A stretch of 64,000 nucleotides of DNA from Parasphingorhabdus flavimaris (lineage in GTDB: Bacteria; Pseudomonadota; Alphaproteobacteria; Sphingomonadales; Sphingomonadaceae), in the NCBI RefSeq assembly GCF_013371215.1, contig NZ_JABWMH010000004.1:124001-188000 (forward strand), given 5' to 3'. Of the stretch, positions 1 through 64,000 are shown piece after piece. Numbering within the stretch: the stretch's first letter is position 1; each line of letters starts with the position of its first letter. The translations under genes were made by a program, and so were the position numbers. The notes below the pieces were generated by a model. It was given only the letters and a program-made list of their open reading frames with translations. It was not told the origin of the DNA and did not search any database.

Positions 1-186
1 CTGTCCATCCGGCAGCACGAGCACCGGAACCGTGGCCTTGGGCGATGCGGCGATCATTTCTTCCGGTTTGTTGCGCAGCACGACTTCTCGCAGGCGGACC
101 GGAGTGGCGCTGACCAGCAACGCCATCCGCGCGCGCATCGCATAAGGGCAGCGCCGGAAGCTGTAGAGGACCGGCAGGTCGGTCAT
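1..186 (-). CDS. Glutathione S-transferase N-terminal domain protein (partial)
   Basis: The first 62 codons of a minus-strand gene that runs off the left edge of the window. The translation opens MTDLPVLYSFRRCPYAMRAR and continues with a beta-strand ending VPVLVL. This is the thioredoxin-like N-terminal half of a glutathione S-transferase, with CPYAMRAR at the usual active-site loop. Its ATG (186-184) overlaps the TGA of trhO (185-183), so the two are very likely one transcript. The substrate cannot be told from this fragment. Confidence 0.75.
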   Translation of the reverse strand, partial: MTDLPVLYSFRRCPYAMRARMALLVSATPVRLREVVLRNKPEEMIAASPKATVPVLVLPDGQ

Positions 187-1121
187 TCGGTCCCGAGATG
201 CTGCCGGCCGGCTGCGGCGGCTTTTTCGACCTGACGCTGGCGTTCGCGGTAGCGGGCGCGCTGTTCGTCGCTCCTCTGGTCGATGCAATGCGGACAGGCT
301 TCGCCGGGAATATAGTCCGGTGATGCGCGGTCAGCAGCGTTGAGCGGCATCCGGCAGGCATAGCATTGGCCATAATCGGCTTCGCGCAATCCGTGACCGA
401 CGGCGACCCTCTGGTCGAACAGGAAACAGTCGCCCTGCCACAGGCTTTCGGTTTCGGGGACATGTTCGAGATATTTGAGGATTCCGCCCTTGAGATGCTG
501 GACATCTTTGAAGCCCTGCGCCTTCACATAGGCGGTCGCCTTTTCACAGCGGATGCCGCCGGTGCAGAACATGGCGATCTTCGGAGCCTTCTGCGAATCC
601 TGTCGCAATTTCTCCGAAAAATCGTCGAACCAGGCAGGAAAGTCGCGGAAGCTTTCGGTGTTCGGATTGATCGCGCCGTCAAAGCTGCCGATCGCCACCT
701 CATAGGCGTTGCGCGTGTCGATCACGATCGTGTCGGGATCGGCGATCAGGTCGTTCCAGTCGGTCGGCTCGACATAAGCGCCCTTTTCGGTTGCGGCATC
801 GACGCCCTCGACGCCCATCGAGACGATTTCCTTCTTCAGCCGCACCTTCATCCGCAGGAAGGGCATCGTGCTGGCTTCGGAATATTTGACCTCGAGATCG
901 GCAAAGCGGGGCAGCGAGCGCAAGCCGTCGATCACCGCGTATATCGCGTCGGGCGCACCGGCAATCGTGCCGTTCATTCCCTCCCCGGCCAGCAATATCG
1001 TGCCTTTCAGGCCATGGTCTTCGCAGAGCGGGAGGACCTGCATGCGCAGCGCAGCAGGATCGTCGACCACGGCAAAATGATAGAGCGCGGCGACTTTTAC
1101 AGGAGTTGGAGATTCGGTCAT
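183..1121 (-). CDS. trhO: tRNA uridine(34) hydroxylase, rhodanese family
   Basis: The protein has 312 residues. Residues 1-95 form the acylphosphatase-like N-terminal domain of the YceA/UPF0176 family. A rhodanese domain covers about 122-220, with the active-site loop CTGGIRC at 186-192 (catalytic Cys186). A C-terminal zinc-ribbon-like part has Cys pairs at about 253/256 and 276/279. The family carries out prephenate-independent, O2-dependent hydroxylation of U34 in tRNA, a step toward 5-methoxy- or 5-carboxymethoxyuridine. The length and motifs are full. The gene runs first in a two-gene minus-strand unit and overlaps the downstream GST gene by 4 bp. It is divergent from pdeM across 80 bp. 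Confidence 0.88.
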   Translation of the reverse strand: MTESPTPVKVAALYHFAVVDDPAALRMQVLPLCEDHGLKGTILLAGEGMNGTIAGAPDAIYAVIDGLRSLPRFADLEVKYSEASTMPFLRMKVRLKKEIVSMGVEGVDAATEKGAYVEPTDWNDLIADPDTIVIDTRNAYEVAIGSFDGAINPNTESFRDFPAWFDDFSEKLRQDSQKAPKIAMFCTGGIRCEKATAYVKAQGFKDVQHLKGGILKYLEHVPETESLWQGDCFLFDQRVAVGHGLREADYGQCYACRMPLNAADRASPDYIPGEACPHCIDQRSDEQRARYRERQRQVEKAAAAGRQHLGTE

Positions 1122-1201
1122 GGGAGCGCATATAGGGCGGACGGGCAGGAAATTCCAACCCGGCGACTTGCATCATCTGCGTGTTCATCGCATAGCGAGC
1201 C

Positions 1202-1930
1202 ATGGTTCCCCTTCTGTTCGCCAATCACCGCTTTGATATCGTCGCGCCTGCGGCGCTCTACTGGCCGGCCAGAAATGCGCTGCTGGTGGCCGACCTCCAT
1301 CTCGAAAAAGCGAGCTTTTATGCGCGTCAGGGGCAGATGCTGCCGCCTTATGACAGCCAGGCAACGCTGGCCGAACTGGCGGAACTGGTGGACGAAACCG
1401 GGGCGACCACGGTTTTCTGCCTCGGCGACAATTATCATGATGGCGAAGGCGAGGCGCGGCTCGAACCGGAGGCGGCGAGGCGGCTGGTGACGATGACCGG
1501 CGCGCTGGAGTGGGTCTGGATCACCGGCAATCACGACCGTGACGTAGCGGGCACGTGGGGCGGGCAGGTGGTTGACGAATGGACCGGCGAGGGGCTCGCG
1601 CTCCGCCACGAGGCCAGCGCCGACAGCCTATTGCCCGAGATATCGGGCCATTATCACCCCAAATATCGCGTTGCCGTGCGCGGCCGCCATGTTTCGCGAC
1701 GCTGCTTCGTCAGAGGCCGCCATCATCTGATCATGCCCGCTTTCGGTGCACTGACTGGCGGCATGGCGGCACAGGATGCGGTGATCGAGGCCTGCGTCGG
1801 CGGTCCGGCCGAGGCGATTATCGGTCTCAAGCAGCAGCCGGTGCGATTCCCGCTGCCGTTTCGGGACATCGGCATCGAAAGGATCGATCAACCGCAGCTC
1901 GCATTGCCTCTGGCCACCACCGACCGCTGA
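1202..1930 (+). CDS. pdeM: PdeM-like metallophosphoesterase (ligase-associated DNA damage response)
   Basis: The protein has 242 residues and the calcineurin-like metal-binding motifs in order: DLHLEK (31-36), GDNYHD (75-80), GNHDR (109-113) and a later GHYHPK. The size and motifs match PdeM, a nuclease/phosphoesterase usually encoded beside an Lhr-type helicase and an ATP-dependent DNA ligase. Neither partner is present here, so the association is by sequence family only. The ATG at 1202 lies 17 bp upstream of the bioF region at its far end, so pdeM and bioFDA may be co-transcribed. A broader call would be YbjI-type metallophosphoesterase. Confidence 0.78.
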   Translation: MVPLLFANHRFDIVAPAALYWPARNALLVADLHLEKASFYARQGQMLPPYDSQATLAELAELVDETGATTVFCLGDNYHDGEGEARLEPEAARRLVTMTGALEWVWITGNHDRDVAGTWGGQVVDEWTGEGLALRHEASADSLLPEISGHYHPKYRVAVRGRHVSRRCFVRGRHHLIMPAFGALTGGMAAQDAVIEACVGGPAEAIIGLKQQPVRFPLPFRDIGIERIDQPQLALPLATTDR

Positions 1931-1947
1931 CTGCTAACGGCGCGGAC

Positions 1948-3090
1948 ATGGATCGATTCGCACCTTATCGCGCGCAACTGGACGCGCTGGAAACAGCAGG
2001 CCGCAAGCGGCGATTGTCGGTGCCGGCGGGCCGGGATTTCTCGTCCAACGATTATCTCGGCCTGTCGCGCAGCCCCTATCTCAGGCAGGTTGCGCAAAAT
2101 GCGATCGCCGATGGCATCGCGCACGGATCGGGCGGGTCGCGGCTGCTGGGCGGCAATCATCCCGAACATGAAGCGCTCGAAAGCTTCGCCGCAAGCCATT
2201 ATGGCGCGGAATCCAGCCTGTTCTTCGGTTCCGGCTTTGCTGCCAATGTCGCCCTGTTCGCGACCCTGCCGCAGACCGGCGATCTGGTGCTGTATGACGA
2301 ATATGTCCACGCCAGCGTTCATGACGGCATGAAACTGGGACGGGCCGAATACCGGTCGTTCCGCCACAATGATTGCGACGCGGTCGAGCGGGAAATCCGG
2401 GCGTGGCGGGCGGCGGGCGGCAGAGGAACCGCCTGGATCGCGGCGGAGAGCCTCTACAGCATGGACGGCGACCGCGCGCCCTTGGCCGAGCTGGCGCGGA
2501 CCGCCGACATTCATGACGCCATCCTGGTGATCGACGAGGCCCATGCGGTCGGAGTCTACGGAAAAGGGGGCATTGGCCTGTCTGGAGATCTGGGTCATCG
2601 CGAGAATGTCATCATTTTGCGCACCTTTGGCAAGGCCCTCGGCGGCGAAGGCGGCTTGCTGACCATGGCGACGATCCTGCGCGAATTTTTTATCAACCGC
2701 GCGCGGCCATTCATTTTCTCGACCGCGCCGAGCCCGTTGACCGCGCATCTGGCGCATCACGCGATCGCGCATGTCGCGGACAACCCTTCCCTGCAGGCCG
2801 GTCTGGCAAGCCATATCGCGCTGGCGCGGGACTGTTTCGCAGGGCTTTCGCTGGGAGACCATCAGGACAGCCAGATTTTTCCCGTCATAATCGGCGAAGA
2901 CCGGGTCGCGGTGGATGTGGCGGCAAGGTTGCAGCGCCAGGGGTTTGACGTCCGCGCCATTCGCCCGCCGACCGTGCCAGCCGGAACCGCGCGGTTGCGC
3001 ATTTCGCTGACTCTCAACGTCACCGAGGCCGATATCAGGAGCCTTGCGACCGCATTGCACGACGCACTGGCCATGGAGAAAGCCGCATGA
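1948..3090 (+). CDS. bioF: 8-amino-7-oxononanoate synthase
   Basis: A PLP-dependent alpha-oxoamine synthase of 380 residues that condenses pimeloyl-thioester with L-alanine, giving 8-amino-7-oxononanoate for biotin synthesis. Visible features are SNDYLGL (33-39), GSGGSRLLGG (60-69), DEAHA (196-200, binding the cofactor ring) and the Schiff-base lysine in RTFGKALGG (about K229). The frame stays open upstream, but MDRFAPY at 1948 is the start that gives the normal family length and it follows the pdeM stop by 17 bp. It overlaps bioD by ATGA at 3087-3090, which implies translational coupling. Neither bioC nor bioH is nearby. Confidence 0.93.
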   Translation: MDRFAPYRAQLDALETAGRKRRLSVPAGRDFSSNDYLGLSRSPYLRQVAQNAIADGIAHGSGGSRLLGGNHPEHEALESFAASHYGAESSLFFGSGFAANVALFATLPQTGDLVLYDEYVHASVHDGMKLGRAEYRSFRHNDCDAVEREIRAWRAAGGRGTAWIAAESLYSMDGDRAPLAELARTADIHDAILVIDEAHAVGVYGKGGIGLSGDLGHRENVIILRTFGKALGGEGGLLTMATILREFFINRARPFIFSTAPSPLTAHLAHHAIAHVADNPSLQAGLASHIALARDCFAGLSLGDHQDSQIFPVIIGEDRVAVDVAARLQRQGFDVRAIRPPTVPAGTARLRISLTLNVTEADIRSLATALHDALAMEKAA

Positions 3091-3716
3091 GCGGGACATT
3101 TGTCATCACCGGTACCGACACCGATATCGGCAAGACCGTCTTTGCCGCCGCGCTCACCGCGGCTTTGGGCGGATATTACTGGAAGCCGGTGCAGGCCGGG
3201 CTGGCGGACGAAACCGACAGCCAGGCCGTGGCGCGGATCGGCGGCGTCGATCCTGGCAGGATATTGCCCGAGCGCCACCGGCTGACGATTCCCGCTTCGC
3301 CGCATTTTTCGGCGGCAGAGGAAGGCGTTGCAATTGCGCGCGATGATTTCGTCATTCCCGACGTCGACGGCCCGCTGGTCATCGAGGGCGCCGGCGGCGC
3401 GCTGGTGCCGGTCAATCCGGAGCTGCTGTTCGCCGACCTGTTCGCCGATTGGGGCCTGCCGGTGATCATTGTCGCTTCGACCAGATTGGGAACGATCAAC
3501 CACAGCCTGTTGACGATCGAGGCGCTAGGCCGGCGCGGCGTGCCGGTCCACGGCGTGGCCTTTACCGGCCCGGAGAATGTCGACAGCGAGCAGACCATCT
3601 GCCGGATCGGCAATGTCCGCCATCTCGGGCGTCTGCCGTGGATCGACAGGCTTGAGCCGGATGACGTCAAGACAGCCTTTGACTCCCACTTCAATCTGGC
3701 GGATTTTGCAATATGA
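3087..3716 (+). CDS. bioD: ATP-dependent dethiobiotin synthetase
   Basis: The protein has 209 residues. The Walker A loop GTDTDIGKT lies at residues 9-17, and IEGAGGALVPV carries the conserved glycine-rich substrate loop. The enzyme closes the ureido ring of dethiobiotin from 7,8-diaminononanoate, CO2 and ATP in the cytosol. The start overlaps the bioF stop and the stop overlaps the bioA start, both as ATGA. This places it in the middle of a tightly coupled bioFDA operon. The length is normal and all motifs are intact. Confidence 0.93.
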   Translation: MSGTFVITGTDTDIGKTVFAAALTAALGGYYWKPVQAGLADETDSQAVARIGGVDPGRILPERHRLTIPASPHFSAAEEGVAIARDDFVIPDVDGPLVIEGAGGALVPVNPELLFADLFADWGLPVIIVASTRLGTINHSLLTIEALGRRGVPVHGVAFTGPENVDSEQTICRIGNVRHLGRLPWIDRLEPDDVKTAFDSHFNLADFAI

Positions 3717-4978
3717 GCATCAATATCTGGCACCCGTTCACCCAGCACGGCCTCGGTGAACCGATTCCGGAGATCGCCCGGGCCGAGGGCGCGGCGCTTT
3801 ACCGGGCGGACGGCACCCGGATCATCGACGCGATATCGAGCTGGTGGGTGCAGACCCATGGTCATTGCCATCCCGCTATCGTCGGCGCGATCCAGGAGCA
3901 GAGCGCCCGGCTTGACCAGATGATCTTTGCCGGGTGGACGCATGAACCGGCCCGCAAGCTGGCCGACGGGCTCTCGGAATTCCTGCCCGATTCCCTCCAG
4001 CATATTTTCTTTTCCGACAGCGGCTCGACGGCGGTCGAGGTCGCGCTGAAAATGGCGCTCGGCTATTGGCATAATCGCGGCGAGGCTCGCCAGAAGATCC
4101 TGGTGATGGAGCATAGCTATCATGGCGACACGATCGGCGCGATGTCGGTCGGTGCGCGTGGCGTGTTCAACCAGGCTTATGCGCCGCTGTTGTTCGACGT
4201 CGGCACAATCGCCTTTCCGGAAGCCGGAGCCGAGCAGCGAGCGCTGGACCAGCTCGAAGCCTATTGCAGCGACAAGGATCATCGGCCGGCCGCGCTGATC
4301 GTCGAGCCGCTGGTCCTCGGCGCGGGAGGCATGAAAATATATAGTAGCTTCATCTTGAAGCAGATGGCGGATATCTGCCGCAAACATGATGTCCTGTTCA
4401 TCGCCGATGAAGTGATGACCGGATGGGGCCGCACCGGCACCGTCTTTGCCTGCGAACAGGCGAGCGTCGAACCGGATATAATGTGCATGGCCAAGGGGCT
4501 GACCGGCGGCATCATCCCGCTGGCGGTTACCGCTGCCACGGACGCGATTTATCAGGCGCATTATTCGCAAGACCGCGCGCAGATGTTCTTCCACTCGAGC
4601 AGCTTTACCGCCAATCCGATCGCCTGCGCGGCCGCCAATGCCAATCTGGCGATCTGGCGCGACGAGCCGGTCCAGCAACGGATCGATGCGATCATCGCTT
4701 CGCATCGCGCGTTCTCGGACCGCCTGGCGGACAGGTCTGCCGTCAGCGGATTGCGCCAGTGCGGCACCATCCTGGCGTTTGAATTCGACGATGGTGCAGG
4801 TGGCTATATGTCCAGCCTGGGACCGGAACTCCTGCGGTTTTTCCGGGATCGCAACATTTTACTTCGGCCATTGGGCAATACGGTTTACATCATGCCTCCA
4901 TATTGCATCGACGGCGAGGATCTGAATTCGGTTTATGGCGTTATTGAACAAGCTGTCGACCATTTCGGTAATCGCTGA
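3713..4978 (+). CDS. bioA: Adenosylmethionine-8-amino-7-oxononanoate aminotransferase
   Basis: A class III PLP aminotransferase of 421 residues. The N-terminal WHPFTQ box is typical of BioA, ISSWWVQTHGH provides the substrate-pocket tryptophans, DEVMTGWGRTG holds the PLP-binding aspartate, and the Schiff-base lysine is in MAKGLTGG (about K261). It converts 8-amino-7-oxononanoate to 7,8-diaminononanoate using S-adenosylmethionine as amino donor. It is the last gene of the bioFDA operon. Its TGA stop lies inside the 5' arm of the transcription terminator that follows. bioB is not in this window. Confidence 0.94.
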   Translation: MSINIWHPFTQHGLGEPIPEIARAEGAALYRADGTRIIDAISSWWVQTHGHCHPAIVGAIQEQSARLDQMIFAGWTHEPARKLADGLSEFLPDSLQHIFFSDSGSTAVEVALKMALGYWHNRGEARQKILVMEHSYHGDTIGAMSVGARGVFNQAYAPLLFDVGTIAFPEAGAEQRALDQLEAYCSDKDHRPAALIVEPLVLGAGGMKIYSSFILKQMADICRKHDVLFIADEVMTGWGRTGTVFACEQASVEPDIMCMAKGLTGGIIPLAVTAATDAIYQAHYSQDRAQMFFHSSSFTANPIACAAANANLAIWRDEPVQQRIDAIIASHRAFSDRLADRSAVSGLRQCGTILAFEFDDGAGGYMSSLGPELLRFFRDRNILLRPLGNTVYIMPPYCIDGEDLNSVYGVIEQAVDHFGNR

Positions 4979-5002
4979 GCCTGCGGCTCAGCAAAGTTTT
5001 TT
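4974..5002 (+). terminator. Rho-independent terminator of the bio operon
   Basis: A perfect 8-bp stem, GCTGAGCC / GGCTCAGC, with a 3-nt TGC loop (4974-4992), is followed by AAAG and six T (4997-5002). The stop codon of bioA (4976-4978) is part of the stem. Confidence 0.88.
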
Positions 5003-5035
5003 GCATAAGCCGGAAAAACCCGCCAAGGATAGATC

Positions 5036-6874
5036 ATGGAAATAGTAGATTCACTCATGGTCAAGATCGCGCTGATCGGCCTGCTCGGTATCGGCGCCCA
5101 GTGGATAGCCTGGCGGACGGGTCGTCCGGCTATTGCGCTGATGCTGATTGTCGGCATCATCGCCGGACCGATATTGGGGATCATCGATCCCGAACGCGAT
5201 TTCGGGGCCTTGCAGGAACCGATCATCAAGCTGGCGGTTGCCGTGATCCTGTTCGAGGGCGGGCTGAGCCTGAACTTCCGCGAGCTGCGGCAAGCGGGCG
5301 GTGCGGTTACCGCGATGGTGTTCGTCGCCGGACCGATTGCCTGGGTGCTGGGCACCGCTGCGGCCCATTATGGCGCGGGTCTGTCCTGGGAAATATCGGC
5401 GCTGCTTGGCGGTATCATGATCGTTACCGGTCCCACCGTGATCGGTCCGATGCTCCGGACTTTGCGGGTCCCGTCCCGGGTGCGCAACATCCTGAAATGG
5501 GAAGGGATCGTCAACGATCCGATCGGCGCTCTGCTTGCCGTCGGCATCTACGCCTATATCACCTACGAAGGCCCGGACGCCAATATCGCGGTCATCAGCA
5601 TGGATGTGCTGGCCGCCAGCTTCATCGCCGGACTGATCGGTGCGGGGCTTGGCTTTGCTCTTACCTGGCTATTTCCACGAGGCAAAGTTCCGGAATATCT
5701 CAAGGCCCCGTTCCTGCTGGTCACCGTCATCTTCGGTTTTGTCATCGCCGATCTGATCAAACATGAAACCGGGCTGATCACGGTCACCGTGATGGGTATC
5801 GTGATGGCCAACCGGCAGATCTACTCGAGCCAGGCGCTCTACCGGTTCAAGGAAGATTTGGCAGTCTTGCTCATCTCCGGCGTGTTCATCATTTTGTCCG
5901 CCACGCTCGACTGGGAAACGGTCCAGCAGTTCCGGCCGCAATTTGTCATTTTCCTGATCCTGCTTTTGTTCGTTGTCCGGCCGATTTCAGTGCTGGTCGC
6001 GCTGCTGTTCAGTTCGGTGCCGTGGCGCGAGCGACTGTTTATCGCCTGGATCGCGCCGCGCGGTATCGTCGCGGTCGCGATCACCGGCCTGTTCGCCATT
6101 CGCCTCGTCGACTACGGATTTCCCGGCGCCGAGGCGCTGGTCCCGCTCAGCTTTGCGGTCGTCATCGCGACGATTTTTGCCCATGGCTTTTCTGCTTCAT
6201 GGGTAGCCGAGCGGCTGGGGATTTCGGAAGGCAAGGGCGAGGGCATATTGATTGCCGGTGCCAATCGCTGGTCGATTTCTCTCGGCAAGATGCTGAAATC
6301 GCTCGATATTGAAGTGTTGGTGACCGACAATAGCAAATTCGCCCTGCGCCGGGCGCGCAGCGAAGGTCTCGCCGTCCGCCACGGCGATGTGCTCGACGAG
6401 GCGCATAATGACAATATCGATATGGGCGAATTCCAGCATCTCATCGCCGCCACCGACAATGACAGCCAGAACCAGCTGATCACCGCCGATCTGGGTCCGG
6501 AAATGGGCTATGAACAGATCAGCCGGCTGGCCAATGACGGACAGAGCAAGAGCCGCGTCGGCCATGGCCGGCTATTGTTCGAATCCGGCACCGATTTCGG
6601 CACTTTGCTCGACCGTGACCTGGCCGGCTGGCGATTCAGCAAGACCAATATCACCGAGAAATTCACCGTCGAGGATTACCGCAAGAATCTCGAAACCGAC
6701 GAGGAACCGCTGGCTGTTTTCAAGCCGGACCGGCGACTGCTGTTTTTCGCGACCGATGCCCGGCCGGTAATCGAGGATGGCGATGTCGTCATCAGCTATG
6801 TTGCCCCGGACACACCGGAAGAGCGCAAGGCAGACCGCGCCGCCAAGGAGAGCGAGAAAAACGGCGAAAGCTGA
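5036..6874 (+). CDS. CPA1-type sodium/proton antiporter with C-terminal TrkA-N-like domain
   Basis: The protein has 612 residues. Residues 1-390 are a hydrophobic block of about 12-13 membrane segments of the Na+/H+ exchanger family, containing FEGGLSL and the ion-binding-type motif GIVNDPIGALL. From about residue 400 a Rossmann-like domain (GILIAGANRWSISLGKML) resembles TrkA-N/KefC regulatory domains that bind nucleotides, followed by a charged tail. It probably exchanges monovalent cations for protons across the inner membrane. The start has an AAGGA site 9 nt upstream, directly after the bio terminator, so it is a separate unit. Which ion is moved cannot be read from the sequence. It ends back to back with the convergent yggS-type gene. 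Confidence 0.82.
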   Translation: MEIVDSLMVKIALIGLLGIGAQWIAWRTGRPAIALMLIVGIIAGPILGIIDPERDFGALQEPIIKLAVAVILFEGGLSLNFRELRQAGGAVTAMVFVAGPIAWVLGTAAAHYGAGLSWEISALLGGIMIVTGPTVIGPMLRTLRVPSRVRNILKWEGIVNDPIGALLAVGIYAYITYEGPDANIAVISMDVLAASFIAGLIGAGLGFALTWLFPRGKVPEYLKAPFLLVTVIFGFVIADLIKHETGLITVTVMGIVMANRQIYSSQALYRFKEDLAVLLISGVFIILSATLDWETVQQFRPQFVIFLILLLFVVRPISVLVALLFSSVPWRERLFIAWIAPRGIVAVAITGLFAIRLVDYGFPGAEALVPLSFAVVIATIFAHGFSASWVAERLGISEGKGEGILIAGANRWSISLGKMLKSLDIEVLVTDNSKFALRRARSEGLAVRHGDVLDEAHNDNIDMGEFQHLIAATDNDSQNQLITADLGPEMGYEQISRLANDGQSKSRVGHGRLLFESGTDFGTLLDRDLAGWRFSKTNITEKFTVEDYRKNLETDEEPLAVFKPDRRLLFFATDARPVIEDGDVVISYVAPDTPEERKADRAAKESEKNGES

Positions 6875-7564
6875 TCAGGTCTGGTTTGTTTCCCGGGGTC
6901 CGAACAGGGCCGTGCCAACGCGGATATGGGTCGCGCCGAGCTTGATCGCCTTTTCGAAATCTCCGGACATTCCCATGCTGAGTCCGTCCAGACCGTTGTC
7001 GCGAGCGAGTTTGGCCAGCAGAGCAAAATAGGGCATCGCATTGGTGCCCTCTGGCGGTACCGCCATCAGACCGGCGACCTTGATGCCGGCGTCGCGCAAC
7101 TGCTGCAGCATCTGGGGAACCGCAGCGATATCGCAGCCGCCCTTTTGCGACTCTTCACCGATATTGACCTGCAGGAAGCAAGGTGGGTGGCGGTCCTGAC
7201 GGTCCATTTCCTTACCCAGCGCCTTGACCAGCGACATGCGGTCGACCGAGTGGATATAGTCGAACAGCGCCACGGCTTCTGCCGCCTTGTTGGATTGCAA
7301 CTGGCCGATCATGTGCAACTCGACGTCGGGATATTCCGCTTTCAAGGCCGGCCACTTCTCCGCGGCTTCCTGAACCCGGTTCTCGCCGAAAACGCGATGA
7401 CCCGATTCGAGAAGCGGACGGATCTCGTCGCTGCTGCGGGTTTTCGACACCGCGACAAGCGCGACTTCATCGGCCTTGCGGCCCGCAATCTTCGCAGATT
7501 TCTCGATCTTGCGGCCAATCTCGTCGAGCGGGGGGTTTTCCAATTTCTTACCTGTCACTGTCAT
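6875..7564 (-). CDS. YggS/PLPBP family pyridoxal-phosphate homeostasis protein
   Basis: The protein has 229 residues of the alanine-racemase-like TIM-barrel fold. The PLP lysine is in VALVAVSKTRS (about K41), followed by FGENRVQEA, IGQLQSNK, SVDR and the phosphate-binding GMSGDFEKAI / THIRVGTALFG segments. Family members bind PLP without a known catalytic reaction and balance the vitamin B6 and amino-acid pools. Its TGA (6877-6875) abuts the TGA of the convergent antiporter gene with no gap. It is monocistronic as far as can be seen. Confidence 0.9.
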   Translation of the reverse strand: MTVTGKKLENPPLDEIGRKIEKSAKIAGRKADEVALVAVSKTRSSDEIRPLLESGHRVFGENRVQEAAEKWPALKAEYPDVELHMIGQLQSNKAAEAVALFDYIHSVDRMSLVKALGKEMDRQDRHPPCFLQVNIGEESQKGGCDIAAVPQMLQQLRDAGIKVAGLMAVPPEGTNAMPYFALLAKLARDNGLDGLSMGMSGDFEKAIKLGATHIRVGTALFGPRETNQT

Positions 7565-7599
7565 TCTCTTTCGCCAAGCATGCGTCTATAGGCACGCTT

Positions 7600-8175
7600 A
7601 TGTTGCGAGACCAGCCCTCCACCGTTTTGCCTGAGCCGGCGGGTTTCGCGTTACCGCAAATATGGCTGTTCACCGACAAGCGCAACGACCGCGATCTGGA
7701 CCGGACGATCTTGCGATTGCCGCGCGGGAGCGGGATAATCTTTCGCCACTATCATCTCGACGAACAATCGCGGCGTCAGCGGTTTGAATCGGTCAGGAAG
7801 ACTGCCCGGCGGCGCGGGCATATGGTGTTTCTCGCCGGATCACCGGCGCTGGCCAGACGCTGGCGCGCCGATGGCGTTCATGGCCGGCATTCCCGCCGCG
7901 CGCTGAACCGCGGGCTGCTGCACAGCGCGCCGGTCCATAATGCGCAGGAAATCCATCAGGCGAACCGCGCCGGTGCCGCGATATATTTTCTTTCACCCGT
8001 CTTTGCGACAAGATCGCACCCCGGCCAGCGCCCGCTCAATCCGGCGCAAGTCCGGAGGCTTGCGGCCTTGTGCAACGGTGTGGTCATATTTCTCGGCGGG
8101 ATGAATCAGCGCCGCTACCGGGCGCGCAAAAATAGCTCGTCCCATGGCTGGGCGGCAATCGATGCTTTAAGCTGA
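7600..8175 (+). CDS. Thiamine phosphate synthase-like protein (ThiE/TenI superfamily)
   Basis: The protein has 191 residues. A TIM-barrel pattern of the ThiE/TenI type can be followed: IWLFTDKRN, GIIFRHYH, MVFLAG, ADGVHGRH, SAPVHNAQEI, YFLSPVFATRSHPGQRPL and VIFLGGMN. The product-loop motif SPVF.T.SHPG is retained. Other parts are unusually rich in arginine and histidine, and the DD metal-site pattern of true ThiE is not evident. It may be a divergent thiamine phosphate synthase or a TenI-like protein without that activity. It stands alone between a divergent yggS-type gene and a convergent barrel-protein gene, away from other thi genes. Confidence 0.6.
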   Translation: MLRDQPSTVLPEPAGFALPQIWLFTDKRNDRDLDRTILRLPRGSGIIFRHYHLDEQSRRQRFESVRKTARRRGHMVFLAGSPALARRWRADGVHGRHSRRALNRGLLHSAPVHNAQEIHQANRAGAAIYFLSPVFATRSHPGQRPLNPAQVRRLAALCNGVVIFLGGMNQRRYRARKNSSSHGWAAIDALS

Positions 8176-8181
8176 CAGGGT

Positions 8182-8925
8182 TTAGAAGCGGAACTGGGTT
8201 CCGACATAGACGGCCTGGCTATCCTGACGATTGTCGGTCAGCGGTGCCATGCGGTCACGCTCGTTGTTGATCCGGACACCGGCGGTCACGTCCAGATTAC
8301 GGGTCAGCGAGTAGCTGCCGCCGACATCAAGCGTATAATCTTTCTGGCTGGCATCCAGAGCGCGGGGCGCAGCGTTGATCGGCGCCGAGGCGTCAATCGA
8401 CATGCGCGTGTTGAAACGGCTCTTCTTGCCGCTATTTTCCTCGCCCAGCACAGGTGCTGCACCAATTTCCGACAGGTCGGGCACGTTACCGGCCAGCTTC
8501 TTGACCGGAATGGCGAAGCTCTTCAGGCCCTTCGCAGAACCCAGGCTATAGGAAACAGGAGCAATTTTCGCGGCGCTGGTGATACCCGATCCGGGTGCAG
8601 CGGCGAGAATATTTTCACGGATGGAAACAGCGTTGGTGCTCGACTTCTGCCGAACCACTACGGTGACAGACCGTTCGCCATCAATCGTGCCGCCCGTCGG
8701 CGTGAATTTGAAGCTCGCATTTCCGCGCAGGAAATTGAGTTCATATTTGGCGGCCAGATCAGGGTCGGCACCGGCCACGGTGAAAGAACCGACCGATCCC
8801 AGTGTCTTGAGGGATACCATATCGTCGTCGCCGGAAAGCACGCGCGCCAGAGCAGGGGTCATGGCAAGGCCAGAGATAGCGATTCCCGTCGCTAACCAAC
8901 CCAAATGACTGCCCTTTTTCGTCAT
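8182..8925 (-). CDS. Predicted outer-membrane beta-barrel-like protein, unknown function
   Basis: The protein has 247 residues from the chosen ATG at 8925. That start gives a clean signal peptide (MTKKGSHLGWLATGIAISG... cut after PALA). An upstream in-frame ATG at 8976 would add 17 residues ahead of the signal and is less likely. The C-terminal 60 residues show alternating strands (YTLDVGGSYSLTRNLDVTAGVRI) and end VGTQFRF; a terminal Phe is the classic outer-membrane insertion signal. The middle is rich in Ala, Ser and Lys and is not recognised. I infer an outer-membrane protein with a small barrel or a barrel-edge domain. The gene is convergent with the ThiE-like gene. Confidence 0.5.
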   Translation of the reverse strand: MTKKGSHLGWLATGIAISGLAMTPALARVLSGDDDMVSLKTLGSVGSFTVAGADPDLAAKYELNFLRGNASFKFTPTGGTIDGERSVTVVVRQKSSTNAVSIRENILAAAPGSGITSAAKIAPVSYSLGSAKGLKSFAIPVKKLAGNVPDLSEIGAAPVLGEENSGKKSRFNTRMSIDASAPINAAPRALDASQKDYTLDVGGSYSLTRNLDVTAGVRINNERDRMAPLTDNRQDSQAVYVGTQFRF

Positions 8926-9275
8926 GACGACACTTATTCCCCTTTGATAGACAATGGCTATAGCAAATTCCGACACCCTGCACGAGTCAAGTTATTGCAT
9001 TTGTCCGATTTTACCCAAGCGTCGGCTTTCTGTTGCAGATCGGTAACGCTTCTGTCCGGACAATCTTAAGGCACAATAGCCGAGCCATGATGAACCTGAG
9101 ATGATTTTACCGCCATTCAACTGGCGTTCAGTCCCCGATGCACAAGAGCAAAACATGCGCTTGTGCTTGCCCCCTGCGGCAAAGCATTTATAGAGAGCGC
9201 TGAAATATATTCGCGTCCGGGACAAATCCTGCAAAAAGATTTCGTATCGGCGCAAAATGCAATCAGGAGCGCTTC
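8926..9275. other. 350-bp intergenic region with one hairpin
   Basis: This region lies between the divergent barrel-protein gene and the DUF3576 lipoprotein gene. It probably holds both promoters, but I cannot assign them. The one clear element is an inverted repeat at 9140-9166, with arms GCACAAGAGC and GCGCTTGTGC (one mismatch) around AAAACAT. There is no T run after it, so it is more likely a regulatory site or an mRNA hairpin than a terminator. No tRNA or small RNA is recognised. Confidence 0.5.
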
Positions 9276-9725
9276 ATGTCCCGCCTCAAATCAACCCGTT
9301 TACTGCCTTCTGTAACCGCTGGCCTGCTGGCTCTGTCCCTGCTGTCCGGCTGTGGCGGAAAAGAGCGGCCCAAGGCCGATCTCGCCGCATCGCAGGTCAC
9401 CACGATTGGCGTGAACAGCTATTTGTGGCGCGCATCGCTTGATGCCCTGTCGTTCATGCCGCTGACCCAGACCGACAGCAATGGCGGCGTCATCCTGACC
9501 GACTGGTATGTCAATCCGCAGAATCCGGGCGAGCGGATGAAGATCAATGTTTCGATTCTCGACCGCGATTTGCGCGCCGATGCGCTGCGGGTTGCTGCGT
9601 CGCGCCAGATCGCCCAGAACGGCACCTGGGTCGATGCTCCGGTGAAGGCGGCAACGACGCAGAAGCTGGAACAGATCATTCTGACCAAGGCGCGCGATTT
9701 GCGACGCGGTGTGATTTCCAACTAA
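9276..9725 (+). CDS. DUF3576 family lipoprotein
   Basis: The protein has 149 residues. The signal peptide ends in the lipobox LLSGC, so Cys about 26 is the predicted lipidated residue. The mature part (SYLWRASLDALSFMPLTQTDSNGG, DWYV...GER.K.NV.ILD..LRADALRV) matches the DUF3576 family of alphaproteobacterial lipoproteins. The function is unknown. It sits 27 bp upstream of leuS, and the series leuS-lptE-holA follows, a recurring order in alphaproteobacteria. The lptE partner suggests an envelope role, but that is inference. A GGAG-type ribosome site precedes the ATG. Confidence 0.82.
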   Translation: MSRLKSTRLLPSVTAGLLALSLLSGCGGKERPKADLAASQVTTIGVNSYLWRASLDALSFMPLTQTDSNGGVILTDWYVNPQNPGERMKINVSILDRDLRADALRVAASRQIAQNGTWVDAPVKAATTQKLEQIILTKARDLRRGVISN

Positions 9726-9752
9726 ACTTTCCTCCCGCATCATGGGGCCGCA

Positions 9753-12281
9753 ATGACCGATCAGCGATTCAATCCACTGGCGGCGGACAAACGCTGGCAA
9801 GAGCGCTGGGCGACCGCCGGCACTTTCGAGGCGGATGACGCCAGCAGCAAGCCGCGCAGCTACGTGCTCGAGATGTTTCCCTATCCGTCGGGCCGCATCC
9901 ACATGGGCCATGTCCGCAACTATACGATGGGCGATGTGCTCGCCCGTTTCCGGCGCATGCAGGGCTATGAAGTGCTCCACCCGATGGGCTGGGACGCCTT
10001 CGGCATGCCGGCGGAAAATGCGGCGATGGAAAAGAAGGTCCATCCCGGCGAGTGGACGAGAGCCAATATCGCCTCGATGCGCAGTCAGCTGAAGACTCTG
10101 GGCTTTGCCTTTGACTGGAGCCGCGAACTGGCGACTTGCGATCCGGAATATTATGGCCAGGAACAGGCGCTGTTCATCGACCTGTTCGAGGGCGGTCTGG
10201 TCTATCGCAAGGAATCGGCGGTCAACTGGGATCCGGTCGACATGACCGTGCTCGCCAACGAACAGGTGATCGACGGCAAGGGCTGGCGTTCCGGTGCGCA
10301 GGTTGAAAAGCGCAAGCTCAGCCAGTGGTTCCTGAAGATCACCGATTTTGCCGAAGATTTGCTCGCTGGACTGGACGAGTTGAAAGGCTGGCCGGAAAAA
10401 GTGCGGCTGATGCAGGAAAACTGGATCGGCAAGTCGCAGGGGCTGCAATTTCATTTCGCTCTGGCCGAAGCGCAGGGCGATATCGCCAGCGTCGAGGTCT
10501 TCTCGACGCGGCCGGACACGATTTTCGGTGCGAGTTTCGTGGCTTTGGCTGCGGACCATCCGCTGACCCAGAAACTGGCCGGCCAGAACGAGGCGCTCGC
10601 CGCCTTCGCCGAGCAATGCAAGGCGGGCGGGACCACCGCTGCCGAGCTCGAGACGATGGAGAAAAAGGGCTTTGACACCGGCCTGACCGTCACCCACCCG
10701 CTGGATCCCGACTGGCAGTTGCCGGTCTATGTCGCCAATTTCGTGCTGATGGATTATGGCACCGGCGCGGTTTTCGGCGTACCGGCGCATGACCAGCGCG
10801 ATCTCGATTTTGCCCGCAAATATGGCCTGCCGGTCAAGCGCGTCGTGTCCGATGGCGAGGAAACCGCTGCGGAATATGTCGGCAATGAAGCCTATACCGG
10901 TCCCGGCAAGATTGTGAACAGCGCATTCCTTGACGGCATGACCGTCGAAGCGGCGCAGCAGACGGTGATCGATCGCGCGCAATCGGAAGGCTGGGGCAAG
11001 GCCCAGACCACCTGGCGGCTGCGCGACTGGGGTGTTTCGCGGCAACGTTACTGGGGCACGCCGATTCCGATCATCCATTGCGATGATTGCGGTCCGGTGC
11101 CGGTCCCCAAGGATCAGCTTCCGGTCGTCCTGCCGGAGGATATCGATTTCGAAACGCCGGGCAATCCGCTCGAGCGCCACGCGACCTGGAAACATATTGA
11201 TTGCCCGAAATGCGGCAAGGCGGCGCGGCGCGAGACCGATACGCTCGACACATTTGTCGACAGCAGCTGGTATTTCCTGCGCTTTGCCAGCCAGCCGGAC
11301 GACCGGCCCTTTGATCCTGAAGTGGTCAAGCAGTGGCTGCCGGTGACGCAATATATCGGCGGCGTCGAACATGCGATCCTGCATCTGCTTTATGCGCGTT
11401 TCTGGACGCGGGCGCTGGCGAGCATCGGCAAGCTGGATTTCGCGGAACCGTTCGAGAGCCTGTTCACCCAGGGGATGGTGACGCACGAGACATACAAACA
11501 TGGCGACGGCAGCTGGCTGTCGCCCGACGAGGTCGAGAAAAACGGCGCCGACTGGGCTGTGATTTCGGACGGGTCGCCGGTCACCACCGGCCGGGTCGAG
11601 AAAATGTCGAAGTCGAAGAAAAATGTCGTCGACCCCGATCCGATCATCGAACAATATGGCGCCGACGCGGTGCGTTTCTTCATGCTGTCCGACAGCCCGC
11701 CCGAGCGCGACCTGCCCTGGTCGGAAGCGGGCATCGAGGGCAGCTGGCGCTTTGTCCAGCGGCTCTGGCGTCTGTTCATCGCGGTTGCTGACAGCAGCGA
11801 TGAGGGCGAAGACAAGGCGCTCCGCCGCAAGCTGCACCAGACCGTGGCCGGAGTCGCCGGCGACGTCGAAGCATTGTCGTTCAACAAGGCGGTCGCGAAG
11901 ATTTTCGAACTGGTCAATCTGATCGAGAAATCGCAGCCTTCTGCAGACCGGACGACAGCGATCAAGTCGCTCGCCCGGATCGTCGCTCCGATGGTTCCGC
12001 ATATCGCCGAAGAGGCCTGGGCATTGTTCGGCGAAACCGGGCTGGTCGCCGATGCGCCCTGGCCGGAGGTCGACGAAAGTCTGCTGGTCGAGGATGAAGT
12101 GACCATCGCGATCCAGGTCCGCGGCAAGCTGCGCGATACAATTACCGTTGCAAAAGGCAGCAGCAAAGAGCAGCTTGAAGAACTTGCTCTGGCATCCGAG
12201 AAGGTGCAGCGTAGTCTCGACGGAGCGGAAGTTAAGAAGGTGATTGTCGTGCCCGACCGACTGGTCAATATCGTAATATGA
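9753..12281 (+). CDS. leuS: Leucyl-tRNA synthetase
   Basis: A class I aminoacyl-tRNA synthetase of 842 residues that charges tRNA-Leu. The HIGH-type motif is in [12 protein letters not shown] (about 42-53), and the KMSKS loop is exact at 617-621. The CP1 editing domain lies between them, with a TRPDTIFGA segment of the type used for hydrolysing mischarged tRNA. A zinc-type CDDCG...CPKCG set (about residues 446-487) precedes the catalytic completion. The C-terminal anticodon-binding and LeuS tail (VQVRGKLRD) are present. It overlaps lptE by ATGA at 12278-12281. Confidence 0.97.
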
Positions 12282-12799
12282 CGGCTGTGATGGCCCGGAT
12301 CACCCTGTTGGTGACATTGTCGGCGATGCTGGCCGGGTGCAACCTGCGGCCGCTCTACTCCGGCGGCACCAGCGGTGTCGTCGCGCAGCAGCTCGGCCAT
12401 GTCGAAATCGAGCCGATCGCCGGCAAAGCGGGATGGTTGACCCGCAACGCGCTCAAGGATCAGCTCGAAGCGTTTGAGGGCCAGGAAGCAAAATACCGGC
12501 TGATGATCGTACTGGACGACAAGATTGCCGGATTTGGTGTGCGCAGCGATGACCGGATCACCCGCGAGCGCAGAACCTTGCGCGCCCGCTATCAGCTGGT
12601 CCGTCTCGCCGATTCGGTCGTCGTGCTGGACGCAACCGCGGGTTCGGATGCCGGGATCGACGTCGTATCGTCCGAATATGCGACCCTTGCTGCGGAAGAT
12701 ACCGCGCTGGAAAATCTGGCGACCCGCGTCGCCAACCAGATTGTAACCCGGCTTTCCCTATTCGCCCGGACCGAGGCCAACGCGCAACCGCAACCATGA
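12278..12799 (+). CDS. lptE: LPS-assembly lipoprotein LptE
   Basis: The protein has 173 residues. A short signal peptide ends in the lipobox [15 protein letters not shown] after the cysteine is the usual start of mature LptE. LptE plugs the LptD barrel and helps place lipopolysaccharide (or glycosphingolipid-bearing outer leaflets in sphingomonads) at the cell surface. The gene is coupled on both sides: ATGA with leuS and ATGA with holA (12796-12799), as in many proteobacteria. Similarity is low, as is usual for LptE, so the call rests on the lipobox, size and context. Confidence 0.85.
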
Positions 12800-13824
12800 A
12801 GGTCAAGCCGGAAGAGATTGTCAGGCGCTTTCATTCTGCCGCCAATCCATGCCGTCTGGTCCTTTTATGCGGTCCCAACGTCACCCGCTGTCAGGCGCTG
12901 GTCGACGAACTGGTCAAACCATTGGCCCAGTCCGCAGAGCGGGTCGACATGACCATCGCCGACGTCACCGAAAGCGCTGCGCGCCTCAATGACGAGGCCA
13001 ATTCCGCCTCGCTGTTCGGGGACAAGCGCTATATCGTGCTGCGGCTGAACAGCGGCGAAGCGGTCCGGGCGACGAATGCGATCGAAACCTTGCTGGCAAG
13101 CGGGTCGGGCGGCGATCCGGTCTTTGTCATCGCCCCCGGCATGGGTGACAAGACCGCCCTGGCGAAATCAATCATCGCCGCGCCGGATGCGTTGATCGCG
13201 ACCTGCTATGAGACCACACCGGAACAGGCGGCAGCGGCGATCGTGACCATGGCAAAAACGGAAGGCGTGAAGCTGAGCCGGGAAATGGCGCAGGAAATGG
13301 CCGCGCTGACCAGCAACGATCTGGTGCTGGCGCGGCTGGAGGTGGAAAAAATCGCCCTCTATCTCGACGCCACGCCCGACAACCCGCAAACACCGGAATC
13401 CGACGTTCTCGCCTTGCTCGGTGCCGAAAATGACGAAGAGGATATCGGCCTGTTGATCCACGCCGCGCTCAATGGCGACGGGCCGCGGCTGGCGCGCGAG
13501 ATTGCCGCCTCGCGCGCGCAGGGCATTAGCGAGATCGGCCTGATCAGGATCATGCTCCGCCATCTCACCAAGCTGGCAGAGCTGCGGTCCAAGGTCGACA
13601 ATGGCGCCAATGTCGATTCGGTCGCCGGCCATCCCAGCGTCTTTTTCAAGGAACAGAAGCATTTCAAGCGGCAGCTGAGAATCTGGTCCTCTGCCCATAT
13701 CGCCCGACTGATAGAGCGGATTCTGCAGCTCGAGATCACGCTGAAAAGCAGCGGTCAGCCGGACCAGGTGTTGCTCGAGGAAGAATTGCTGCTGATCGCG
13801 CGGAAGGCAGCGAGAAGCCGCTAG
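12796..13824 (+). CDS. holA: DNA polymerase III subunit delta
   Basis: A clamp-loader subunit of 342 residues. The N-terminal part has the RFxxxxxPCRLVLLCGPN and LFGDKRYIVLRL segments typical of HolA, and the helical C-terminal region includes GISEIGLIRIMLRHL. It works with delta' and tau/gamma to open the sliding clamp. The gene is the last of the DUF3576-leuS-lptE-holA series and is convergent with the DUF4402 gene, one base apart. Confidence 0.9.
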   Translation: MKVKPEEIVRRFHSAANPCRLVLLCGPNVTRCQALVDELVKPLAQSAERVDMTIADVTESAARLNDEANSASLFGDKRYIVLRLNSGEAVRATNAIETLLASGSGGDPVFVIAPGMGDKTALAKSIIAAPDALIATCYETTPEQAAAAIVTMAKTEGVKLSREMAQEMAALTSNDLVLARLEVEKIALYLDATPDNPQTPESDVLALLGAENDEEDIGLLIHAALNGDGPRLAREIAASRAQGISEIGLIRIMLRHLTKLAELRSKVDNGANVDSVAGHPSVFFKEQKHFKRQLRIWSSAHIARLIERILQLEITLKSSGQPDQVLLEEELLLIARKAARSR

Positions 13825-13825
13825 C

Positions 13826-14371
13826 TCATTCGTAGTCGGCGGTGATCGCGATCCGCCCGCGAAACTGGCCATTGGCATCGCCGCGCAGCCGCAACTGTCC
13901 GCCAAAGGTAAAGACCAGCCGTCCGGCCGGATCAAGCCTTGCCATGGCCGGCAGGTTGGTTTCCAGCTTCTCGAGCTCCGCCGTCGAACCATTGGGCGCG
14001 CTCAGCAATATTCTTTCCGGCAGGGACACCCGCACGTTCCGGCCCGGTTCTCCGGTCAGCCGTCCTTCGCCGTGGAGCGACATACCACCGAGATTGGCGA
14101 TGCTGCCGCTCATCTGCCTGGCACCGGACATCGGATCAATACTGACCATACCGCCACCGCCGCCGATCAGCGCCATGCGCGAAAAATCCAGATTGGCGGT
14201 AATCTCGATCTGCAACGGGATTTCCTGCTTGCCGGCCGCCGTTTGGGAGAGACTGTCCGACATCGGGCTATCCGCGCACAGGCGGCATTGCGCTTGCGCC
14301 ATATCCGGCAGGAATGCCAGATATGCGGTCATGATTGCTCCTGCCAGCCAGCGATTTCCTACCATGGTCAT
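13826..14371 (-). CDS. Secreted DUF4402 domain protein, orphan
   Basis: The protein has 181 residues from the ATG at 14371. That start leaves a short signal peptide cut near DMAQAQ; frames open further upstream give a poor N-terminus. The mature domain shows the DUF4402 pattern: LDFSRMAL, a Gly-rich stretch, then GEPGRNVRVSLP...LLSAPNG and a final GQLRLRGDANGQFRGRIAITADYE. It resembles in layout the DUF4402 protein at 38453-38944, but no chaperone or usher gene is next to it. A second 14371/14365 ATG pair makes the exact start uncertain. The role is unknown. Confidence 0.65.
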   Translation of the reverse strand: MTMVGNRWLAGAIMTAYLAFLPDMAQAQCRLCADSPMSDSLSQTAAGKQEIPLQIEITANLDFSRMALIGGGGGMVSIDPMSGARQMSGSIANLGGMSLHGEGRLTGEPGRNVRVSLPERILLSAPNGSTAELEKLETNLPAMARLDPAGRLVFTFGGQLRLRGDANGQFRGRIAITADYE

Positions 14372-14485
14372 AGAAGATATTTTGGCGGGATATGGTGAAT
14401 ATCCGGTTAAGCGGAGCCCCGATTCGCTGTGAGCTTCCGCGCCAGCCCTATTGACCGTCTGCGATCGAGGCCCCATTTACACGGC

Positions 14486-14884
14486 ATGGAAAAAACAAAT
14501 TTGAGCGACGAACAATGGCGACAACGGCTATCGCCTGAACAATATCACGTGCTGCGCGAAGCCGGCACCGAGCGGCCATTTACCGGATCGCTGAACGCCG
14601 AATATCGCGACGGTGAATTTTTCTGCGCCGGCTGCGGCAGCAAATTGTTTGAATCGGAAAGCAAGTTTGACAGCGGTTGCGGCTGGCCGAGTTTCTCGAT
14701 CCCTGCCGATAGCGACGCGGTCACCGAGATCGAGGACAATAGCCTCGGCATGCGCCGGGTCGAGGTCCGCTGCGCCACTTGCGACGGCCATCTCGGCCAT
14801 GTTTTCCCCGACGGTCCGACCGAAACCGGCCTCCGCTATTGCATGAACAGCGCGGCGATGGCTTTTGAACCGAAGGAAGACTGA
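14486..14884 (+). CDS. msrB: Peptide-methionine (R)-S-oxide reductase
   Basis: The protein has 132 residues from [11 protein letters not shown]. Upstream in-frame codons exist, but this start fits the family length. Zinc-site cysteines are in CAGCG and [12 protein letters not shown]. The catalytic motif is [11 protein letters not shown], whose Cys attacks the methionine R-sulfoxide. It repairs oxidised methionine in the cytosol using thioredoxin. The gene starts 114 bp from the divergent DUF4402 gene and stands alone. Confidence 0.94.
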
Positions 14885-14973
14885 TTTTTTGCTGTATTTC
14901 CCCGCGTTCAGCCTGCAGTAAGGCGGCGACACGCTAGAAAAACTTATATTCAGCGTATAGTGGGCAGATCAAT

Positions 14974-17088
14974 ATGGCGCGTGGCAAAAAACGCAAATCA
15001 GAGCAGGGGCCAGCGCGCAAATGGTTCTGGCGGCTGGTCAAAACCGGCCTGATTGCAGGACTTCTGGCGACTATTTCCCTGGTGGTGGCGGTGCTCGTTG
15101 TCCGCTCTTCCCTTCCCGGCTTCGAGGATCTGAAATCCTCGCCCAATGGCCAGATGATCCGGGTGCTCGACGTGAACGGCAAGGAGCTGTTCTCGATGGG
15201 CCCGAGCTATGGCGAGTGGCTGCAATATCCGGATATTCCGGAGGTCATGAAGGCCGCGATGGTCTCGGTCGAGGACCGGCGCTACGAAAACCATCCCGGT
15301 GTTGATCCTATCGGTATCGCGCGGTCCATCCAGGTCAGGATGCAGCGCGGCCACTGGGCCCAGGGCGGCTCCACGATCACCCAGCAGCTGGCGCGCAATA
15401 TATTTCTCAACAACAACCGGACCTTTGGCCGAAAAGGGCGGGAAATCCTGCTCGCGCTGGCCATAGAACGGAAATTTTCCAAGGAGCAGATTCTCGAGCT
15501 CTATCTCAACAAGGTCTATTATGGCGGCGGGGCCTATGGCATCGATGCCGCTTCGCGCCGGTTCTTCGCCCATGGCGCCAGAGATCTCAGCCTCGCCGAG
15601 GCGGCCATCATCGCCGGACTGGTCAAGGCCCCGTCGCGTTATTCGCCGACCGCCGACGCGAAAGCGGCAATCGGGCGGGCAACCGTGGTGCTGGAAGTGA
15701 TGCAGGACGCCGGTGCCATAACCGCAACCGAGGCCGCGGAAGCCCAGCCGGCTTCGGTCAAGCTGGCACCGGAACCACGGCAAAACAGCGTCCGCTATTT
15801 TACCGACTGGGCGCTGCCACAACTCGAATTGCTGATCGACGAAGCGGTCGAGCCGATCGAAGTCTGGACCACTCTGGATCTCGATATGCAACGCGCGGCG
15901 GCGACCGCTATCCAGTCGCGGGTACCGGCGGGTGCCCAGGGCGCGCTGGTCGCGATCGACCGTGATGGTGCGGTTCGCGCCATGGTGGGCGGCACCGATT
16001 ATGTGACATCCAACTATAACCGCGCCACCCAGGCGGTGCGTCAGCCCGGCTCCGCCTGGAAGGTGTTCGTCTATATGGCGGCGCTGGAGGCAGGCTATTC
16101 GCCCGACGATACGGTAACCGATGCGCCGATCACGATCGGCAACTGGACGCCGCGTAACAGCGGTAACCGCTATGCCGGTGATATTGACGTCCGGACCGCC
16201 TTTGCCTTTTCGAAAAATACCGTCGCGGCGGCGATTGGCAATGACATCGGTACCTCGACGATCGCCAATATGGCGCGCCGCTTCGGCATCACCACGCCGA
16301 TCGATACCAATCCGTCGATGGTGCTCGGCACCTCCGATGTTCGATTGCTCGACATGACCCGTGCCTTTGCCTCGATCAGCGCCAAAGGGGTCGCGATCAC
16401 GCCGTTCGGCATCACCAAGGTGCAGACGATGAAGGGCGATGTTCTCTACCAGAGCAAATTTGACGGCAGCCGCGTGCTGGTCGACCCGTGGGTCGCGGCG
16501 GGGATCACCGACCTGATGCAGACGGCGGTCAACACCGGCACCGGGCGGGCGGCGCAGATCGGCAGGCCGGTTGCGGGCAAGACCGGGACCACCAGCAGCA
16601 ACAAGGATGGCTGGTTCCTGGGCTTCTCCAGCGGCCTGACCACCGGCGTATGGATGGGGCGCGATGACGCAAAACCGGTCGGTGGCCTGCAGGGTGGCCG
16701 GGCTCCGGCCTCGGCGTTCGCGCAATTCATGAAAACGGCCGTGGCCAAGCGCAAGGTCGAACAATTTGATACCGAGCTGGTCCTGCCGGAATGGCAGTTG
16801 GAGCCGGACGAGGATGAATTGTTTGGCGAGCCGGAAGACGGTATTTATGTCGATGAAAACGGCATGCCGATCGAGACCGGTCGCGGGATAGAATTTGATC
16901 TGGAAGGTGGCGAGGCCGCCGACAATCCTCGTCTGGACCAGGAATGGATCGATTCAGTGCTCGGCCGCGGCGCAGATCCTGCTCCGCGCAGACCGGAGCC
17001 GGCTCCCGTCAGAAAGCCCAGACCGTTGCCGCCCCAGAATCAGCCGGAATCCCTGCTCCCCGAAACGCTCCGTCCGGAAGGCCAATAA
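14974..17088 (+). CDS. Class A penicillin-binding protein (PBP1A family)
   Basis: A bifunctional peptidoglycan synthase of 704 residues. After a basic N-terminus and one membrane helix (about 18-42), the GT51 glycosyltransferase domain shows VSVEDRRYENHPGVDP with catalytic Glu about E100, then GGSTITQQLARN and RKGREILLALAIE. The transpeptidase domain has SAWK at 360-363 (nucleophile Ser360), SKN in FAFSKNT, and KTGT at 536-539. The last 110 residues are acidic and then proline-rich, probably a flexible periplasmic tail. It polymerises and cross-links glycan strands at the inner membrane. It is likely monocistronic. Confidence 0.92.
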   Translation: MARGKKRKSEQGPARKWFWRLVKTGLIAGLLATISLVVAVLVVRSSLPGFEDLKSSPNGQMIRVLDVNGKELFSMGPSYGEWLQYPDIPEVMKAAMVSVEDRRYENHPGVDPIGIARSIQVRMQRGHWAQGGSTITQQLARNIFLNNNRTFGRKGREILLALAIERKFSKEQILELYLNKVYYGGGAYGIDAASRRFFAHGARDLSLAEAAIIAGLVKAPSRYSPTADAKAAIGRATVVLEVMQDAGAITATEAAEAQPASVKLAPEPRQNSVRYFTDWALPQLELLIDEAVEPIEVWTTLDLDMQRAAATAIQSRVPAGAQGALVAIDRDGAVRAMVGGTDYVTSNYNRATQAVRQPGSAWKVFVYMAALEAGYSPDDTVTDAPITIGNWTPRNSGNRYAGDIDVRTAFAFSKNTVAAAIGNDIGTSTIANMARRFGITTPIDTNPSMVLGTSDVRLLDMTRAFASISAKGVAITPFGITKVQTMKGDVLYQSKFDGSRVLVDPWVAAGITDLMQTAVNTGTGRAAQIGRPVAGKTGTTSSNKDGWFLGFSSGLTTGVWMGRDDAKPVGGLQGGRAPASAFAQFMKTAVAKRKVEQFDTELVLPEWQLEPDEDELFGEPEDGIYVDENGMPIETGRGIEFDLEGGEAADNPRLDQEWIDSVLGRGADPAPRRPEPAPVRKPRPLPPQNQPESLLPETLRPEGQ

Positions 17089-17095
17089 TAAGCGG

Positions 17096-17842
17096 TCAGT
17101 CGGCCAGCGGGGCTGGTTGCTCCACTCCGACCATATGCAGGCCACGGCCATGTTGTTTGAGCCAGCGGTCGGCGACGCGCCGGTCCGATTCAAAAATCCG
17201 GTCGAGCAACGCATAGAAACGGGGACTGTGGTCCATGTGGGTGAGATGCGCCACCTCGTGCGCCACAACCGACCGGCGGACGTGGGGCGGAGCCATGACC
17301 AGCCGCCAGCTCAGCCGGATCGACTTGCGACCGGAACAGCTGCCCCAGCGTCGGCGCGCATCGCCAACCGCCAATTTGGGCAAATCAGTGCCAGCCCGCT
17401 CGCAATAAAAGGCGAGGTCGTCGGCATAGACGGTTCGCGCCTGGGCCTTCAGCCAGCGCAGGATTCGGGTTTCGACATGTTCCTGCGGACCGCCAAGCCG
17501 GATTTCGCCTTCCCCGAGCAGGGGCGCTCTGGCAAAATCCGGAGACCAGCGAATGATATGCGGCTCGCCCAGAAACGCGATCTGGCTGCCATGCTCGACC
17601 GGGACCGGGGGGACGGCTTCGGCAAAGCGGGCGTTCAGCCAGCCGGATTTCGACCGGGCAAATCGCAGAGCCTGATCTTCCGACGCATAGACCGGCATGG
17701 TCAGGCAGACGACCCGCTTGACCGTATCTGCCGAAACGATGATCGAACGGGCCTGCTTTGATCGCCGGATCTGGAGCGGATAGCTTTTGCCATCCAGGAA
17801 AATTTCCTGCGCCTCGGAACGGGCTTTGCTAAAGCTGAGCAT
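17096..17842 (-). CDS. YgjP-like zinc metallopeptidase (DUF45 / M48-related)
   Basis: The protein has 248 residues. The zinc-binding helix is HEVAH at 195-199 followed by HMDHSPRFY, and RRRWGSCS (about 164-170) is the hallmark motif of the YgjP/DUF45 family. It is a predicted cytosolic metalloprotease with unknown substrates. Its start lies inside the end of ycgN (14-bp overlap), so sco, ycgN and this gene form one minus-strand unit. It is convergent with the penicillin-binding protein gene. Confidence 0.85.
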   Translation of the reverse strand: MLSFSKARSEAQEIFLDGKSYPLQIRRSKQARSIIVSADTVKRVVCLTMPVYASEDQALRFARSKSGWLNARFAEAVPPVPVEHGSQIAFLGEPHIIRWSPDFARAPLLGEGEIRLGGPQEHVETRILRWLKAQARTVYADDLAFYCERAGTDLPKLAVGDARRRWGSCSGRKSIRLSWRLVMAPPHVRRSVVAHEVAHLTHMDHSPRFYALLDRIFESDRRVADRWLKQHGRGLHMVGVEQPAPLAD

Positions 17843-18275
17843 CGAGAATATGTTGTTCTAGCGGTCCGGCTTTCGATTCCGGAATGACCTTGCCACGGAT
17901 CGACTGGCCCGCCCTGTGGATCGATTCACGGTCACCGGAGACGAGATAATGCCATGCTGGCAGCGGCAGGTCTCTGGCGCGCATCTTGTAGGCGCAGCTG
18001 TCCGGCAACCAGTCAAATTCTTCCAGCTTGGTGCGGGTCAGCCGGACGCAATCGGGAACGCGGAATTTGCGGTGGCGATAATCACTGCACTGGGCGCTCT
18101 GCAGATCAAGCAATTTGCAGGCGATGTTGGTCATGTAAATCTGACCGTCATCCTCGTCCTCCGCTTTCAGCAGGCAGCATTTGCCGCAGCCGTCGCACAA
18201 GGCCTCCCACTGTCCGCGATCCAGCGATTCAAGCGGTAGTTCCCAGAAGGGTTGCTCGGAGTCTAGCGCACCCAT
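17829..18275 (-). CDS. YcgN/UPF0260 family cysteine cluster protein
   Basis: The protein has 148 residues. A cysteine cluster, CDGCGKCCLLK near residue 28, followed by later cysteines in NIACKLLD, AQCSDY, PDCVRL and DSCAYK, matches the UPF0260 family, thought to bind metal or an iron-sulfur cluster. The function is not established. It overlaps sco upstream (13 bp) and the YgjP-like gene downstream (14 bp), so expression is coupled to a copper-delivery gene. That fits a metal-related role, though this is inference. Confidence 0.88.
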   Translation of the reverse strand: MGALDSEQPFWELPLESLDRGQWEALCDGCGKCCLLKAEDEDDGQIYMTNIACKLLDLQSAQCSDYRHRKFRVPDCVRLTRTKLEEFDWLPDSCAYKMRARDLPLPAWHYLVSGDRESIHRAGQSIRGKVIPESKAGPLEQHILDAQL

Positions 18276-18895
18276 CGGGCAATTTCCGCAGCAACATCCT
18301 GCGGCGTTCCGTCAAAAGGCAATAGCGCCAGTGGCTCTCCGTCCGGTCCGAACAAATAGGCCTGACGGCTATGATCGACGAGATATTCGGTCGCACCTTC
18401 ATCATTGCGGACGTCGTAGATGATCAGATATTTTTCGGCGACTTCCGCGACTTCCTCCGGGGTACCGGTGAGGCCGATGAGTCGCGGGTGAAAGGCGGAA
18501 ACATATTGTTTCAGCACAGCCGGCGTATCGCGTCCGGGATCGACCGATATGAAAATCGGCTGGATTTTGCTCACCAATTCCGGATTTTCTTTTTCAGCCT
18601 GCTTGAGACCGAGCATGATATTGGCAAGATCCACGGGACAGACGTCCGGACAATAGCTGTATCCGAAATAGACGATCCGATATTGGCCCTTGAACTGCGT
18701 GTCCGAGGTTTTGCCACCATCCTGGTTGGTCAGCGTGAAGGGACCGCCGATCCTGGCACCGGCAAGCGGTGGTTCCATGTTTTCGGATCCGCCCCCGCCG
18801 GCGGTCGGGTTGCAGGCTGCCAGGATGGCCAGTAACCCTGCGCCGAGGATCATTTTCGCGATATTTTTGATATTGTTCATTACCCGGCCAGACAT
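18263..18895 (-). CDS. SCO1/SenC family copper chaperone lipoprotein
   Basis: The protein has 210 residues. The signal ends in the lipobox LAAC (Cys about 28). The thioredoxin-like domain has the copper-binding CPDVC (C82, C86) in YFGYSYCPDVCP and the distal histidine in YLVDHSRQAY. SCO proteins deliver copper to the CuA centre of cytochrome c oxidase in the periplasm. An in-frame ATG at 18880 (MNNIKN) is an equally possible start. It is the first gene of the sco-ycgN-ygjP-like unit; no oxidase gene is in view. Confidence 0.9.
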   Translation of the reverse strand: MSGRVMNNIKNIAKMILGAGLLAILAACNPTAGGGGSENMEPPLAGARIGGPFTLTNQDGGKTSDTQFKGQYRIVYFGYSYCPDVCPVDLANIMLGLKQAEKENPELVSKIQPIFISVDPGRDTPAVLKQYVSAFHPRLIGLTGTPEEVAEVAEKYLIIYDVRNDEGATEYLVDHSRQAYLFGPDGEPLALLPFDGTPQDVAAEIARWVR

Positions 18896-18989
18896 GGTCT
18901 GCTAGTTGATCAATTTCAACAGATAATTGATAGACAGGGTTTGCAGCGGATCGACGCAGAGACTCTTCGACGAAAAAATGGGGCCAATA

Positions 18990-19643
18990 ATGTTCAACAA
19001 CCATCTTTCAGCCACGCTTTGGGCCGGTAAACTCGTGCTGGCCCTGCGTTTCGCGGTGCTCGGCGCCGCAGCCATGTCACTATCCGCCCCTGCTTCGGCA
19101 CAATTTTCCGACAGTTATAATTTCCTCAAGGCGGTCAAAGACCGGGACGGCGAGGAAGCGACCAAATATCTCAGCCAGCCGGGTTCGGTGATCGTCAATA
19201 CGCGCGACATCTCGACCGGCGAGACCGCCCTGCATATCGTGGTCGAACGACGCGACAATATCTGGCTCGGCTTTCTGCTGCAAAAGGGGGCCAATCCCAA
19301 TTTGGCGGACAAAGAGGGCATGACCCCTCTGCTTCTGGCGACCCAGCTGCGGTTTGTGGACGGGGTGAGGACCCTGTTGGCCAAGAAGGCCAGGGTGAAT
19401 GACACCAACAAGCAAGGCGAGACCGCCCTTATTCGAGCGGTTCAGCTGCGCGATGCGGAACTGGTCCGTCTGCTTCTGGCCAACGGCGCCGATCCGGACC
19501 GGACCGATACGCTGGCCGGAAAATCGGCGCGCGACTACGCCAGGCAGGACCGCCGGACCGCCGGGATTCTGGCAGAGATTGAAAAGGCGGACGCCGACAA
19601 GAAACCCGAGGCCGAGGGCCGGTTCTTTGGCCCGGAAGGCTGA
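18990..19643 (+). CDS. Secreted ankyrin repeat protein
   Basis: The protein has 217 residues from the ATG at 18990, which has GGGG 8 nt upstream; in-frame ATGs at 18978 and 18927 would lengthen the N-terminus. A signal peptide ends near SAPASAQ. Four ankyrin repeats follow, recognisable by GETALHIVVERRD, GMTPLLLATQL, GETALIRAVQLRD and LANGADPDRTD. The C-terminus is charged. It is a periplasmic protein-protein interaction module; the partner is unknown. It is convergent with mmcB. Confidence 0.8.
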   Translation: MFNNHLSATLWAGKLVLALRFAVLGAAAMSLSAPASAQFSDSYNFLKAVKDRDGEEATKYLSQPGSVIVNTRDISTGETALHIVVERRDNIWLGFLLQKGANPNLADKEGMTPLLLATQLRFVDGVRTLLAKKARVNDTNKQGETALIRAVQLRDAELVRLLLANGADPDRTDTLAGKSARDYARQDRRTAGILAEIEKADADKKPEAEGRFFGPEG

Positions 19644-19653
19644 TATCTGATCC

Positions 19654-20169
19654 CTAGCCGCCGAACTGGTGCAGCGCCGAGTCGGGACTGATCCAGCCGT
19701 CAGAGACCGCGGCACGGCGCATCGCACGGCGGGCCAGGCGCATGGTCTCGGTCTTGCGCCGCGCCGGAGCGAGCGCATTGGTTGCGGCCGGACGGACCAT
19801 TTCCGCATCATAGGCATCGGCGATGATCAGACCGGTGCGTTCGGGCAGGAAATCGGCACCATCGACCGGGGAAGCGTCAAACCCGATTGGCAAGGCCCAG
19901 TAGAACCGGTCGCAATAGTCGAGATATTCCATCCATTTTCCGTCGCCGAGCAGATCACTGCGCGCGACCTTGATCTCGACGATGACGATCTGGCCCTTGG
20001 CATCAATCCCCATCAGATCGGCCCGGCGTTTGTTCCGCAGACTGACTTCCGGCAACACCAGAATATCGTGCCGCAGAAACATCCGGGCGACGCCGCGCGC
20101 GACGGCCTGCGCGCCGGTCAGTGCGTCATGGCCGCTCAGCAGATCGGATGAATCTTCGGTTGTCGTCAT
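19654..20169 (-). CDS. mmcB: MmcB family DNA repair protein
   Basis: The protein has 171 residues. A PD-(D/E)XK nuclease-like core is visible: RRADLMGIDAKGQIVIVEIKVARSDL, then KWMEYLDYCDRFYWALP. This matches MmcB, an alphaproteobacterial DNA-damage protein that in Caulobacter acts with ImuB/DnaE2 mutagenesis functions. The tail is basic. It lies downstream of the sleB-like gene but behind a terminator, so it is transcribed separately. No LexA box was recognised in the 30 bp upstream. Confidence 0.82.
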   Translation of the reverse strand: MTTTEDSSDLLSGHDALTGAQAVARGVARMFLRHDILVLPEVSLRNKRRADLMGIDAKGQIVIVEIKVARSDLLGDGKWMEYLDYCDRFYWALPIGFDASPVDGADFLPERTGLIIADAYDAEMVRPAATNALAPARRKTETMRLARRAMRRAAVSDGWISPDSALHQFGG

Positions 20170-20193
20170 GTCCGTTAGCTAGAACATAAAAAG

Positions 20194-20223
20194 AACAAAA
20201 TAAAGGCCCCCGTGAGGGAGCCT
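20194..20223 (-). terminator. Terminator after the SleB-like gene
   Basis: Minus strand: AGGCTCCC-TCAC-GGGGGCCT hairpin (20223-20204, one mismatch) followed by TTTATTTTGTT. It stands 27 bp past the sleB-like stop and before mmcB. Confidence 0.75.
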
Positions 20224-20249
20224 CTACAAATTCGATATTCTCGCAAGGT

Positions 20250-20957
20250 CTATTGATAAAAGACGTGATTATCGATCGTTGCCAGACGCTTGAGCCGCCA
20301 GCCGGGCGAAACATAACGGGCGTGAAAGAACAACGCGCCCTCGACCGAGCTTTCCCAGCCGTCGTTTACCGCAATCTTGGCGATTGCTACCGCATTGCGC
20401 CAGCTCTGGCGCCCGGTGTGTATGCGAGGCATCTTGCCGCCGCGCACGAAGGAAAACTGGCTGCGCTGATAGACAACGCCGCAAATGCTGTCGGGAAAGC
20501 GCGAAGATGCGACACGGGCAAGAACGACGCGGGCAACAGCCAGCTGGCCTTGCAGCGATTCGCCCTTGGATTCAAAATAGACGGTTCCGGCAAGGCACTG
20601 CATTTCGGCATCGAGCGAACCGTCGACCGATTGCTGGCGCACCAGTTCACGCAGGGTCAGGGCATCATAATTTACAAAATCGACGTCAGCGCCAAAGCCA
20701 CGATCCGTGTCTTCATTGGCGATCTTGTCTGATTCGATAACATCCTGGGGAATTTCAGCGACAACTTCCTGTTGCTCGCCAAATATGATCGTTTGATCTG
20801 ATTCGTCCTCTTCCAGCAGGGCCGGATCGACAAAAATCTCGGTTTCGGGCGTCTCGTCAGATGCTTCCAAAGCGAAGGAGACATCGGTAACCGACAAGGC
20901 CACAACCGTAGTAATGGCAAGCGACAGGGCGCTTGCAGCACGAAAAATTTTGCTCAT
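20250..20957 (-). CDS. SleB-type cell wall hydrolase
   Basis: The protein has 235 residues. The signal peptide ends near VSFALE. An acidic, low-complexity stretch (about 30-95, rich in Glu, Asp and Ile) precedes a hydrolase_2 (SleB) domain from about 115: CLAGTVYFESKGE with the catalytic-type glutamates, GQLAVARVVLARV, FPDSICGVVYQ and QFSF. The C-terminal ALFFHARYVSPGW matches too. SleB domains cleave peptidoglycan; in Gram-negative bacteria they remodel the sacculus. The acidic linker is a notable addition. It is a single-gene unit. Confidence 0.87.
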   Translation of the reverse strand: MSKIFRAASALSLAITTVVALSVTDVSFALEASDETPETEIFVDPALLEEDESDQTIIFGEQQEVVAEIPQDVIESDKIANEDTDRGFGADVDFVNYDALTLRELVRQQSVDGSLDAEMQCLAGTVYFESKGESLQGQLAVARVVLARVASSRFPDSICGVVYQRSQFSFVRGGKMPRIHTGRQSWRNAVAIAKIAVNDGWESSVEGALFFHARYVSPGWRLKRLATIDNHVFYQ

Positions 20958-21017
20958 AAACCTATGTTATTATGCGGTGAGACCAGAGCGAATCGTGACA
21001 TTCCCGTCAAAACCGCC

Positions 21018-21053
21018 AAAAACAGACCCGAAAATCACGGCGTAGGTCTGTTT
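21018..21053 (-). terminator. Terminator after the DUF1491 gene
   Basis: Minus strand: a 9-bp perfect stem AAACAGACC / GGTCTGTTT with a 16-nt loop, ending in a run of five T. It probably ends the hpf-ptsN-thioesterase-DUF1491 series. Confidence 0.65.
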
Positions 21054-21161
21054 CTGTTCCCCCCGTCTGCGTGTTTTCTGCCTGTCATTCACGACCAAGT
21101 CAGCAGCAACCTGCGCATCAAAGTTGAGCGCCAATTATGGTTTTGGGAAATAAAGTCAAGT

Positions 21162-21500
21162 TTACTGACCCATTTGGGCGATGAGCCGTTCCGCATCCGG
21201 GATATCCAGTTCAATTAACCACATATCGGGGTCAAAGCGAAATCTCTGGCTGATATATTCGTACAATTCTTTATTGTTATCAGTAGCTTGAGGCCAGATT
21301 TGCTGCCAGTTGGGCAGGCCGTCCAGCGACGGCATATTCTCCAGCAGCTTAGGGTTTTCGCCCTTTTCGAGGCATTGGATGAGAATGGCACCGGATATCC
21401 GGTCACCCTTTTTCAGCACGGCGCCAAAGCCACCATTTTGACTGACCAGTCTGAGCAGGGACTGGACCTTCATCTCTGCGGAAAGCCGCGGCTCAATCAT
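21162..21500 (-). CDS. DUF1491 family protein
   Basis: The protein has 112 residues from the ATG at 21500 (MIEPRLSAEMKVQSLLRL). That start overlaps the stop of the upstream thioesterase gene by 8 bp and gives the family length. The sequence GGFGAVLKKGDRISGAILIQCLEKG and DPDMWLIELDIPDAERL follows the DUF1491 pattern of alphaproteobacteria. The function is unknown. It is co-transcribed with the thioesterase and possibly ptsN. Confidence 0.85.
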   Translation of the reverse strand: MIEPRLSAEMKVQSLLRLVSQNGGFGAVLKKGDRISGAILIQCLEKGENPKLLENMPSLDGLPNWQQIWPQATDNNKELYEYISQRFRFDPDMWLIELDIPDAERLIAQMGQ

Positions 21501-21972
21501 CCGTCTTGTAGCCCGGCAGCGATGCCAGAGGGATATGCGAGCGCATGAACGTTCCGGTGCCACGCGCTATTTCCTCGCCCTCGCTGTCGACCAGCCGCGC
21601 ATCGGCGACAAATACCCGCCGCTTGCCGCTCACCCAGCGGCCTTCCGCGATCACCGGACCGGATTTGAGCGGCTTGGTGAACAGCAGGTTGAAGGCGGTG
21701 GTCAGGATGAAACGGTCGGAGACCAGACTGTTGGCGGCATAGAAGGCCGCATCGTCGAGCATCTTGAAATAGGCGGTGCCGTGGACGGCCCCGGCTGCGT
21801 GATAATAGCGTTCGTCGACATCGAAGAAGATTCTTGCGGTACCGGCTTCGCCAATTTCGAGACGGGAATCGAACAGCTGGTTGATGGGCGCTTCCGCATA
21901 GAGCCGTTCCAGAGCCCGGAAATGCCCTTGGGCGCCGCCTGTGTCCGCGATCTTGTCGGATTCGTCTGCCAT
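21493..21972 (-). CDS. PaaI-type hotdog thioesterase
   Basis: The protein has 159 residues of the hotdog fold: GAVHGTAYFKMLDDAAFYAANSLV, with HG and the acidic residue of the long helix as in PaaI/YiiD thioesterases, then FNLLFTKPLKSGPVIAEGRWVSGKRRVFVADARLVD. It probably hydrolyses acyl-CoA esters; the substrate is unknown. The spacing to ptsN is 7 bp, so the two are co-transcribed. Confidence 0.85.
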   Translation of the reverse strand: MADESDKIADTGGAQGHFRALERLYAEAPINQLFDSRLEIGEAGTARIFFDVDERYYHAAGAVHGTAYFKMLDDAAFYAANSLVSDRFILTTAFNLLFTKPLKSGPVIAEGRWVSGKRRVFVADARLVDSEGEEIARGTGTFMRSHIPLASLPGYKTDD

Positions 21973-21979
21973 GGTCCGC

Positions 21980-22450
21980 TCAGGCAGCCTGCTGATTGCG
22001 TTGTTTGCTCAGCAAGGCATAGAGGGCGTCCTGACCCGATGCGCCCCGCAACTTGGCCACCATATTGTCGTCCCGCAGGAACCGGGAAATCTCGGCCAGA
22101 GCCTGCAGATGTTCGACTCCCGCCTTTTCCGGCGACAACAGGGCATAGATCAGATCGACCGGCTTGCCATCGTGGGAATCGAAGGCAACCGGTTCGGCGA
22201 GCCGGAGGAAGATACCGGTGCAACCGTCGAGATTGGCCAATTTGGTGTGCGGCAGGGCGATTTCCCTGCCAAATCCGGTAGATCCCAAGGCTTCGCGAGC
22301 GATCAGCCCCGTTTCGATGGTTTTGGCATCGAGCCGGTAGCATTCCTGCCCGATCTCGCCGATCATGCGCAGAATTTCGTCCTTGCTGCCGGCGCCGGGA
22401 CAATCCCTGACGGCAGTGATATCCAATCGAACGGACAAGATAGTCATCAT
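21980..22450 (-). CDS. ptsN: PTS IIA-like nitrogen-regulatory protein PtsN
   Basis: The protein has 156 residues from the ATG at 22450, which has AAGGA 6 nt upstream; upstream in-frame codons are rejected for that reason. The EIIA fold shows GFGREIALPHTKL with the phosphorylatable histidine in LPHTK (about His 70), and DLIYALLSPEKAGVEHLQALAEISRFL. PtsN is the last acceptor of the nitrogen phosphotransferase relay and controls potassium, nitrogen and stringent responses. It lies downstream of hpf as in many proteobacteria, though rpoN is absent here. Confidence 0.92.
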   Translation of the reverse strand: MMTILSVRLDITAVRDCPGAGSKDEILRMIGEIGQECYRLDAKTIETGLIAREALGSTGFGREIALPHTKLANLDGCTGIFLRLAEPVAFDSHDGKPVDLIYALLSPEKAGVEHLQALAEISRFLRDDNMVAKLRGASGQDALYALLSKQRNQQAA

Positions 22451-22574
22451 ATTTTCCTTTTGTCCCGGCGATAATCCGCCAGATCGAGAAATATCTCGAA
22501 ATCTGTACGCCGGAGCGCTTCGGGCCGACTGGCAGAACCACCATTGCCGGCCCCTTAACGGAAATGCGGCCCTA

Positions 22575-23150
22575 TCAGCTGTGCGGTTCGACCCAACCAA
22601 TGGTGCCGTCTCCGCGGCGATAGACCATATTATGGGCACCAGTGCCAGAGTTTTTGAACATCAGCGCGCCGGTGTTGCGCAAATCCATCATCATCACCGC
22701 GGTGGAAACGCTGGTGACCGGGATGTCGGTGCTGGTTTCGGCGATGATCGGGGGGGAGTCGCCATTGACCTCGCTTTCTTCCTCGTCGTCGTCCGACGAT
22801 TCAAACACCCGGTAGGCGGCTTCTTCCTGTTTCGCCGCATATTGCGCCTGAACATGATGGTCGTTGAGTCGACGCATATAGCGGCGCAGCTGCTTTTCAA
22901 CCTTGTCCGCGGCTTTTTCAAAAGCCTGGTGGGCATCACCGGCCTCGGCATCGGCCTTGAGCATCAGGCCCTGCATGACATGATTGACGATATCGCATTT
23001 AAACTGCGAATGCGGTGCCTTGCTCACCGTTACATTGGCTGAAAGTGCCTTGGGAAAATATTTCTGGGCGATCGCGTGCATCCGATCTTCGGCGTGGGTT
23101 TGCAGAGCATCGCCAGTATCAACCTGGTGTCCCGAAACACGAACTTCCAT
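22575..23150 (-). CDS. hpf: Ribosome hibernation promoting factor, long form
   Basis: The protein has 191 residues from MEVRVSGHQVD at 23150; an AGGAGA site 6-11 nt upstream decides this over the ATG at 23168. The N-terminal RaiA/HPF domain (about 1-105) includes HQVDTGDALQTHAEDR and the basic helix KQLRRYMRRLNDHH. An acidic linker (SSDDDEEESE) leads to the C-terminal dimerisation domain (VSTAVMMMDLRNTGALMFKNSGTGAHNMVYRRGDGTIGWVEP). It dimerises 70S ribosomes into inactive 100S particles in stationary phase. It is followed by ptsN 124 bp on. Confidence 0.94.
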   Translation of the reverse strand: MEVRVSGHQVDTGDALQTHAEDRMHAIAQKYFPKALSANVTVSKAPHSQFKCDIVNHVMQGLMLKADAEAGDAHQAFEKAADKVEKQLRRYMRRLNDHHVQAQYAAKQEEAAYRVFESSDDDEEESEVNGDSPPIIAETSTDIPVTSVSTAVMMMDLRNTGALMFKNSGTGAHNMVYRRGDGTIGWVEPHS

Positions 23151-23206
23151 ATTAATTCTCCTCTTCATTTGGTACCGTTACACGATTGTCGGTACGTCTA
23201 AATCCG

Positions 23207-23902
23207 TCAAACCTTTGTCCACAAGGGGCTTTCAATGCCCTCGATGAATTTCTTGTGCCGCGCCAGTTCATCCGCCGATGCATGATGTTCGCGAACCGCC
23301 ATAAAGGGTCTGCGCGGCACCTGCTGAACTATCGGTTTCATATTGGCGGAATCGCCTCCGCCACTGTCTTCGGCCAGCCCCAGGCCGATCTGCCGCCCGC
23401 CGGTCAATTCGATATAAAGCTGGGTCAGCAATTCCGCGTCGAGCAACGCTCCGTGCTTCACCCGGTGGCTGCGGTCGATGCCGTAGCGCGAGCACAGGGC
23501 ATCAAGCGACAATTTGGCACCGGGATGTTTCGATTTGGCGATTGCCAGCGTGTCTATCATGCGAAACCGCGATATCGGTTTATAACCGCACAGGACCAGT
23601 TCGGCGTTGAGAAAATTGAAATCGAACTGGGCATTATGCGCGACCAGATTTGAATCGCCGAGAAAAGCCAGAAGCTCTTCCGCACCTTGTGCGAACAGTT
23701 TCTTGTCGGACAGGAATATGTCGGAGAGCCCGTGCACATTCTCGGCCGCCTTGGGCATCGGTCGCTCGGGATTATAATAGCAGTGGAAGCTGTTGCCGGT
23801 TTCGATCCGGTCGATCATTTCGATGCAGCCGATTTCCACCATCCGGTCTCCAGTTTGTGGATCAAATCCGGTGGTTTCGGTGTCGAAAATTATCTCTCGC
23901 AT
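23207..23902 (-). CDS. dnaQ: DNA polymerase III subunit epsilon
   Basis: A DEDDh proofreading exonuclease of 231 residues. Exo I is FDTETTGFDP (6-15), exo II lies in AHNAQFDFNFL, and exo III is HGALLDAELL. It removes mismatched bases for the replicative polymerase. The last residues (about 170-231) form the tail that binds the alpha subunit. The gene is the end of the ppsR-maf-aroE-coaE-dnaQ minus-strand series beside oriC, 27 bp after coaE. Confidence 0.95.
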   Translation of the reverse strand: MREIIFDTETTGFDPQTGDRMVEIGCIEMIDRIETGNSFHCYYNPERPMPKAAENVHGLSDIFLSDKKLFAQGAEELLAFLGDSNLVAHNAQFDFNFLNAELVLCGYKPISRFRMIDTLAIAKSKHPGAKLSLDALCSRYGIDRSHRVKHGALLDAELLTQLYIELTGGRQIGLGLAEDSGGGDSANMKPIVQQVPRRPFMAVREHHASADELARHKKFIEGIESPLWTKV

Positions 23903-23929
23903 AAGCTCAATATCGGACCGAACTCTGGG

Positions 23930-24538
23930 TTACGCAAGGGATGCTTTCAGTTTTTGAACAAGTTTCTGAACCTGCTGTCGTGTTTCTGCCAGCGGCAGCG
24001 ATGTATCGATCACGGAATCGGCCCGTTTGCGCTTTTCCGCATCCGGCATTTGCAGCGACTTTATCTGTTCAAACCGCTCTTCGGTCATACCCGGACGGGC
24101 CAGAACCCTGGCGCGCTGGTCCTCCGCGCTGGCGGAAACCACGACAATATGATCGATGCCGTCCGCGCCGGATTTCTCGAACAGCAAGGGAATGTCGAAC
24201 AGGACCATCGGCTGGTCCCTGTTGTCCTGCAGAAAGGCCAGCCGCATTTCCCCGACCGCCGGATGAATCAACTGTTCCAGCCGCTTCAGGGCCGCCGGAT
24301 CACCGAGCACCGCGGCTCCCAGTTTCTGCCGGTCGACGCCTTCGCTATTCGTGCATCCCGGGAACATCGATTCGATAGCGTCGACCAGAGCGCCGCCGGG
24401 TCCCTGCAACTGGTGCACCGCGGCATCGGCGTCGAACAGGGGCACATTTTCATCGGCAAACATTTGCGCCACCGTGGACTTGCCCATCCCGATCGAGCCG
24501 GTCAGGCCGATAATATAGGGTCGGTCGCGGACGGTCAT
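23930..24538 (-). CDS. coaE: Dephospho-CoA kinase
   Basis: A P-loop kinase of 202 residues, with Walker A GLTGSIGMGKST at 11-22, then DADAAVHQLQG and the lid region ARVLARPGMTEERF. It does the last step of coenzyme A synthesis, phosphorylating the ribose 3'-OH. Its start overlaps the aroE stop (24535-24538), so translation is coupled. The N-terminal domain is complete and the length is normal. Confidence 0.95.
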   Translation of the reverse strand: MTVRDRPYIIGLTGSIGMGKSTVAQMFADENVPLFDADAAVHQLQGPGGALVDAIESMFPGCTNSEGVDRQKLGAAVLGDPAALKRLEQLIHPAVGEMRLAFLQDNRDQPMVLFDIPLLFEKSGADGIDHIVVVSASAEDQRARVLARPGMTEERFEQIKSLQMPDAEKRKRADSVIDTSLPLAETRQQVQKLVQKLKASLA

Positions 24539-25353
24539 GCGGTCAACAGCTTCCGGAGCTGTTCATCATCTTCCATCGGGGGCGTGGCGCCGAAAAACAG
24601 CTCGAAGGCCAGAGCCGCCTGACCGATCAGCATATCGAGACCATCGACCACCGCCAGATCACGCTTTTTCGCCGCGCGCAGAAGATCGGTTTCAAGCGGG
24701 GCATAGACAAGATCGTAGACCAGGGCATCGGCGGGCAGGGGATCGAGATCGAGTTCCAGCGGCGGCTTGCCGGTCATCCCGAGCGGGCTGGCGTTGATCA
24801 ATATATCGGCCTCCGGCAGGCGCGCATCCATCGGCAGGACGCCGCCTTTCACCGATGCCTGCATCAGCAGGCCGGTCGCCTTCAATCCGCTGCGCGCGAC
24901 AAAGGTTATTTCGCCAATGCCGACCTGTTTCAGGGCGAACAGCACCGCCCGCGCGGCACCCCCCGCTCCAATCACAACCGCATGTTTGCCCGACCAGTCG
25001 CTGTCGGCAATCGGGGCCATGAAACCGGCGGCATCGGTGTTTGTGCCGATCAGACTGCCGTCCTCCTGTCGCACGATGGTGTTCATCGCGCCGATTTTGT
25101 CGCGCACGCCGCCGGGATCGCTCACCAGATCCATGATCGCCAGTTTGTGCGGCAGGGTCACATTGCAGCCGCGCCAGGACGGGTCTGCGCTGCGCTGCGC
25201 AATATAGCCGGTCAAATCGGCGGGAAGGACATGATGGGCCCGATAATCGGCCTCGATCGCCAGCCGTTCGAGCCAGAATTTGTGAATCAGCGGGGATTTG
25301 CTCTGCGCGATCGGATCACCGATCACTTCGGCATAGGGGATATTGGTGGTCAT
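24535..25353 (-). CDS. aroE: Shikimate dehydrogenase
   Basis: The protein has 272 residues. The substrate domain has GDPIAQSKSPLIH and NVTLPHK (the catalytic lysine of the NVT.P.K motif), and the NADP-binding domain has VVIGAGGAARAV. DLVYAPLETDLL and GLDMLIGQAALAFELFFG finish the fold. It reduces 3-dehydroshikimate to shikimate in the aromatic pathway. It overlaps maf at its start (25350-25353) and coaE at its end. Confidence 0.96.
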   Translation of the reverse strand: MTTNIPYAEVIGDPIAQSKSPLIHKFWLERLAIEADYRAHHVLPADLTGYIAQRSADPSWRGCNVTLPHKLAIMDLVSDPGGVRDKIGAMNTIVRQEDGSLIGTNTDAAGFMAPIADSDWSGKHAVVIGAGGAARAVLFALKQVGIGEITFVARSGLKATGLLMQASVKGGVLPMDARLPEADILINASPLGMTGKPPLELDLDPLPADALVYDLVYAPLETDLLRAAKKRDLAVVDGLDMLIGQAALAFELFFGATPPMEDDEQLRKLLTA

Positions 25354-25946
25354 GACGTCAAAATTCCTCTTATGCGAAGATAGTCCAGCAGGTGGAGAAG
25401 CGGCAATCCCATGATCGTGAACTGGCTGCCGCTGATCGCGGAGAACAATTGGGCACCGCGGCCCTCAATCTCGTAACAGCCGACACAGTGGCGGATATTG
25501 TCCCATTCCGTCTCGACATATTGCGCGATGAAAGAGTCACTCAGGTTCCGGACCGAGAGCGTCGCGATATCAACATGACGCCACACCGGACGCCCTTCTT
25601 CGGCGATCACCGCGGCGCTGAACAATTTATGTTTCCTGCCGGACAGCAGCTTGAGATGCGCGATCGCGTCTGCGGGATCGACCGGCTTGTCGAGCATCGT
25701 TCCGTCTTCCAGCGCGAGAACCTGGTCCGCACCCAGCACCAGAGCGGTTCCCGCACGCCGCGACAGCCGGACCGCTTTTGCCTCGGCCAGCGCGTCGGCA
25801 AGATTGCGGGCGGTTATGCCCTCGCTTTTCAGCCCGTCCTTGAGCGATTCCTCGTCGACATTGGGCGCAATCGCCTCGACCGCAACGCCGGCGGCGGTCA
25901 GCATCGCCAGCCGCGCCTGGCTCCTCGACGCCAGTATCACGGGCAT
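25350..25946 (-). CDS. maf: Maf family nucleotide pyrophosphatase
   Basis: The protein has 198 residues from MPVILASRSQARLAML at 25946; the frame is open further but this start fits the family and leaves one base between it and the ppsR stop. Family motifs are ILASRSQAR, GADQVLALEDG, and WDNIRHCVGCYEIEGRGAQLF. Maf proteins hydrolyse non-canonical or house-cleaning nucleotides. It is fully embedded in the ppsR-maf-aroE-coaE series. Confidence 0.9.
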   Translation of the reverse strand: MPVILASRSQARLAMLTAAGVAVEAIAPNVDEESLKDGLKSEGITARNLADALAEAKAVRLSRRAGTALVLGADQVLALEDGTMLDKPVDPADAIAHLKLLSGRKHKLFSAAVIAEEGRPVWRHVDIATLSVRNLSDSFIAQYVETEWDNIRHCVGCYEIEGRGAQLFSAISGSQFTIMGLPLLHLLDYLRIRGILTS

Positions 25947-25947
25947 A

Positions 25948-26793
25948 TCATTCACTTGGAACGACTTTCTTGCTGTCTTCGGCGGCAACATGGCGCTCGT
26001 TGTAGAGATTGATAATCGCCGCGGCCGATTCCTCGATCGAACGGCGGGTCACATCGATCATCGACCAGCCGTTATCGGCAAACATCCGCTGGGCATAGAG
26101 CGTCTCGGCCTTGACCTTCTCTTCGTTGACATAGTCGGTTTCCGGGGCCTGGTTGAGCGACAGCAGGCGGTTGCGGCGCACCTGGACCAGACGCGACGCA
26201 CCGGTGATCAGCCCGACGACCAGCGGATTCTTCAAATGAAACAGGGCATCGGGAGGCGGCGATTCCGGCACGATCGGAATATTGGCGGTCTTGAACCCGC
26301 GATTGGCAAGATAGATGGATGTCGGGGTTTTCGAGGTCCGGGAAACACCGGCGAGCACGATATCCGCCTCTTCCCAATTTTCCCAGCCAATGCCGTCATC
26401 ATGCGCGATGGTGAACTGGATCGCCTCGACCCGGGCAAAATAGGCAGCGTCCAGAACATGCTGGCGGCCGGGCCGCGCCTTGGCTTCCTGTCCCAGCATA
26501 TTGGACAAGGCATCGGTCACCGTGTCCAGCGCAGGAACCGATGGCAGGCCCAGGTGCCGGCATTCGCGTTCGAGCTTGGCCCTGATATCGCGGTTAACGA
26601 TGGTGAAGATGACCAGTCCGGGATTATTCGCGACCTCGGCCAATATCCGGTTGAGATGCTTCTCCGAACGGACCATGGGCCAGAAATGCTTGATGATCTC
26701 GACGCCATCAAACTGGGCAAGCGCTGCCTTGGCGATATTTTCCAGTGTCTCGCCGGTGGAATCCGAAAGCAGATGGAGGTGGAGCCTGTTCAT
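25948..26793 (-). CDS. Phosphoenolpyruvate synthase / PPDK regulatory protein (DUF299)
   Basis: The protein has 281 residues. The nucleotide-binding loop GVSRTSKTPTS (149-159) is the signature of the DUF299/PpsR family, ADP- and phosphate-dependent bifunctional kinase/phosphorylases that switch PEP synthase or pyruvate phosphate dikinase off and on. LHLLSDSTGETLEN opens the protein. It is the first gene left of the origin and reads away from it. Its promoter must lie inside the oriC interval. Confidence 0.9.
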   Translation of the reverse strand: MNRLHLHLLSDSTGETLENIAKAALAQFDGVEIIKHFWPMVRSEKHLNRILAEVANNPGLVIFTIVNRDIRAKLERECRHLGLPSVPALDTVTDALSNMLGQEAKARPGRQHVLDAAYFARVEAIQFTIAHDDGIGWENWEEADIVLAGVSRTSKTPTSIYLANRGFKTANIPIVPESPPPDALFHLKNPLVVGLITGASRLVQVRRNRLLSLNQAPETDYVNEEKVKAETLYAQRMFADNGWSMIDVTRRSIEESAAAIINLYNERHVAAEDSKKVVPSE

Positions 26794-27076
26794 GGCCTAA
26801 GCTTTGTGATTTCACGGGGGATAAAGCAAGGGATGAAGTTGGGGATAAGTGGTTCGACCATATTCATCCCCGACTCCCGCCAATCTATCCACAGCAGGCC
26901 AACATTGACAGATTCCATCCACAGTCTGTGGATAGCGGGGATCGAAATTCGGAATCGGTTAAATTTTCATTAAGCCCCGCCTGTCAATCTGTTTGTATTT
27001 GCGGCGCTGGCGGGTTACCGCCTTTTCCACGCCCCATCATCAACAACAATTTTAAATTAAATACTTATATAATATA
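26794..27076. other. Predicted chromosomal replication origin (oriC)
   Basis: This 283-bp gap separates divergent ppsR and hemE. DnaA-box-like 9-mers, each one mismatch from TTATCCACA except where stated, are CTATCCACA at 26885-26893, CCATCCACA at 26915-26923 (two mismatches), CTATCCACA on the minus strand at 26927-26935, and TTATCCCCA on the minus strand at 26840-26848. The middle pair forms the inverted repeat ATCCACAGTCTGTGGAT. GANTC sites lie at 26872, 26911 and 26952. A CtrA-type site and an AT-rich tract follow on the hemE side. Gene strand switches here, and parAB with parS lies 7-11 kb away. In Caulobacter the origin also abuts hemE. The call is inference from these signals. Confidence 0.85.
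26959..26973. promoter_or_regulatory. CtrA-type binding site in the origin
   Basis: A perfect TTAA-N7-TTAA (TTAAATTTTCATTAA). In Caulobacter, CtrA bound to such sites in the origin blocks initiation in swarmer cells. The site lies 24 bp past the last DnaA-like box. Confidence 0.7.
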
Positions 27077-27078
27077 AT
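27049..27078. other. AT-rich tract, candidate DNA-unwinding element and hemE promoter
   Basis: 29 of 30 bases are A or T, in a G+C-rich setting, at the hemE edge of the origin. It contains TATAAT at 27068-27073, which could be a -10 box for hemE. If so, transcription would begin near 27080 and hemE translation would start at the ATG at 27095 instead of 27077. Confidence 0.6.
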
Positions 27079-28129
27079 GGATGACCGTCTTTCTATGCCG
27101 AACGGAACCGACTCTCAAAAAATTCTTCTTCAGACATTGCTCGGCAGGAAGACCGATCAAACGCCGGTCTGGCTCATGCGCCAGGCAGGGCGCTATTTGC
27201 CGGAATATCGCGAATTGCGCGCGCAAAAGGGCGGATTTCTCGAGCTTTGCTATGATGCCGAAGCGGCCGCCGAGGTCACATTGCAGCCGATCAAGCGGTT
27301 TGGCTTTGACGGCGCGATCCTGTTTTCCGACATTTTGATCGTCCCGCACGCGATGGGCCAGAAATTGTGGTTTGAGACCGGAGAGGGACCCCGGCTGGCA
27401 CCAAGGCTGGTCGATGCCGCTTTGTCGTCTCTAGAGGGTGCTCCCGAGCATTTTAAAGCCATATACGCCACCGTGCGCCGGGTCTCCGAACGGCTCGACG
27501 ACAAAACGACCTTCATGGGCTTTGCCGGCAGCCCCTGGACGGTCGCGACTTACATGCTCCACGGCCAGGGCAGCAAGGATCAGGGTGTCGCCCGGCGTTT
27601 TGCCTATCAGAACGAAGCGGCTTTCGCCGAACTGATCAACGCGATCATCGAAAATACCGTCGAATATCTGCTCGGCCAGATCGAGGCCGGCGTTGATGCG
27701 GTGCAGCTGTTCGACAGCTGGGCCGGATCGCTGTCACCGGCGCAGTTTGAAAAATGGGTAATTGCGCCCAATGCAGAGATCATAGCACGGCTGAAAGCGG
27801 TTCATCCCGATCTGCCGATCATCGGTTTTCCCAAGGGGGCCGGCGCGAAACTGGTCGCTTATGCCAATGAAACCGGTGCCGATGCAATTGGCCTGGATGA
27901 AACGGTCGATCCGGTCTGGGCCCATGAAAACCTGCCGGTCGATCTGCCGCTGCAGGGCAATCTCGATCCGCTGGCGCTGATCGCCGGCGGCGAAGCGCTG
28001 GAACAATCGGTCCGGCATATCCTGCAAGTCTTTGAAGACCGCCCGCATATCTTCAATCTCGGCCACGGTATTTTACCCGATACGCCCATTGAACATGTTG
28101 AAAAGCTGCTTACACTTGTCAGGCAATGA
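27077..28129 (+). CDS. hemE: Uroporphyrinogen decarboxylase
   Basis: The protein has 350 residues. The signature PVWLMRQAGRYLPEYRELR near residue 30 carries the essential arginines, followed by FSDILIVPHAMGQ, GFAGSPWTVATYML and the C-terminal GNLDPL and FNLGHGILPDTP. It decarboxylates the four acetate chains of uroporphyrinogen III in heme synthesis. No good ribosome site precedes 27077; ATG 27095 is a workable alternative. It adjoins oriC, and it overlaps hemJ by ATGA (28126-28129). Confidence 0.96.
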   Translation: MDDRLSMPNGTDSQKILLQTLLGRKTDQTPVWLMRQAGRYLPEYRELRAQKGGFLELCYDAEAAAEVTLQPIKRFGFDGAILFSDILIVPHAMGQKLWFETGEGPRLAPRLVDAALSSLEGAPEHFKAIYATVRRVSERLDDKTTFMGFAGSPWTVATYMLHGQGSKDQGVARRFAYQNEAAFAELINAIIENTVEYLLGQIEAGVDAVQLFDSWAGSLSPAQFEKWVIAPNAEIIARLKAVHPDLPIIGFPKGAGAKLVAYANETGADAIGLDETVDPVWAHENLPVDLPLQGNLDPLALIAGGEALEQSVRHILQVFEDRPHIFNLGHGILPDTPIEHVEKLLTLVRQ

Positions 28130-28569
28130 ATGAAATTCTGTCCATGCTCTATCTCTGGTTGAAATCAGCCCATCTCATCTTCGTCATCTTCTGGATGGCG
28201 GGCTTGTTCATGATGCCGCGCTTCTTCGTCTATCATCAGGAATCCCCCGTTGGCTCCGACGAAGATGCCAAATGGATCGAGCGCGAGGGCAAGCTTCGCA
28301 AGATCATCCTGAATCCGTCGCTGGTCATCGTCTGGGTGGTCGGACTGGCGCTCGCCTATGATATCGGCGCGTTCAGCCAGGGCTGGTTTCATGCCAAATT
28401 GCTGATGGTGCTGGCGCTATCCGGCTATCACGGCTGGATGATCGCCTATTCCAAAAAACTGTCGCGCGGCGAACGGACGATGACCGACAGGAAATTGCGG
28501 CTGGTCAATGAAGTACCCGGCATTGCGGCTGCTGTCATCGTGATACTGGTGATTATCAAGCCGTTCTGA
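28126..28569 (+). CDS. hemJ: Protoporphyrinogen oxidase HemJ
   Basis: A membrane protein of 147 residues with about four helices. WLKSAHLIFVIFWMAGLFMMPRFFVYH carries the conserved histidine and the motif of the HemJ/UPF0093 family, and KLLMVLALSGYHGWM and a lysine-rich loop follow. HemJ is the coenzyme-A-free, oxygen-independent-type oxidase that turns protoporphyrinogen IX into protoporphyrin IX in many alphaproteobacteria. The 4-bp overlap with hemE supports this over a generic CopD-like call. Confidence 0.88.
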   Translation: MNEILSMLYLWLKSAHLIFVIFWMAGLFMMPRFFVYHQESPVGSDEDAKWIEREGKLRKIILNPSLVIVWVVGLALAYDIGAFSQGWFHAKLLMVLALSGYHGWMIAYSKKLSRGERTMTDRKLRLVNEVPGIAAAVIVILVIIKPF

Positions 28570-28579
28570 CCGGGCTCAG

Positions 28580-28608
28580 TTGACACAGAAATAACAAAGG
28601 CGTAATCA
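28580..28608 (+). promoter_or_regulatory. Candidate sigma-70-type promoter for rho
   Basis: TTGACA at 28580-28585, a 17-bp spacer, then TAATCA at 28603-28608. It lies in the 146-bp gap before rho, leaving a leader of about 100 nt, long enough for Rho autoregulation. Confidence 0.5.
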
Positions 28609-28715
28609 GGCGTCAAAGCCCGTCCGGGCGAAATTTTCATGTACATCGTCGACAGCCACCAGCTGCACACATGCAAAATAAAAATAGCTTCCCCAATTTA
28701 TCTGGATAAACCTCC

Positions 28716-29972
28716 ATGCATTTAAAAGAACTAAAAGAAAAATCCCCCGCCGGCCTCGTCTCGATGGCCGAAGAACTAGGCGTTGAAACCGCGTCGACCC
28801 TGCGCAAGCAGGATCTGATGTTCGCGATTTTGAAAGAGCTCGCGGATCAGGACGAACTGATCATGGGGCTTGGAACGATCGAAGTGCTGCCCGACGGATT
28901 TGGTTTCTTGCGTTCGCCGGAAGCCAATTATCTTGCCGGTCCCGACGACATTTACGTCTCTCCCAACCAGGTCCGCAAATTCGGTCTGCGCACCGGCGAT
29001 ACGGTCGAAGGCGAAATCCGCGCACCCCGCGATGGCGAGCGCTATTTTGCCCTGACCAAGCTGACCGCAATCAATTTCGATGATCCGGATGCTGTGCGCC
29101 ACCGGGTGAATTTCGACAATCTGACCCCGCTCTATCCCGACGAGAAGCTCAAGCTGGACAGTCTCGATCCGACCGACAAGGACAAGTCCGCCCGGGTGAT
29201 CGATATCATTTCGCCGCAGGGCAAGGGCCAGCGCGCGCTGATCGTGGCGCCGCCCCGGACCGGTAAGACCGTGCTGCTGCAGAATATCGCCAAGGCGATC
29301 ACCGACAATCATCCGGAAGTCTATCTGCTGGTGTTGCTGATCGACGAACGGCCGGAAGAAGTGACCGACATGCAGCGTTCGGTGAAGGGCGAAGTGATCA
29401 GCTCGACCTTTGACGAGCCGGCGACCCGCCACGTCCAAGTTGCCGAAATGGTAATCGAAAAGGCCAAGCGCCTGGTCGAGCACAAGCATGATGTTGTCAT
29501 CCTGCTCGATTCCATCACCCGTCTTGGCCGTGCCTATAACACCGTGGTGCCGAGCTCGGGCAAGGTGCTGACCGGTGGTGTGGATGCCAACGCACTGCAG
29601 CGTCCGAAGCGCTTTTTCGGTGCTGCCCGTAATATCGAGGAAGGCGGTTCGCTGTCGATCATTGCCACCGCGCTGATCGATACCGGGAGCCGGATGGACG
29701 AAGTCATCTTTGAAGAATTCAAGGGCACCGGCAACTCTGAAATCGTGCTTGATCGAAAGGTCTCTGACAAGCGTATCTTCCCGGCGCTCGATGTCGGCAA
29801 GTCCGGAACCCGCAAGGAAGAGCTGCTGGTCGAGGACGAGAAACTCAAGAAAATGTGGGTGTTGCGCCGTATTCTCATGCAGATGGGGACGATCGACGCG
29901 ATGGAATTCCTGCTCGACAAGATGAAGGACAGCAAGTCCAACGATGATTTCTTCGACAGTATGAACCAGTAG
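28716..29972 (+). CDS. rho: Transcription termination factor Rho
   Basis: The protein has 418 residues. The N-terminal helix bundle ([21 protein letters not shown]) and the cold-shock-like RNA-binding domain with [17 protein letters not shown] are followed by Walker A APPRTGKT (about 178-185), Walker [17 protein letters not shown], and the Q/R loops ([27 protein letters not shown]). It is a hexameric RNA helicase that ends transcription. The gene follows hemE-hemJ, as is common near alphaproteobacterial origins, and stops 19 bp before the next gene. Confidence 0.97.
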
Positions 29973-29991
29973 AAACGACTGCATTGCTCCG

Positions 29992-30291
29992 GTGATTTTG
30001 GAACATGCCTTATTGCAGGTTCGACCGGGGCAATCAGAAGCCTTTGAAGCGGCGATGGCGCAGGCCAGACCGCTGATTGCGCGGCAGCCGGGTTTCCATT
30101 CGATCGACGTTCGACCGCATTCAGGGAACCCGGAGCGATATTTGTTGTTGGTGACATGGGACCGGATGGAATCGCATCGCGACGGATTTCGCCGGTCCGC
30201 AGATTATCAGCGCTGGCGCGCATTGCTCCACGCTTTTTACGACCCGATGCCCGAGATAGCTTATTACGGAGCGAGTATTTTCGATGATTGA
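29992..30291 (+). CDS. Antibiotic biosynthesis monooxygenase-like (ABM) domain protein
   Basis: The protein has 99 residues beginning at a GTG codon (translated MILEHALLQVRPGQ). The dimeric alpha-beta barrel pattern is visible: L.VRPGQSEAFEAAM, GFHSIDVRPHSGNPERYLLLVTWDRMESH, FRRSADYQRWRALLHAFYDPMPE. ABM proteins range from heme- or quinone-acting monooxygenases to proteins of unknown role, so no substrate is assigned. It overlaps terC by 8 bp and follows rho by 19 bp. Confidence 0.8.
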   Translation: MILEHALLQVRPGQSEAFEAAMAQARPLIARQPGFHSIDVRPHSGNPERYLLLVTWDRMESHRDGFRRSADYQRWRALLHAFYDPMPEIAYYGASIFDD

Positions 30292-31012
30292 CCTGATTTC
30301 CATCTTTTCCGCCGCCGCCGCTGGCCTCGGTTCGCCTGCAGACATCTGGCAAGCAATCCTTACCGATTTCTCGAAGATCGGAACACCCGAGGCGATGGCG
30401 GCTTTTGGTCAGGTCATCCTGATCGATCTGGTTTTCGCCGCCGACAATGCGATCGTCGTCGGCGCACTGGCAGGCGGTTTGCCGGCTGAACAACGGCGCA
30501 AGGTCATCCTGATCGGCATCGGGGCGGCTCTGGTGCTGCGCATATTATTCGCGCTGATCGTGGTGCAGCTGCTGCAGATCGTCGGTCTGGTGCTGGCTGG
30601 CGGCCTTCTGTTGCTCTGGGTCGCATGGAATTTCTACCGCGAGATTTTCCACGAAGGGGAATCCGCCGGTTCACCCGAAATCGAGGGCGACGAACATAGC
30701 GGCGTCAAGTCGGGCAAGACCTTCTGGGCGGCAGCCTGGGCGGTGATGGCGGCCGACGTTTCGATGAGTCTCGACAATGTGCTCGGCGTCGCCGGTGCTG
30801 CCCGCGAACATCCCGGCATTCTGGTGATCGGTCTGGTGCTTTCGGTGGCTCTGATGGGGCTGGCGGCCAATGTCATCGCCAAATATATCGAGCGCTACAA
30901 ATGGATTGCCTATCTGGGGCTGGCGGTGATCGTCTATGTCGCCGGCAAGATGATCTATTCCGGGCTGATGGGTGACGAGCAGACGATCGGTGTGCTGACG
31001 CTGTTCGGTTAA
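30284..31012 (+). CDS. TerC family integral membrane protein
   Basis: The protein has 242 residues. Seven or so membrane segments include the TerC-type acidic motifs QVILIDLVFAADNAIVVGAL and AAWAVMAADVSMSLDNVLGVAG; paired Asp-Asn residues in these segments are thought to bind metal ions. The cytosolic loop between (FHEGESAGSPEIEGDEHSG) is acidic. Members act in metal efflux, often manganese or calcium, and are expressed in metal or tellurium stress. The ion is not readable here. It is the last gene of rho-ABM-terC and is convergent with the SnoaL-like gene. Confidence 0.88.
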   Translation: MIDLISIFSAAAAGLGSPADIWQAILTDFSKIGTPEAMAAFGQVILIDLVFAADNAIVVGALAGGLPAEQRRKVILIGIGAALVLRILFALIVVQLLQIVGLVLAGGLLLLWVAWNFYREIFHEGESAGSPEIEGDEHSGVKSGKTFWAAAWAVMAADVSMSLDNVLGVAGAAREHPGILVIGLVLSVALMGLAANVIAKYIERYKWIAYLGLAVIVYVAGKMIYSGLMGDEQTIGVLTLFG

Positions 31013-31043
31013 TGGAAAAGATGCGGCAAATGAATGAGGCGGC

Positions 31044-31445
31044 CTAGCCCTTCATCGTCTCCAGCATCTTGCCCATTTCTTCCCAGACCTTGTTGATCGC
31101 CTTGAGCGGCCGGACCATGACCTTGAAATCCTGGATCTTGCCTTCGTCATTCCAGCTGATGATATCGACGCCATTGACCTGGATGCCGTCGAGCTCGAGC
31201 GTGAACTCGAGCATCGCCATATTGACGCTTTCGTCGACGATTTCGCGGACGTAGCGGAAGCTGTCATTGCCGAGGACATTATCCGCCGCCGACAAATAGG
31301 CCATGACCAATGGTTTGCCGGCTTGCGGGGTGTGGACGACCGGGGAGTGGAACACGGCATCATCGGCGATCTGCGCGCTGAGCTCTCCCGGGCTTTTGTT
31401 CTCCATCCGGTCATGCCAGACTTTCAGATTGTCACGGGTGCTCAT
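31044..31445 (-). CDS. SnoaL/NTF2-like domain protein
   Basis: The protein has 133 residues with the NTF2-like cone: RDNLKVWHDRMENKSPGELSAQIADDAVFHSPVVHTPQAGKPLVMAYL, then FRYVREIVDESVNMAMLEFTLELDGIQVNGVDIISWNDEGKIQDFKVMVRPL. These proteins can be isomerases, hydrolases or binding modules. No catalytic role can be assigned. It is encoded in one unit with the dienelactone-hydrolase-like gene, sharing 4 bp (31442-31445). Confidence 0.8.
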   Translation of the reverse strand: MSTRDNLKVWHDRMENKSPGELSAQIADDAVFHSPVVHTPQAGKPLVMAYLSAADNVLGNDSFRYVREIVDESVNMAMLEFTLELDGIQVNGVDIISWNDEGKIQDFKVMVRPLKAINKVWEEMGKMLETMKG

Positions 31446-32140
31446 GCCAGATGTTCCTTGAAAAAGGCTTCGGTGCGGCTGTCGGCGAGCGTTGCGGCAA
31501 CGTCGTCGCGGCGGTCTCCGAACTCGGCGGCAAATCCGTGATCGAGACCGTCATAATCGTGCAGGGTCACTTTCGGATGGTCATCCAGTCCGGCGTGCAT
31601 TGCGGCTTGTGCATCGGCGGGCACAAATCCGTCGGCGGTGGGAATGTGCAGCATCACTTCATGCGCAATCGCGTGCTTCTCGCCGAGCAGGCCGTCGATA
31701 CCGACGCCGTAATATCCGACCGAGGCGCGGATATCGGTGCGGCAGGCGGTCATGAAGGCCAGACGGCCGCCGAGGCAGTAACCGACGCAGCCGATCTTGT
31801 GGCTGCCGATGCTGTTCTGAGCAAAATGGATGACCGCTTCGATGTCGCGAATGCCCTGATCCTGGTTGAATTTGCCCATCAGATCGAGCGCCTGCTGGAA
31901 TTCAGCCTCGACATCGGCGTCGAGATCGGTGCCTTCGTTGATCCGCCAGAACAGGTCGGGAGCGATGGCGAGATAGCCCTTGCTGGCCCAGTGGTCGCAT
32001 TTCGCCCTGATCCCTTCATTGACGCCGAAAATCTCCTGAATGACGATGATCGCTGCGCTGATCTCACCCTGAGGTCGTGCCATGTAGCAGGGAATTTCGG
32101 CGTCTCCGCTCAATGTTTTTACCTGTTCGATTGCACCCAT
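31442..32140 (-). CDS. Dienelactone hydrolase family protein
   Basis: An alpha/beta hydrolase of 232 residues from the ATG at 32140, chosen because AAGGA lies 8-12 nt upstream; ATGs at 32158 and earlier lack this. The triad is visible as the nucleophile Cys in GCVGYCLGG, Asp in TADGFVPADA and His in LDHGFAAEF, the Cys-Asp-His set of dienelactone hydrolases. IVIQEIFGVNEGIR is the usual N-terminal motif. It may open lactone rings, but many relatives act on other esters. The SnoaL-like gene follows at once. Confidence 0.88.
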   Translation of the reverse strand: MGAIEQVKTLSGDAEIPCYMARPQGEISAAIIVIQEIFGVNEGIRAKCDHWASKGYLAIAPDLFWRINEGTDLDADVEAEFQQALDLMGKFNQDQGIRDIEAVIHFAQNSIGSHKIGCVGYCLGGRLAFMTACRTDIRASVGYYGVGIDGLLGEKHAIAHEVMLHIPTADGFVPADAQAAMHAGLDDHPKVTLHDYDGLDHGFAAEFGDRRDDVAATLADSRTEAFFKEHLA

Positions 32141-32272
32141 CTTGTCGTTCCTTTGCATCATGTCTTGATTCTTTGACCACAATATCCCCATATCGGTGGC
32201 AGGCAAGGTCGAACATCAACCTGTTGCATGGAGGGGGAACTTCGTCGCGACGGCCAAAAAGAGGAATATATA

Positions 32273-32545
32273 ATGAAAGTCAGCGTTGAACTGGATTGCA
32301 CACCGGAAGAGGCGCGCCGCCTGATCGGCTTGCCCGACGTCGCGAAACTCAACGAAAGCTATGTCCAGGAAATGTCGAAATTCCTGCAGGGTGCAAATTC
32401 GGTCGAGCAATTGCAGAATTTCACCAAGATCATCGCGCCGATGGGAGAAGCGGGTCTGAAGATGTTTTCCTCCTTCCTGACCGGTGCCATGGGTGCCGCA
32501 TCGGGTGGCGGCAAATCTTCATCGACCAAGAAAAAGAACGACTAG
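32273..32545 (+). CDS. Small conserved hypothetical protein upstream of mnmE
   Basis: The protein has 90 residues from the ATG at 32273, which has GAGGA 8 nt upstream. MKVSVELDCTPEEARRLIGLPDV is followed by an amphipathic helical body and a Gly/Ser/Lys-rich tail (GGGKSSSTKKK). I do not recognise an activity; small proteins of this type (I believe the DUF6489 family) recur in sphingomonads in this position. The gap to mnmE is 15 bp, so it is probably the first gene of the mnmE-mnmG-rsmG-parA-parB series. Confidence 0.75.
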   Translation: MKVSVELDCTPEEARRLIGLPDVAKLNESYVQEMSKFLQGANSVEQLQNFTKIIAPMGEAGLKMFSSFLTGAMGAASGGGKSSSTKKKND

Positions 32546-32560
32546 CTGCCGCTTTCAGAC

Positions 32561-33859
32561 ATGTTGTCCGCTGATGATACAATTTTCGCATTGTCCAGCG
32601 GACAACCGCCGGCGGCGATAGGAATCCTGCGGATCAGCGGGCCGCGGGCCGGGCAGGCGCTCGAAGCGCTCACCGAACATTTACCAAAACCGCGGGTTGC
32701 AGGCCTGTATAATATCACCAATATGGTTAACGGGGAGCTGCTGGATTCGGCTTTATGCCTGTGGTTTCCGGGGCCGAACAGCGCGACAGGTGAAGATCTG
32801 GCGGAGATTCACTGCCATGGTGGCCGCGCGGTTATCCGGGCGATCGAAGCGGCGCTTGAACAGATTGATGGCCTGCGCAGAGCGGAGCCGGGCGAATTCA
32901 CTCGCCGCGCTTTCACCCATGGCAAAATGGATCTGGCGGAGGCTGAAGGTCTGTCCGATCTTCTCTTCGCCGAAACCGAGTTGCAGCGCAAGGCAGCGGT
33001 CCGCAATGCCGGTGGTGCCTTGTCGCGCAAGATTGATGACTGGCAGCAGCAGATACTGGCGCTGTCGGCGCGGGTTGAAGCCGAGCTGGACTTTTCCGAC
33101 GAGGATGATGTTGCGCCCGAGCAGGTTGCGGGGATCCAGAACAGCGTCCGCCCGTTGGTCGATGATATGGGCAATCTTCTGGAACGGCCGCGCGCTGAAA
33201 AGTTGCGCGACGGGATCAGGGTGGTCCTCGGCGGACCGCCCAATAGCGGGAAGTCGACATTGCTCAACGCCCTGGTCGAGCGCGAAGCGGCCATCGTGTC
33301 GGATATCGCCGGAACGACGCGGGACGTGATCGAGGTGCCGGTCGCACTGGGCGGCATTCCGTTTCTCTTCATCGATACCGCCGGCGTTCGCGATAGCGGA
33401 GCGGAGACGATCGAGCAAATCGGCATCGACCGGGCACGCCAGCAATTTTCTGCCGCCGATATAATATTGTGGCTGGGCGAGGAGGGGCAGGGACCGGCGC
33501 AGGACAATCTCATCGAGATCAGTTCCCGCTGCGACCATCCGGATCACCAGCCGAAAGCAAGCGCCGCCTTCACCCTGTCGCCGGTCAGCGGTCGGGGGAT
33601 GGACGCTCTGGTCGATCAACTGATCGTCCGGGCGAAAGACATTCTCCCCGATGGTGACCAGGTCAGCGTCAACGCGCGTCAGGCCGGACTGCTATCCACC
33701 GCCCGGGATGTTCTGTCGGCGGTTATCGACGAGACGGATTATCTGATTGTCGCCGAACATCTTCGCATGGCGCGCAAGGCGCTGGACGAGATCACCGGCA
33801 AGGCGAGCACCGAAGATATGCTCGACGGCCTGTTCGGAAAATTCTGTATCGGCAAATGA
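32561..33859 (+). CDS. mnmE: tRNA uridine-5-carboxymethylaminomethyl(34) synthesis GTPase MnmE
   Basis: The protein has 432 residues. The N-terminal tetrahydrofolate-binding domain begins DTIFALSSGQPPAAIGILRISGP. The GTPase domain has Walker A GPPNSGKS at 225-232 and DTAGVRDS for G3; DIAGTTRDV is the G2-type loop. The helical domain ends in the invariant FCIGK, whose cysteine is required for activity. MnmE with MnmG installs the cmnm5 group on U34 of several tRNAs. Its TGA is one base before the first parS site. Confidence 0.97.
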   Translation: MLSADDTIFALSSGQPPAAIGILRISGPRAGQALEALTEHLPKPRVAGLYNITNMVNGELLDSALCLWFPGPNSATGEDLAEIHCHGGRAVIRAIEAALEQIDGLRRAEPGEFTRRAFTHGKMDLAEAEGLSDLLFAETELQRKAAVRNAGGALSRKIDDWQQQILALSARVEAELDFSDEDDVAPEQVAGIQNSVRPLVDDMGNLLERPRAEKLRDGIRVVLGGPPNSGKSTLLNALVEREAAIVSDIAGTTRDVIEVPVALGGIPFLFIDTAGVRDSGAETIEQIGIDRARQQFSAADIILWLGEEGQGPAQDNLIEISSRCDHPDHQPKASAAFTLSPVSGRGMDALVDQLIVRAKDILPDGDQVSVNARQAGLLSTARDVLSAVIDETDYLIVAEHLRMARKALDEITGKASTEDMLDGLFGKFCIGK

Positions 33860-33860
33860 T

Positions 33861-33876
33861 TGTTCCACGTGGAACA
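33861..33876. other. parS centromere site 1
   Basis: A perfect 16-bp palindrome, TGTTCCACGTGGAACA, the consensus ParB-binding sequence. It lies one base past the mnmE stop, in the gap before mnmG. Confidence 0.92.
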
Positions 33877-33932
33877 GTGGCCATAACCGGTAGATTTTGA
33901 CCTGCAAACCGGCTTGGGCTATGGGCTGCGCC

Positions 33933-35798
33933 ATGAACCGAATATTTGACATCATCGTGGTGGGCGGAGGCCATGCCGGTTGCGAAGCAGCGGCTGTTGC
34001 CGCGCGCATGGGCGTATCGACCGCGCTGGTCAGTTTCACCCGCGACAGCATCGGGGCGATGTCGTGCAACCCGGCCATCGGTGGTCTCGGCAAGGGCCAT
34101 CTTGTCCGCGAAGTTGACGCGTTTGACGGGCTGATCGGCCGGGCTGCCGATGCTGCAGCGATCCACTATCGGATGCTCAATCTCTCCAAGGGCACCGCGG
34201 TGCAGGGGCCGAGGGTCCAGGCCGACCGCAAACTCTACAAGGCGGCGATCCACCGGATGCTCGACGCGCAGGACGATTTGACGATTATCGAGGGCGAAGT
34301 CGCCAGTCTGGTCATGACGGAATCACGGGTCAGCGGAATCGTCATGGCGGATGGATCAACAATCGAGGCGCAGGCCGTCATCCTCGCGACCGGCACATTC
34401 CTCAACGGGAAACTGTTCCGTGGCGAGGAAAGACTGGAGGGCGGCCGGACCGGCGAGGCTGCTTCGGTGTCGCTGGGTCAACAGATCCGGGATGCGGGAC
34501 TGCCGATTGCCCGTTTGAAAACCGGGACCCCGCCACGCATTGATGGCCGGACGATCGACTGGGCGGCGCTGCCCGAGCAACCCTCCGACGACGACGGATG
34601 GACGATGTCGCCGCTGTCAAAGGGACGGACGGTCGCGCAGACATTTTGTGCGGTCAGCCGGACCAATGCCGGGACTCACGAAATCATTCGCGGGTCGCTC
34701 GATCGCTCGCCATTGTTCAGTGGCGCGATCGATGCGCAGGGGCCACGCTATTGCCCGTCGATCGAGGACAAGATTCACCGCTTTTCCGATCGTGACTCGC
34801 ACCAGGTGTTTCTCGAACCCGAAGGCCTCGATACCAATCTCGTTTATCCGAACGGGATCAGCACCTCATTGCCCGCCGATGTTCAACTCGCCTTCGTGCG
34901 CAGTATGGATGGTCTCGAGAAGGCCGAAATCGTCGTTCCCGGCTATGCGGTGGAATATGATCATATCGATCCGCGGGCGCTAGATCGGTCGCTCAAGGTT
35001 CGTGATCTGGAAGGCCTCTATTGTGCCGGACAGATTAACGGGACCACTGGTTACGAAGAGGCTGCGGCGCAGGGCCTGATCGCCGGTATCGGCGCGGCTT
35101 GCCTTGTCCAGGGCAAGGACGCGCCGGCGCTCGATCGGGGCACCAGCTATATGGCGGTGATGATCGATGATCTGGTTTTGCAGGGCGTGACCGAACCCTA
35201 TCGCATGTTGACCGCCCGTGCCGAATATCGGTTGCGGTTGCGGGCGGACAATGCCTCCACCCGACTGACGCCGATTGCCCTGGCCCTTGGCTGTGTTGCC
35301 GGGGAGCGGGCCGACTGGTTTGGTGATCGCCAACAGGCGCGGGACGATATTTCCAAGGTTCTTGAAGCTGTCTATTCCAGCGAGGATCTGGTGAAGCTGG
35401 GGATCAATGTGCGCCGCGACGGAACCAAGCAGAGTCTGTTCCAGTGGCTGCGCTTTCCGAATATCGAGCTTGCTTCACTGGAAGGATTGGAAGCATGTTT
35501 GTCATCTGCCGAGCCCGACCTGTTGGCGGAGATTGAAGAAGACGCGCGCTACGCGCCTTATCTCGAGCGACAGGAATCCGAATTGCGCGACCTTCGTGCC
35601 AACGAGATGATCAGGCTTGGCGACGATATGGAATATGCTGCTATCGCCGGACTTTCCAACGAGATGGTAGAGCGGCTGGCAACGGCGCAGCCCGAATCCC
35701 TCGCCGCCGCTTCACGGATCAGGGGCATCACGCCTGCTGCCCTTGCGGCTATTCTTGTTCACGCCCGTCGTCGGGATTCAAGGAATATTGCTGCATGA
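33933..35798 (+). CDS. mnmG: tRNA uridine-5-carboxymethylaminomethyl(34) synthesis enzyme MnmG
   Basis: An FAD protein of 621 residues from [20 protein letters not shown] at 33933; codons upstream in frame (from 33897) are unlikely. The Rossmann loop GGGHAGCE is at 11-18, and the family block [23 protein letters not shown] and [12 protein letters not shown] are intact. [22 protein letters not shown]-type residues and the C-terminal MnmE-binding domain (LSNEMVERL...IPGITPAAL-like) complete it. It overlaps rsmG by ATGA (35795-35798). Confidence 0.97.
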
Positions 35799-36412
35799 CG
35801 GAAGAGGAAGCGCAAGCCTGGCTTCACGCAGAATATGATGTTTCACGTGAAACATGGCAGAGGCTGGAAACGTTTATTGCCTTGCTTCGCGATGAGATGC
35901 AGCGCCAGAACCTGATATCCCAGGCCAGTGCCGACAGCCTGTGGGCCCGTCATATCGTCGACAGTGCGCAGTTGCTGCGCTACGCGCCAGCACCCGAGAC
36001 CGGGCAGACCTGGCTGGACCTCGGTACCGGCGCGGGCTTTCCGGGAATCATCATCGCGATCCTGACGCCTTATCATGTTCATATGGTTGAATCGCGCAAG
36101 CGGCGGGTCGAGTTTCTGTCCCATGTGGTCGACCAGACCGGCATTGGGGATCATGCAAATGTGATTGGTGACCGGCTCGAGAATGTCGAGAGCTTTCCCG
36201 CAGATGTAATTAGCGCCCGTGCATTTGCTCCCTTGGAACGGCTCATCGCACTTTCACACCGTTTTTCCACAGAAAATACGGTTTGGCTCTTACCTAAAGG
36301 AAAAAATGCGGTAAGAGAACTTAAAGGCCTGTCGCCAAAACGGCAAAAAATGTTCCACGTGGAACATAGTTTGACCGATCCGAACGCCGGAATCTTGGTG
36401 GGAAAGGGCTAG
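35795..36412 (+). CDS. rsmG: 16S rRNA (guanine(527)-N7)-methyltransferase
   Basis: A SAM-dependent methyltransferase of 205 residues that makes m7G527 in 16S r[16 protein letters not shown] is the SAM loop, and [20 protein letters not shown] and [12 protein letters not shown] are family motifs. Two parS palindromes lie inside the coding frame. The first encodes VSRET (codons 15-19) and the second encodes FHVEH near the end, so the protein sequence partly reflects the centromere. It ends 28 bp before parA. Confidence 0.95.
35839..35854. other. parS centromere site 2
   Basis: A perfect TGTTTCACGTGAAACA palindrome inside the 5' end of rsmG. Confidence 0.94.
36351..36366. other. parS centromere site 3
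   Basis: A perfect TGTTCCACGTGGAACA palindrome inside the 3' end of rsmG, 74 bp before parA. It is identical to site 1. Confidence 0.93.
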
Positions 36413-36440
36413 AAACCTATTTTATAGGGCTGAACAGACC

Positions 36441-37223
36441 ATGGTTCGTATCGCAATTGCCAATCAAAAAGGCGGCGTAGGCAAGACAACAACAGCAATT
36501 AACATGGCGACAGCGCTGGCCGCCACCGGCTGGAAAGTGCTGTTGATCGATCTCGATCCGCAAGGCAATGCCTCGACCGGCCTCGGCTTGACGCAGGGCG
36601 ACCGGGTTAACAGCAGCTATGATTTGCTGATCAACGACGTGCCACTGGCGGATTGTATCAACCAGACCAAAGTACCCGGTCTCGAAATCGTGCCGGCGAC
36701 CGTTGATCTTTCCGGCGCCGAAGTCGAGCTGGTCGGTTTCGAGGAGCGGACCCATCGTCTGAAAAAGGCGTTGGACAGCGCCGACAATGGTCGCTGGGAT
36801 ATCTGCCTGATCGATTGCCCGCCGTCGCTCGGCCTGCTCACGCTCAACGCGATGGTCGCCGTCGAATCGCTCATGGTTCCGCTGCAATGCGAGTTTTTCG
36901 CGCTCGAGGGGCTGAGCCAGCTGTTGCAGACTGTGGAACGGATTCGCGCCCGGTTCAATCGTCAGCTTTCGGTGATGGGCGTTGTCCTGACAATGTATGA
37001 CCGGCGCAACAAGCTGACCGAACAGGTGTCGGACGATGTTCGCGCCTGCCTTGGCGATGTCGTGTTCGACACCGTTATCCCCCGCAATGTTCGCCTTTCC
37101 GAGGCGCCAAGCCACGGTCTGCCTGCTTTGATCTATGATTATCGCTGCAGCGGGTCGGTTGCCTATATCGACCTCGCGCGCGAACTGATCGGACGCTTGC
37201 CGGACAGAAAGGTAGCCGCATAA
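36441..37223 (+). CDS. parA: Chromosome partitioning ATPase ParA
   Basis: A deviant-Walker ATPase of 260 residues. Walker A is KGGVGKTT (10-17), with Walker B-type LIDCPPSLGLLTLNAM and the DNA-binding surface including LEGLSQLLQTVERIR. ParA forms nucleotide-dependent DNA-bound patches that pull the ParB-parS complex to the new pole. It is coupled to parB by a TAATG overlap. The series runs from mnmE, and the parS cluster lies within 2.6 kb upstream. Confidence 0.96.
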   Translation: MVRIAIANQKGGVGKTTTAINMATALAATGWKVLLIDLDPQGNASTGLGLTQGDRVNSSYDLLINDVPLADCINQTKVPGLEIVPATVDLSGAEVELVGFEERTHRLKKALDSADNGRWDICLIDCPPSLGLLTLNAMVAVESLMVPLQCEFFALEGLSQLLQTVERIRARFNRQLSVMGVVLTMYDRRNKLTEQVSDDVRACLGDVVFDTVIPRNVRLSEAPSHGLPALIYDYRCSGSVAYIDLARELIGRLPDRKVAA

Positions 37224-38188
37224 TGGCAGAGGATAACGTGCAGGAAGACACCAGCAGGAAAGCACCAAAGCGGGCCACTGGCCTGGGCAGGGGACTCAAC
37301 AGCCTGTTCGGGGATATCCAGCGGGAAGAACCGATCAACACGTCCGCGCAGTCCGGCGGTGACAGCGACGGAGCGGAACAGGTCACCGGCACCGTGATCG
37401 ACGGATTGCGTTCGATCGCCGTGTCCGACATCCGGCCCAATCCCGATCAACCGCGTCAGACCTTCAATACCGACGCGCTCGACGAGCTGGCCGACAGCAT
37501 GCGTCAGCGTGGCGTGATTCAGCCGATTGTCGTGCGCCCGCATGGCAAGAACTTCCAGATTGTTGCCGGCGAGCGGCGCTGGAGAGCCGCACAACGCGCG
37601 CGTTTGCATCAGATTCCCGCCGTGGTGCGCAATCTCAGCGATGAAGAAACCCTGGAAATCGCGATCGTCGAGAATGTCCAGCGGAAGGACCTCAACGCCA
37701 TCGAAGAGGCGGAGGCTTATGCAAAGCTGAGTCAGGATTTCGGGCATAGCCAGTCGCGCCTGGCCGAGGTTGTCGGCAAATCGCGGAGCCATATTGCCAA
37801 TCTCATGCGCTTGCTCGAACTGCCGGACAGCGTGAAGACGCTTGTGGTCGACGAGAAACTGACGATGGGCCACGCGCGTGCGCTGATCAATGCACCCAAT
37901 GCCGACGAACTGGCACCGCAAATCGTCAAACAGGGCATGTCGGTCCGGGACGTCGAGCGGATGGTTCGCAAAGCGCTGGCGGGGGACAAGCCCGTATCGG
38001 CGAAAAAACAGGCTTTGATGTCGGAGACCGACGCCGACATCCAGGCGCTGGAAACGCATCTCGGTGATCTGCTTGGTTTGAAAGTGAATATCCAGTCGAA
38101 CGGGCAGGGCGGAGCGATGTCGATCGAATATGCGAATCTCGACCAGCTCGATCTGATTTGCCAGCGGCTGACCGGGGAGCATATCTAG
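37223..38188 (+). CDS. parB: Chromosome partitioning protein ParB
   Basis: The protein has 321 residues. The ParA-stimulating N-terminus is GLGRGLNSLFGD (20-31). The CTP-binding/ParB domain has IRPNPDQPRQTF, GERRWRA (from 116) and ENVQRKDLNAIEEAEAY, and the helix-turn-helix KSRSHIANLMRLLELP recognises parS. A short C-terminal dimerisation domain ends in NLDQLDLICQRL. ParB loads and slides from parS. The ATG shares its first base with the parA stop (TAATG). Confidence 0.96.
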   Translation: MAEDNVQEDTSRKAPKRATGLGRGLNSLFGDIQREEPINTSAQSGGDSDGAEQVTGTVIDGLRSIAVSDIRPNPDQPRQTFNTDALDELADSMRQRGVIQPIVVRPHGKNFQIVAGERRWRAAQRARLHQIPAVVRNLSDEETLEIAIVENVQRKDLNAIEEAEAYAKLSQDFGHSQSRLAEVVGKSRSHIANLMRLLELPDSVKTLVVDEKLTMGHARALINAPNADELAPQIVKQGMSVRDVERMVRKALAGDKPVSAKKQALMSETDADIQALETHLGDLLGLKVNIQSNGQGGAMSIEYANLDQLDLICQRLTGEHI

Positions 38189-38452
38189 GATCTGGCTATA
38201 ATCTTGTCGCCATTGCTCTGCGAGCGGGGACGGAATGCCCGCAATCCTGATTCCGATATTCTCAAAATACCGTATTATATCAACATGTTAGAAGGTTAGT
38301 CAAAAATTAACCATGGCTGACAGCAAAGTTTTATCCTTTCCCTTGGATAAGCGAACTTGAATGTTGGCTCTGGCGACGTTCCGGTCAGTGGGTTTGACGG
38401 GATCGCACCGCAAGTGCTCTTTCAATGTTGAAAAAAATAGGGACCAGAACTT
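38189..38452. promoter_or_regulatory. Intergenic region before the DUF4402 gene, with an inverted repeat
   Basis: A 264-bp gap between parB and the DUF4402 gene. No terminator is visible after parB. TTATCC-N8-GGATAA (38331-38350) is a perfect 6-bp inverted repeat about 100 bp upstream of the pilin-like start and may be an operator. A TTGACG at 38394 has no clear -10 partner. A ribosome site AGGGA lies 11-15 nt before the start. Confidence 0.45.
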
Positions 38453-38944
38453 ATGTCTAAATTTATCAAAGCCGCTTTGGCTTCTTCCGTGCTTGCGGCT
38501 TCTGTCATGGGCGCCAATGCTGCAAATGCTGCAACCGCTTCGGCTGATGCGCGCGCAAACATCCTGCAGCAGGTCACCGTTACTTCTGACGGCAGCGACC
38601 TCGACTTCGGTACGATCGTGAGCGGTGCAGCTGCTTCTACGGTTTCCGTCAGCGGTGGCGGCCGCTCTTGTGGTGCTGGCATCGTTTGCTCGGGCGCCTT
38701 TTCCGCAGCGGGTTTTGATGTAACCGGAACCGATGGCGAAACCGTCAGCGTTGCCTCGGACCCCAGTGTTACACTGAACAGCGGAACGAACAGCATGACC
38801 GCCAACATCGTGTCCAGCGTTTCGACCATGACATTGACCGGTGGCGTAGGATCTTTCAACGTCGGTGGATTGCTCAACGTGGGCGCAAACCAAGCTGACG
38901 GCGCTTATGTCGGTACCTTCAATGTTACCGTAAACTACAACTAA
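38453..38944 (+). CDS. DUF4402 domain secreted protein, candidate major pilin
   Basis: The protein has 163 residues. The signal peptide ends near ANAANA (about 26). The mature part is a single DUF4402 domain: LDFGTIVSG, a disulfide-sized Cys pair (C73, C79), FDVTGTDGETVSVA, then a closing VGTFNVTVNYN, which resembles the beta-sandwich of fimbrial subunits. It is rich in Gly, Ser, Thr and Val with hardly any charged residues, as in exported fibre subunits. It has its own terminator, separating it from the chaperone and usher genes. I infer it is the structural subunit of the chaperone-usher set. A donor-strand segment at the N-terminus (ANILQQVTVTSD) is plausible, not proven. Confidence 0.78.
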   Translation: MSKFIKAALASSVLAASVMGANAANAATASADARANILQQVTVTSDGSDLDFGTIVSGAAASTVSVSGGGRSCGAGIVCSGAFSAAGFDVTGTDGETVSVASDPSVTLNSGTNSMTANIVSSVSTMTLTGGVGSFNVGGLLNVGANQADGAYVGTFNVTVNYN

Positions 38945-38991
38945 AAACCGGACCATCGGTCCACTGGGGCCGGTGATCTAGCCAACAAAGG

Positions 38992-39026
38992 AGCCCGTTC
39001 GCGACACTGGTTGCGAGCGGGCTTTT
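38992..39026 (+). terminator. Strong terminator after the pilin-like gene
   Basis: An 11-bp stem AGCCCGTTCGC / GCGAGCGGGCT (one G-T wobble) with a 10-nt loop, followed by TTTT. It lies 48 bp after the stop. Confidence 0.85.
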
Positions 39027-39175
39027 CTGTGGAGCATGGTCTGTCCGTCTCGCAGCAATGTCCGCCAAAAACCGACTGTGGTTAGCGCTTTGGTAACCCT
39101 ATTTGGCCATAAGGGCTGCGTGGGGACAGGCCTTAGACCAGCCTCTCCGAATGACCAGTAAAACCGGAGAAAATC

Positions 39176-40018
39176 ATGATCATCCAGAGATTCAAATTGT
39201 TGCGGAAAACCTGCATCGGGCTGGGCGCCCTGGCATCAGCAATTGCATTGCCCCTTACGCCAGTGCAGGCGGCTGGTGATCTACTGGTAGCTCCGACCCG
39301 GGTGGTCATCGACGGCCAGCGTGGAACCGAAGTGATACTGAATAACATTGGTTCGGAAACAGCTACTTATCGTATTTCGCTCGAGCTTCGTCGGATGACA
39401 GCAGAGGGAAATCTGGAAGATGTCAGCGAAGAACAGGAAAATGAAATCGAGCAGGCCGCCAAGGCGATGATCCGCTATGCGCCGCGTCGAGTGACCCTGC
39501 CGCCCAACCAGCCACAAGCGATCCGCCTGGGTGTGCGGGCCCCCGAAGGGCTTCCTGACGGGGAATATCGGGCACATCTTTTGTTTCGGGCGATTCCTGC
39601 TGCCAGGTCGGTAACCGAGCAGAATATTCCCGAGGGAGGCTTCTCTATCGCGCTGACCCCAATTTACGGAGTGACCATCCCAGTCATCATCCGCCAGGGA
39701 AATTTGGAGGCAACTGCGGCCATTGCCAATGGCCGTTTAGAAAAGAAAACGGATGGTGAAGCGTTGACTTTCGACCTCAATCGATCGGGAGACCGGTCCA
39801 TTTATGGAGAGATCCGCGTTATCAAGCCTGGACTGAGCGAACCGGTGATGGTTGCGCGCGGCATAGCGGTCTATCCCGAGGTGAATCAACGCAAAGTCGT
39901 CTTGCCGGTGCCGCCAGAAGTGGCTGCGCAGCTCAAGGGCAATGTGTCGGTCGAATATTACGAGCCGGCCAATGCTGGTGGCGGGCTGATCGCCAAAACC
40001 GATATGGTTCTTAGATAA
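39176..40018 (+). CDS. PapD-like periplasmic pilus chaperone
   Basis: The protein has 280 residues. The signal peptide ends near PVQA (about 32). Domain 1 begins GDLLVAPTRVVIDGQRGTEVILNNIGSETATYRISLE, then IRYAPRRVTLPPNQPQAIRLGVRAPEGLPDGEYRAHLLFRAIP. This is the layout of the immunoglobulin-like PapD domain with the G1-type strand. Domain 2 follows (ITIP, then FDLNRSGDRSIYG). The chaperone would hold subunits in the periplasm and pass them to the usher. It lies 56 bp before the usher-like gene and 149 bp after the pilin terminator. Confidence 0.8.
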   Translation: MIIQRFKLLRKTCIGLGALASAIALPLTPVQAAGDLLVAPTRVVIDGQRGTEVILNNIGSETATYRISLELRRMTAEGNLEDVSEEQENEIEQAAKAMIRYAPRRVTLPPNQPQAIRLGVRAPEGLPDGEYRAHLLFRAIPAARSVTEQNIPEGGFSIALTPIYGVTIPVIIRQGNLEATAAIANGRLEKKTDGEALTFDLNRSGDRSIYGEIRVIKPGLSEPVMVARGIAVYPEVNQRKVVLPVPPEVAAQLKGNVSVEYYEPANAGGGLIAKTDMVLR

Positions 40019-40074
40019 GCATTTAATATCAGTAGCTTAGGTAGGCTTCACGCCGCCACTAAGTCATGATGTGA

Positions 40075-42813
40075 ATGATGGGACAGCGACATAATATACT
40101 CGGCCGGGGCTTTGATGCCCTGGTCAAGGCCGCGGGGATCACAGCGATCTCGGCGGCTTCGCTGTTTCTGGCGCCGCCGGCCCTTGCGGCGAGCGAATGG
40201 ACCGCCAGCGACGACGATGCGCTGTTGTTTGACCTTCGTTCGGGCAAATATCGCCTTGGAGACGGGGTCAGGGGCTACCAGACCGATGCCGGTATATGCG
40301 TTGACCTTGCCGATATGATCATGGCGATGGATATTCCACTCCGTCTCGACAAGAAGTCGCGCCGCGCAACTGGCTGGATCTTCTCGGAGACCCAGACACT
40401 GACCATCGACCGCGACAGCAACATAGTACAAAAGGTGAACACGAAGGCAAAATTGCAGGCCGGGCAGATTCACGACGTCCCGGAAGGCTGGTGCGTCGAT
40501 TTGAAAAGCCTGTCAGACTGGCTTGATGTCGAACTCGAGCCCGATCTGTCCAATGCGCTGCTGACAATCGAGTCTGCTACTCAACTGCCCTTCGAACGGG
40601 CGCTCCAGCGCAAGGAACAGGCCGCCAAAATCCGTCCTCGCAACAGTTTTGACCTGTCCGCCCTGCCGCAATCCCCGGAGCCATATAGATTCTGGCGGAC
40701 TCCGTCGGTGGATGCGGTGGTTTCCGCCGGGGGCCTGAAAGACAAGCGCTCGGGCCAGCAGTTTGATCTGCGCTATGAACTATACGCATCCGGAGAGGTC
40801 GGCAAGGCGAGCTTTGATGCCCGGCTTTCCTCAAACAACAGCGGCGTTCCCGAAAATCTGCGGCTTCGGGCCTACCGGACCGATCCGAAGGGCAAACTTC
40901 TCGGGCCATTGAAGGCCACCCATTTCGCATTGGGCGATGTGTCGACCATATCGACGCCGCTGGTATCGCAGTCTGTTGCGGGACGCGGCGCATTGGTGAC
41001 CAATCGTCCGGTCGAGCGCCCGGACAGCTTTGATCGTACCAGTTTCCGCGGCGAATTGCCGAGCGGCTGGGATGCAGAGCTTTATCGCAACGGCCAATTG
41101 CTGGCCTTTGCCGAAAATCGCACCGACGGCCGTTATGAATTTCTCGATGTCCCGCTGCTCTACGGACAGAATCGCATCGAGATAGTGCTGTACGGACCAC
41201 AAGGCCAGGTCCGGCGCGACACCAAAGTCATTCCAGTCGGGCTCGACTCGATTCCACCGCGAGACACCTATTATTGGGCGGGGATCAATGAAGCCGGCGA
41301 AGACCTGATCCGGCTGGGCGCGTTCGTGCCGATCCGCCAGGCCGGCTGGCGCGGCGGATTTGGTGTCGAGCGGGGGATAAACACCAAGACATCGGTGGCA
41401 GCGTCCCTTTTCAGTCTGCAAATTGACGGCAATCGCCATAACTATCTGGAAGGATCGGTGCGCCGAGCGGTGGGACCGGCGCTGTTAGAGCTTTCGGCGT
41501 CTTCGAACCTCGATCAGGGAACGGCCTTTCGTGGCCAGTTGCTCGGTCAGCTCGGAAATAGCTATATTTCCGCCGAATCGTTATGGGCACGGGGCAATTT
41601 CGTCTCGGATCAGATCGGTGAAAATGTCGAGTCGCGCCACAGCCTGTCGGTGGATCACAGTTTCAAGATTGGTGGCCGCGCGGTGCCCTTCCACATCGAT
41701 ACGCAATATGAGACACGCTCGGATGGCCGCGACAGCCTCGACGTAACTGGTAGAATGTCGCTTAATTTCAACAGGTTATCGCTAACCGGGGAATTGAACT
41801 GGGAGAAACGTTTCAGCGATGTCGGACCCGATCCGCCGGATCGGCTTGACGCGCGGGTGCTCGCCAATGGCCGGATCGGCAAGGTCCGGCTGCGCGGAGA
41901 AGCGGTTTACCGTCTGGCACCGGAAAAACGGTTTGAACGGGTGAATTTCACCGGTGAATGGCGTGCCGGGGAACGTTCGGACTGGCGCGCGGAACTTGGC
42001 TATGATGCCGGTCTCGACCGTGGACGAGCCGGAATCGGGATTATTCGCCGTTTTGACAAGTTTTCGCTCACCGCCAGCGCCGAGGCCGCAACCGATGGTT
42101 CGGTGGCGGCCGGCCTCAATCTGGCTTTCAGTCTGGGACCCGATCCGCGAAACGGCAAATTCCGTTTCTCCAGCAACAAGCTGGCCGACAACGGGCAGGC
42201 GATGGCGATTGTCTATCGGGACGAAAACCGGGACGGTATCCGACAGTCAAACGAGCCACTGGTAAAGAATGTCGAGCTTACCGCCGGTCAGTCGGTGGCG
42301 TTGACCGCCACCGATATCAACGGGCGAGCGATTATCGACAATTTGCAGCCTTTCCGACCGGTGCTGATCGGGATCGACAGCAGCAGTCTCGCCAATCCCT
42401 ATGTCCAGCCGGCCCTGCCAGGGGTGGTGATCACGCCGCGGCCAGGGGTCGCGGTGACGGTGGAATTGCCGCTGGTCAGCGCCGGCGAGGTCGAGGGCAC
42501 GTTGGTCCGCAAGGGCGGCGGCACCATTTCCGGCGTTGGCCTGGAGCTGGTCGACGTCGAAGGTCGTGTGGTTCGCGAAGCCCAGACCGAATTTGACGGT
42601 TTCTTCCTGTTCGACGGGGTTCCTTATGGCAGCTATGCCGTCCGGATAGCCAAATTGTCAGCGCAGGCTATCCAGGTATCCACCACATTGTTGACTCGCG
42701 TAGTGGTTGACGAGGATAATCAGGTGGCGCGCATGGGCACGGTCACCGTCACGTCCAATGCCAATATGGCGGCCAATGATGTGGATCAGCCGGAACCGGG
42801 AAACCGGCCCTAG
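40075..42813 (+). CDS. Divergent usher-like outer-membrane protein
   Basis: The protein has 912 residues. The signal peptide is about 1-38. Residues 41-165 form an N-terminal domain with DDALLFDLRSGKYRLGDGV and two cysteines. Then RFWRTPSVDAVVSAG starts a long stretch of alternating beta-strands (about 215-715) with the usher-plug-like element GWDAELYRNGQLLAFAENRTDGRYEFLDVPLLYGQNRIEI. The C-terminus (about 720-890) has two Ig/carboxypeptidase-regulatory-like modules (GTVTVTSN, DFFLFDGVPYGSYAVRI). It fits an outer-membrane secretion pore for the DUF4402 subunit, similar in plan to alpha-type CFA/I ushers. An alternative is a general carboxypeptidase-regulatory protein with no pilus role. Confidence 0.65.
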   Translation: MMGQRHNILGRGFDALVKAAGITAISAASLFLAPPALAASEWTASDDDALLFDLRSGKYRLGDGVRGYQTDAGICVDLADMIMAMDIPLRLDKKSRRATGWIFSETQTLTIDRDSNIVQKVNTKAKLQAGQIHDVPEGWCVDLKSLSDWLDVELEPDLSNALLTIESATQLPFERALQRKEQAAKIRPRNSFDLSALPQSPEPYRFWRTPSVDAVVSAGGLKDKRSGQQFDLRYELYASGEVGKASFDARLSSNNSGVPENLRLRAYRTDPKGKLLGPLKATHFALGDVSTISTPLVSQSVAGRGALVTNRPVERPDSFDRTSFRGELPSGWDAELYRNGQLLAFAENRTDGRYEFLDVPLLYGQNRIEIVLYGPQGQVRRDTKVIPVGLDSIPPRDTYYWAGINEAGEDLIRLGAFVPIRQAGWRGGFGVERGINTKTSVAASLFSLQIDGNRHNYLEGSVRRAVGPALLELSASSNLDQGTAFRGQLLGQLGNSYISAESLWARGNFVSDQIGENVESRHSLSVDHSFKIGGRAVPFHIDTQYETRSDGRDSLDVTGRMSLNFNRLSLTGELNWEKRFSDVGPDPPDRLDARVLANGRIGKVRLRGEAVYRLAPEKRFERVNFTGEWRAGERSDWRAELGYDAGLDRGRAGIGIIRRFDKFSLTASAEAATDGSVAAGLNLAFSLGPDPRNGKFRFSSNKLADNGQAMAIVYRDENRDGIRQSNEPLVKNVELTAGQSVALTATDINGRAIIDNLQPFRPVLIGIDSSSLANPYVQPALPGVVITPRPGVAVTVELPLVSAGEVEGTLVRKGGGTISGVGLELVDVEGRVVREAQTEFDGFFLFDGVPYGSYAVRIAKLSAQAIQVSTTLLTRVVVDEDNQVARMGTVTVTSNANMAANDVDQPEPGNRP

Positions 42814-42890
42814 GCATAGAGGTTTGCGGTTCTTGTAACGGCTGTGCTTTCTGTTACTGATTCTGTTTTCGGACAGGTCAGGGAATATCC

Positions 42891-43781
42891 ATGCAGATCA
42901 TCGCCAATGGCATCAATATAGAAGCGGAAGACCACGGGAATCCAGAGGATCCTGCGATTCTTCTGGTCATGGGCTACACCGCCCAGCTGGTCTACTGGCC
43001 GATGGATTTCGTCAACGGTCTGGTCAAAAACGGCTTCCGTGTGATTACGTTCGACAACCGTGATGTCGGGCTCAGCTACAAGTTTGATGGCGTACGCCCG
43101 CCCCATCCGCTCCGCCAGATGATCGCCAAGCGTTTTTTCCCCAAGCGGCAGATGGCACCCTATAATTTGAGCGATATGGCCCGCGATGCGGTTGGCGTGC
43201 TCGATGCGCTGAAGATTGACCGGGCGCATATTGTCGGTGCGTCAATGGGCGGCATGATCGGTCAGCTGATTGCGGCGGAGCATTCCGATCGCGTGCTTTC
43301 CCTGACTCCGGTTATGTCGTCGACCAACGGCCCCGGCCTCCCGGGAGCCGACGCGGAAGTGCGCAAGGTGCTGATGCAGACGGCGCGCGCCAAAACCCGG
43401 ACCCCGGACGAGGCGCTGGAGCTGGGCCTGGCCTTTTCTTCGCTTATCGCGTCGGAAGAAGGACGCAACCGGCCGGACGAACGGCGGGAATTGATGAAAC
43501 TTGCACAGGAGCGGGCCTTTTATCCGGCTGGTCCGAAACGGCAGATGGCTGCGATCATCGACAGCGGGAATCTACGCCCTGCGGCCAACCGGATCACGGC
43601 CCCGACGATGGTCATTCACGGCGCTGAAGATCCGCTCATCCCGTCAGCCTGCGGTCAGGATATCGCTGCCAATGTCAAAGGCGCAAGTTTTGAGCTGGTC
43701 GAGGGCATGGGTCACGATTTGCCACCGAGCAAATTGCCCAAAATGGTGGATCTGATCACGGCTCACTGCAAGGCAGCATGA
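42891..43781 (+). CDS. Alpha/beta hydrolase
   Basis: The protein has 296 residues. The nucleophile elbow is GASMGG (Ser118), with Asp in HGAEDPLIP and His in GMGHDLP completing the triad. The N-terminus MQIIANGINIEAEDHGNPEDPAILLVMGY and FDNRDVGLSY are typical of esterase-like members. It could act on esters, epoxides or lactones; the substrate is not readable. It stands between the usher gene and a convergent diacylglycerol-kinase-like gene, on its own transcript. Confidence 0.85.
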   Translation: MQIIANGINIEAEDHGNPEDPAILLVMGYTAQLVYWPMDFVNGLVKNGFRVITFDNRDVGLSYKFDGVRPPHPLRQMIAKRFFPKRQMAPYNLSDMARDAVGVLDALKIDRAHIVGASMGGMIGQLIAAEHSDRVLSLTPVMSSTNGPGLPGADAEVRKVLMQTARAKTRTPDEALELGLAFSSLIASEEGRNRPDERRELMKLAQERAFYPAGPKRQMAAIIDSGNLRPAANRITAPTMVIHGAEDPLIPSACGQDIAANVKGASFELVEGMGHDLPPSKLPKMVDLITAHCKAA

Positions 43782-43792
43782 GCAACCGGTGT

Positions 43793-44701
43793 TCAGTCGG
43801 CTAGGGGCAGGCAGTAAGTAACCGTCTGTCCGGTCATCCGGATTTCGTGCGGCTGGGTCTCCAGCGTGTCGCCGTCCGCCTGGAACGCCGCCGATCGCGA
43901 GATTTCGTCTTTCGCTATCATCGTCAGCCGGTAGGCCGGCACGCACTCGACGAAATCGAGTCGTGCGGGATCGCGACCCAGGGCAATCTGGGTGATGAAT
44001 CGCAAAAAGTCGCGGCGCCGGGCCCGGGTCAGCAATAGGACGTGGAAATGTCGTGACCCCAATCTGGCGGCGGGTGCCAACACCCAGTTTCCAGCATAAT
44101 GACGCGCCTTGATCACATAGAAGGCGCTGCAGTTCAGGTGATCGGTGGTTTCGTCGGACATATCCAGCGCCAGCGAAAAGCGGAACTGCGGCCAGTTGCC
44201 GAGCAGCCGGATCAGTGCCCAGCCATAGGCAGCACCGCCGAAGCGTTTCTTCAGCGCAGGATCGTGCCGGGCGACCGCTTGTCCATCCGGCCCGGCGCTA
44301 AGGCAGGCGACAAATGGGTGGCCATCGAAGGCTACCATCGGCGCTGCCAGCCGTGATTTTTCCTTGTCGAGATATCCCGCCATCACCTCGCGGGCAAATA
44401 TCTCCGGGTCATCGGAATAGCCGAGTTCCCTGGCGACCAGATTGACGGTGCCGGCGGGAAAGACGCAGAGCGGTTTCAATATTTTCGTCCGGGCCATCGA
44501 TGCGACAACCAGCCGCAACGCGCCGTCACCGCCGGATACGCAGACGAGATCGCAATCGGGGAGAATATCGAACAGCCCGTCGCTTTCGGTCCGGCCGAGC
44601 CGCACCTGCGCTCCGCATGCCTGAAACGCGTGCGACAGCGCGTCCAGCCGGTGTTCGCTATAGGTACCCGAAGCCGGGTTGTGAATCAGTTCGACGATCA
44701 T
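43793..44701 (-). CDS. Diacylglycerol kinase-like lipid kinase
   Basis: The protein has 302 residues from the ATG at 44701 (MIVELIHNPASG); the open frame further right encodes no conserved start. The family shows the NPASG strand, the SGGDGALRLV loop (phosphate-binding), FPAGTVNLVARELG, and a C-terminal beta-domain ending in QADGDTLE. These enzymes phosphorylate diacylglycerol, sphingosine or related lipids. In a sphingolipid-making sphingomonad a sphingoid-base kinase role is conceivable but unproven. It is convergent with the alpha/beta hydrolase and follows the acyl-CoA synthetase by 16 bp. Confidence 0.75.
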   Translation of the reverse strand: MIVELIHNPASGTYSEHRLDALSHAFQACGAQVRLGRTESDGLFDILPDCDLVCVSGGDGALRLVVASMARTKILKPLCVFPAGTVNLVARELGYSDDPEIFAREVMAGYLDKEKSRLAAPMVAFDGHPFVACLSAGPDGQAVARHDPALKKRFGGAAYGWALIRLLGNWPQFRFSLALDMSDETTDHLNCSAFYVIKARHYAGNWVLAPAARLGSRHFHVLLLTRARRRDFLRFITQIALGRDPARLDFVECVPAYRLTMIAKDEISRSAAFQADGDTLETQPHEIRMTGQTVTYCLPLAD

Positions 44702-44717
44702 CGTCTGTCTATAGATA

Positions 44718-46358
44718 TTATGCGGGCACCTGCAATCGCTCCAATGCGATTTCCTTGGCTGCTTTATAGCCTGCCTTGCCATTGGCTGCGCGCGGGACTT
44801 CATCGACCAGGATGATCGCCCGCGGAGCCTTGTAAGCGGCGAGTTTGGAACGAACATATTCGTTCAGTTCGGCCTCGTCGAACCGGGCGCCCGGCACCAC
44901 CGACAGGATCGCGGTGACTTTCTGGCCAAAGCGATCGTCGGCTACGCCGACCACCAGACAGTCATAGACCGAATCATGGGTCTTGAGTGCTTCCTCCACC
45001 TCTTCGGGGAAAATCTTCTCGCCGCCGCTGTTGATACAGGCAGAGCCGCGGCCCAGCAGCGTGATCGACCCATCTGCCTCGACCGTCGCAAAATCGCCGG
45101 GAATGGAATAACGCACCCCGTCGAAGGTCTTGAAGGTAGCGGCGCTTTTGGCTTCGTCCTTGTAATAGCCCAGCGGCACCATCCCGCCGTTGCAGATTAG
45201 GCCCATCTCGCCCGAACCCGGCTCGACCGGCTTGCCGTCTTCGGTCAGTACCTTGGTCGTCGGGTTCATGTCGAACTTGGCGGTCTGGTCGATATCGATA
45301 TTTTCCGCGGTGGTGATCGACACCCCCATGCTGCCTTCGGTCGAGCCCATGCTGTCGACGATCGCCATATGCGGCAAATGGCCCAAAAGGCCGCGCTTGA
45401 CCTCGGTCGACCACATCACGCCCGACGATCCCATCATCAAAAGTGATGACAAATCATAGGCTTGGTCTGCCGCCTTAGCATCATCGAGAGCGGCCAGCAT
45501 CGGCTTGGCAAAAACATCGCCGACGATGGTGATGTCGGTCACTTTCTCTTCTTCGGCCAGCTGCCAGAGCGCTACCGGATCAAAATGGCTGTTGTCGCTC
45601 AGGACCACGCAGCCGCCGAGGCTGTGCGGAACCATTGCCCCGATCCACATGCCGGTGCCGTGCATCAGCGGGCAGGCGGGAATGGAGCGCGAGACCGCAC
45701 CTGCGGTGTGCAATTGCTGCACCAGCGCGCCGAAGCCAGAGGAATCGGTCGGCGGTTCCATCATCCGCATCTCGAACCCCTTGGCGAGCAGGGCAGGGGA
45801 AAAAGTCTTGTGATCATACATCACGCCCTTCGGCATGCCAGTGGTGCCACCGGTGTAGAGCATATAAATATCGTCATCGGACCGTTCGATCACCGGCATC
45901 GGGTCGGTATCACGCAGCGCATCTTCATAAGATACAGCGCCCTCGAGATGTTCGCCCGAGCCGTCATCGATTTCGAGGAACAATTTGACCTGTTCGAGCT
46001 GATCCCGGATCGCGGCAACGCGCGGGGCAAACTGGGCCTGATAGACCAGGGCTTGGCTGTCGCTGTTGTTGATGACATGAGTCAGTTCCGCCTCGAGATA
46101 GCGGTAGTTGACATTGACGGGGGTGATCCGGGCTTTGAAGGCGCCGAACTGGGTCTCCAAATATTCGGCGCTATTGTAGGAATAGATTGCGAGCTTCGCG
46201 CCGGCCTTCAGGCCATGGTCGGTCAGCACTTGCGCGATCCGGGCGGAACGATCGGCATATTCCGACCAGCTATAGCGCTTGTCGCCATCGACAATCGCAG
46301 GCTTGTCGGGAATTGCCTCGGCAATATTTTCCCAGATATCGGCCATTTGCCAGGTCAT
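44718..46358 (-). CDS. Acyl-CoA synthetase (AMP-forming)
   Basis: An ANL superfamily enzyme of 546 residues. The P-loop motif is YTGGTTGMPKGVMYDH, A5 lies near DSMGSTEGSMG, and the conserved GRGSACINSGGEKIFPEEVEE marks the hinge before the C-terminal domain, ending with the catalytic lysine in AANGKAGY. It activates a fatty or branched acid with ATP and CoA. The nearby carboxylase suggests it could serve a branched or terpenoid acid, but this is inference. It is likely read with the DAGK-like gene. Confidence 0.88.
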   Translation of the reverse strand: MTWQMADIWENIAEAIPDKPAIVDGDKRYSWSEYADRSARIAQVLTDHGLKAGAKLAIYSYNSAEYLETQFGAFKARITPVNVNYRYLEAELTHVINNSDSQALVYQAQFAPRVAAIRDQLEQVKLFLEIDDGSGEHLEGAVSYEDALRDTDPMPVIERSDDDIYMLYTGGTTGMPKGVMYDHKTFSPALLAKGFEMRMMEPPTDSSGFGALVQQLHTAGAVSRSIPACPLMHGTGMWIGAMVPHSLGGCVVLSDNSHFDPVALWQLAEEEKVTDITIVGDVFAKPMLAALDDAKAADQAYDLSSLLMMGSSGVMWSTEVKRGLLGHLPHMAIVDSMGSTEGSMGVSITTAENIDIDQTAKFDMNPTTKVLTEDGKPVEPGSGEMGLICNGGMVPLGYYKDEAKSAATFKTFDGVRYSIPGDFATVEADGSITLLGRGSACINSGGEKIFPEEVEEALKTHDSVYDCLVVGVADDRFGQKVTAILSVVPGARFDEAELNEYVRSKLAAYKAPRAIILVDEVPRAANGKAGYKAAKEIALERLQVPA

Positions 46359-46445
46359 GCGAATCTCTCCTTATTTTTTCCCGAGAATAACCAGATCGTC
46401 GCTTTACGCAACCAGATGGCGGGACTTGTAACCAATTGAAACAAT

Positions 46446-47609
46446 CTATGTCCGGGAGAGGGCGGCCAGTTCGGCGAGAATTGACTCATTATGCTCGCCG
46501 AGCGCGGGGCTGGGGCCGCATGGCGTCATCTTCTCGCCGCCGAAGCGGGCCGGCGGGGTGACATGCTGAACCGCGCCGAGCATCGGATGGTCGGCCTGTT
46601 CGAACACTCCGATGGCCAGAGCCTGCTGATGGTCGGGCAAATCCTCCAGGGACAGGCATTTAGCGGCCGGCACATCGTGCGCGGCGAGGCCTTCAACCAT
46701 CTCGGCGCAGGTGAGGTCGGGCTTCTGATTGGCAATGATCGTCGCGAGCTCGGCCATATGGATGCTGCGGTTGGCGGAACCCTGATATTTTTCTTCGCTC
46801 TTCAGTTCGCCGAGGCCGACAATGTCGAATATTGCATGCCAATGGGCATCGGTCATCGCGGCATAGGCGATGGCGCCGTCCTTGGTCCGCAATGGCAGCT
46901 GGTAATAATCCGCGAAGGGCGCGCCATGGGTGACATCCCCTGCCTGCAGGGTGAGATGCATACCGCCATCCGGCCAGAGAAAGGCGATACAGCTTTCCAG
47001 CATCGACAGGTCGATATGCTGGCCGACGCCGATGCGTTCGCGGGCAAACAGGGCTGCGGTGATTGCCTGTGCGGCGGTATAGGCGGTCACCTTGTCGCAG
47101 ATCAGGGTTTTGACATAGGCAAAGCCATCCGGATGGCCCTGGGTGGTCATGAAACCGGCCATCGCCTGCATCACATGATCATAGGCAGGCCGACTGGACA
47201 GCGGGCCCTCTTGGCCAAAGCCGGTGATTGCGCAATATATGAGTCCGGGCCTTTCCTGACGCAGCGCCGCGCTGCCGAGCCCCAGTCGATCCATCACCCC
47301 CGGACGGTAATTGTGGATCACGACGTCGGCCGACAGGCAGAGCTGCCGGGCACGAGCCACGTCTTCTGCGGTCTTCAGATCCAGCGTGACCGATCGCTTG
47401 GCGCGATTGCAATTGTGGAACAGGCCGGAAATGCCCGCTTTCTGGCTTCCCAGCCAGCGCATCGGATCGCCGATTCCCGGCGGTTCGACCTTGATCACAT
47501 CCGCGCCCTGCTGGGCGAACATCATCGTCGCCAGAGAGGCGGTGACCATGGTCGAGAATTCGATGACCTTGATCCCGGCCAGTGGCTGCGTCTGCGTTGT
47601 CTCTGTCAT
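46446..47609 (-). CDS. CaiB/BaiF family CoA-transferase
   Basis: The protein has 387 residues from the ATG at 47609, with GAGGA 6-10 nt upstream; the much longer open frame is rejected. LAGIKVIEFSTMV opens the class III CoA-transferase fold, with VIKVEPPGIGDPMR, FHNCNRAKRSVTLDLK, and the active-site segment SRPAYDHVMQAMAG containing the catalytic Asp. It moves CoA between acids. It is transcribed after the nitronate monooxygenase gene (92-bp gap with a CCCGCT/AGCGGG hairpin) in the catabolic cluster. Confidence 0.88.
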   Translation of the reverse strand: MTETTQTQPLAGIKVIEFSTMVTASLATMMFAQQGADVIKVEPPGIGDPMRWLGSQKAGISGLFHNCNRAKRSVTLDLKTAEDVARARQLCLSADVVIHNYRPGVMDRLGLGSAALRQERPGLIYCAITGFGQEGPLSSRPAYDHVMQAMAGFMTTQGHPDGFAYVKTLICDKVTAYTAAQAITAALFARERIGVGQHIDLSMLESCIAFLWPDGGMHLTLQAGDVTHGAPFADYYQLPLRTKDGAIAYAAMTDAHWHAIFDIVGLGELKSEEKYQGSANRSIHMAELATIIANQKPDLTCAEMVEGLAAHDVPAAKCLSLEDLPDHQQALAIGVFEQADHPMLGAVQHVTPPARFGGEKMTPCGPSPALGEHNESILAELAALSRT

Positions 47610-47701
47610 GCGATCCTCAATCCCCGCTTCGTTCGAGCGGGTCTGGGGGAAGCATATGGCGCAAATGTTCCCGCGACAAGCACAGGATGGATTCGGCGGC
47701 C

Positions 47702-48856
47702 CTATTCGCCGAGATTGGCGGCCAGTCTTTCGTAAGCGGTGAGGAAATCTTCCTTGAAACCCTGTACCACCTGACCGGCGGTCATCTGTTCGTTCATCAG
47801 CCCGACGCCCTGTCCAACCCAATAGGTCGAAAGATCCCTGGCGCCCTGATTGTCGCCCTGGCTGAGCTTGTCGAGCACCCGCAACGGCGGTTCCGCGACC
47901 AGAGACTGTAACGGCATCGGCAGCGGCGAGGGCGCGCCTTCCGCTTGCCACGCATCGGTCCAGGGCGAGCGCAGTTGCCGCGATGGCTTGCCGGTGCGCG
48001 ACCGTGCGCGCACCGTATCGCGGGACGTGGCGGCGAGCATCTTCTCTTTCACCACCGGATTGGTTTCTGCCTCGACCGTGGTCAGCCACACCGATCCGCA
48101 CCAGGCGCCGCTCGCGCCCATCGCCATGGCCGCGGCCATCTGCGCGCCGGTGGCAATGCCGCCCGCCGCGAGTACCGGCGTGTCGTCGCCAATCTGCGCA
48201 AGCGCGTTGCAGACTTCGGGGATCAGCACCATGGTGGATATGTCGCCGGTATGCCCGCCCGCTTCACCGCCGACGGCTATGATGATATCGACGCCGGCTG
48301 CGACCTGGCTCATCGCGTGATCTCTTGTCCCGATCAGCGCGGCGACGGGAACATCGTGCTTCTTTCCCATGTCCAGCATCACCTGTGGCGGAATACCCAG
48401 AGCATTGGCGATCAGCCCGATCGGATGGCGGAACGCGACCTCCAATATTGCTTCTGCGGTGCCACCACGCAGATTGTCGGTAAATGCGACCTGCTCGCGG
48501 CGGACCGCTTCGATGTCCCCGGCGATCCGTCCGGTGTCGACGCCATGGCGTTGCAATATGTCGTTGGTAAATTGCTTATGTTCATCCGGTATCGAGGCCA
48601 GTACGGCTTCCGGATCAAGCTGTTCGCCTTTGCCCTCGACCTTGTTCGGGACGATGATATCCAGACCGTAAGGCTTGCCGTCGACATGGGCATCGATCCA
48701 GCTGAGCTCTTCCTCGAGCATCTCCGGAGAGCAGTTTACGCCGCCGAATACGCCCATACCGCCTGCGCGGGAAACAGCGGCGACAACATCGCGGCAATGG
48801 GAGAAAGCAACGAGCGGGAATTCGATCCCGAGCATGTCGCAGATTTTATTGTTCAT
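47702..48856 (-). CDS. Nitronate monooxygenase family protein
   Basis: An FMN-binding TIM barrel of 384 residues of the 2-nitropropane dioxygenase family. AVGGEAGGHTGDISTMVLIPEV and PVLAAGGIATGAQMAAAMAMGASGAWCGS are the flavin-binding regions. Members oxidise nitronates, but several act as enoyl reductases or on CoA esters in catabolic clusters; the setting here between a CoA-transferase and a carboxylase suggests that kind of role. A palindromic repeat lies upstream. Confidence 0.82.
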   Translation of the reverse strand: MNNKICDMLGIEFPLVAFSHCRDVVAAVSRAGGMGVFGGVNCSPEMLEEELSWIDAHVDGKPYGLDIIVPNKVEGKGEQLDPEAVLASIPDEHKQFTNDILQRHGVDTGRIAGDIEAVRREQVAFTDNLRGGTAEAILEVAFRHPIGLIANALGIPPQVMLDMGKKHDVPVAALIGTRDHAMSQVAAGVDIIIAVGGEAGGHTGDISTMVLIPEVCNALAQIGDDTPVLAAGGIATGAQMAAAMAMGASGAWCGSVWLTTVEAETNPVVKEKMLAATSRDTVRARSRTGKPSRQLRSPWTDAWQAEGAPSPLPMPLQSLVAEPPLRVLDKLSQGDNQGARDLSTYWVGQGVGLMNEQMTAGQVVQGFKEDFLTAYERLAANLGE

Positions 48857-48874
48857 TGTTGGGTCTCCTCATTG

Positions 48875-48943
48875 CCGTTCGCCCTGAGCCTGTCGAAGGG
48901 CCCTCGGCGGTCAATCGTACTTCGACAAGCTCAGCACGAACGG
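48875..48943. repeat. Palindromic intergenic repeat, family A copy 1
   Basis: A 69-bp hairpin element whose arms begin CCGTTCGCCCTGAGCCTGTC and end GACAAGCTCAGCACGAACGG. The core TTCG(T/C)(G/C)CTGAGCCTGTCGAAG is common in sphingomonad genomes. It separates the carboxylase alpha gene from the nitronate monooxygenase gene. Confidence 0.8.
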
Positions 48944-48949
48944 TCTTTA

Positions 48950-50947
48950 TCAACTATCGGTTTCTTCAGCTTCATCGGCGACAATTTCCAGGATCAGATC
49001 ATCCGCGGCAATCTGTTTGCCAGCGGTTGCCGCGATGGTTTCAACCGTGCCGTCAATCTCGGCCAGTATTTCATGCTGCATCTTCATTGCCTCGAGCACC
49101 GCCAGCTTGTCGCCCTTGGCCACCCGCGCTCCGGCTTCGACCAATATCTCGAGCAACAGCCCGTGCATCGGCGCAACCACGGTGCCGCCACCGCCGGCGT
49201 CTTCCATGGCGCTGAGGCCGGTGAGATCGGTCACGGTCAGCGAACGTCTGGGCAGCGCCAGATAGAGGGTGCGATGGTCATCATAATAGATGGTTTCGAG
49301 CGTGCGGCCGTCGACCCGCAATTTTGCCCGGTCGGCGGTGAGACTGATCAGCTCCACCGCGACGCTGTCTTCGCCGGAGCCGACCCGGTAATGGCCGGGC
49401 TTGTCGACATGGACATGGATGGTCTGCGCATCTTCACCATCGGCATATTGTGCCACGGTTTCCAGCGAACCGGTGCTGGACCAGTCGAGCATTTCCGGAT
49501 TGACGTTGAGCGCGAGCCTGTGCGCCGCCTGTTGCCGCAGCTTATGGTGGATGACCGCAGCAATGGCATAAGAAGAGAAATCATGCGCCCCGAGATCAAC
49601 ACCGTCTTCGCCGTAATTTTCGGCGATGAAGGCGGTGGTTGCTTCTCCGGTCACAAAGTCCGGCCGGTCGAGCGCATCGATTAAAAAATCGCGATTGGTT
49701 TTGGGGCCGAACAAGGCGGTTTCCGACAAGGCCTTGATCATCCGCCGCCGCGCTTCGTCGCGGGTTGCGCCATGGGTGACGATCTTGGCGACCATGGAAT
49801 CGTAAAAGGGCGATACTTCGCCGCCGGTCTGGATGCCGCTGTCGACCCGCGCGAGGCCGGAAGGTTGCCACAAATGGACCGGACCAGTGCTGGGCAGAAA
49901 ATCATCCGCCGGATCTTCGGCATAGAGGCGGACTTCCATAGCGTGGCCGGTAAGCGTGACATCCTGTTGTTCAAGGCCGAGCAAGTCGCCTGACGCGACT
50001 TTCAGCTGCAGTGCCACCAGGTCAAGGCCGGTGATTTCCTCGGTCACCGGATGCTCGACCTGAAGCCTGGTGTTCATTTCGAGAAAATAGAAGCTGCCCG
50101 ACTGGTCGAGCAGGAATTCAACCGTTCCGGCCCCGACATAATCGACCGCTTTGGCCGCCTCGACCGCCGCCGCGCCCATCTGTTCCCGCAATATTGCCGT
50201 CATGACAGGGCATGGCGCTTCCTCGATTACCTTCTGGTGGCGACGCTGGACCGAACAGTCGCGCTCGCCGAGGTGTATCGTATTGCCATGGCTGTCGGCA
50301 AAGACCTGGATTTCGACGTGGCGCGGCTTGATGATCGCCTTTTCGAGGATCAGTTCGCCATTGCCAAAGGCATTTTCCGCCTCCGACCGCGCCAGCTTGA
50401 TCGCATTGGCCACGTCTTTCAGATCATGGACCAGCCGCATGCCGCGACCGCCGCCGCCGGCGGCTGCCTTGACCATCAAAGGCACGCCGATCTTGTTGGC
50501 TTCGGAGATCAGCACATCGTCCGCCTGATCATCACCCTGATAACCGGGCACGCAGGGCACGCCAGCGGCAATCATTGCGCGTTTGGACCGCGCCTTGTCG
50601 CCCATCACGTCGATCGCCTTTTCCGGCGGGCCGACAAAGATGATGCCGGCATCGGCACAGGCTTTGGAAAAGGCTGCATTTTCGGAAAGAAAACCATAGC
50701 CGGGATGAATCGCGTCGGCACCGGTGTCCTTGGCGGCCTGAATGATCTTGTAGATCAGCAGATAGGATTCATTCACCGGCGCCGGTCCGATATGCACCGC
50801 ATCATCTGCCATTTTGACATGGGGAGCGTTGGCATCCGCGTCGGAATAGACGGCAACCGTGCGAATGCCCTGTGCCCTGGCCGTGCGCATCACCCGGCAG
50901 GCGATTTCGCCGCGGTTGGCAACCAGGAGTGTGTTGATTCGGGTCAT
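48950..50947 (-). CDS. Acyl-CoA carboxylase alpha subunit (biotin carboxylase and biotin carrier)
   Basis: The protein has 665 residues from the ATG at 50947, with AAGGAAA upstream; 50962 would only add five residues. The biotin carboxylase domain (about 1-450) has VANRGEIACRVMRTA, the glycine-rich ATP loop KAAAGGGGRGMR and LEMNTRLQVEHPVTEEITG. The C-terminal carrier has EAMKMQ with biotinylated Lys about 622. It carboxylates biotin and serves the beta subunit encoded two genes upstream. The enzyme class is 3-methylcrotonyl-, geranyl-, acetyl- or propionyl-CoA carboxylase. Confidence 0.9.
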   Translation of the reverse strand: MTRINTLLVANRGEIACRVMRTARAQGIRTVAVYSDADANAPHVKMADDAVHIGPAPVNESYLLIYKIIQAAKDTGADAIHPGYGFLSENAAFSKACADAGIIFVGPPEKAIDVMGDKARSKRAMIAAGVPCVPGYQGDDQADDVLISEANKIGVPLMVKAAAGGGGRGMRLVHDLKDVANAIKLARSEAENAFGNGELILEKAIIKPRHVEIQVFADSHGNTIHLGERDCSVQRRHQKVIEEAPCPVMTAILREQMGAAAVEAAKAVDYVGAGTVEFLLDQSGSFYFLEMNTRLQVEHPVTEEITGLDLVALQLKVASGDLLGLEQQDVTLTGHAMEVRLYAEDPADDFLPSTGPVHLWQPSGLARVDSGIQTGGEVSPFYDSMVAKIVTHGATRDEARRRMIKALSETALFGPKTNRDFLIDALDRPDFVTGEATTAFIAENYGEDGVDLGAHDFSSYAIAAVIHHKLRQQAAHRLALNVNPEMLDWSSTGSLETVAQYADGEDAQTIHVHVDKPGHYRVGSGEDSVAVELISLTADRAKLRVDGRTLETIYYDDHRTLYLALPRRSLTVTDLTGLSAMEDAGGGGTVVAPMHGLLLEILVEAGARVAKGDKLAVLEAMKMQHEILAEIDGTVETIAATAGKQIAADDLILEIVADEAEETDS

Positions 50948-50963
50948 TTTAATTTCCTTCACC

Positions 50964-51032
50964 CCGTTCGTGCTGAGCCTGTCGAAGCTTGGCCTTGCGC
51001 CAGCTGTCCTTCGACAAGCTCAGGACGAACGG
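50964..51032. repeat. Palindromic intergenic repeat, family A copy 2
   Basis: A 69-bp hairpin element with arms beginning CCGTTCGTGCTGAGCCTGTC and ending GACAAGCTCAGGACGAACGG, about the same length and arm sequence as the copy at 48875. It lies between the enoyl-CoA hydratase and carboxylase alpha genes. Confidence 0.82.
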
Positions 51033-51052
51033 AAGAATTTGCGAATATCTGT

Positions 51053-51865
51053 TCATTCCGGTTTCACCACCCAATTGGGTTTGCGTTTCTCGAAGAAGCT
51101 GGCGACGCCTTCCTTGGCCTCGTCGCTGACCATGCGGTCGGCGAAATTCTCTGCGGCGAGGCGGATGACCTCTTCGCGCGGCTGGCCGGCGATCTGGCCG
51201 AGCAATTGCTTGGTCGCGGCGACCGCACCGGGCGCAGCGCCCAATACCTGTTTGCGCAACTGTATTTCGATGGCCTCGAGGCCCGCGACATCATCGGCGA
51301 TGAAATCGGCAAAGCCCAGTTCGTGCGCCTGGCTTCCGTCAAACCGCGCGGCGGTCAGCATCAGCCGGCGGCCGGTGGCATAGCCGAGCTTCTGGATCAC
51401 GAACGGGGATATCTGCGCCGGTGTTACGCCAATAGCGGTCTCGGTCATCGCAAAGCGCGCGCCGCTTTCGCAGATCACGACATCGGCGCAGCAGGACAGG
51501 CCAAAGCCGCCAGCCATGGCCGCGCCCTCGATCAGGACGATCACCACCTGGGGAGCGGTGTTGACCAGGTCGAAAATCTCCGCTGCACCGCTCGACATCT
51601 TGATGATCGCCGCGCGATCGCCGCTTTGCTGGAAATTTTCCTTGAAATTCTTGAGATCCGCGCCGGCACAGAAGACGCCGCCGCGGCCACGCATGGTGAT
51701 CCCGCGCACGCTGCGATCATCGCGCACGCTATTGAGCACGGCTCCGAGCTCCGCAACCAAGGCGTCACTCAGGGCATTGCGGTTTTCCGGCTGGTTGAAC
51801 CAGATGGTGAGCCAGCCGTTTTGGAGTTCGAGTTCAAGTGTTTTGGTGGTGGGGAGATGGGTCAT
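51053..51865 (-). CDS. Enoyl-CoA hydratase/isomerase family protein
   Basis: A crotonase-fold protein of 270 residues: RGRGGVFCAGADLKNFKENF (oxyanion-hole loop) and EGAAMAGGFGLSCCADVVICESGARFAMTETAIGV, containing the second catalytic region with Glu. It sits between the two carboxylase subunit genes, as methylglutaconyl-CoA hydratase (LiuC) or isohexenylglutaconyl-CoA hydratase (AtuE) does. Its ATG overlaps the carboxylase beta stop by 4 bp (51862-51865), so it is coupled to it. The exact substrate is inference. Confidence 0.88.
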   Translation of the reverse strand: MTHLPTTKTLELELQNGWLTIWFNQPENRNALSDALVAELGAVLNSVRDDRSVRGITMRGRGGVFCAGADLKNFKENFQQSGDRAAIIKMSSGAAEIFDLVNTAPQVVIVLIEGAAMAGGFGLSCCADVVICESGARFAMTETAIGVTPAQISPFVIQKLGYATGRRLMLTAARFDGSQAHELGFADFIADDVAGLEAIEIQLRKQVLGAAPGAVAATKQLLGQIAGQPREEVIRLAAENFADRMVSDEAKEGVASFFEKRKPNWVVKPE

Positions 51866-53484
51866 ATCCGCGCCACCCCGAAGGCATTGGGATGCAGCGT
51901 CCGGTTCTGCGCCTCGAAGATCGTCTCCAGCGCGAAGCCCAGAACCTTGCGGCTGTCACGCGGATCGATCACGCCATTGTCGAGCACGCGGCCGGAGGTG
52001 AAGAAGGCGCTTTCCTGCGCTTCGAAAATATCCTTGATCCGCTGTTCCTGCTTGGCGATCGCTTCCTCGTCGGGCTCCACGCCCTTGCGCCTGGCCTGCA
52101 CCCGGGCGACGTGGCTCATCGTGTTGGCGGCCGAAGCACCAGCCATGACGCCAGTTTTCGCATTGGGCCAGCTGAACAGGAATTCCGGCTCGAAGGCGGT
52201 GCCGCTCATGCCGTAATTGCCCGCGCCAAAGCTTGCGCCGATATAGAGGGCCAGTTTCGGCACCCGGACGTTGGAAACCGCCTGGATCATCTTGCTGCCG
52301 AGTTTGATCATACCCTTATGTTCGGACTCGGTGCCGACGATATAGCCGGTCGTGTTGTTGAGGAAGATGATCGGCAGTTGCGACTGGTCACAAAGCTGGA
52401 AGAAATGTGTCGCCTTGGCTGCCGCTTCGGGATCGAACGGGCCGTTGTTGCCGATCAGGCCGACCGCGTGACCCATGATGCTGGCCTGCATGCAGACCGT
52501 GCCCGGGCCATAGCGGGGCTTGAATTCTTCAAAATCGGAGCCGTCGACGATCCGGGCCGCAACTTCGCGGACATCATAGGGGGTGGTATAATCGATCGGC
52601 ACGACGCCGGCGATCTCGTCAATGTCGTAGATTGGTTCTTCATAATCATTGCGGCGGATTGGCGTGCTGTTCTTGTTCCAGTCGAGCCGGCCTATGGTTT
52701 CGCGGGCAATCGCGATGCCGTGGGCATCGTCATCCGCCAGATATTCGACGCTGCCGGTGGTGGACGCATGCATCTCGGTGCCGCCGAGATCGCGGTCGTC
52801 GGCGACTTCACCGGTCGCCGCGTGGACCAGCGCTGCGCCGCCGAGCGCGGCCATGCCGTTGTTGCGAATGCCGATGACATAGTCCGACATGCCCGGCATA
52901 TAGGCGCCGCCCGCGGTCGAAGGACCATGCAGGACAACCATCGTCGGAACACCGGCCGCGCTGAGCCAGGCGAGATTGCGGAACAGCATCCCGCCGTGGG
53001 CCCATAGCTCGACCTTATATTCCATCAGGTTCGCGCCGGCGCTTTCAACCAGATGGATGAAGGGCAATTTGAGATCCTGGGCGATTTTCTGTGCGCCCTT
53101 GCTGGCATCCCAGCCGCCGGACGTCGCTGCACCCGCGCGGATGCCGCTGTCGTCGACCCAGATCATGCAGCGCACGCCTTTGACAAAGCCGATGCCGAGA
53201 ATGACGCTGCCGCCCGGAATGCTGGTCTCGGGATTGCTGTCCTCGAGCAGATAATTGGCCATATTGTAGAGGCGGAGGAAGGGCATGCCCGGATCGAGCA
53301 GGCGAGTCAGTCGTTCGTGCGGGGTCAGCTGGCCGCGTTTTTCAAAGGTCGGGCGACGTTTTTCCGAGGCGTCGACCGCGCGCTTTTCGAGGCTGCGGAG
53401 ATGGTCGATCAGGGTCAGCATGTCCTTGCGGTTCTGCGCAAAGCTTTCCGAGCCGGTGGCAATTTTCGATTTGAACTGGGGCAT
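51862..53484 (-). CDS. Acyl-CoA carboxylase beta subunit (carboxyltransferase)
   Basis: The protein has 540 residues. Carboxyltransferase signatures are LTPHERLTRLLDPG, VESAGANLMEYKVELWAHGGMLFRN, HGPSTAGGAYMPGMSDY and NNTTGYIVGTESEHKGMIKLGSKMIQAV. The ESAGANL turn is what I recall for geranyl-CoA carboxylase (AtuC) rather than the 3-methylcrotonyl-CoA enzyme, but I cannot confirm. It transfers CO2 from biotin to the acyl-CoA. It is the first gene of the beta-hydratase-alpha series and is divergent from the TetR gene. Confidence 0.88.
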   Translation of the reverse strand: MPQFKSKIATGSESFAQNRKDMLTLIDHLRSLEKRAVDASEKRRPTFEKRGQLTPHERLTRLLDPGMPFLRLYNMANYLLEDSNPETSIPGGSVILGIGFVKGVRCMIWVDDSGIRAGAATSGGWDASKGAQKIAQDLKLPFIHLVESAGANLMEYKVELWAHGGMLFRNLAWLSAAGVPTMVVLHGPSTAGGAYMPGMSDYVIGIRNNGMAALGGAALVHAATGEVADDRDLGGTEMHASTTGSVEYLADDDAHGIAIARETIGRLDWNKNSTPIRRNDYEEPIYDIDEIAGVVPIDYTTPYDVREVAARIVDGSDFEEFKPRYGPGTVCMQASIMGHAVGLIGNNGPFDPEAAAKATHFFQLCDQSQLPIIFLNNTTGYIVGTESEHKGMIKLGSKMIQAVSNVRVPKLALYIGASFGAGNYGMSGTAFEPEFLFSWPNAKTGVMAGASAANTMSHVARVQARRKGVEPDEEAIAKQEQRIKDIFEAQESAFFTSGRVLDNGVIDPRDSRKVLGFALETIFEAQNRTLHPNAFGVARI

Positions 53485-53530
53485 ATTCAGGACGCCTTTG
53501 CGGGAAATGGCACAGCGGAATATTCGTCAT

Positions 53531-53570
53531 TTGACACATTCAGTCTCCTATGGCTATTTGAATAGCATTC
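53531..53570 (+). promoter_or_regulatory. Candidate promoter and operator for the TetR gene
   Basis: TTGACA (53531-53536), 17-bp spacer, weak CTATTT -10 (53554-53559), followed by the palindrome GAATAGCATTC (53560-53570). The palindrome would overlap the transcription start and suits autoregulation; it also lies 76 bp from the carboxylase beta start. Confidence 0.35.
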
Positions 53571-53605
53571 GGTATTTCCGAGTCAAGCTCAATAAGGGAC
53601 AGGTT

Positions 53606-54334
53606 TTGGCGACTAAGGCGGTCCATCCGGAGACCCAGCGCAGCAAGCTGGAGCGCAAGGAACAGGCAATTCTGGACGCAGCGCGCGCCATTTTCGTCGA
53701 GCATGGGTTTGACGGAGCGCGCATGTCGGAGATCGCGCGCCGCGCCGGTATCGGCGAGGGCACGATCTACAGCTATTATGAATCGAAGGCGGAGCTGATG
53801 CTCGCGGTCCTGCAGCAATTCTGGGACGTGCTGACCCGGGAGGCCGAGACGGTCATGGCGTCAACCAAGGCCGAAGGATTTTTCGACCGCTTGCGCGCCC
53901 TGGCCGGATATCATCTGAATACGGTGATATTGAACGCGGATTTCATCAACCTCAGCTTTGCTCTGCGGCGCAACAACAGCGAGGTCAGCGTTTCGCGCGA
54001 TCATCTGCGCCACTATGTCGCGGTTTTCGACCAGCTGTTCCGGCGCGGGCAGGATCGCGGCGAGTTGCGGCGGGACGCGGTGCTGTGGCAGGCGCGCGAT
54101 ATCTTCTACGGCAGCCTGGAATATAGCGCGCGGTCGATCGAGATGACCATCGGCGAAGACCGGGCGGAACGGCAGCAAGGACCGGTGATTGACCAGATAG
54201 TGGCTTTGTTCGAGGCTCATTATGGCGCTGTTCGTGGCGCAGAAGCTGCAGATAGCGACGATTTCAACCGGCTGTCCCTGCAGATCGACCAGCTCGACGC
54301 GAAATTCGAGGCACTGGCAAAGCGTCTTTCCTGA
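53606..54334 (+). CDS. TetR/AcrR family transcriptional regulator
   Basis: The protein has 242 residues from a TTG start at 53606, with AAGGGA 7-12 nt upstream. The frame is open much further, but that part overlaps the carboxylase beta gene and lacks conserved residues. The helix-turn-helix is classic: AILDAARAIFVEHGFDGARMSEIARRAGIGEGTIYSYYESKAELMLAVL. The ligand-binding domain is helical; a coiled-coil tail ends DQLDAKFEALAKR. It probably controls the divergent carboxylase genes and perhaps the fadB-thiolase operon. It ends at a bidirectional terminator. Confidence 0.82.
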   Translation: MATKAVHPETQRSKLERKEQAILDAARAIFVEHGFDGARMSEIARRAGIGEGTIYSYYESKAELMLAVLQQFWDVLTREAETVMASTKAEGFFDRLRALAGYHLNTVILNADFINLSFALRRNNSEVSVSRDHLRHYVAVFDQLFRRGQDRGELRRDAVLWQARDIFYGSLEYSARSIEMTIGEDRAERQQGPVIDQIVALFEAHYGAVRGAEAADSDDFNRLSLQIDQLDAKFEALAKRLS

Positions 54335-54340
54335 CGGACA

Positions 54341-54370
54341 AAAAAAGAGCCCCCGAAGGAGCTCTTTCTT
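54341..54370. terminator. Bidirectional terminator between the TetR gene and the fadB-like gene
   Basis: A hairpin AAAGAGC-N10-GCTCTTT (54344-54367) with an A run on the left (T run on the minus strand) and TTTCTT on the right. The CCCC-GAA-GGAG inner part has the same single C/A mismatch as the terminator at 20204. Confidence 0.8.
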
Positions 54371-54387
54371 GTCATCTATCGTTCCGC

Positions 54388-56577
54388 TCAAGCCGCTTTG
54401 TAGAAGCTCTCGCCGGCATCGGCTTTCTCGCGGAAGCTCATCGGCGGTTTGAACCGTTCGCCACATTTCTGAGCGAGATTGTCGGCGATGCGGACAAAAT
54501 TGTCGACGCCCATCGTGTCGATATGGCTCATCGGACCGCCGGTCCAGGGCGCGAAGCCCCAGCCGAAGATCGCTCCGAGATCGGCGGACTGCGGATCGGA
54601 GACCACGCCTTCGTCGAAACATTGCGCGGTGGCGATCAGCTGGATGAACATCAGACGCTGCTTGACCTCTTCGACATCCGGCTGTTCTTCGGCCAGCGGG
54701 AAATGGTCGGCGAGGCCGGGCCAGAGTTTTTTCGATCCGTCGTCGGCATATTCGTAGAAACCACCGCCAAAGCGCCGTCCGCGCCGGTCGATCTGCTTGA
54801 CCATGATCTCCATCAGCTCTTCGGTGCCGCTGGAAACATAGGCATCGCCCATTTCTTCCTTGGTTGACGTCATAATGTCATAGCCGAGCTGGAGCGTGGT
54901 TTCATCGACCACGGCGAGCGGACCGATCGGCATGCCCATGGCGATGGCTGCATTTTCGATCAGCGCCGGTTTCACGCCCTCGGCGACCATCAGCATCGCC
55001 TCGTTGGCATAAGGCGGGAACACGCGGTTGGTGTAGAAGCCGCGGACATCCTTGACCACGATCGGGGTCTTGCGGATTCTGGCGTTATAATCGAGCGCAA
55101 CGGCCAGAGCCTTGTCACCGGTTTCGGCGCCGGGGATGATTTCCAGCAGCGGCATTTTTTCAACCGGCGAGAAGAAATGCATGCCGATGAACTGATCGGG
55201 GCGCGAGCTGTTCTTCGCCAGACCGGTGATCGGCAGGGTCGAGGTATTGGAGGCAAAGACGACATCCTTGCCAATGACCGCCTCGGTCTTCTTGATCACA
55301 TCGGCCTTGATGTCGGGGCGTTCGAAGACCGCCTCGATGATCAGGTCGACATCCTTCAGATCATCATAATTGTCGGTCGGCTTGATCCGCGCCATGAAAG
55401 CGTCGGCCTTTTCCTGCGTCATCTTGCCACGCTTCACGCCCTTGTCGACGATCTTCTGGCTGTAGGCGACGGCCTTTTGTGCTTCCTCCATGCTGCGGTC
55501 GAGGACGACGACATTCATGCCGCCCTTGGCGGTGACATGGGTGATGCCGGAACCCATCAGACCGGCGCCGAGTACGCCGACGGTCTTGAGTTCGGTCGGT
55601 GGCACGCCTTCAGGGCGGGCCGCGCCTTTTTCCGCGGCCTGCTTGTTGATGAACAGGGTGCGGATCATGTTCTTGGCCTGCGGACCGGAGAGCAATTTGG
55701 TGAAATATTTGCTTTCCACGCGCAACGCGGTGTCCATCGGCAGCATCGAGCCTTCATAGAGGCAGGAAAGGATCGCCTTCACCGCTTCGTAATTGCCCTT
55801 GCTCTGTTTCAGCGCGATCGCCGAGGAGCCGAGGTAGAGTGGCACTGCACGGGGATCCATTGATCCGGCACCGCCGGGGAATTTATAGCCCTTCTTGTCC
55901 CATGGCGCGGACGCCTTGGGATTGGCCTTGACCCATGATTTGGCCTTGGCAACCACTTCGTCGGCGGGGACGACTTCGTCGACGATCTTCTGTGCGAGTG
56001 CAGCCTGCGGGTTCATTGGCTGGCCGGTCATGATGGCCATGCCTGCAGCCTGTAGGCCTGCGAGACGCGGCAGGCGCTGGGTGCCGCCGCCGCCGGGCAG
56101 CAGGCCAACCTGCACTTCGGGCAGGCCAAGCTGGATCTTGGGATTGTCGGCGCAAACGCGATAATGGCAGGCCAGGGCCAGTTCGAGACCGCCACCGAGC
56201 GCGAGGCCGTTCAGGGCACAGGCGACGGGTTTGGCGTGGGCCGTGCCCTTGAGCAGGTCCTTGGCGCTGTTGCCGCCGGTTTCCATGCGGCGCAAAATGG
56301 CATTGAGCTCCCAGGCGCTTTCAAAGGCCTCGGCCATGCTGGCGGCTTTCGATGCGCCGAGCATGTTGAGATCGGCGCCGGCGAGGAAACCGGATGGTTT
56401 GCCCGAGGTGATAACGGCGCCCTTGATCGCCTCGTTGCTGATCAGTTCCTCGGTGAAGGTCTTGAAGTCGGCGATCAGGGCCTGGTTCCAGACGTTCATC
56501 GACTGGCCGGGAAGATCGATGGTGACGAGAGCGATACCGTCGCTGTCAATATCGACTGTGAATGTTTCGTAGCTCAT
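54388..56577 (-). CDS. FadB-type multifunctional enoyl-CoA hydratase / 3-hydroxyacyl-CoA dehydrogenase
   Basis: The protein has 729 residues. The N-terminal crotonase domain (about 1-190) has LAGADLNML and [20 protein letters not shown]. From about residue 335 a Rossmann domain begins [21 protein letters not shown], with ASNTSTLPI and [17 protein letters not shown]; the catalytic His is in MHFFSP. The C-terminal domain includes ERAALALGMPIGPL-type residues. It performs the hydration and NAD-dependent oxidation steps of beta-oxidation. It lies 108 bp after the thiolase gene across a palindromic repeat. Confidence 0.92.
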
Positions 56578-56602
56578 ATTCTTTTCCTTAGTTTCTCATC
56601 CT

Positions 56603-56680
56603 GTGCTCCGCACTTGATGCGGAGCCTTGGCGAGAGGGCGGTTGCCAGCCCTCCGGAGTTCCGCATCAAGTGCGGAGCAC
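56603..56680. repeat. Palindromic intergenic repeat, family B
   Basis: Two perfect 21-bp inverted arms (56603-56623, beginning GTGCTCCGCACTTGATGCGG; 56660-56680, ending GTGCGGAGCAC) around a 36-nt inner segment that itself contains AGGGC / GCCCT. Each arm is itself nearly palindromic (TCCGCA-CTTGA-TGCGGA). It sits between the thiolase and fadB-like genes. Confidence 0.88.
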
Positions 56681-56685
56681 GAAAA

Positions 56686-57900
56686 TCAGTTCACCCGTTC
56701 GATGATCGTGGCGATGCCCATGCCGCCGCCGATGCAAAGCGTCGCGAGAGCGGTCGACTTGCCCGAGCGTTCGAGTTCGTCGAGCACGGTGCCGAGGATC
56801 ATCGCGCCGGTCGCGCCGAGCGGGTGGCCCATGGCGATCGCGCCGCCGTTGACGTTCATCACGCTGTGGTCGACATTCATCGCGTCCATGAAGCGCAGAA
56901 CGACGGCAGCAAATGCCTCGTTCAATTCCCACAGATCGATATCATTTGCTGTCATTCCAGCACGTTCCAGTGCCTTCTTGGCGGCAAATTCGGGGCCGGT
57001 CAGCATGATTGTCGGTTCGGAACCGATCGCTGCCATCGACACAATCCGTGCCCGCGGCTTCATGCCATATTTCTCGGCTGCCATTTCGTTACCGATCAGA
57101 ACCGCTGCCGAACCGTCGACGATACCGGAGCTGTTGCCCGCGTGGTGGACGTGATTGATCTTCTCGACATCGGGGTGCTTGAGGATTGCGACATCGTTGA
57201 AGCCGGGCATCTGTTCGCCCATCATCTTGAATGCGGGGCCGAGCGAACCGAGCGACTGCATGTCGGTTTCGGGGCGCATCAGTTCGTCGCGGTCGAGCAC
57301 GACCTCGCCGATCACGTCGCGGATTGGCAGGATCGACTTGGCGAAGCGTTTTTCGTCCCATGCCCTGGCGGCGCGTTTCTGGCTCTCGACCGCATAGGCA
57401 TCGACATCATCACGGCTATAGCCATATTTGGTGGCGATCAAATCGGCGGAAATGCCCTGCGGAACGAAATATTCCTGAAACACCAGACTCGGATCGGCCA
57501 TGCCGCCGAGGCCGTCGCTGCCCATCGGGATGCGCGACATCGATTCGATACCGCCGCCAATCGCCAGATCGGCTTCGCCCGAGCAGATCTTGCCCGCGGC
57601 GATATTCACCGCTTCCAGACCGGAGCCGCAGAAACGGTTGACCTGAATGGCGGATGTCGTGTCGGCATAGCCCGCCTTGAGCGCTGCCATGCGGCTGATC
57701 ACTGCGCCCTGTTCGCCGACCGGGGAGACACAGCCAAAGGCGATGTCTTCAACCTCGTGACCGTCCAGGCCATTGCGTTCGTTGACCGATGCCAGCACCT
57801 GGGCGGACAGGTCGAGAGCTGTGATTTCGTGCAGGGCGCCGTCGTTGCGGCCCTTGCCGCGCGGGGACCGCACTGCGTCATAGATAAAGGCTTGGGTCAT
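56686..57900 (-). CDS. Acetyl-CoA C-acyltransferase (thiolase)
   Basis: The protein has 404 residues. The acyl-accepting cysteine is in NRFCGSGLEAVN (C91); the general-base histidine is in NGGAIAMGHPLGATGA; the second cysteine is in ALATLCIGGGMGIA. It cleaves 3-oxoacyl-CoA to acetyl-CoA and a shortened acyl-CoA. It is transcribed with the fadB-like gene. A palindromic operator-like site lies 76 bp upstream. Confidence 0.93.
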   Translation of the reverse strand: MTQAFIYDAVRSPRGKGRNDGALHEITALDLSAQVLASVNERNGLDGHEVEDIAFGCVSPVGEQGAVISRMAALKAGYADTTSAIQVNRFCGSGLEAVNIAAGKICSGEADLAIGGGIESMSRIPMGSDGLGGMADPSLVFQEYFVPQGISADLIATKYGYSRDDVDAYAVESQKRAARAWDEKRFAKSILPIRDVIGEVVLDRDELMRPETDMQSLGSLGPAFKMMGEQMPGFNDVAILKHPDVEKINHVHHAGNSSGIVDGSAAVLIGNEMAAEKYGMKPRARIVSMAAIGSEPTIMLTGPEFAAKKALERAGMTANDIDLWELNEAFAAVVLRFMDAMNVDHSVMNVNGGAIAMGHPLGATGAMILGTVLDELERSGKSTALATLCIGGGMGIATIIERVN

Positions 57901-57975
57901 TTGGGGTTCCTCTCGTTGGAAGAATTGGAAGGATGTTGCGCAATGCTAATGGTGCAGTGCAACACAGTCAAGCAG

Positions 57976-57991
57976 TTTACGTAAACGTCAA
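57976..57991. promoter_or_regulatory. Palindromic operator-like site upstream of the thiolase gene
   Basis: TTTACGTAAACGTCAA (minus strand TTGACGTTTACGTAAA) is an inverted repeat of two ACGT half-sites 2 bp apart, and GTTTACGTAAAC (57975-57986) is a perfect palindrome. It resembles ACGT-N2-ACGT sites described for MerR-family LiuR-type regulators of branched-chain and fatty acid catabolism (from memory). Confidence 0.5.
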
Positions 57992-58041
57992 CCAAGGAAA
58001 GGGCGCGACTCGGCCTTTTCCCAGCCCGTTTGCACCATAAA

Positions 58042-59202
58042 CTAATCGAGGATCGATTGATATTTCTGGCTGAAAACGTCCCGGCCGATGATGTAGCGCA
58101 TGATCTCGCTCGATCCGGCATAGATGCGGCTCATCCGGGCGTCGGTGAAGATCCGGCTGATTTCATATTCTTTCATATAGCCCGCGCCGCCGTGCAGTTG
58201 CAGCCCGAGATCGGCCATTTCCCACTCGATCTCGCTGCCCAGCATCTTGCCCTTGGCGGCCATATTGGCGGTCAGGCCACCCTGGTTGTGGATATCGATA
58301 CAATGGTCGACATAGACCTGGAACATGTCAATTTTCGCGTCCATTTCGGCCATTTTGAACTGGGTATTCTGCATATCCGACAATTTCTTGCCGAAAACAT
58401 CCCGATCCATGACAAATTCGCGCGTGACATCAAAAGCACGCCGCGCGGATGCGGCATAGCCGACCATGCCGATCAACCGTTCCTCGGCCAGCCCTTCCAT
58501 CAGATGGATGAAGCCCTTGCCCGGCGTGCCCAGCGTATTTTCTTTCGGTATCTTGACGTCATTGAAGAACAGCTCGGCTGTATCCTGCGCGTGCAGGCCG
58601 ATTTTCTCCAGATTCTTGCCCCGCTCGAACCCTTCCATGCCGCGCTCGAGAATCAGCAAGACCATCGCGTGCTTGTCGTCGACGCCGTCAATCTTGGCCG
58701 CGACAATCACGACGTCGGCGTTGATACCGTTGGAGATATAGGTCTTTGACCCGTTGAGCAGCCAGTGGTCGCCCATGTCCTTGGCCGTGCTCTTCATGCC
58801 GGACAGATCGCTGCCGGCGCCGGATTCGGTCATCGCGACCGCGAGGATCGTCTCGCCGCTGACGCATTTGGGCAGGAAGCGCTCGCGCTGCTCTTCGTTG
58901 CCGATATTCTGGAGATAGGGGCCGACCAGCCGGCTGTGCAGCGTGTTATACCATTCGGAACAGCCGGCACGCGCGGTTTCCTCGATGATGATCTGTTCGT
59001 AACGGAAATCATTGTCGCCCATGCCGCCATATTTCTCGTCCGGCCACACCATCAGGAAGCCCTGATCGCCGGCTTTCTTGAATATCTCCCGATCGACAAT
59101 GCCGGCTTCGCGGAATTCATCCATCCGCGGCGCGACCTCGTCGGCGAGAAAGCGACGATAGGCGTCGCGGAACATATGCTGTTCTTCGGTAAATTTGCGC
59201 AT
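58042..59202 (-). CDS. Acyl-CoA dehydrogenase
   Basis: The protein has 386 residues. FAD-binding motifs are AVAMTESGAGSDLSGMK and GSKTYISNG, and RIYAGSSEIMRYIIGRD is near the C-terminus. Alanine stands where short- and medium-chain enzymes have the catalytic Glu (YEG), while an EERL motif (E241) aligns with the base used by long-chain-type dehydrogenases. It oxidises acyl-CoA to the 2-enoyl-CoA, passing electrons to ETF. It lies upstream of the thiolase gene, separated by the operator-like site. Confidence 0.9.
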   Translation of the reverse strand: MRKFTEEQHMFRDAYRRFLADEVAPRMDEFREAGIVDREIFKKAGDQGFLMVWPDEKYGGMGDNDFRYEQIIIEETARAGCSEWYNTLHSRLVGPYLQNIGNEEQRERFLPKCVSGETILAVAMTESGAGSDLSGMKSTAKDMGDHWLLNGSKTYISNGINADVVIVAAKIDGVDDKHAMVLLILERGMEGFERGKNLEKIGLHAQDTAELFFNDVKIPKENTLGTPGKGFIHLMEGLAEERLIGMVGYAASARRAFDVTREFVMDRDVFGKKLSDMQNTQFKMAEMDAKIDMFQVYVDHCIDIHNQGGLTANMAAKGKMLGSEIEWEMADLGLQLHGGAGYMKEYEISRIFTDARMSRIYAGSSEIMRYIIGRDVFSQKYQSILD

Positions 59203-59357
59203 GGGAGATTCCTTTGGTCGGAGGAGAGGAGAGTGCGCGCTTTAAGCCCGCTATTTGCTACCCGTCTTAATCAGGCAAATTTAATCGGTCAATTAAGAAA
59301 CAGGGCCTTTGCAGAAGGCCGTTGCAATTGCCCACCAACCCTCGTTATGGCGTTCCC

Positions 59358-59924
59358 GTGAAACAGACAAAAAAACCATTCATCCTCGGACTTGGCGGCA
59401 CGACCAATCCCGCCTCCTCGACCGAACAGGCTTTGGCCATAGCCCTGCAATCCGCCGCCGATGCGGGAGCAGAAACCGAATTGTTCGGGTCGGATCGCCT
59501 GCTGGCGCTGCCGCATTATCAGTCGGACCCGGCGGGTCTTGGCGATACCGGCAAGGAACTTGTGGAACTGGTACGGCGGGCCGACGGCTTGCTCATCGCC
59601 AGTCCGGGCTATCATGGTACGGTATCCGGCCTGGTGAAAAACGCGATTGATTATATCGAAGAGACGGCGCGGGACGAACGCGTCTATCTCGACGGGGTTC
59701 CTATCGGTTTGATCGTCACGGCCTATGGCTGGCAGGCGGTCGGCAGCACGTTGGCGGCGCTGCGCTCGATCGTGCATTCCCTGCGCGGATGGCCAACGCC
59801 GCTGGGTGTTGGAATCAATGCCTCCGGTGGTATTTTCAACGATGGCATATGCGCAGATGCAGGCGTGAACGAACAGCTGAAACTGGCCGCACAGCAAGTC
59901 ATGCAGCGCGCCGAGACGCGCTGA
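59358..59924 (+). CDS. NADPH-dependent FMN reductase-like flavoprotein
   Basis: The protein has 188 residues from GTG at 59358; TTG 59322 is possible but worse. A flavodoxin-like fold: KPFILGLGGTTNPASST (phosphate loop for FMN), SPGYHGTVSGLVKNAIDYIEE (the hallmark of the FMN_red family) and YGWQAVGSTLAALRSIVHSLRGWP. It reduces FMN with NAD(P)H, possibly to feed a monooxygenase. No ribosome site is strong. It is convergent with the epimerase gene. Confidence 0.82.
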   Translation: MKQTKKPFILGLGGTTNPASSTEQALAIALQSAADAGAETELFGSDRLLALPHYQSDPAGLGDTGKELVELVRRADGLLIASPGYHGTVSGLVKNAIDYIEETARDERVYLDGVPIGLIVTAYGWQAVGSTLAALRSIVHSLRGWPTPLGVGINASGGIFNDGICADAGVNEQLKLAAQQVMQRAETR

Positions 59925-59925
59925 A

Positions 59926-60927
59926 TCAGGCGGGCGGCAGATTGCCGTAAAAACCCCGGTACCAGCTGACAAATTTCTTCAATCCGTCTTCCAGCATGAC
60001 CTTTGGCGCATAGCCGGTGAGGGCATGGAGCTTCGACACGTCGGCATATGTCGAGGTTACATCGCCCGGTTGCATCGGGCGCATGATCTTTTCCGCCTCG
60101 ATCCCTAGCGCCTCTTCGAGCGCCTTGATCATGTCCATCAGACCGACCGGGCGGCTGTCACCGATATTGAGGATGCGGTGGCCATGGCGTTCTGGCGGAT
60201 GGTCGAGCGCGCCCAATATGCCATCGACAATATCGTCGATATAGGTGAAATCCCGGGCCATCCTGCCCTGACCGTATACCTCGATCGATTCTCCCGCCAA
60301 AATCTTCTTTGTAAAACCGAAATAGGCCATGTCGGGGCGGCCCCAGGGACCGTAAACGGTGAAGAAGCGCAAGCCGGTCATCGGGAAACCATAGAGCTTT
60401 GCGTAGGACTGGCTCATCAGTTCGCCCGACCGCTTGGTCGCGGCATAAAGCGAGACCGGATCGGTGGCGGGTTCCTCTTCGGTAAAGCCTGCGCCGCCCA
60501 TTGGCTTGTCGCCGTAAACCGAGCTCGATGAAGCATAGACGAGATGCTGGAAATTGTGGGCGTGGCGGCTGGCTTCGAGCAGCGACAAATGGCCCTCGAG
60601 GTTGGATTTCTGATAGGCGAACGGATTGTCGATACTGTAGCGAACGCCTGCCTGCGCCGCGAGATGGATGATCCGTTGTACGCCGTTGGACTGGACCAGT
60701 GTTTTGACGCTTTCGGCATCGGACACGTCCATCTGCTCGAAACGAAAGCCCTCGAGTGCCTTGAGGTTGGCGAGCCGCGCGGCCTTGAGCGCCGGATCAT
60801 AATAATCGTTGAGATTGTCGATGCCGATCACCGTCTCTCCGCGTTCGATCAGACGGGTCGAGACGGCATGGCCGATGAACCCGGCGGCGCCGGTGACGAG
60901 AACGGGGGAGTTACGGGTGTCAGACAT
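59926..60927 (-). CDS. NAD-dependent epimerase, probable UDP-glucuronate 4-epimerase
   Basis: A short-chain dehydrogenase of 333 residues. The NAD loop is GAAGFIG (13-19); catalytic Ser in SSSSVYG and Tyr-Lys in YAATKRSGE follow; RFFTVYGPWGRPDMAYFGFTKKIL is the signature of UDP-glucuronate/galacturonate 4-epimerases. It makes UDP-galacturonate for capsule, exopolysaccharide or glycosphingolipid head groups. No glycosyltransferase genes are next to it, so the product's use is open. Confidence 0.88.
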   Translation of the reverse strand: MSDTRNSPVLVTGAAGFIGHAVSTRLIERGETVIGIDNLNDYYDPALKAARLANLKALEGFRFEQMDVSDAESVKTLVQSNGVQRIIHLAAQAGVRYSIDNPFAYQKSNLEGHLSLLEASRHAHNFQHLVYASSSSVYGDKPMGGAGFTEEEPATDPVSLYAATKRSGELMSQSYAKLYGFPMTGLRFFTVYGPWGRPDMAYFGFTKKILAGESIEVYGQGRMARDFTYIDDIVDGILGALDHPPERHGHRILNIGDSRPVGLMDMIKALEEALGIEAEKIMRPMQPGDVTSTYADVSKLHALTGYAPKVMLEDGLKKFVSWYRGFYGNLPPA

Positions 60928-61045
60928 GGCGCTTTCCGGTGAGTTTCAATGCCCAGCCTCTAGCACGAACCGGTAAAGAATTTGCAATTGATTGCAGCAC
61001 TGGCTGTGCGCCGATTCAGACGCCGGGCCCGCGCCGCTTGGCCGC

Positions 61046-61079
61046 AAAGAAAAACGGCGGCACTTTTCAGCACCGCCGT
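61046..61079 (-). terminator. Terminator of the TonB-dependent receptor gene
   Basis: Minus strand: ACGGCGGTGCT-GAAA-AGTGCCGCCGT, 11-bp stem with two wobbles, GAAA tetraloop, then TTTTTCTTT. It lies 60 bp after the receptor stop. Confidence 0.88.
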
Positions 61080-61138
61080 CTCTTGTTGGTTTATCCCCGG
61101 CGCGATCTTGTTTCGCACCGGACGCAAAGGCCTTCTGC

Positions 61139-63655
61139 TTAGTAGCCGAAGATCAGCGAGATGCTTGCTGCGCGTGGCGCACCAATCTGGACAAATGGCG
61201 AGTTGCCGTCCAGATCGCCACCGAAGCCGCCGACATAAAGCTTGTCGAGCAGGTTGGTAACGTTCAGCTGGACTGCAACATCGTCACCAAACTGGTTCTG
61301 CGTGATGTTCCAGCGCAGGTCGAGGTCGACCAGCGTGTAGCCGCCAACAGACCGTGTGTTGGTGTCATTGACCCAGCGTTTGCCGGTGTGCTTGACCTGG
61401 GCACCCAGTTCAAAGTCACCGAATTGCTGCTGAACACGAGCACCAACAGTCCAGAGCGGGGCTCCGCTTTCATTTTTGCCGGCAGTAAGAGCAAAGATCG
61501 GATCGCCAACCGCGGTGCACTGGGCAACGCCGTTTGTAATGTCAGCGGCCGAGCAAACGTCGGTCTGAACATTGTCCTGGATATCCGATTCATTGATCGA
61601 ACCGAAAACATATACCATTGTTTCAGGCGTTGGTGACCAAGCGATCGATGCATCGAGACCATATTTGTCTACCCGGCCGAGGTTCCGGAATACCGATTCA
61701 TCAAGGATCGGATCATAAGAGGACGCGAGCCGGTTGTTGTAGCGGGTATACCATCCAGCAAACTGGGCCTGGATGTTGCCGGTCCGATACCGAAGGCCCA
61801 TATCGAGACTGTCGGTTGTTTCGGGAACTGGCTGAACGCCCGGTGCATTCTCCGGGAAGTAAAGCGAGTCATAGAGCGGATCAGTAGCCGGTACCGAAAG
61901 CCCCTTGGCATAGTTTGCAAATACGGATGCGCTGCCGAAAGCATAGGTCAGACCGATGTTTGGCAGAATGTCATCATATTTGTAGGTACGTGACTGAGGA
62001 ATTGCAGAGCCGGTAACCGTGTTGGTTGCTGCATCATAGCTGTAAGGATTCGCCGCTTCATAGGCTGCGCTGACGCCGCCAACGCAATCGAGAAAACCGC
62101 TTGCTGATGTTGTGTAGCAATTCTGGTTCAATTCGCGCTTGAAGAACGGTGCCCGCAAACCGAGTACTGCGGTCAGACCGCCGAATGTACCGCGATATTC
62201 GCCCGAAATCTGATGCAGCGTCGCGTAAGACTGGCGATCGCGTTTGTTGAGTTCAAAACCGTCTACCGTAACCAGTCCGTTGTTGACCGGGAACACGTCG
62301 GCAATCTCGCCGTTGAGGAGCGCAACCGAGGTCTGGCCGGTCTGGCGATGGTTGGCATCGTCATAGGTATAGGCAAGACGGAAACGGTGGTCCGGGTTGA
62401 GCTCGTAAGAGAGGTTTGAAATAACACCGAAACGCCGGGTGCGGGTCTGGCTTGGATCGTGACCCGTTACTTCGTCGAGCGTATCGCCGTCACCGTTGAG
62501 GTCACGACCGAAATAATAGCGTCCGCGAATGAAGCCGGTCATTTCAACACCGCCAACGTTGCGAGTCTGCTCGAGCAGTTCTTCGTCGCCGCCGCCATTT
62601 GCCTTCACATATTGGTAGCTCGGATCGACCGAAAGAACCAGGCCGTCCGTCAAGGTGAAGCGCGATGCGCCACGGATGTTACCGGTGTTCGACGGGTTAA
62701 AGCGGCGATCGAATTCTGCGCCGCAATTGTTGTCGCTCTGGGCGGTTCCGGCTTCAGGAGCCTCGACCGTGCAAGGAAAGTTGATGTCGTAAAAGCGGTC
62801 CGCTTTTGTCGCCGGGAAACTGTCCAGCGAGAAGGAACCGAAGAAGTTGTTGCGGTTTTCGTTATAGTGACCCGCGACGGCAATGAAGTCGCCATTGCTG
62901 CCGATATCCTGCCAGATACGGCCGTTATATTGCTGCTTCTCAACAATGCCGTAGTTGTTGAACGGGTTGTTGTAACGCGTGTAGCTGGCAGAAACGAACG
63001 CCTTGGTGCCGAAACCGGTGATGTCGCCGGTGTCGATCATGCCGAAGCCGCGCATGTAAAGCCGGCTGCGGTTGTCGTTGTCACCTTTTGCAAAAGTGCT
63101 ACCGGCCGAAAGCGTGCCGGTCAGCTTGAAATCGTCGCTGGGCTGGCGGGTACGAAGGTTGATCGTGCCGCCAACAGCGGAAGCGGTCGGACTGTCGACG
63201 TCGGTCACGCCGAGGTTGACGTTGACCTGCTCGATGATTTCCGAGTCAACCTGCTGGTTGGTGTACAGCGCGTAGTTGCCCGAATCGTTGAGTGGCAGAC
63301 CGTCAAGCGTCTGCGAAATGCGATCGTCGCTGAAGCCGCGGATCGTGAACGAACCGCCGGAAGAGCCCCATGGGTCATTGTTCTGGAAGCTGACACCGGG
63401 AACGAGGTTGACGATATCATTGACCGTCTGGCCGGGGCGTTGACGACGGATGATTTCTTCGTCGAGAACCTGCTTTGCCTTTGGCGTGTTGGGAATTTCA
63501 ACGCCACCGACATCGACGGTTCTGCCGCCGGTCACGATGATGACATCATTTTCAAAATCGACGGTACCGGTCGACTGAGCCGAGGCGGATGTTGCCATCA
63601 GGCCCGCCGTTGAAAGGCTGACTACGCTGGTAGCCAAGAGATATTTAATCTTCAT
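61139..63655 (-). CDS. TonB-dependent outer-membrane receptor
   Basis: The protein has 838 residues. The signal peptide MKIKYLLATSVVSLSTAGLM... is cut near SASAQ. The TonB box region DVIIVTGGR precedes the plug (about 60-180: RRQRPGQTVNDIVNLVPGVSFQNND, GSFTIRGFSDDRISQTLDGLPLNDSGNYALY). The beta-barrel then runs to a C-terminal ISLIFGY; a final aromatic residue is the usual insertion signal. Two Cys pairs in extracellular loops may form disulfides. It imports a substrate that cannot be named; no hydrolase or regulator partner is visible downstream. A 20-bp-class IR (ATGACA...TGTCAT, 63780-63812) lies upstream. Confidence 0.93.
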   Translation of the reverse strand: MKIKYLLATSVVSLSTAGLMATSASAQSTGTVDFENDVIIVTGGRTVDVGGVEIPNTPKAKQVLDEEIIRRQRPGQTVNDIVNLVPGVSFQNNDPWGSSGGSFTIRGFSDDRISQTLDGLPLNDSGNYALYTNQQVDSEIIEQVNVNLGVTDVDSPTASAVGGTINLRTRQPSDDFKLTGTLSAGSTFAKGDNDNRSRLYMRGFGMIDTGDITGFGTKAFVSASYTRYNNPFNNYGIVEKQQYNGRIWQDIGSNGDFIAVAGHYNENRNNFFGSFSLDSFPATKADRFYDINFPCTVEAPEAGTAQSDNNCGAEFDRRFNPSNTGNIRGASRFTLTDGLVLSVDPSYQYVKANGGGDEELLEQTRNVGGVEMTGFIRGRYYFGRDLNGDGDTLDEVTGHDPSQTRTRRFGVISNLSYELNPDHRFRLAYTYDDANHRQTGQTSVALLNGEIADVFPVNNGLVTVDGFELNKRDRQSYATLHQISGEYRGTFGGLTAVLGLRAPFFKRELNQNCYTTSASGFLDCVGGVSAAYEAANPYSYDAATNTVTGSAIPQSRTYKYDDILPNIGLTYAFGSASVFANYAKGLSVPATDPLYDSLYFPENAPGVQPVPETTDSLDMGLRYRTGNIQAQFAGWYTRYNNRLASSYDPILDESVFRNLGRVDKYGLDASIAWSPTPETMVYVFGSINESDIQDNVQTDVCSAADITNGVAQCTAVGDPIFALTAGKNESGAPLWTVGARVQQQFGDFELGAQVKHTGKRWVNDTNTRSVGGYTLVDLDLRWNITQNQFGDDVAVQLNVTNLLDKLYVGGFGGDLDGNSPFVQIGAPRAASISLIFGY

Positions 63656-63916
63656 GATAAGAATTCCCCGTTGTGCGACGCAGTGGTTTGTGCGCCGCCA
63701 TAATAAAACTGTCTAAAGCCTGAGCGACGGCACATCATGCGCACCGCCGGATCAACGCCGGTCGTCTGTAGGGGCCCTTAATGACAGTTTTGTCTCAATT
63801 GAAATGTCATATGCCGCACTGCAGCATTTTATTTTTGTCCAACAGGGGAAATTGTCGTGAAATCGGTCGGGAAAGACCGGATTTCGGAACAGATGCTTGA
63901 AACTAATTTATGCTTT
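63656..63916. other. Region upstream of the receptor gene
   Basis: 261 bp with no gene recognised. It holds the receptor leader and probably its promoter. An inverted ATGACA / TGTCAT pair lies at about 63780-63812. No Fur box or riboswitch is recognised. Confidence 0.4.
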
Positions 63917-64000
63917 TCAATGGCTTAATAGCGAGTCGATGCTGGCCAGCAGCGTCGAGAATGACATTTCGCACTGTTGCGAATTTATCACGATATCGGC
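63917..64000 (-). CDS. Possible C-terminal end of an unidentified gene (partial)
   Basis: Minus strand, 27 codons open from the window edge to TGA (63919-63917), ending ...LLASIDSLLSH. Third positions are moderately G/C-rich, as in coding DNA. The plus strand is open over the same bases (from an ATG at 63940), without a ribosome site. The product is not recognised. Confidence 0.3.
   Translation of the reverse strand, partial: ADIVINSQQCEMSFSTLLASIDSLLSH

Follow-up and report, generated by a model that had tools for sequence, protein, structure and literature searches.

The window, by which we mean the whole stretch of 64 kb that was analysed, on contig C4 of its genome, contains a 283-bp intergenic gap (26794..27076) from which the genes on both sides read away, as the earlier note had described. 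The left flank is formed by ppsR on the minus strand (25948..26793), encoding a Kinase-PPPase of the COG1806 type (PF03618, E 7.3e-92, a domain that we take to be the same as COG1806), and the right flank by hemE on the plus strand (27077..28129; URO-D, PF01208, E 2.9e-116). A gap between hemE and a COG1806 gene is the flanking pair named among the criteria in the available text of PMC1914354. Judged by their domains, the farther neighbours are Maf and shikimate dehydrogenase on the left and UPF0093 and Rho, then MnmE, MnmG, ParA and ParB on the right. The nearest named match of the HemE protein, with 98% identity, belongs to an uncultured Sphingomonadaceae bacterium, followed by Sphingorhabdus and Parasphingorhabdus records with 84–93% identity. 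Since the assigned start of hemE abuts an AT-rich tract and the PF01208 match begins at residue 14, the true start may be located slightly downstream, and the gap would then be slightly longer (27077–27115). A structured RNA was rejected for this region, as Rfam gave no match at the gathering score within positions 26000–28000.

Right of the gap, the genes parA (36441..37223, plus strand; PF13614, E 4.4e-60; PF01656, E 7.5e-33) and parB (37223..38188, plus strand; PF02195, E 4.6e-37; PF17762, E 1.7e-32) are accompanied by three parS sites (33862..33875, 35840..35853 and 36352..36365) that match GTTYCACGTGRAAC. These are the only three matches to that sequence in the whole genome, all at 33862–36365 of the window and 6.8–9.3 kb right of the gap, in agreement with the claim of the earlier note that parAB and three parS sites lie within 11 kb. 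It was also correct that the window holds no dnaA gene; the best Bac_DnaA match sits on another contig, C3.

DnaA boxes, conservation and the AT-rich tract

Potential DnaA boxes were scored by their mismatches against TTATCCACA, a sequence without a perfect copy in the 64 kb window. Three boxes with one mismatch are found in the gap, a quarter of the 12 such sites in the window: the DnaA-box-like TTATCCCCA at 26840..26848 on the minus strand, and CTATCCACA both at 26885..26893 on the plus strand and at 26927..26935 on the minus strand. Four more appear with two mismatches, at 26816 on the minus strand and at 26915, 27023 and 27037 on the plus strand. The DnaA-box-like 9-mers of the earlier note are hence present, but their count of four is not fixed and depends on the cut-off, which gives three if one mismatch is allowed and seven if two are. 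The weaker box CCATCCACA (26915..26923, plus strand) forms the left arm of an inverted pair with the box at 26927 as its right arm, and the weak, DnaA-box-like TTTTCCACG (27023..27031, plus strand) is positioned beside a triplet run and the AT-rich tract.

With the pattern YTATCCACA, which was picked after CTATCCACA had been seen in the gap, 27 sites were counted in the own genome (3.35 Mb, 8 contigs), two of them in the gap at C4:150885 and C4:150927. The gap is the sole place in that genome with two such sites at most 300 bp apart, and about 0.06 such pairs would be expected by calculation. The complete genome of a congener, G089, has 22 sites, and its sole close pair is again found in the ppsR–hemE gap, where both sites are perfect copies of TTATCCACA. 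For one-mismatch boxes the uniqueness of the cluster holds within samples: in 1.19 Mb, of which 394 kb come from the own genome and 800 kb from G089, three such boxes per 300 bp occur in the ppsR–hemE gap alone.

Relatives of the locus were compared by means of 108 hemE loci (L004–L111), six of which were left out (five without ppsR found and one with ppsR about 3 kb away). The 102 gaps kept comprise 100 distinct ones: 24 of congeners (HemE identity of at least 80%, the window included), 71 of other family members (60–80%) and five farther ones, these groups being defined by identity and not by named taxonomy. The mean number of one-mismatch boxes per gap is 3.2 in the 24 congeners and 2.8 in the 71 other family members, compared to 0.1 in gaps shuffled, like those used below for GANTC, Q and trios, in 2-base blocks. 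Four congeners (L005, L035, L038 and L045) have a perfect TTATCCACA at the place of the box at 26840, the sequence TGTGGATA at the right arm of the inverted pair is invariant in all 24, and the pair 26915/26927 is kept in 22 of the 24 congeners and 17 of the 71 other family members. In a search of the whole class, a HemE match was obtained in 148 of 190 genomes, and the best-scoring 27 loci outside the family (L174–L200) were examined. A divergent ppsR–hemE gap exists in 24 of these 27 alphaproteobacterial loci; 15 carry at least two boxes upstream of hemE, and seven have none at one mismatch.

Of the 283 bases of the gap, 106 do not vary among the 24 congeners, and they include uninterrupted runs of 19 and 16 bp. 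The former, block K (GGATAAAGCAAGGGATGAA; 26819..26837, plus strand), is the longest invariant run of the gap (24 of 24 rows, including the window), lies near the start of ppsR and shows one to five mismatches in many other family members; the latter is element Q, described below. The neighbouring hemJ–rho gap was taken as a control at 19 of the 24 loci, two loci, whose gaps measure 318 and 597 bp, having been left out. Counted per window base over the same 19 loci, 40% of the ppsR–hemE gap is invariant versus 36% of the hemJ–rho gap, with longest runs of 19 and 15 bp, respectively, and the stronger contrast of an alignment of 21 loci (33% versus 8%) is inflated by the two overlong ones. Because the hemJ–rho gap is nearly equal, the ppsR–hemE gap does not stand out by its conservation within the genus alone, and its distinctive trait is its content, that is, the DnaA boxes. 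The hemJ–rho gap (28570–28715), strongly conserved in these 19 congeners, is perhaps a rho leader.

The GC content of the ppsR–hemE gap is 45.6%, compared to about 59% for the whole 64 kb window, and this above-average AT content is accompanied by the AT-rich edge that the earlier note had pointed out. It corresponds to a tract at 27048..27078, probably an unwinding element, which runs into the assigned hemE start; at the equivalent place all 24 congeners have 82–89% AT over 28 bp. Beside it lies the triplet run ATCATCAACAACAA (27036..27049, plus strand), at a place where several other family members have DnaA-trio-like CTA/ATC/CAT triplets; in L013, L024, L076 and L087 such runs stand between a box or a GC-rich spacer and the AT-rich tract. 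The formal DnaA-trio rule, by which at least three trios with a fixed middle A must lie no more than 16 bp from a DnaA box, finds matches in 34 of 71 family gaps (10% of shuffles; 10 of 71 in the opposite orientation) and in 15 of 24 congeners (17% of shuffles; 3 of 24 in the opposite orientation). The run of the window, ATC-ATC-AAC-AAC, has the required middle base in two triplets, and a formal match elsewhere is doubtful. Strict DnaA-trios were rejected for the window, the rule giving no match at the expected place, and the genus of the window may possess a degenerate DnaA-trio version, with a run partly of that type.

Strand asymmetry and the position of the origin

The genome of G089 (3.48 Mb) was sampled as 40 stretches of 20 kb, its hemE being located at 2.334 Mb. 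The third-position skew is negative in 12 of the 14 tracts at 2.02–2.34 Mb and positive in 8 of the 9 tracts at 2.34–2.72 Mb, and another skew switch is seen near 0.7–0.9 Mb. The same halves emerge, with several exceptions, from raw GC skew and from the octamer GGGNAGGG, presumably strand-polar; left of hemE, the raw skew is slightly positive in two tracts at 2.28–2.32 Mb. When the third-position GC skew was accumulated over 260 contiguous kb (2.10–2.36 Mb) with 210 ORFs, 190 to the left and 20 to the right (26 kb right of the gap), its minimum fell on position 2,333,806, the last base before the ppsR–hemE gap, and genes on both strands shift the skew in one direction across the gap. Coarse samples of two other genera, 20 from each genome, roughly agree with an origin at hemE. 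For G127, whose hemE lies at 776 kb, the sign of the raw skew changes from the sample at 745 kb to that at 785 kb, and the octamers there are too few to be informative. In G094 the octamer polarity turns at 3.45–3.53 Mb, about 20–120 kb from hemE at 3.57 Mb, and several samples past the octamer turn still have a raw skew close to zero.

The picture on the own contig is blurred. The skew of C4 is negative up to 70 kb, slightly positive at 75–124 kb, near zero directly before the gap and positive beyond it, so that its turn is found about 75 kb left of the gap; within the window alone, a weak third-position minimum occurs at contig position 130871, compared to 150935 for the gap. Thus, the sign change of the skew at the gap, expected by the earlier note, is present in the complete congener, where the minimum lies at the gap, but not clearly on C4. 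An inversion was rejected as the source of this blur, as C4 is collinear with G089 without any inversion in the compared parts. The segment at 76.5–90 kb of C4 is absent from the matching place in G089 and partly matches G089 at 1.71 Mb; this may account for some of the blur, though not for that at 100–124 kb. This segment, left of the window, probably represents an insertion or a move near the origin.

The skew minimum of G089, the DnaA-box cluster, the parS cluster and the flanking genes agree with each other and support the reading of the earlier note, by which this is a chromosomal origin: the ppsR–hemE gap is almost certainly the oriC of the main chromosome. The evidence is sequence-based throughout, and counting against this reading are the turn of the C4 skew left of the gap, the slightly positive raw skew of two G089 tracts left of hemE, the lack of a perfect TTATCCACA in the window, a conservation hardly above that of the hemJ–rho gap and the seven of 27 non-family loci without a one-mismatch box. 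That the gap is instead only a regulatory region shared by ppsR and hemE, at which DnaA acts as a transcription factor, and that replication starts elsewhere, we consider highly improbable in view of the G089 skew minimum at the gap, the box cluster that is unique in two genomes and the parS sites alongside. Such a region would nevertheless be consistent with a sigma70-like TTTAAA-16-TATAAT at 27051–27078 (0.7 expected by chance), with element Q, whose 28 exact copies at hemE point in the reading direction of that gene, with the genus conservation little above that of the hemJ–rho gap, and with the regulation of genes by DnaA in Caulobacter mentioned in the available text of PMC4468827. Least probable is an origin on C4 itself but some 75 kb left of the gap, as the sign change of the C4 GC skew between 70 and 95 kb might suggest, or one at dnaA on contig C3. 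The 10 kb around the C3 dnaA match contain a single one-mismatch box, no other 300 bp with three boxes exist in the sampled part of C4, and the collinearity of C4 with G089, with the misplaced segment as a possible cause of part of the blur, argues against a displaced origin as well.

Element Q and the sites preceding it

Element Q (TGTCAATCTGTTTGTA; 26982..26997, plus strand) is the window's copy of a family-restricted 15-bp element that reads GTCAANCTGTTGGCA in other family members and GTCAATCTGTTTGTA in the window. In the 24 congeners it is invariant as a run of 16 bp. With up to three mismatches to GTCAAGCTGTTGGCA, it was detected in 46 of the 71 gaps of other family members, 42 of these 46 having none or one, and 25 gaps are without it; shuffled gaps gave three mismatches in 7 of 1420 cases and never fewer. 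The distance of Q from the inner DnaA box is nearly constant: its GTCAA starts 56 bp after the TGTGGAT start at 26927, the same spacing of 56 bp is found in all 24 congeners, and in 29 of the 33 family gaps that have TGTGGAT, Q starts 55–57 bp after the nearest upstream start of that motif (13 of the 46 gaps with Q are without TGTGGAT). The exact pattern occurs once each in 29 of 149 family genomes, with the reversed control in three, and 28 of the 29 copies, with G028 as the exception, are located at most 150 bp upstream of a HemE match and on the HemE strand. Use of Q as a genome-wide site was rejected, because GTCAANCTGTTNG and its reversed control have equal counts in the own genome, three each. 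A class-wide element was rejected as well, since GTCAANCTGTTGGCA occurs in three of 289 genomes and so does the reversed control; one of the three belongs to the family and has it at hemE, and for the other two neither hemE nor ppsR is present in the 3 kb examined. At the 27 non-family hemE loci Q was not found, the best matches having four to seven mismatches, which is the level of shuffles.

Upstream of Q, the CtrA-type site reported by the earlier note, TTAAATTTTCATTAA (26959..26973; TTAA-N7-TTAA), is present as claimed but poorly conserved, and it is no constant part of the origin. It is one of 12 such sites in the own genome and the only one in the gap, so that several conserved TTAA-N7-TTAA sites, as in an origin of the Cori type, are not seen. 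The strict site is found in 8 of 24 congeners (1% of shuffles), each time 24 bp before Q, and in 2 of 71 other family members; the loose form occurs in 9 of 24 and 5 of 71, respectively. As a general claim, a CtrA-controlled origin was therefore rejected. Part of the genus may have CtrA control, which, to judge from the strict site in only two of the 71 other family members, is no family trait. In its available text, one review (PMC4468827) limits the CtrA-type sites seen in origins to Caulobacter and perhaps Rickettsia, and the loss of CtrA had no negative effect on growth or viability of Sphingomonas melonis according to the available text of PMC8116508.

The clustering of GANTC sites held up on counting: three of them, at 26872, 26911 and 26952, stand against 0.75 expected from the 169 in 64 kb (P about 0.04, calculated). 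The methylation-type site GAATC at 26952..26956 has a near-fixed position before Q, as all 24 congeners have a GANTC 31 bp before it, and the 46 family gaps with Q have one 30 bp before it at about 80% per base. Per gap, GANTC sites number 2.25 in congeners (1.1 in shuffles), 3.9 in other family members (1.3) and 0.8 in the five farther gaps (1.4).

The gap contains no match to WATCAANNNNTTR, the E. coli IHF consensus. Compared by eye with the IHF site WATCAN5WTR in the available text of PMC1914354, the family Q has one mismatch and the Q of the window two. The family Q ends in TTGGCA, which resembles a -35 element, and a near-invariant TAA follows 17 bp on; neither an IHF site nor a -35 element, however, explains the whole conserved stretch. 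Quite possibly, the origin is correctly placed and Q is a part of the conserved hemE promoter (its -35 region) and no origin element. This ordinary promoter part is the stronger rival for Q because the hemJ–rho gap, an adjoining gene-leader gap that is no origin, is about as conserved within the genus and has an invariant run of 15; the TTGGCA end with its TAA and the constant orientation point in the same direction. It accounts less well for a conserved part that begins 9 bp before TTGGCA, for the retention of Q in the genus, where the hexamer TTTGTA would be a poor -35, and for the distance of 55–57 bp to the DnaA box in 29 of the 33 family gaps with TGTGGAT among the 46 with Q. That Q is a lineage-specific control element of the Sphingomonadaceae origin, at a set distance from the inner DnaA box and the near-fixed GANTC, and bound by a candidate origin protein that would take over the role of CtrA in Caulobacter, is an unlikely reading that we put forward tentatively. 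A description of Q was not found in the available text of the literature searched, supplements not covered.

Comparison with known origins and a possible mechanism

Cori of Caulobacter crescentus and oriC of Rickettsia prowazekii lie between hemE and the COG1806 gene, as do the origins of Wolbachia relatives, in the available text of PMC1914354, which bears out the remark of the earlier note that the Caulobacter origin adjoins hemE. The gap shares with the first two its flanking genes, DnaA boxes, an AT-rich region and a CtrA-type site, but Cori has five CtrA sites according to the same text, whereas the gap has one, strict in a third of the congeners. In Hyphomonas, the available part of PMC6650430 describes a marker frequency peak close to hemE and, as at the gap, parAB near hemE. 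The available text of PMC4741004 places oriC at hemE in Sphingopyxis and in most Sphingomonadaceae of DoriC; Sphingopyxis granuli TFA, of a different genus from that of the window, and the DoriC Sphingomonadaceae conserve gene order, DnaA boxes and an unwinding element, like the gap. The order of weak box, GC-rich spacer, triplet run and AT-rich tract is also that of the basal unwinding system, which, however, requires a fixed middle base that the run of the window has in two triplets only. An origin at hemE is therefore already published for sphingomonads and the place of the gap was predictable from print. No experimental mapping of a sphingomonad origin was found in the available text of the literature searched, supplements not covered. 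What is new, as a small lead, is element Q together with the GANTC that precedes it.

In the mechanism that may be envisaged from known oriCs, DnaA would bind the box at 26885 and the inverted pair 26915/26927, sites that are themselves seen, and a DnaA filament would reach the weak box at 27023 and open the AT-rich tract at 27048–27078 beside hemE. The helicase would be loaded at the opened tract and two forks would leave, while the three parS sites 6.8–9.3 kb to the right would let ParAB segregate the new origins. Q and the preceding GANTC may belong to a control region, in which Q might bend the DNA as an IHF-like site, bind a candidate protein or form part of the hemE promoter, and GANTC might report the methylation state once the fork has passed.

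The origin of a draft genome can in this way be placed at base level, the ppsR–hemE rule holds in the genus, and the skew evidence is exact to the gene in one complete congener. Q, the preceding GANTC and block K make up a short list of elements that could be altered singly to learn about the timing of replication in sphingomonads. As the earlier note stated, a search near dnaA would miss the site, dnaA being on C3, yet hemE has been published as an indicator gene of alphaproteobacterial origins (available texts of PMC4741004 and PMC1914354), and a location of dnaA near ori is reportedly not conserved in Sphingomonadales (available text of PMC8116508). The dnaA gene of the own genome lies at 182–183.4 kb of C3 (L148), with a single TTATCCACA nearby at C3:183412, which perhaps serves autoregulation.
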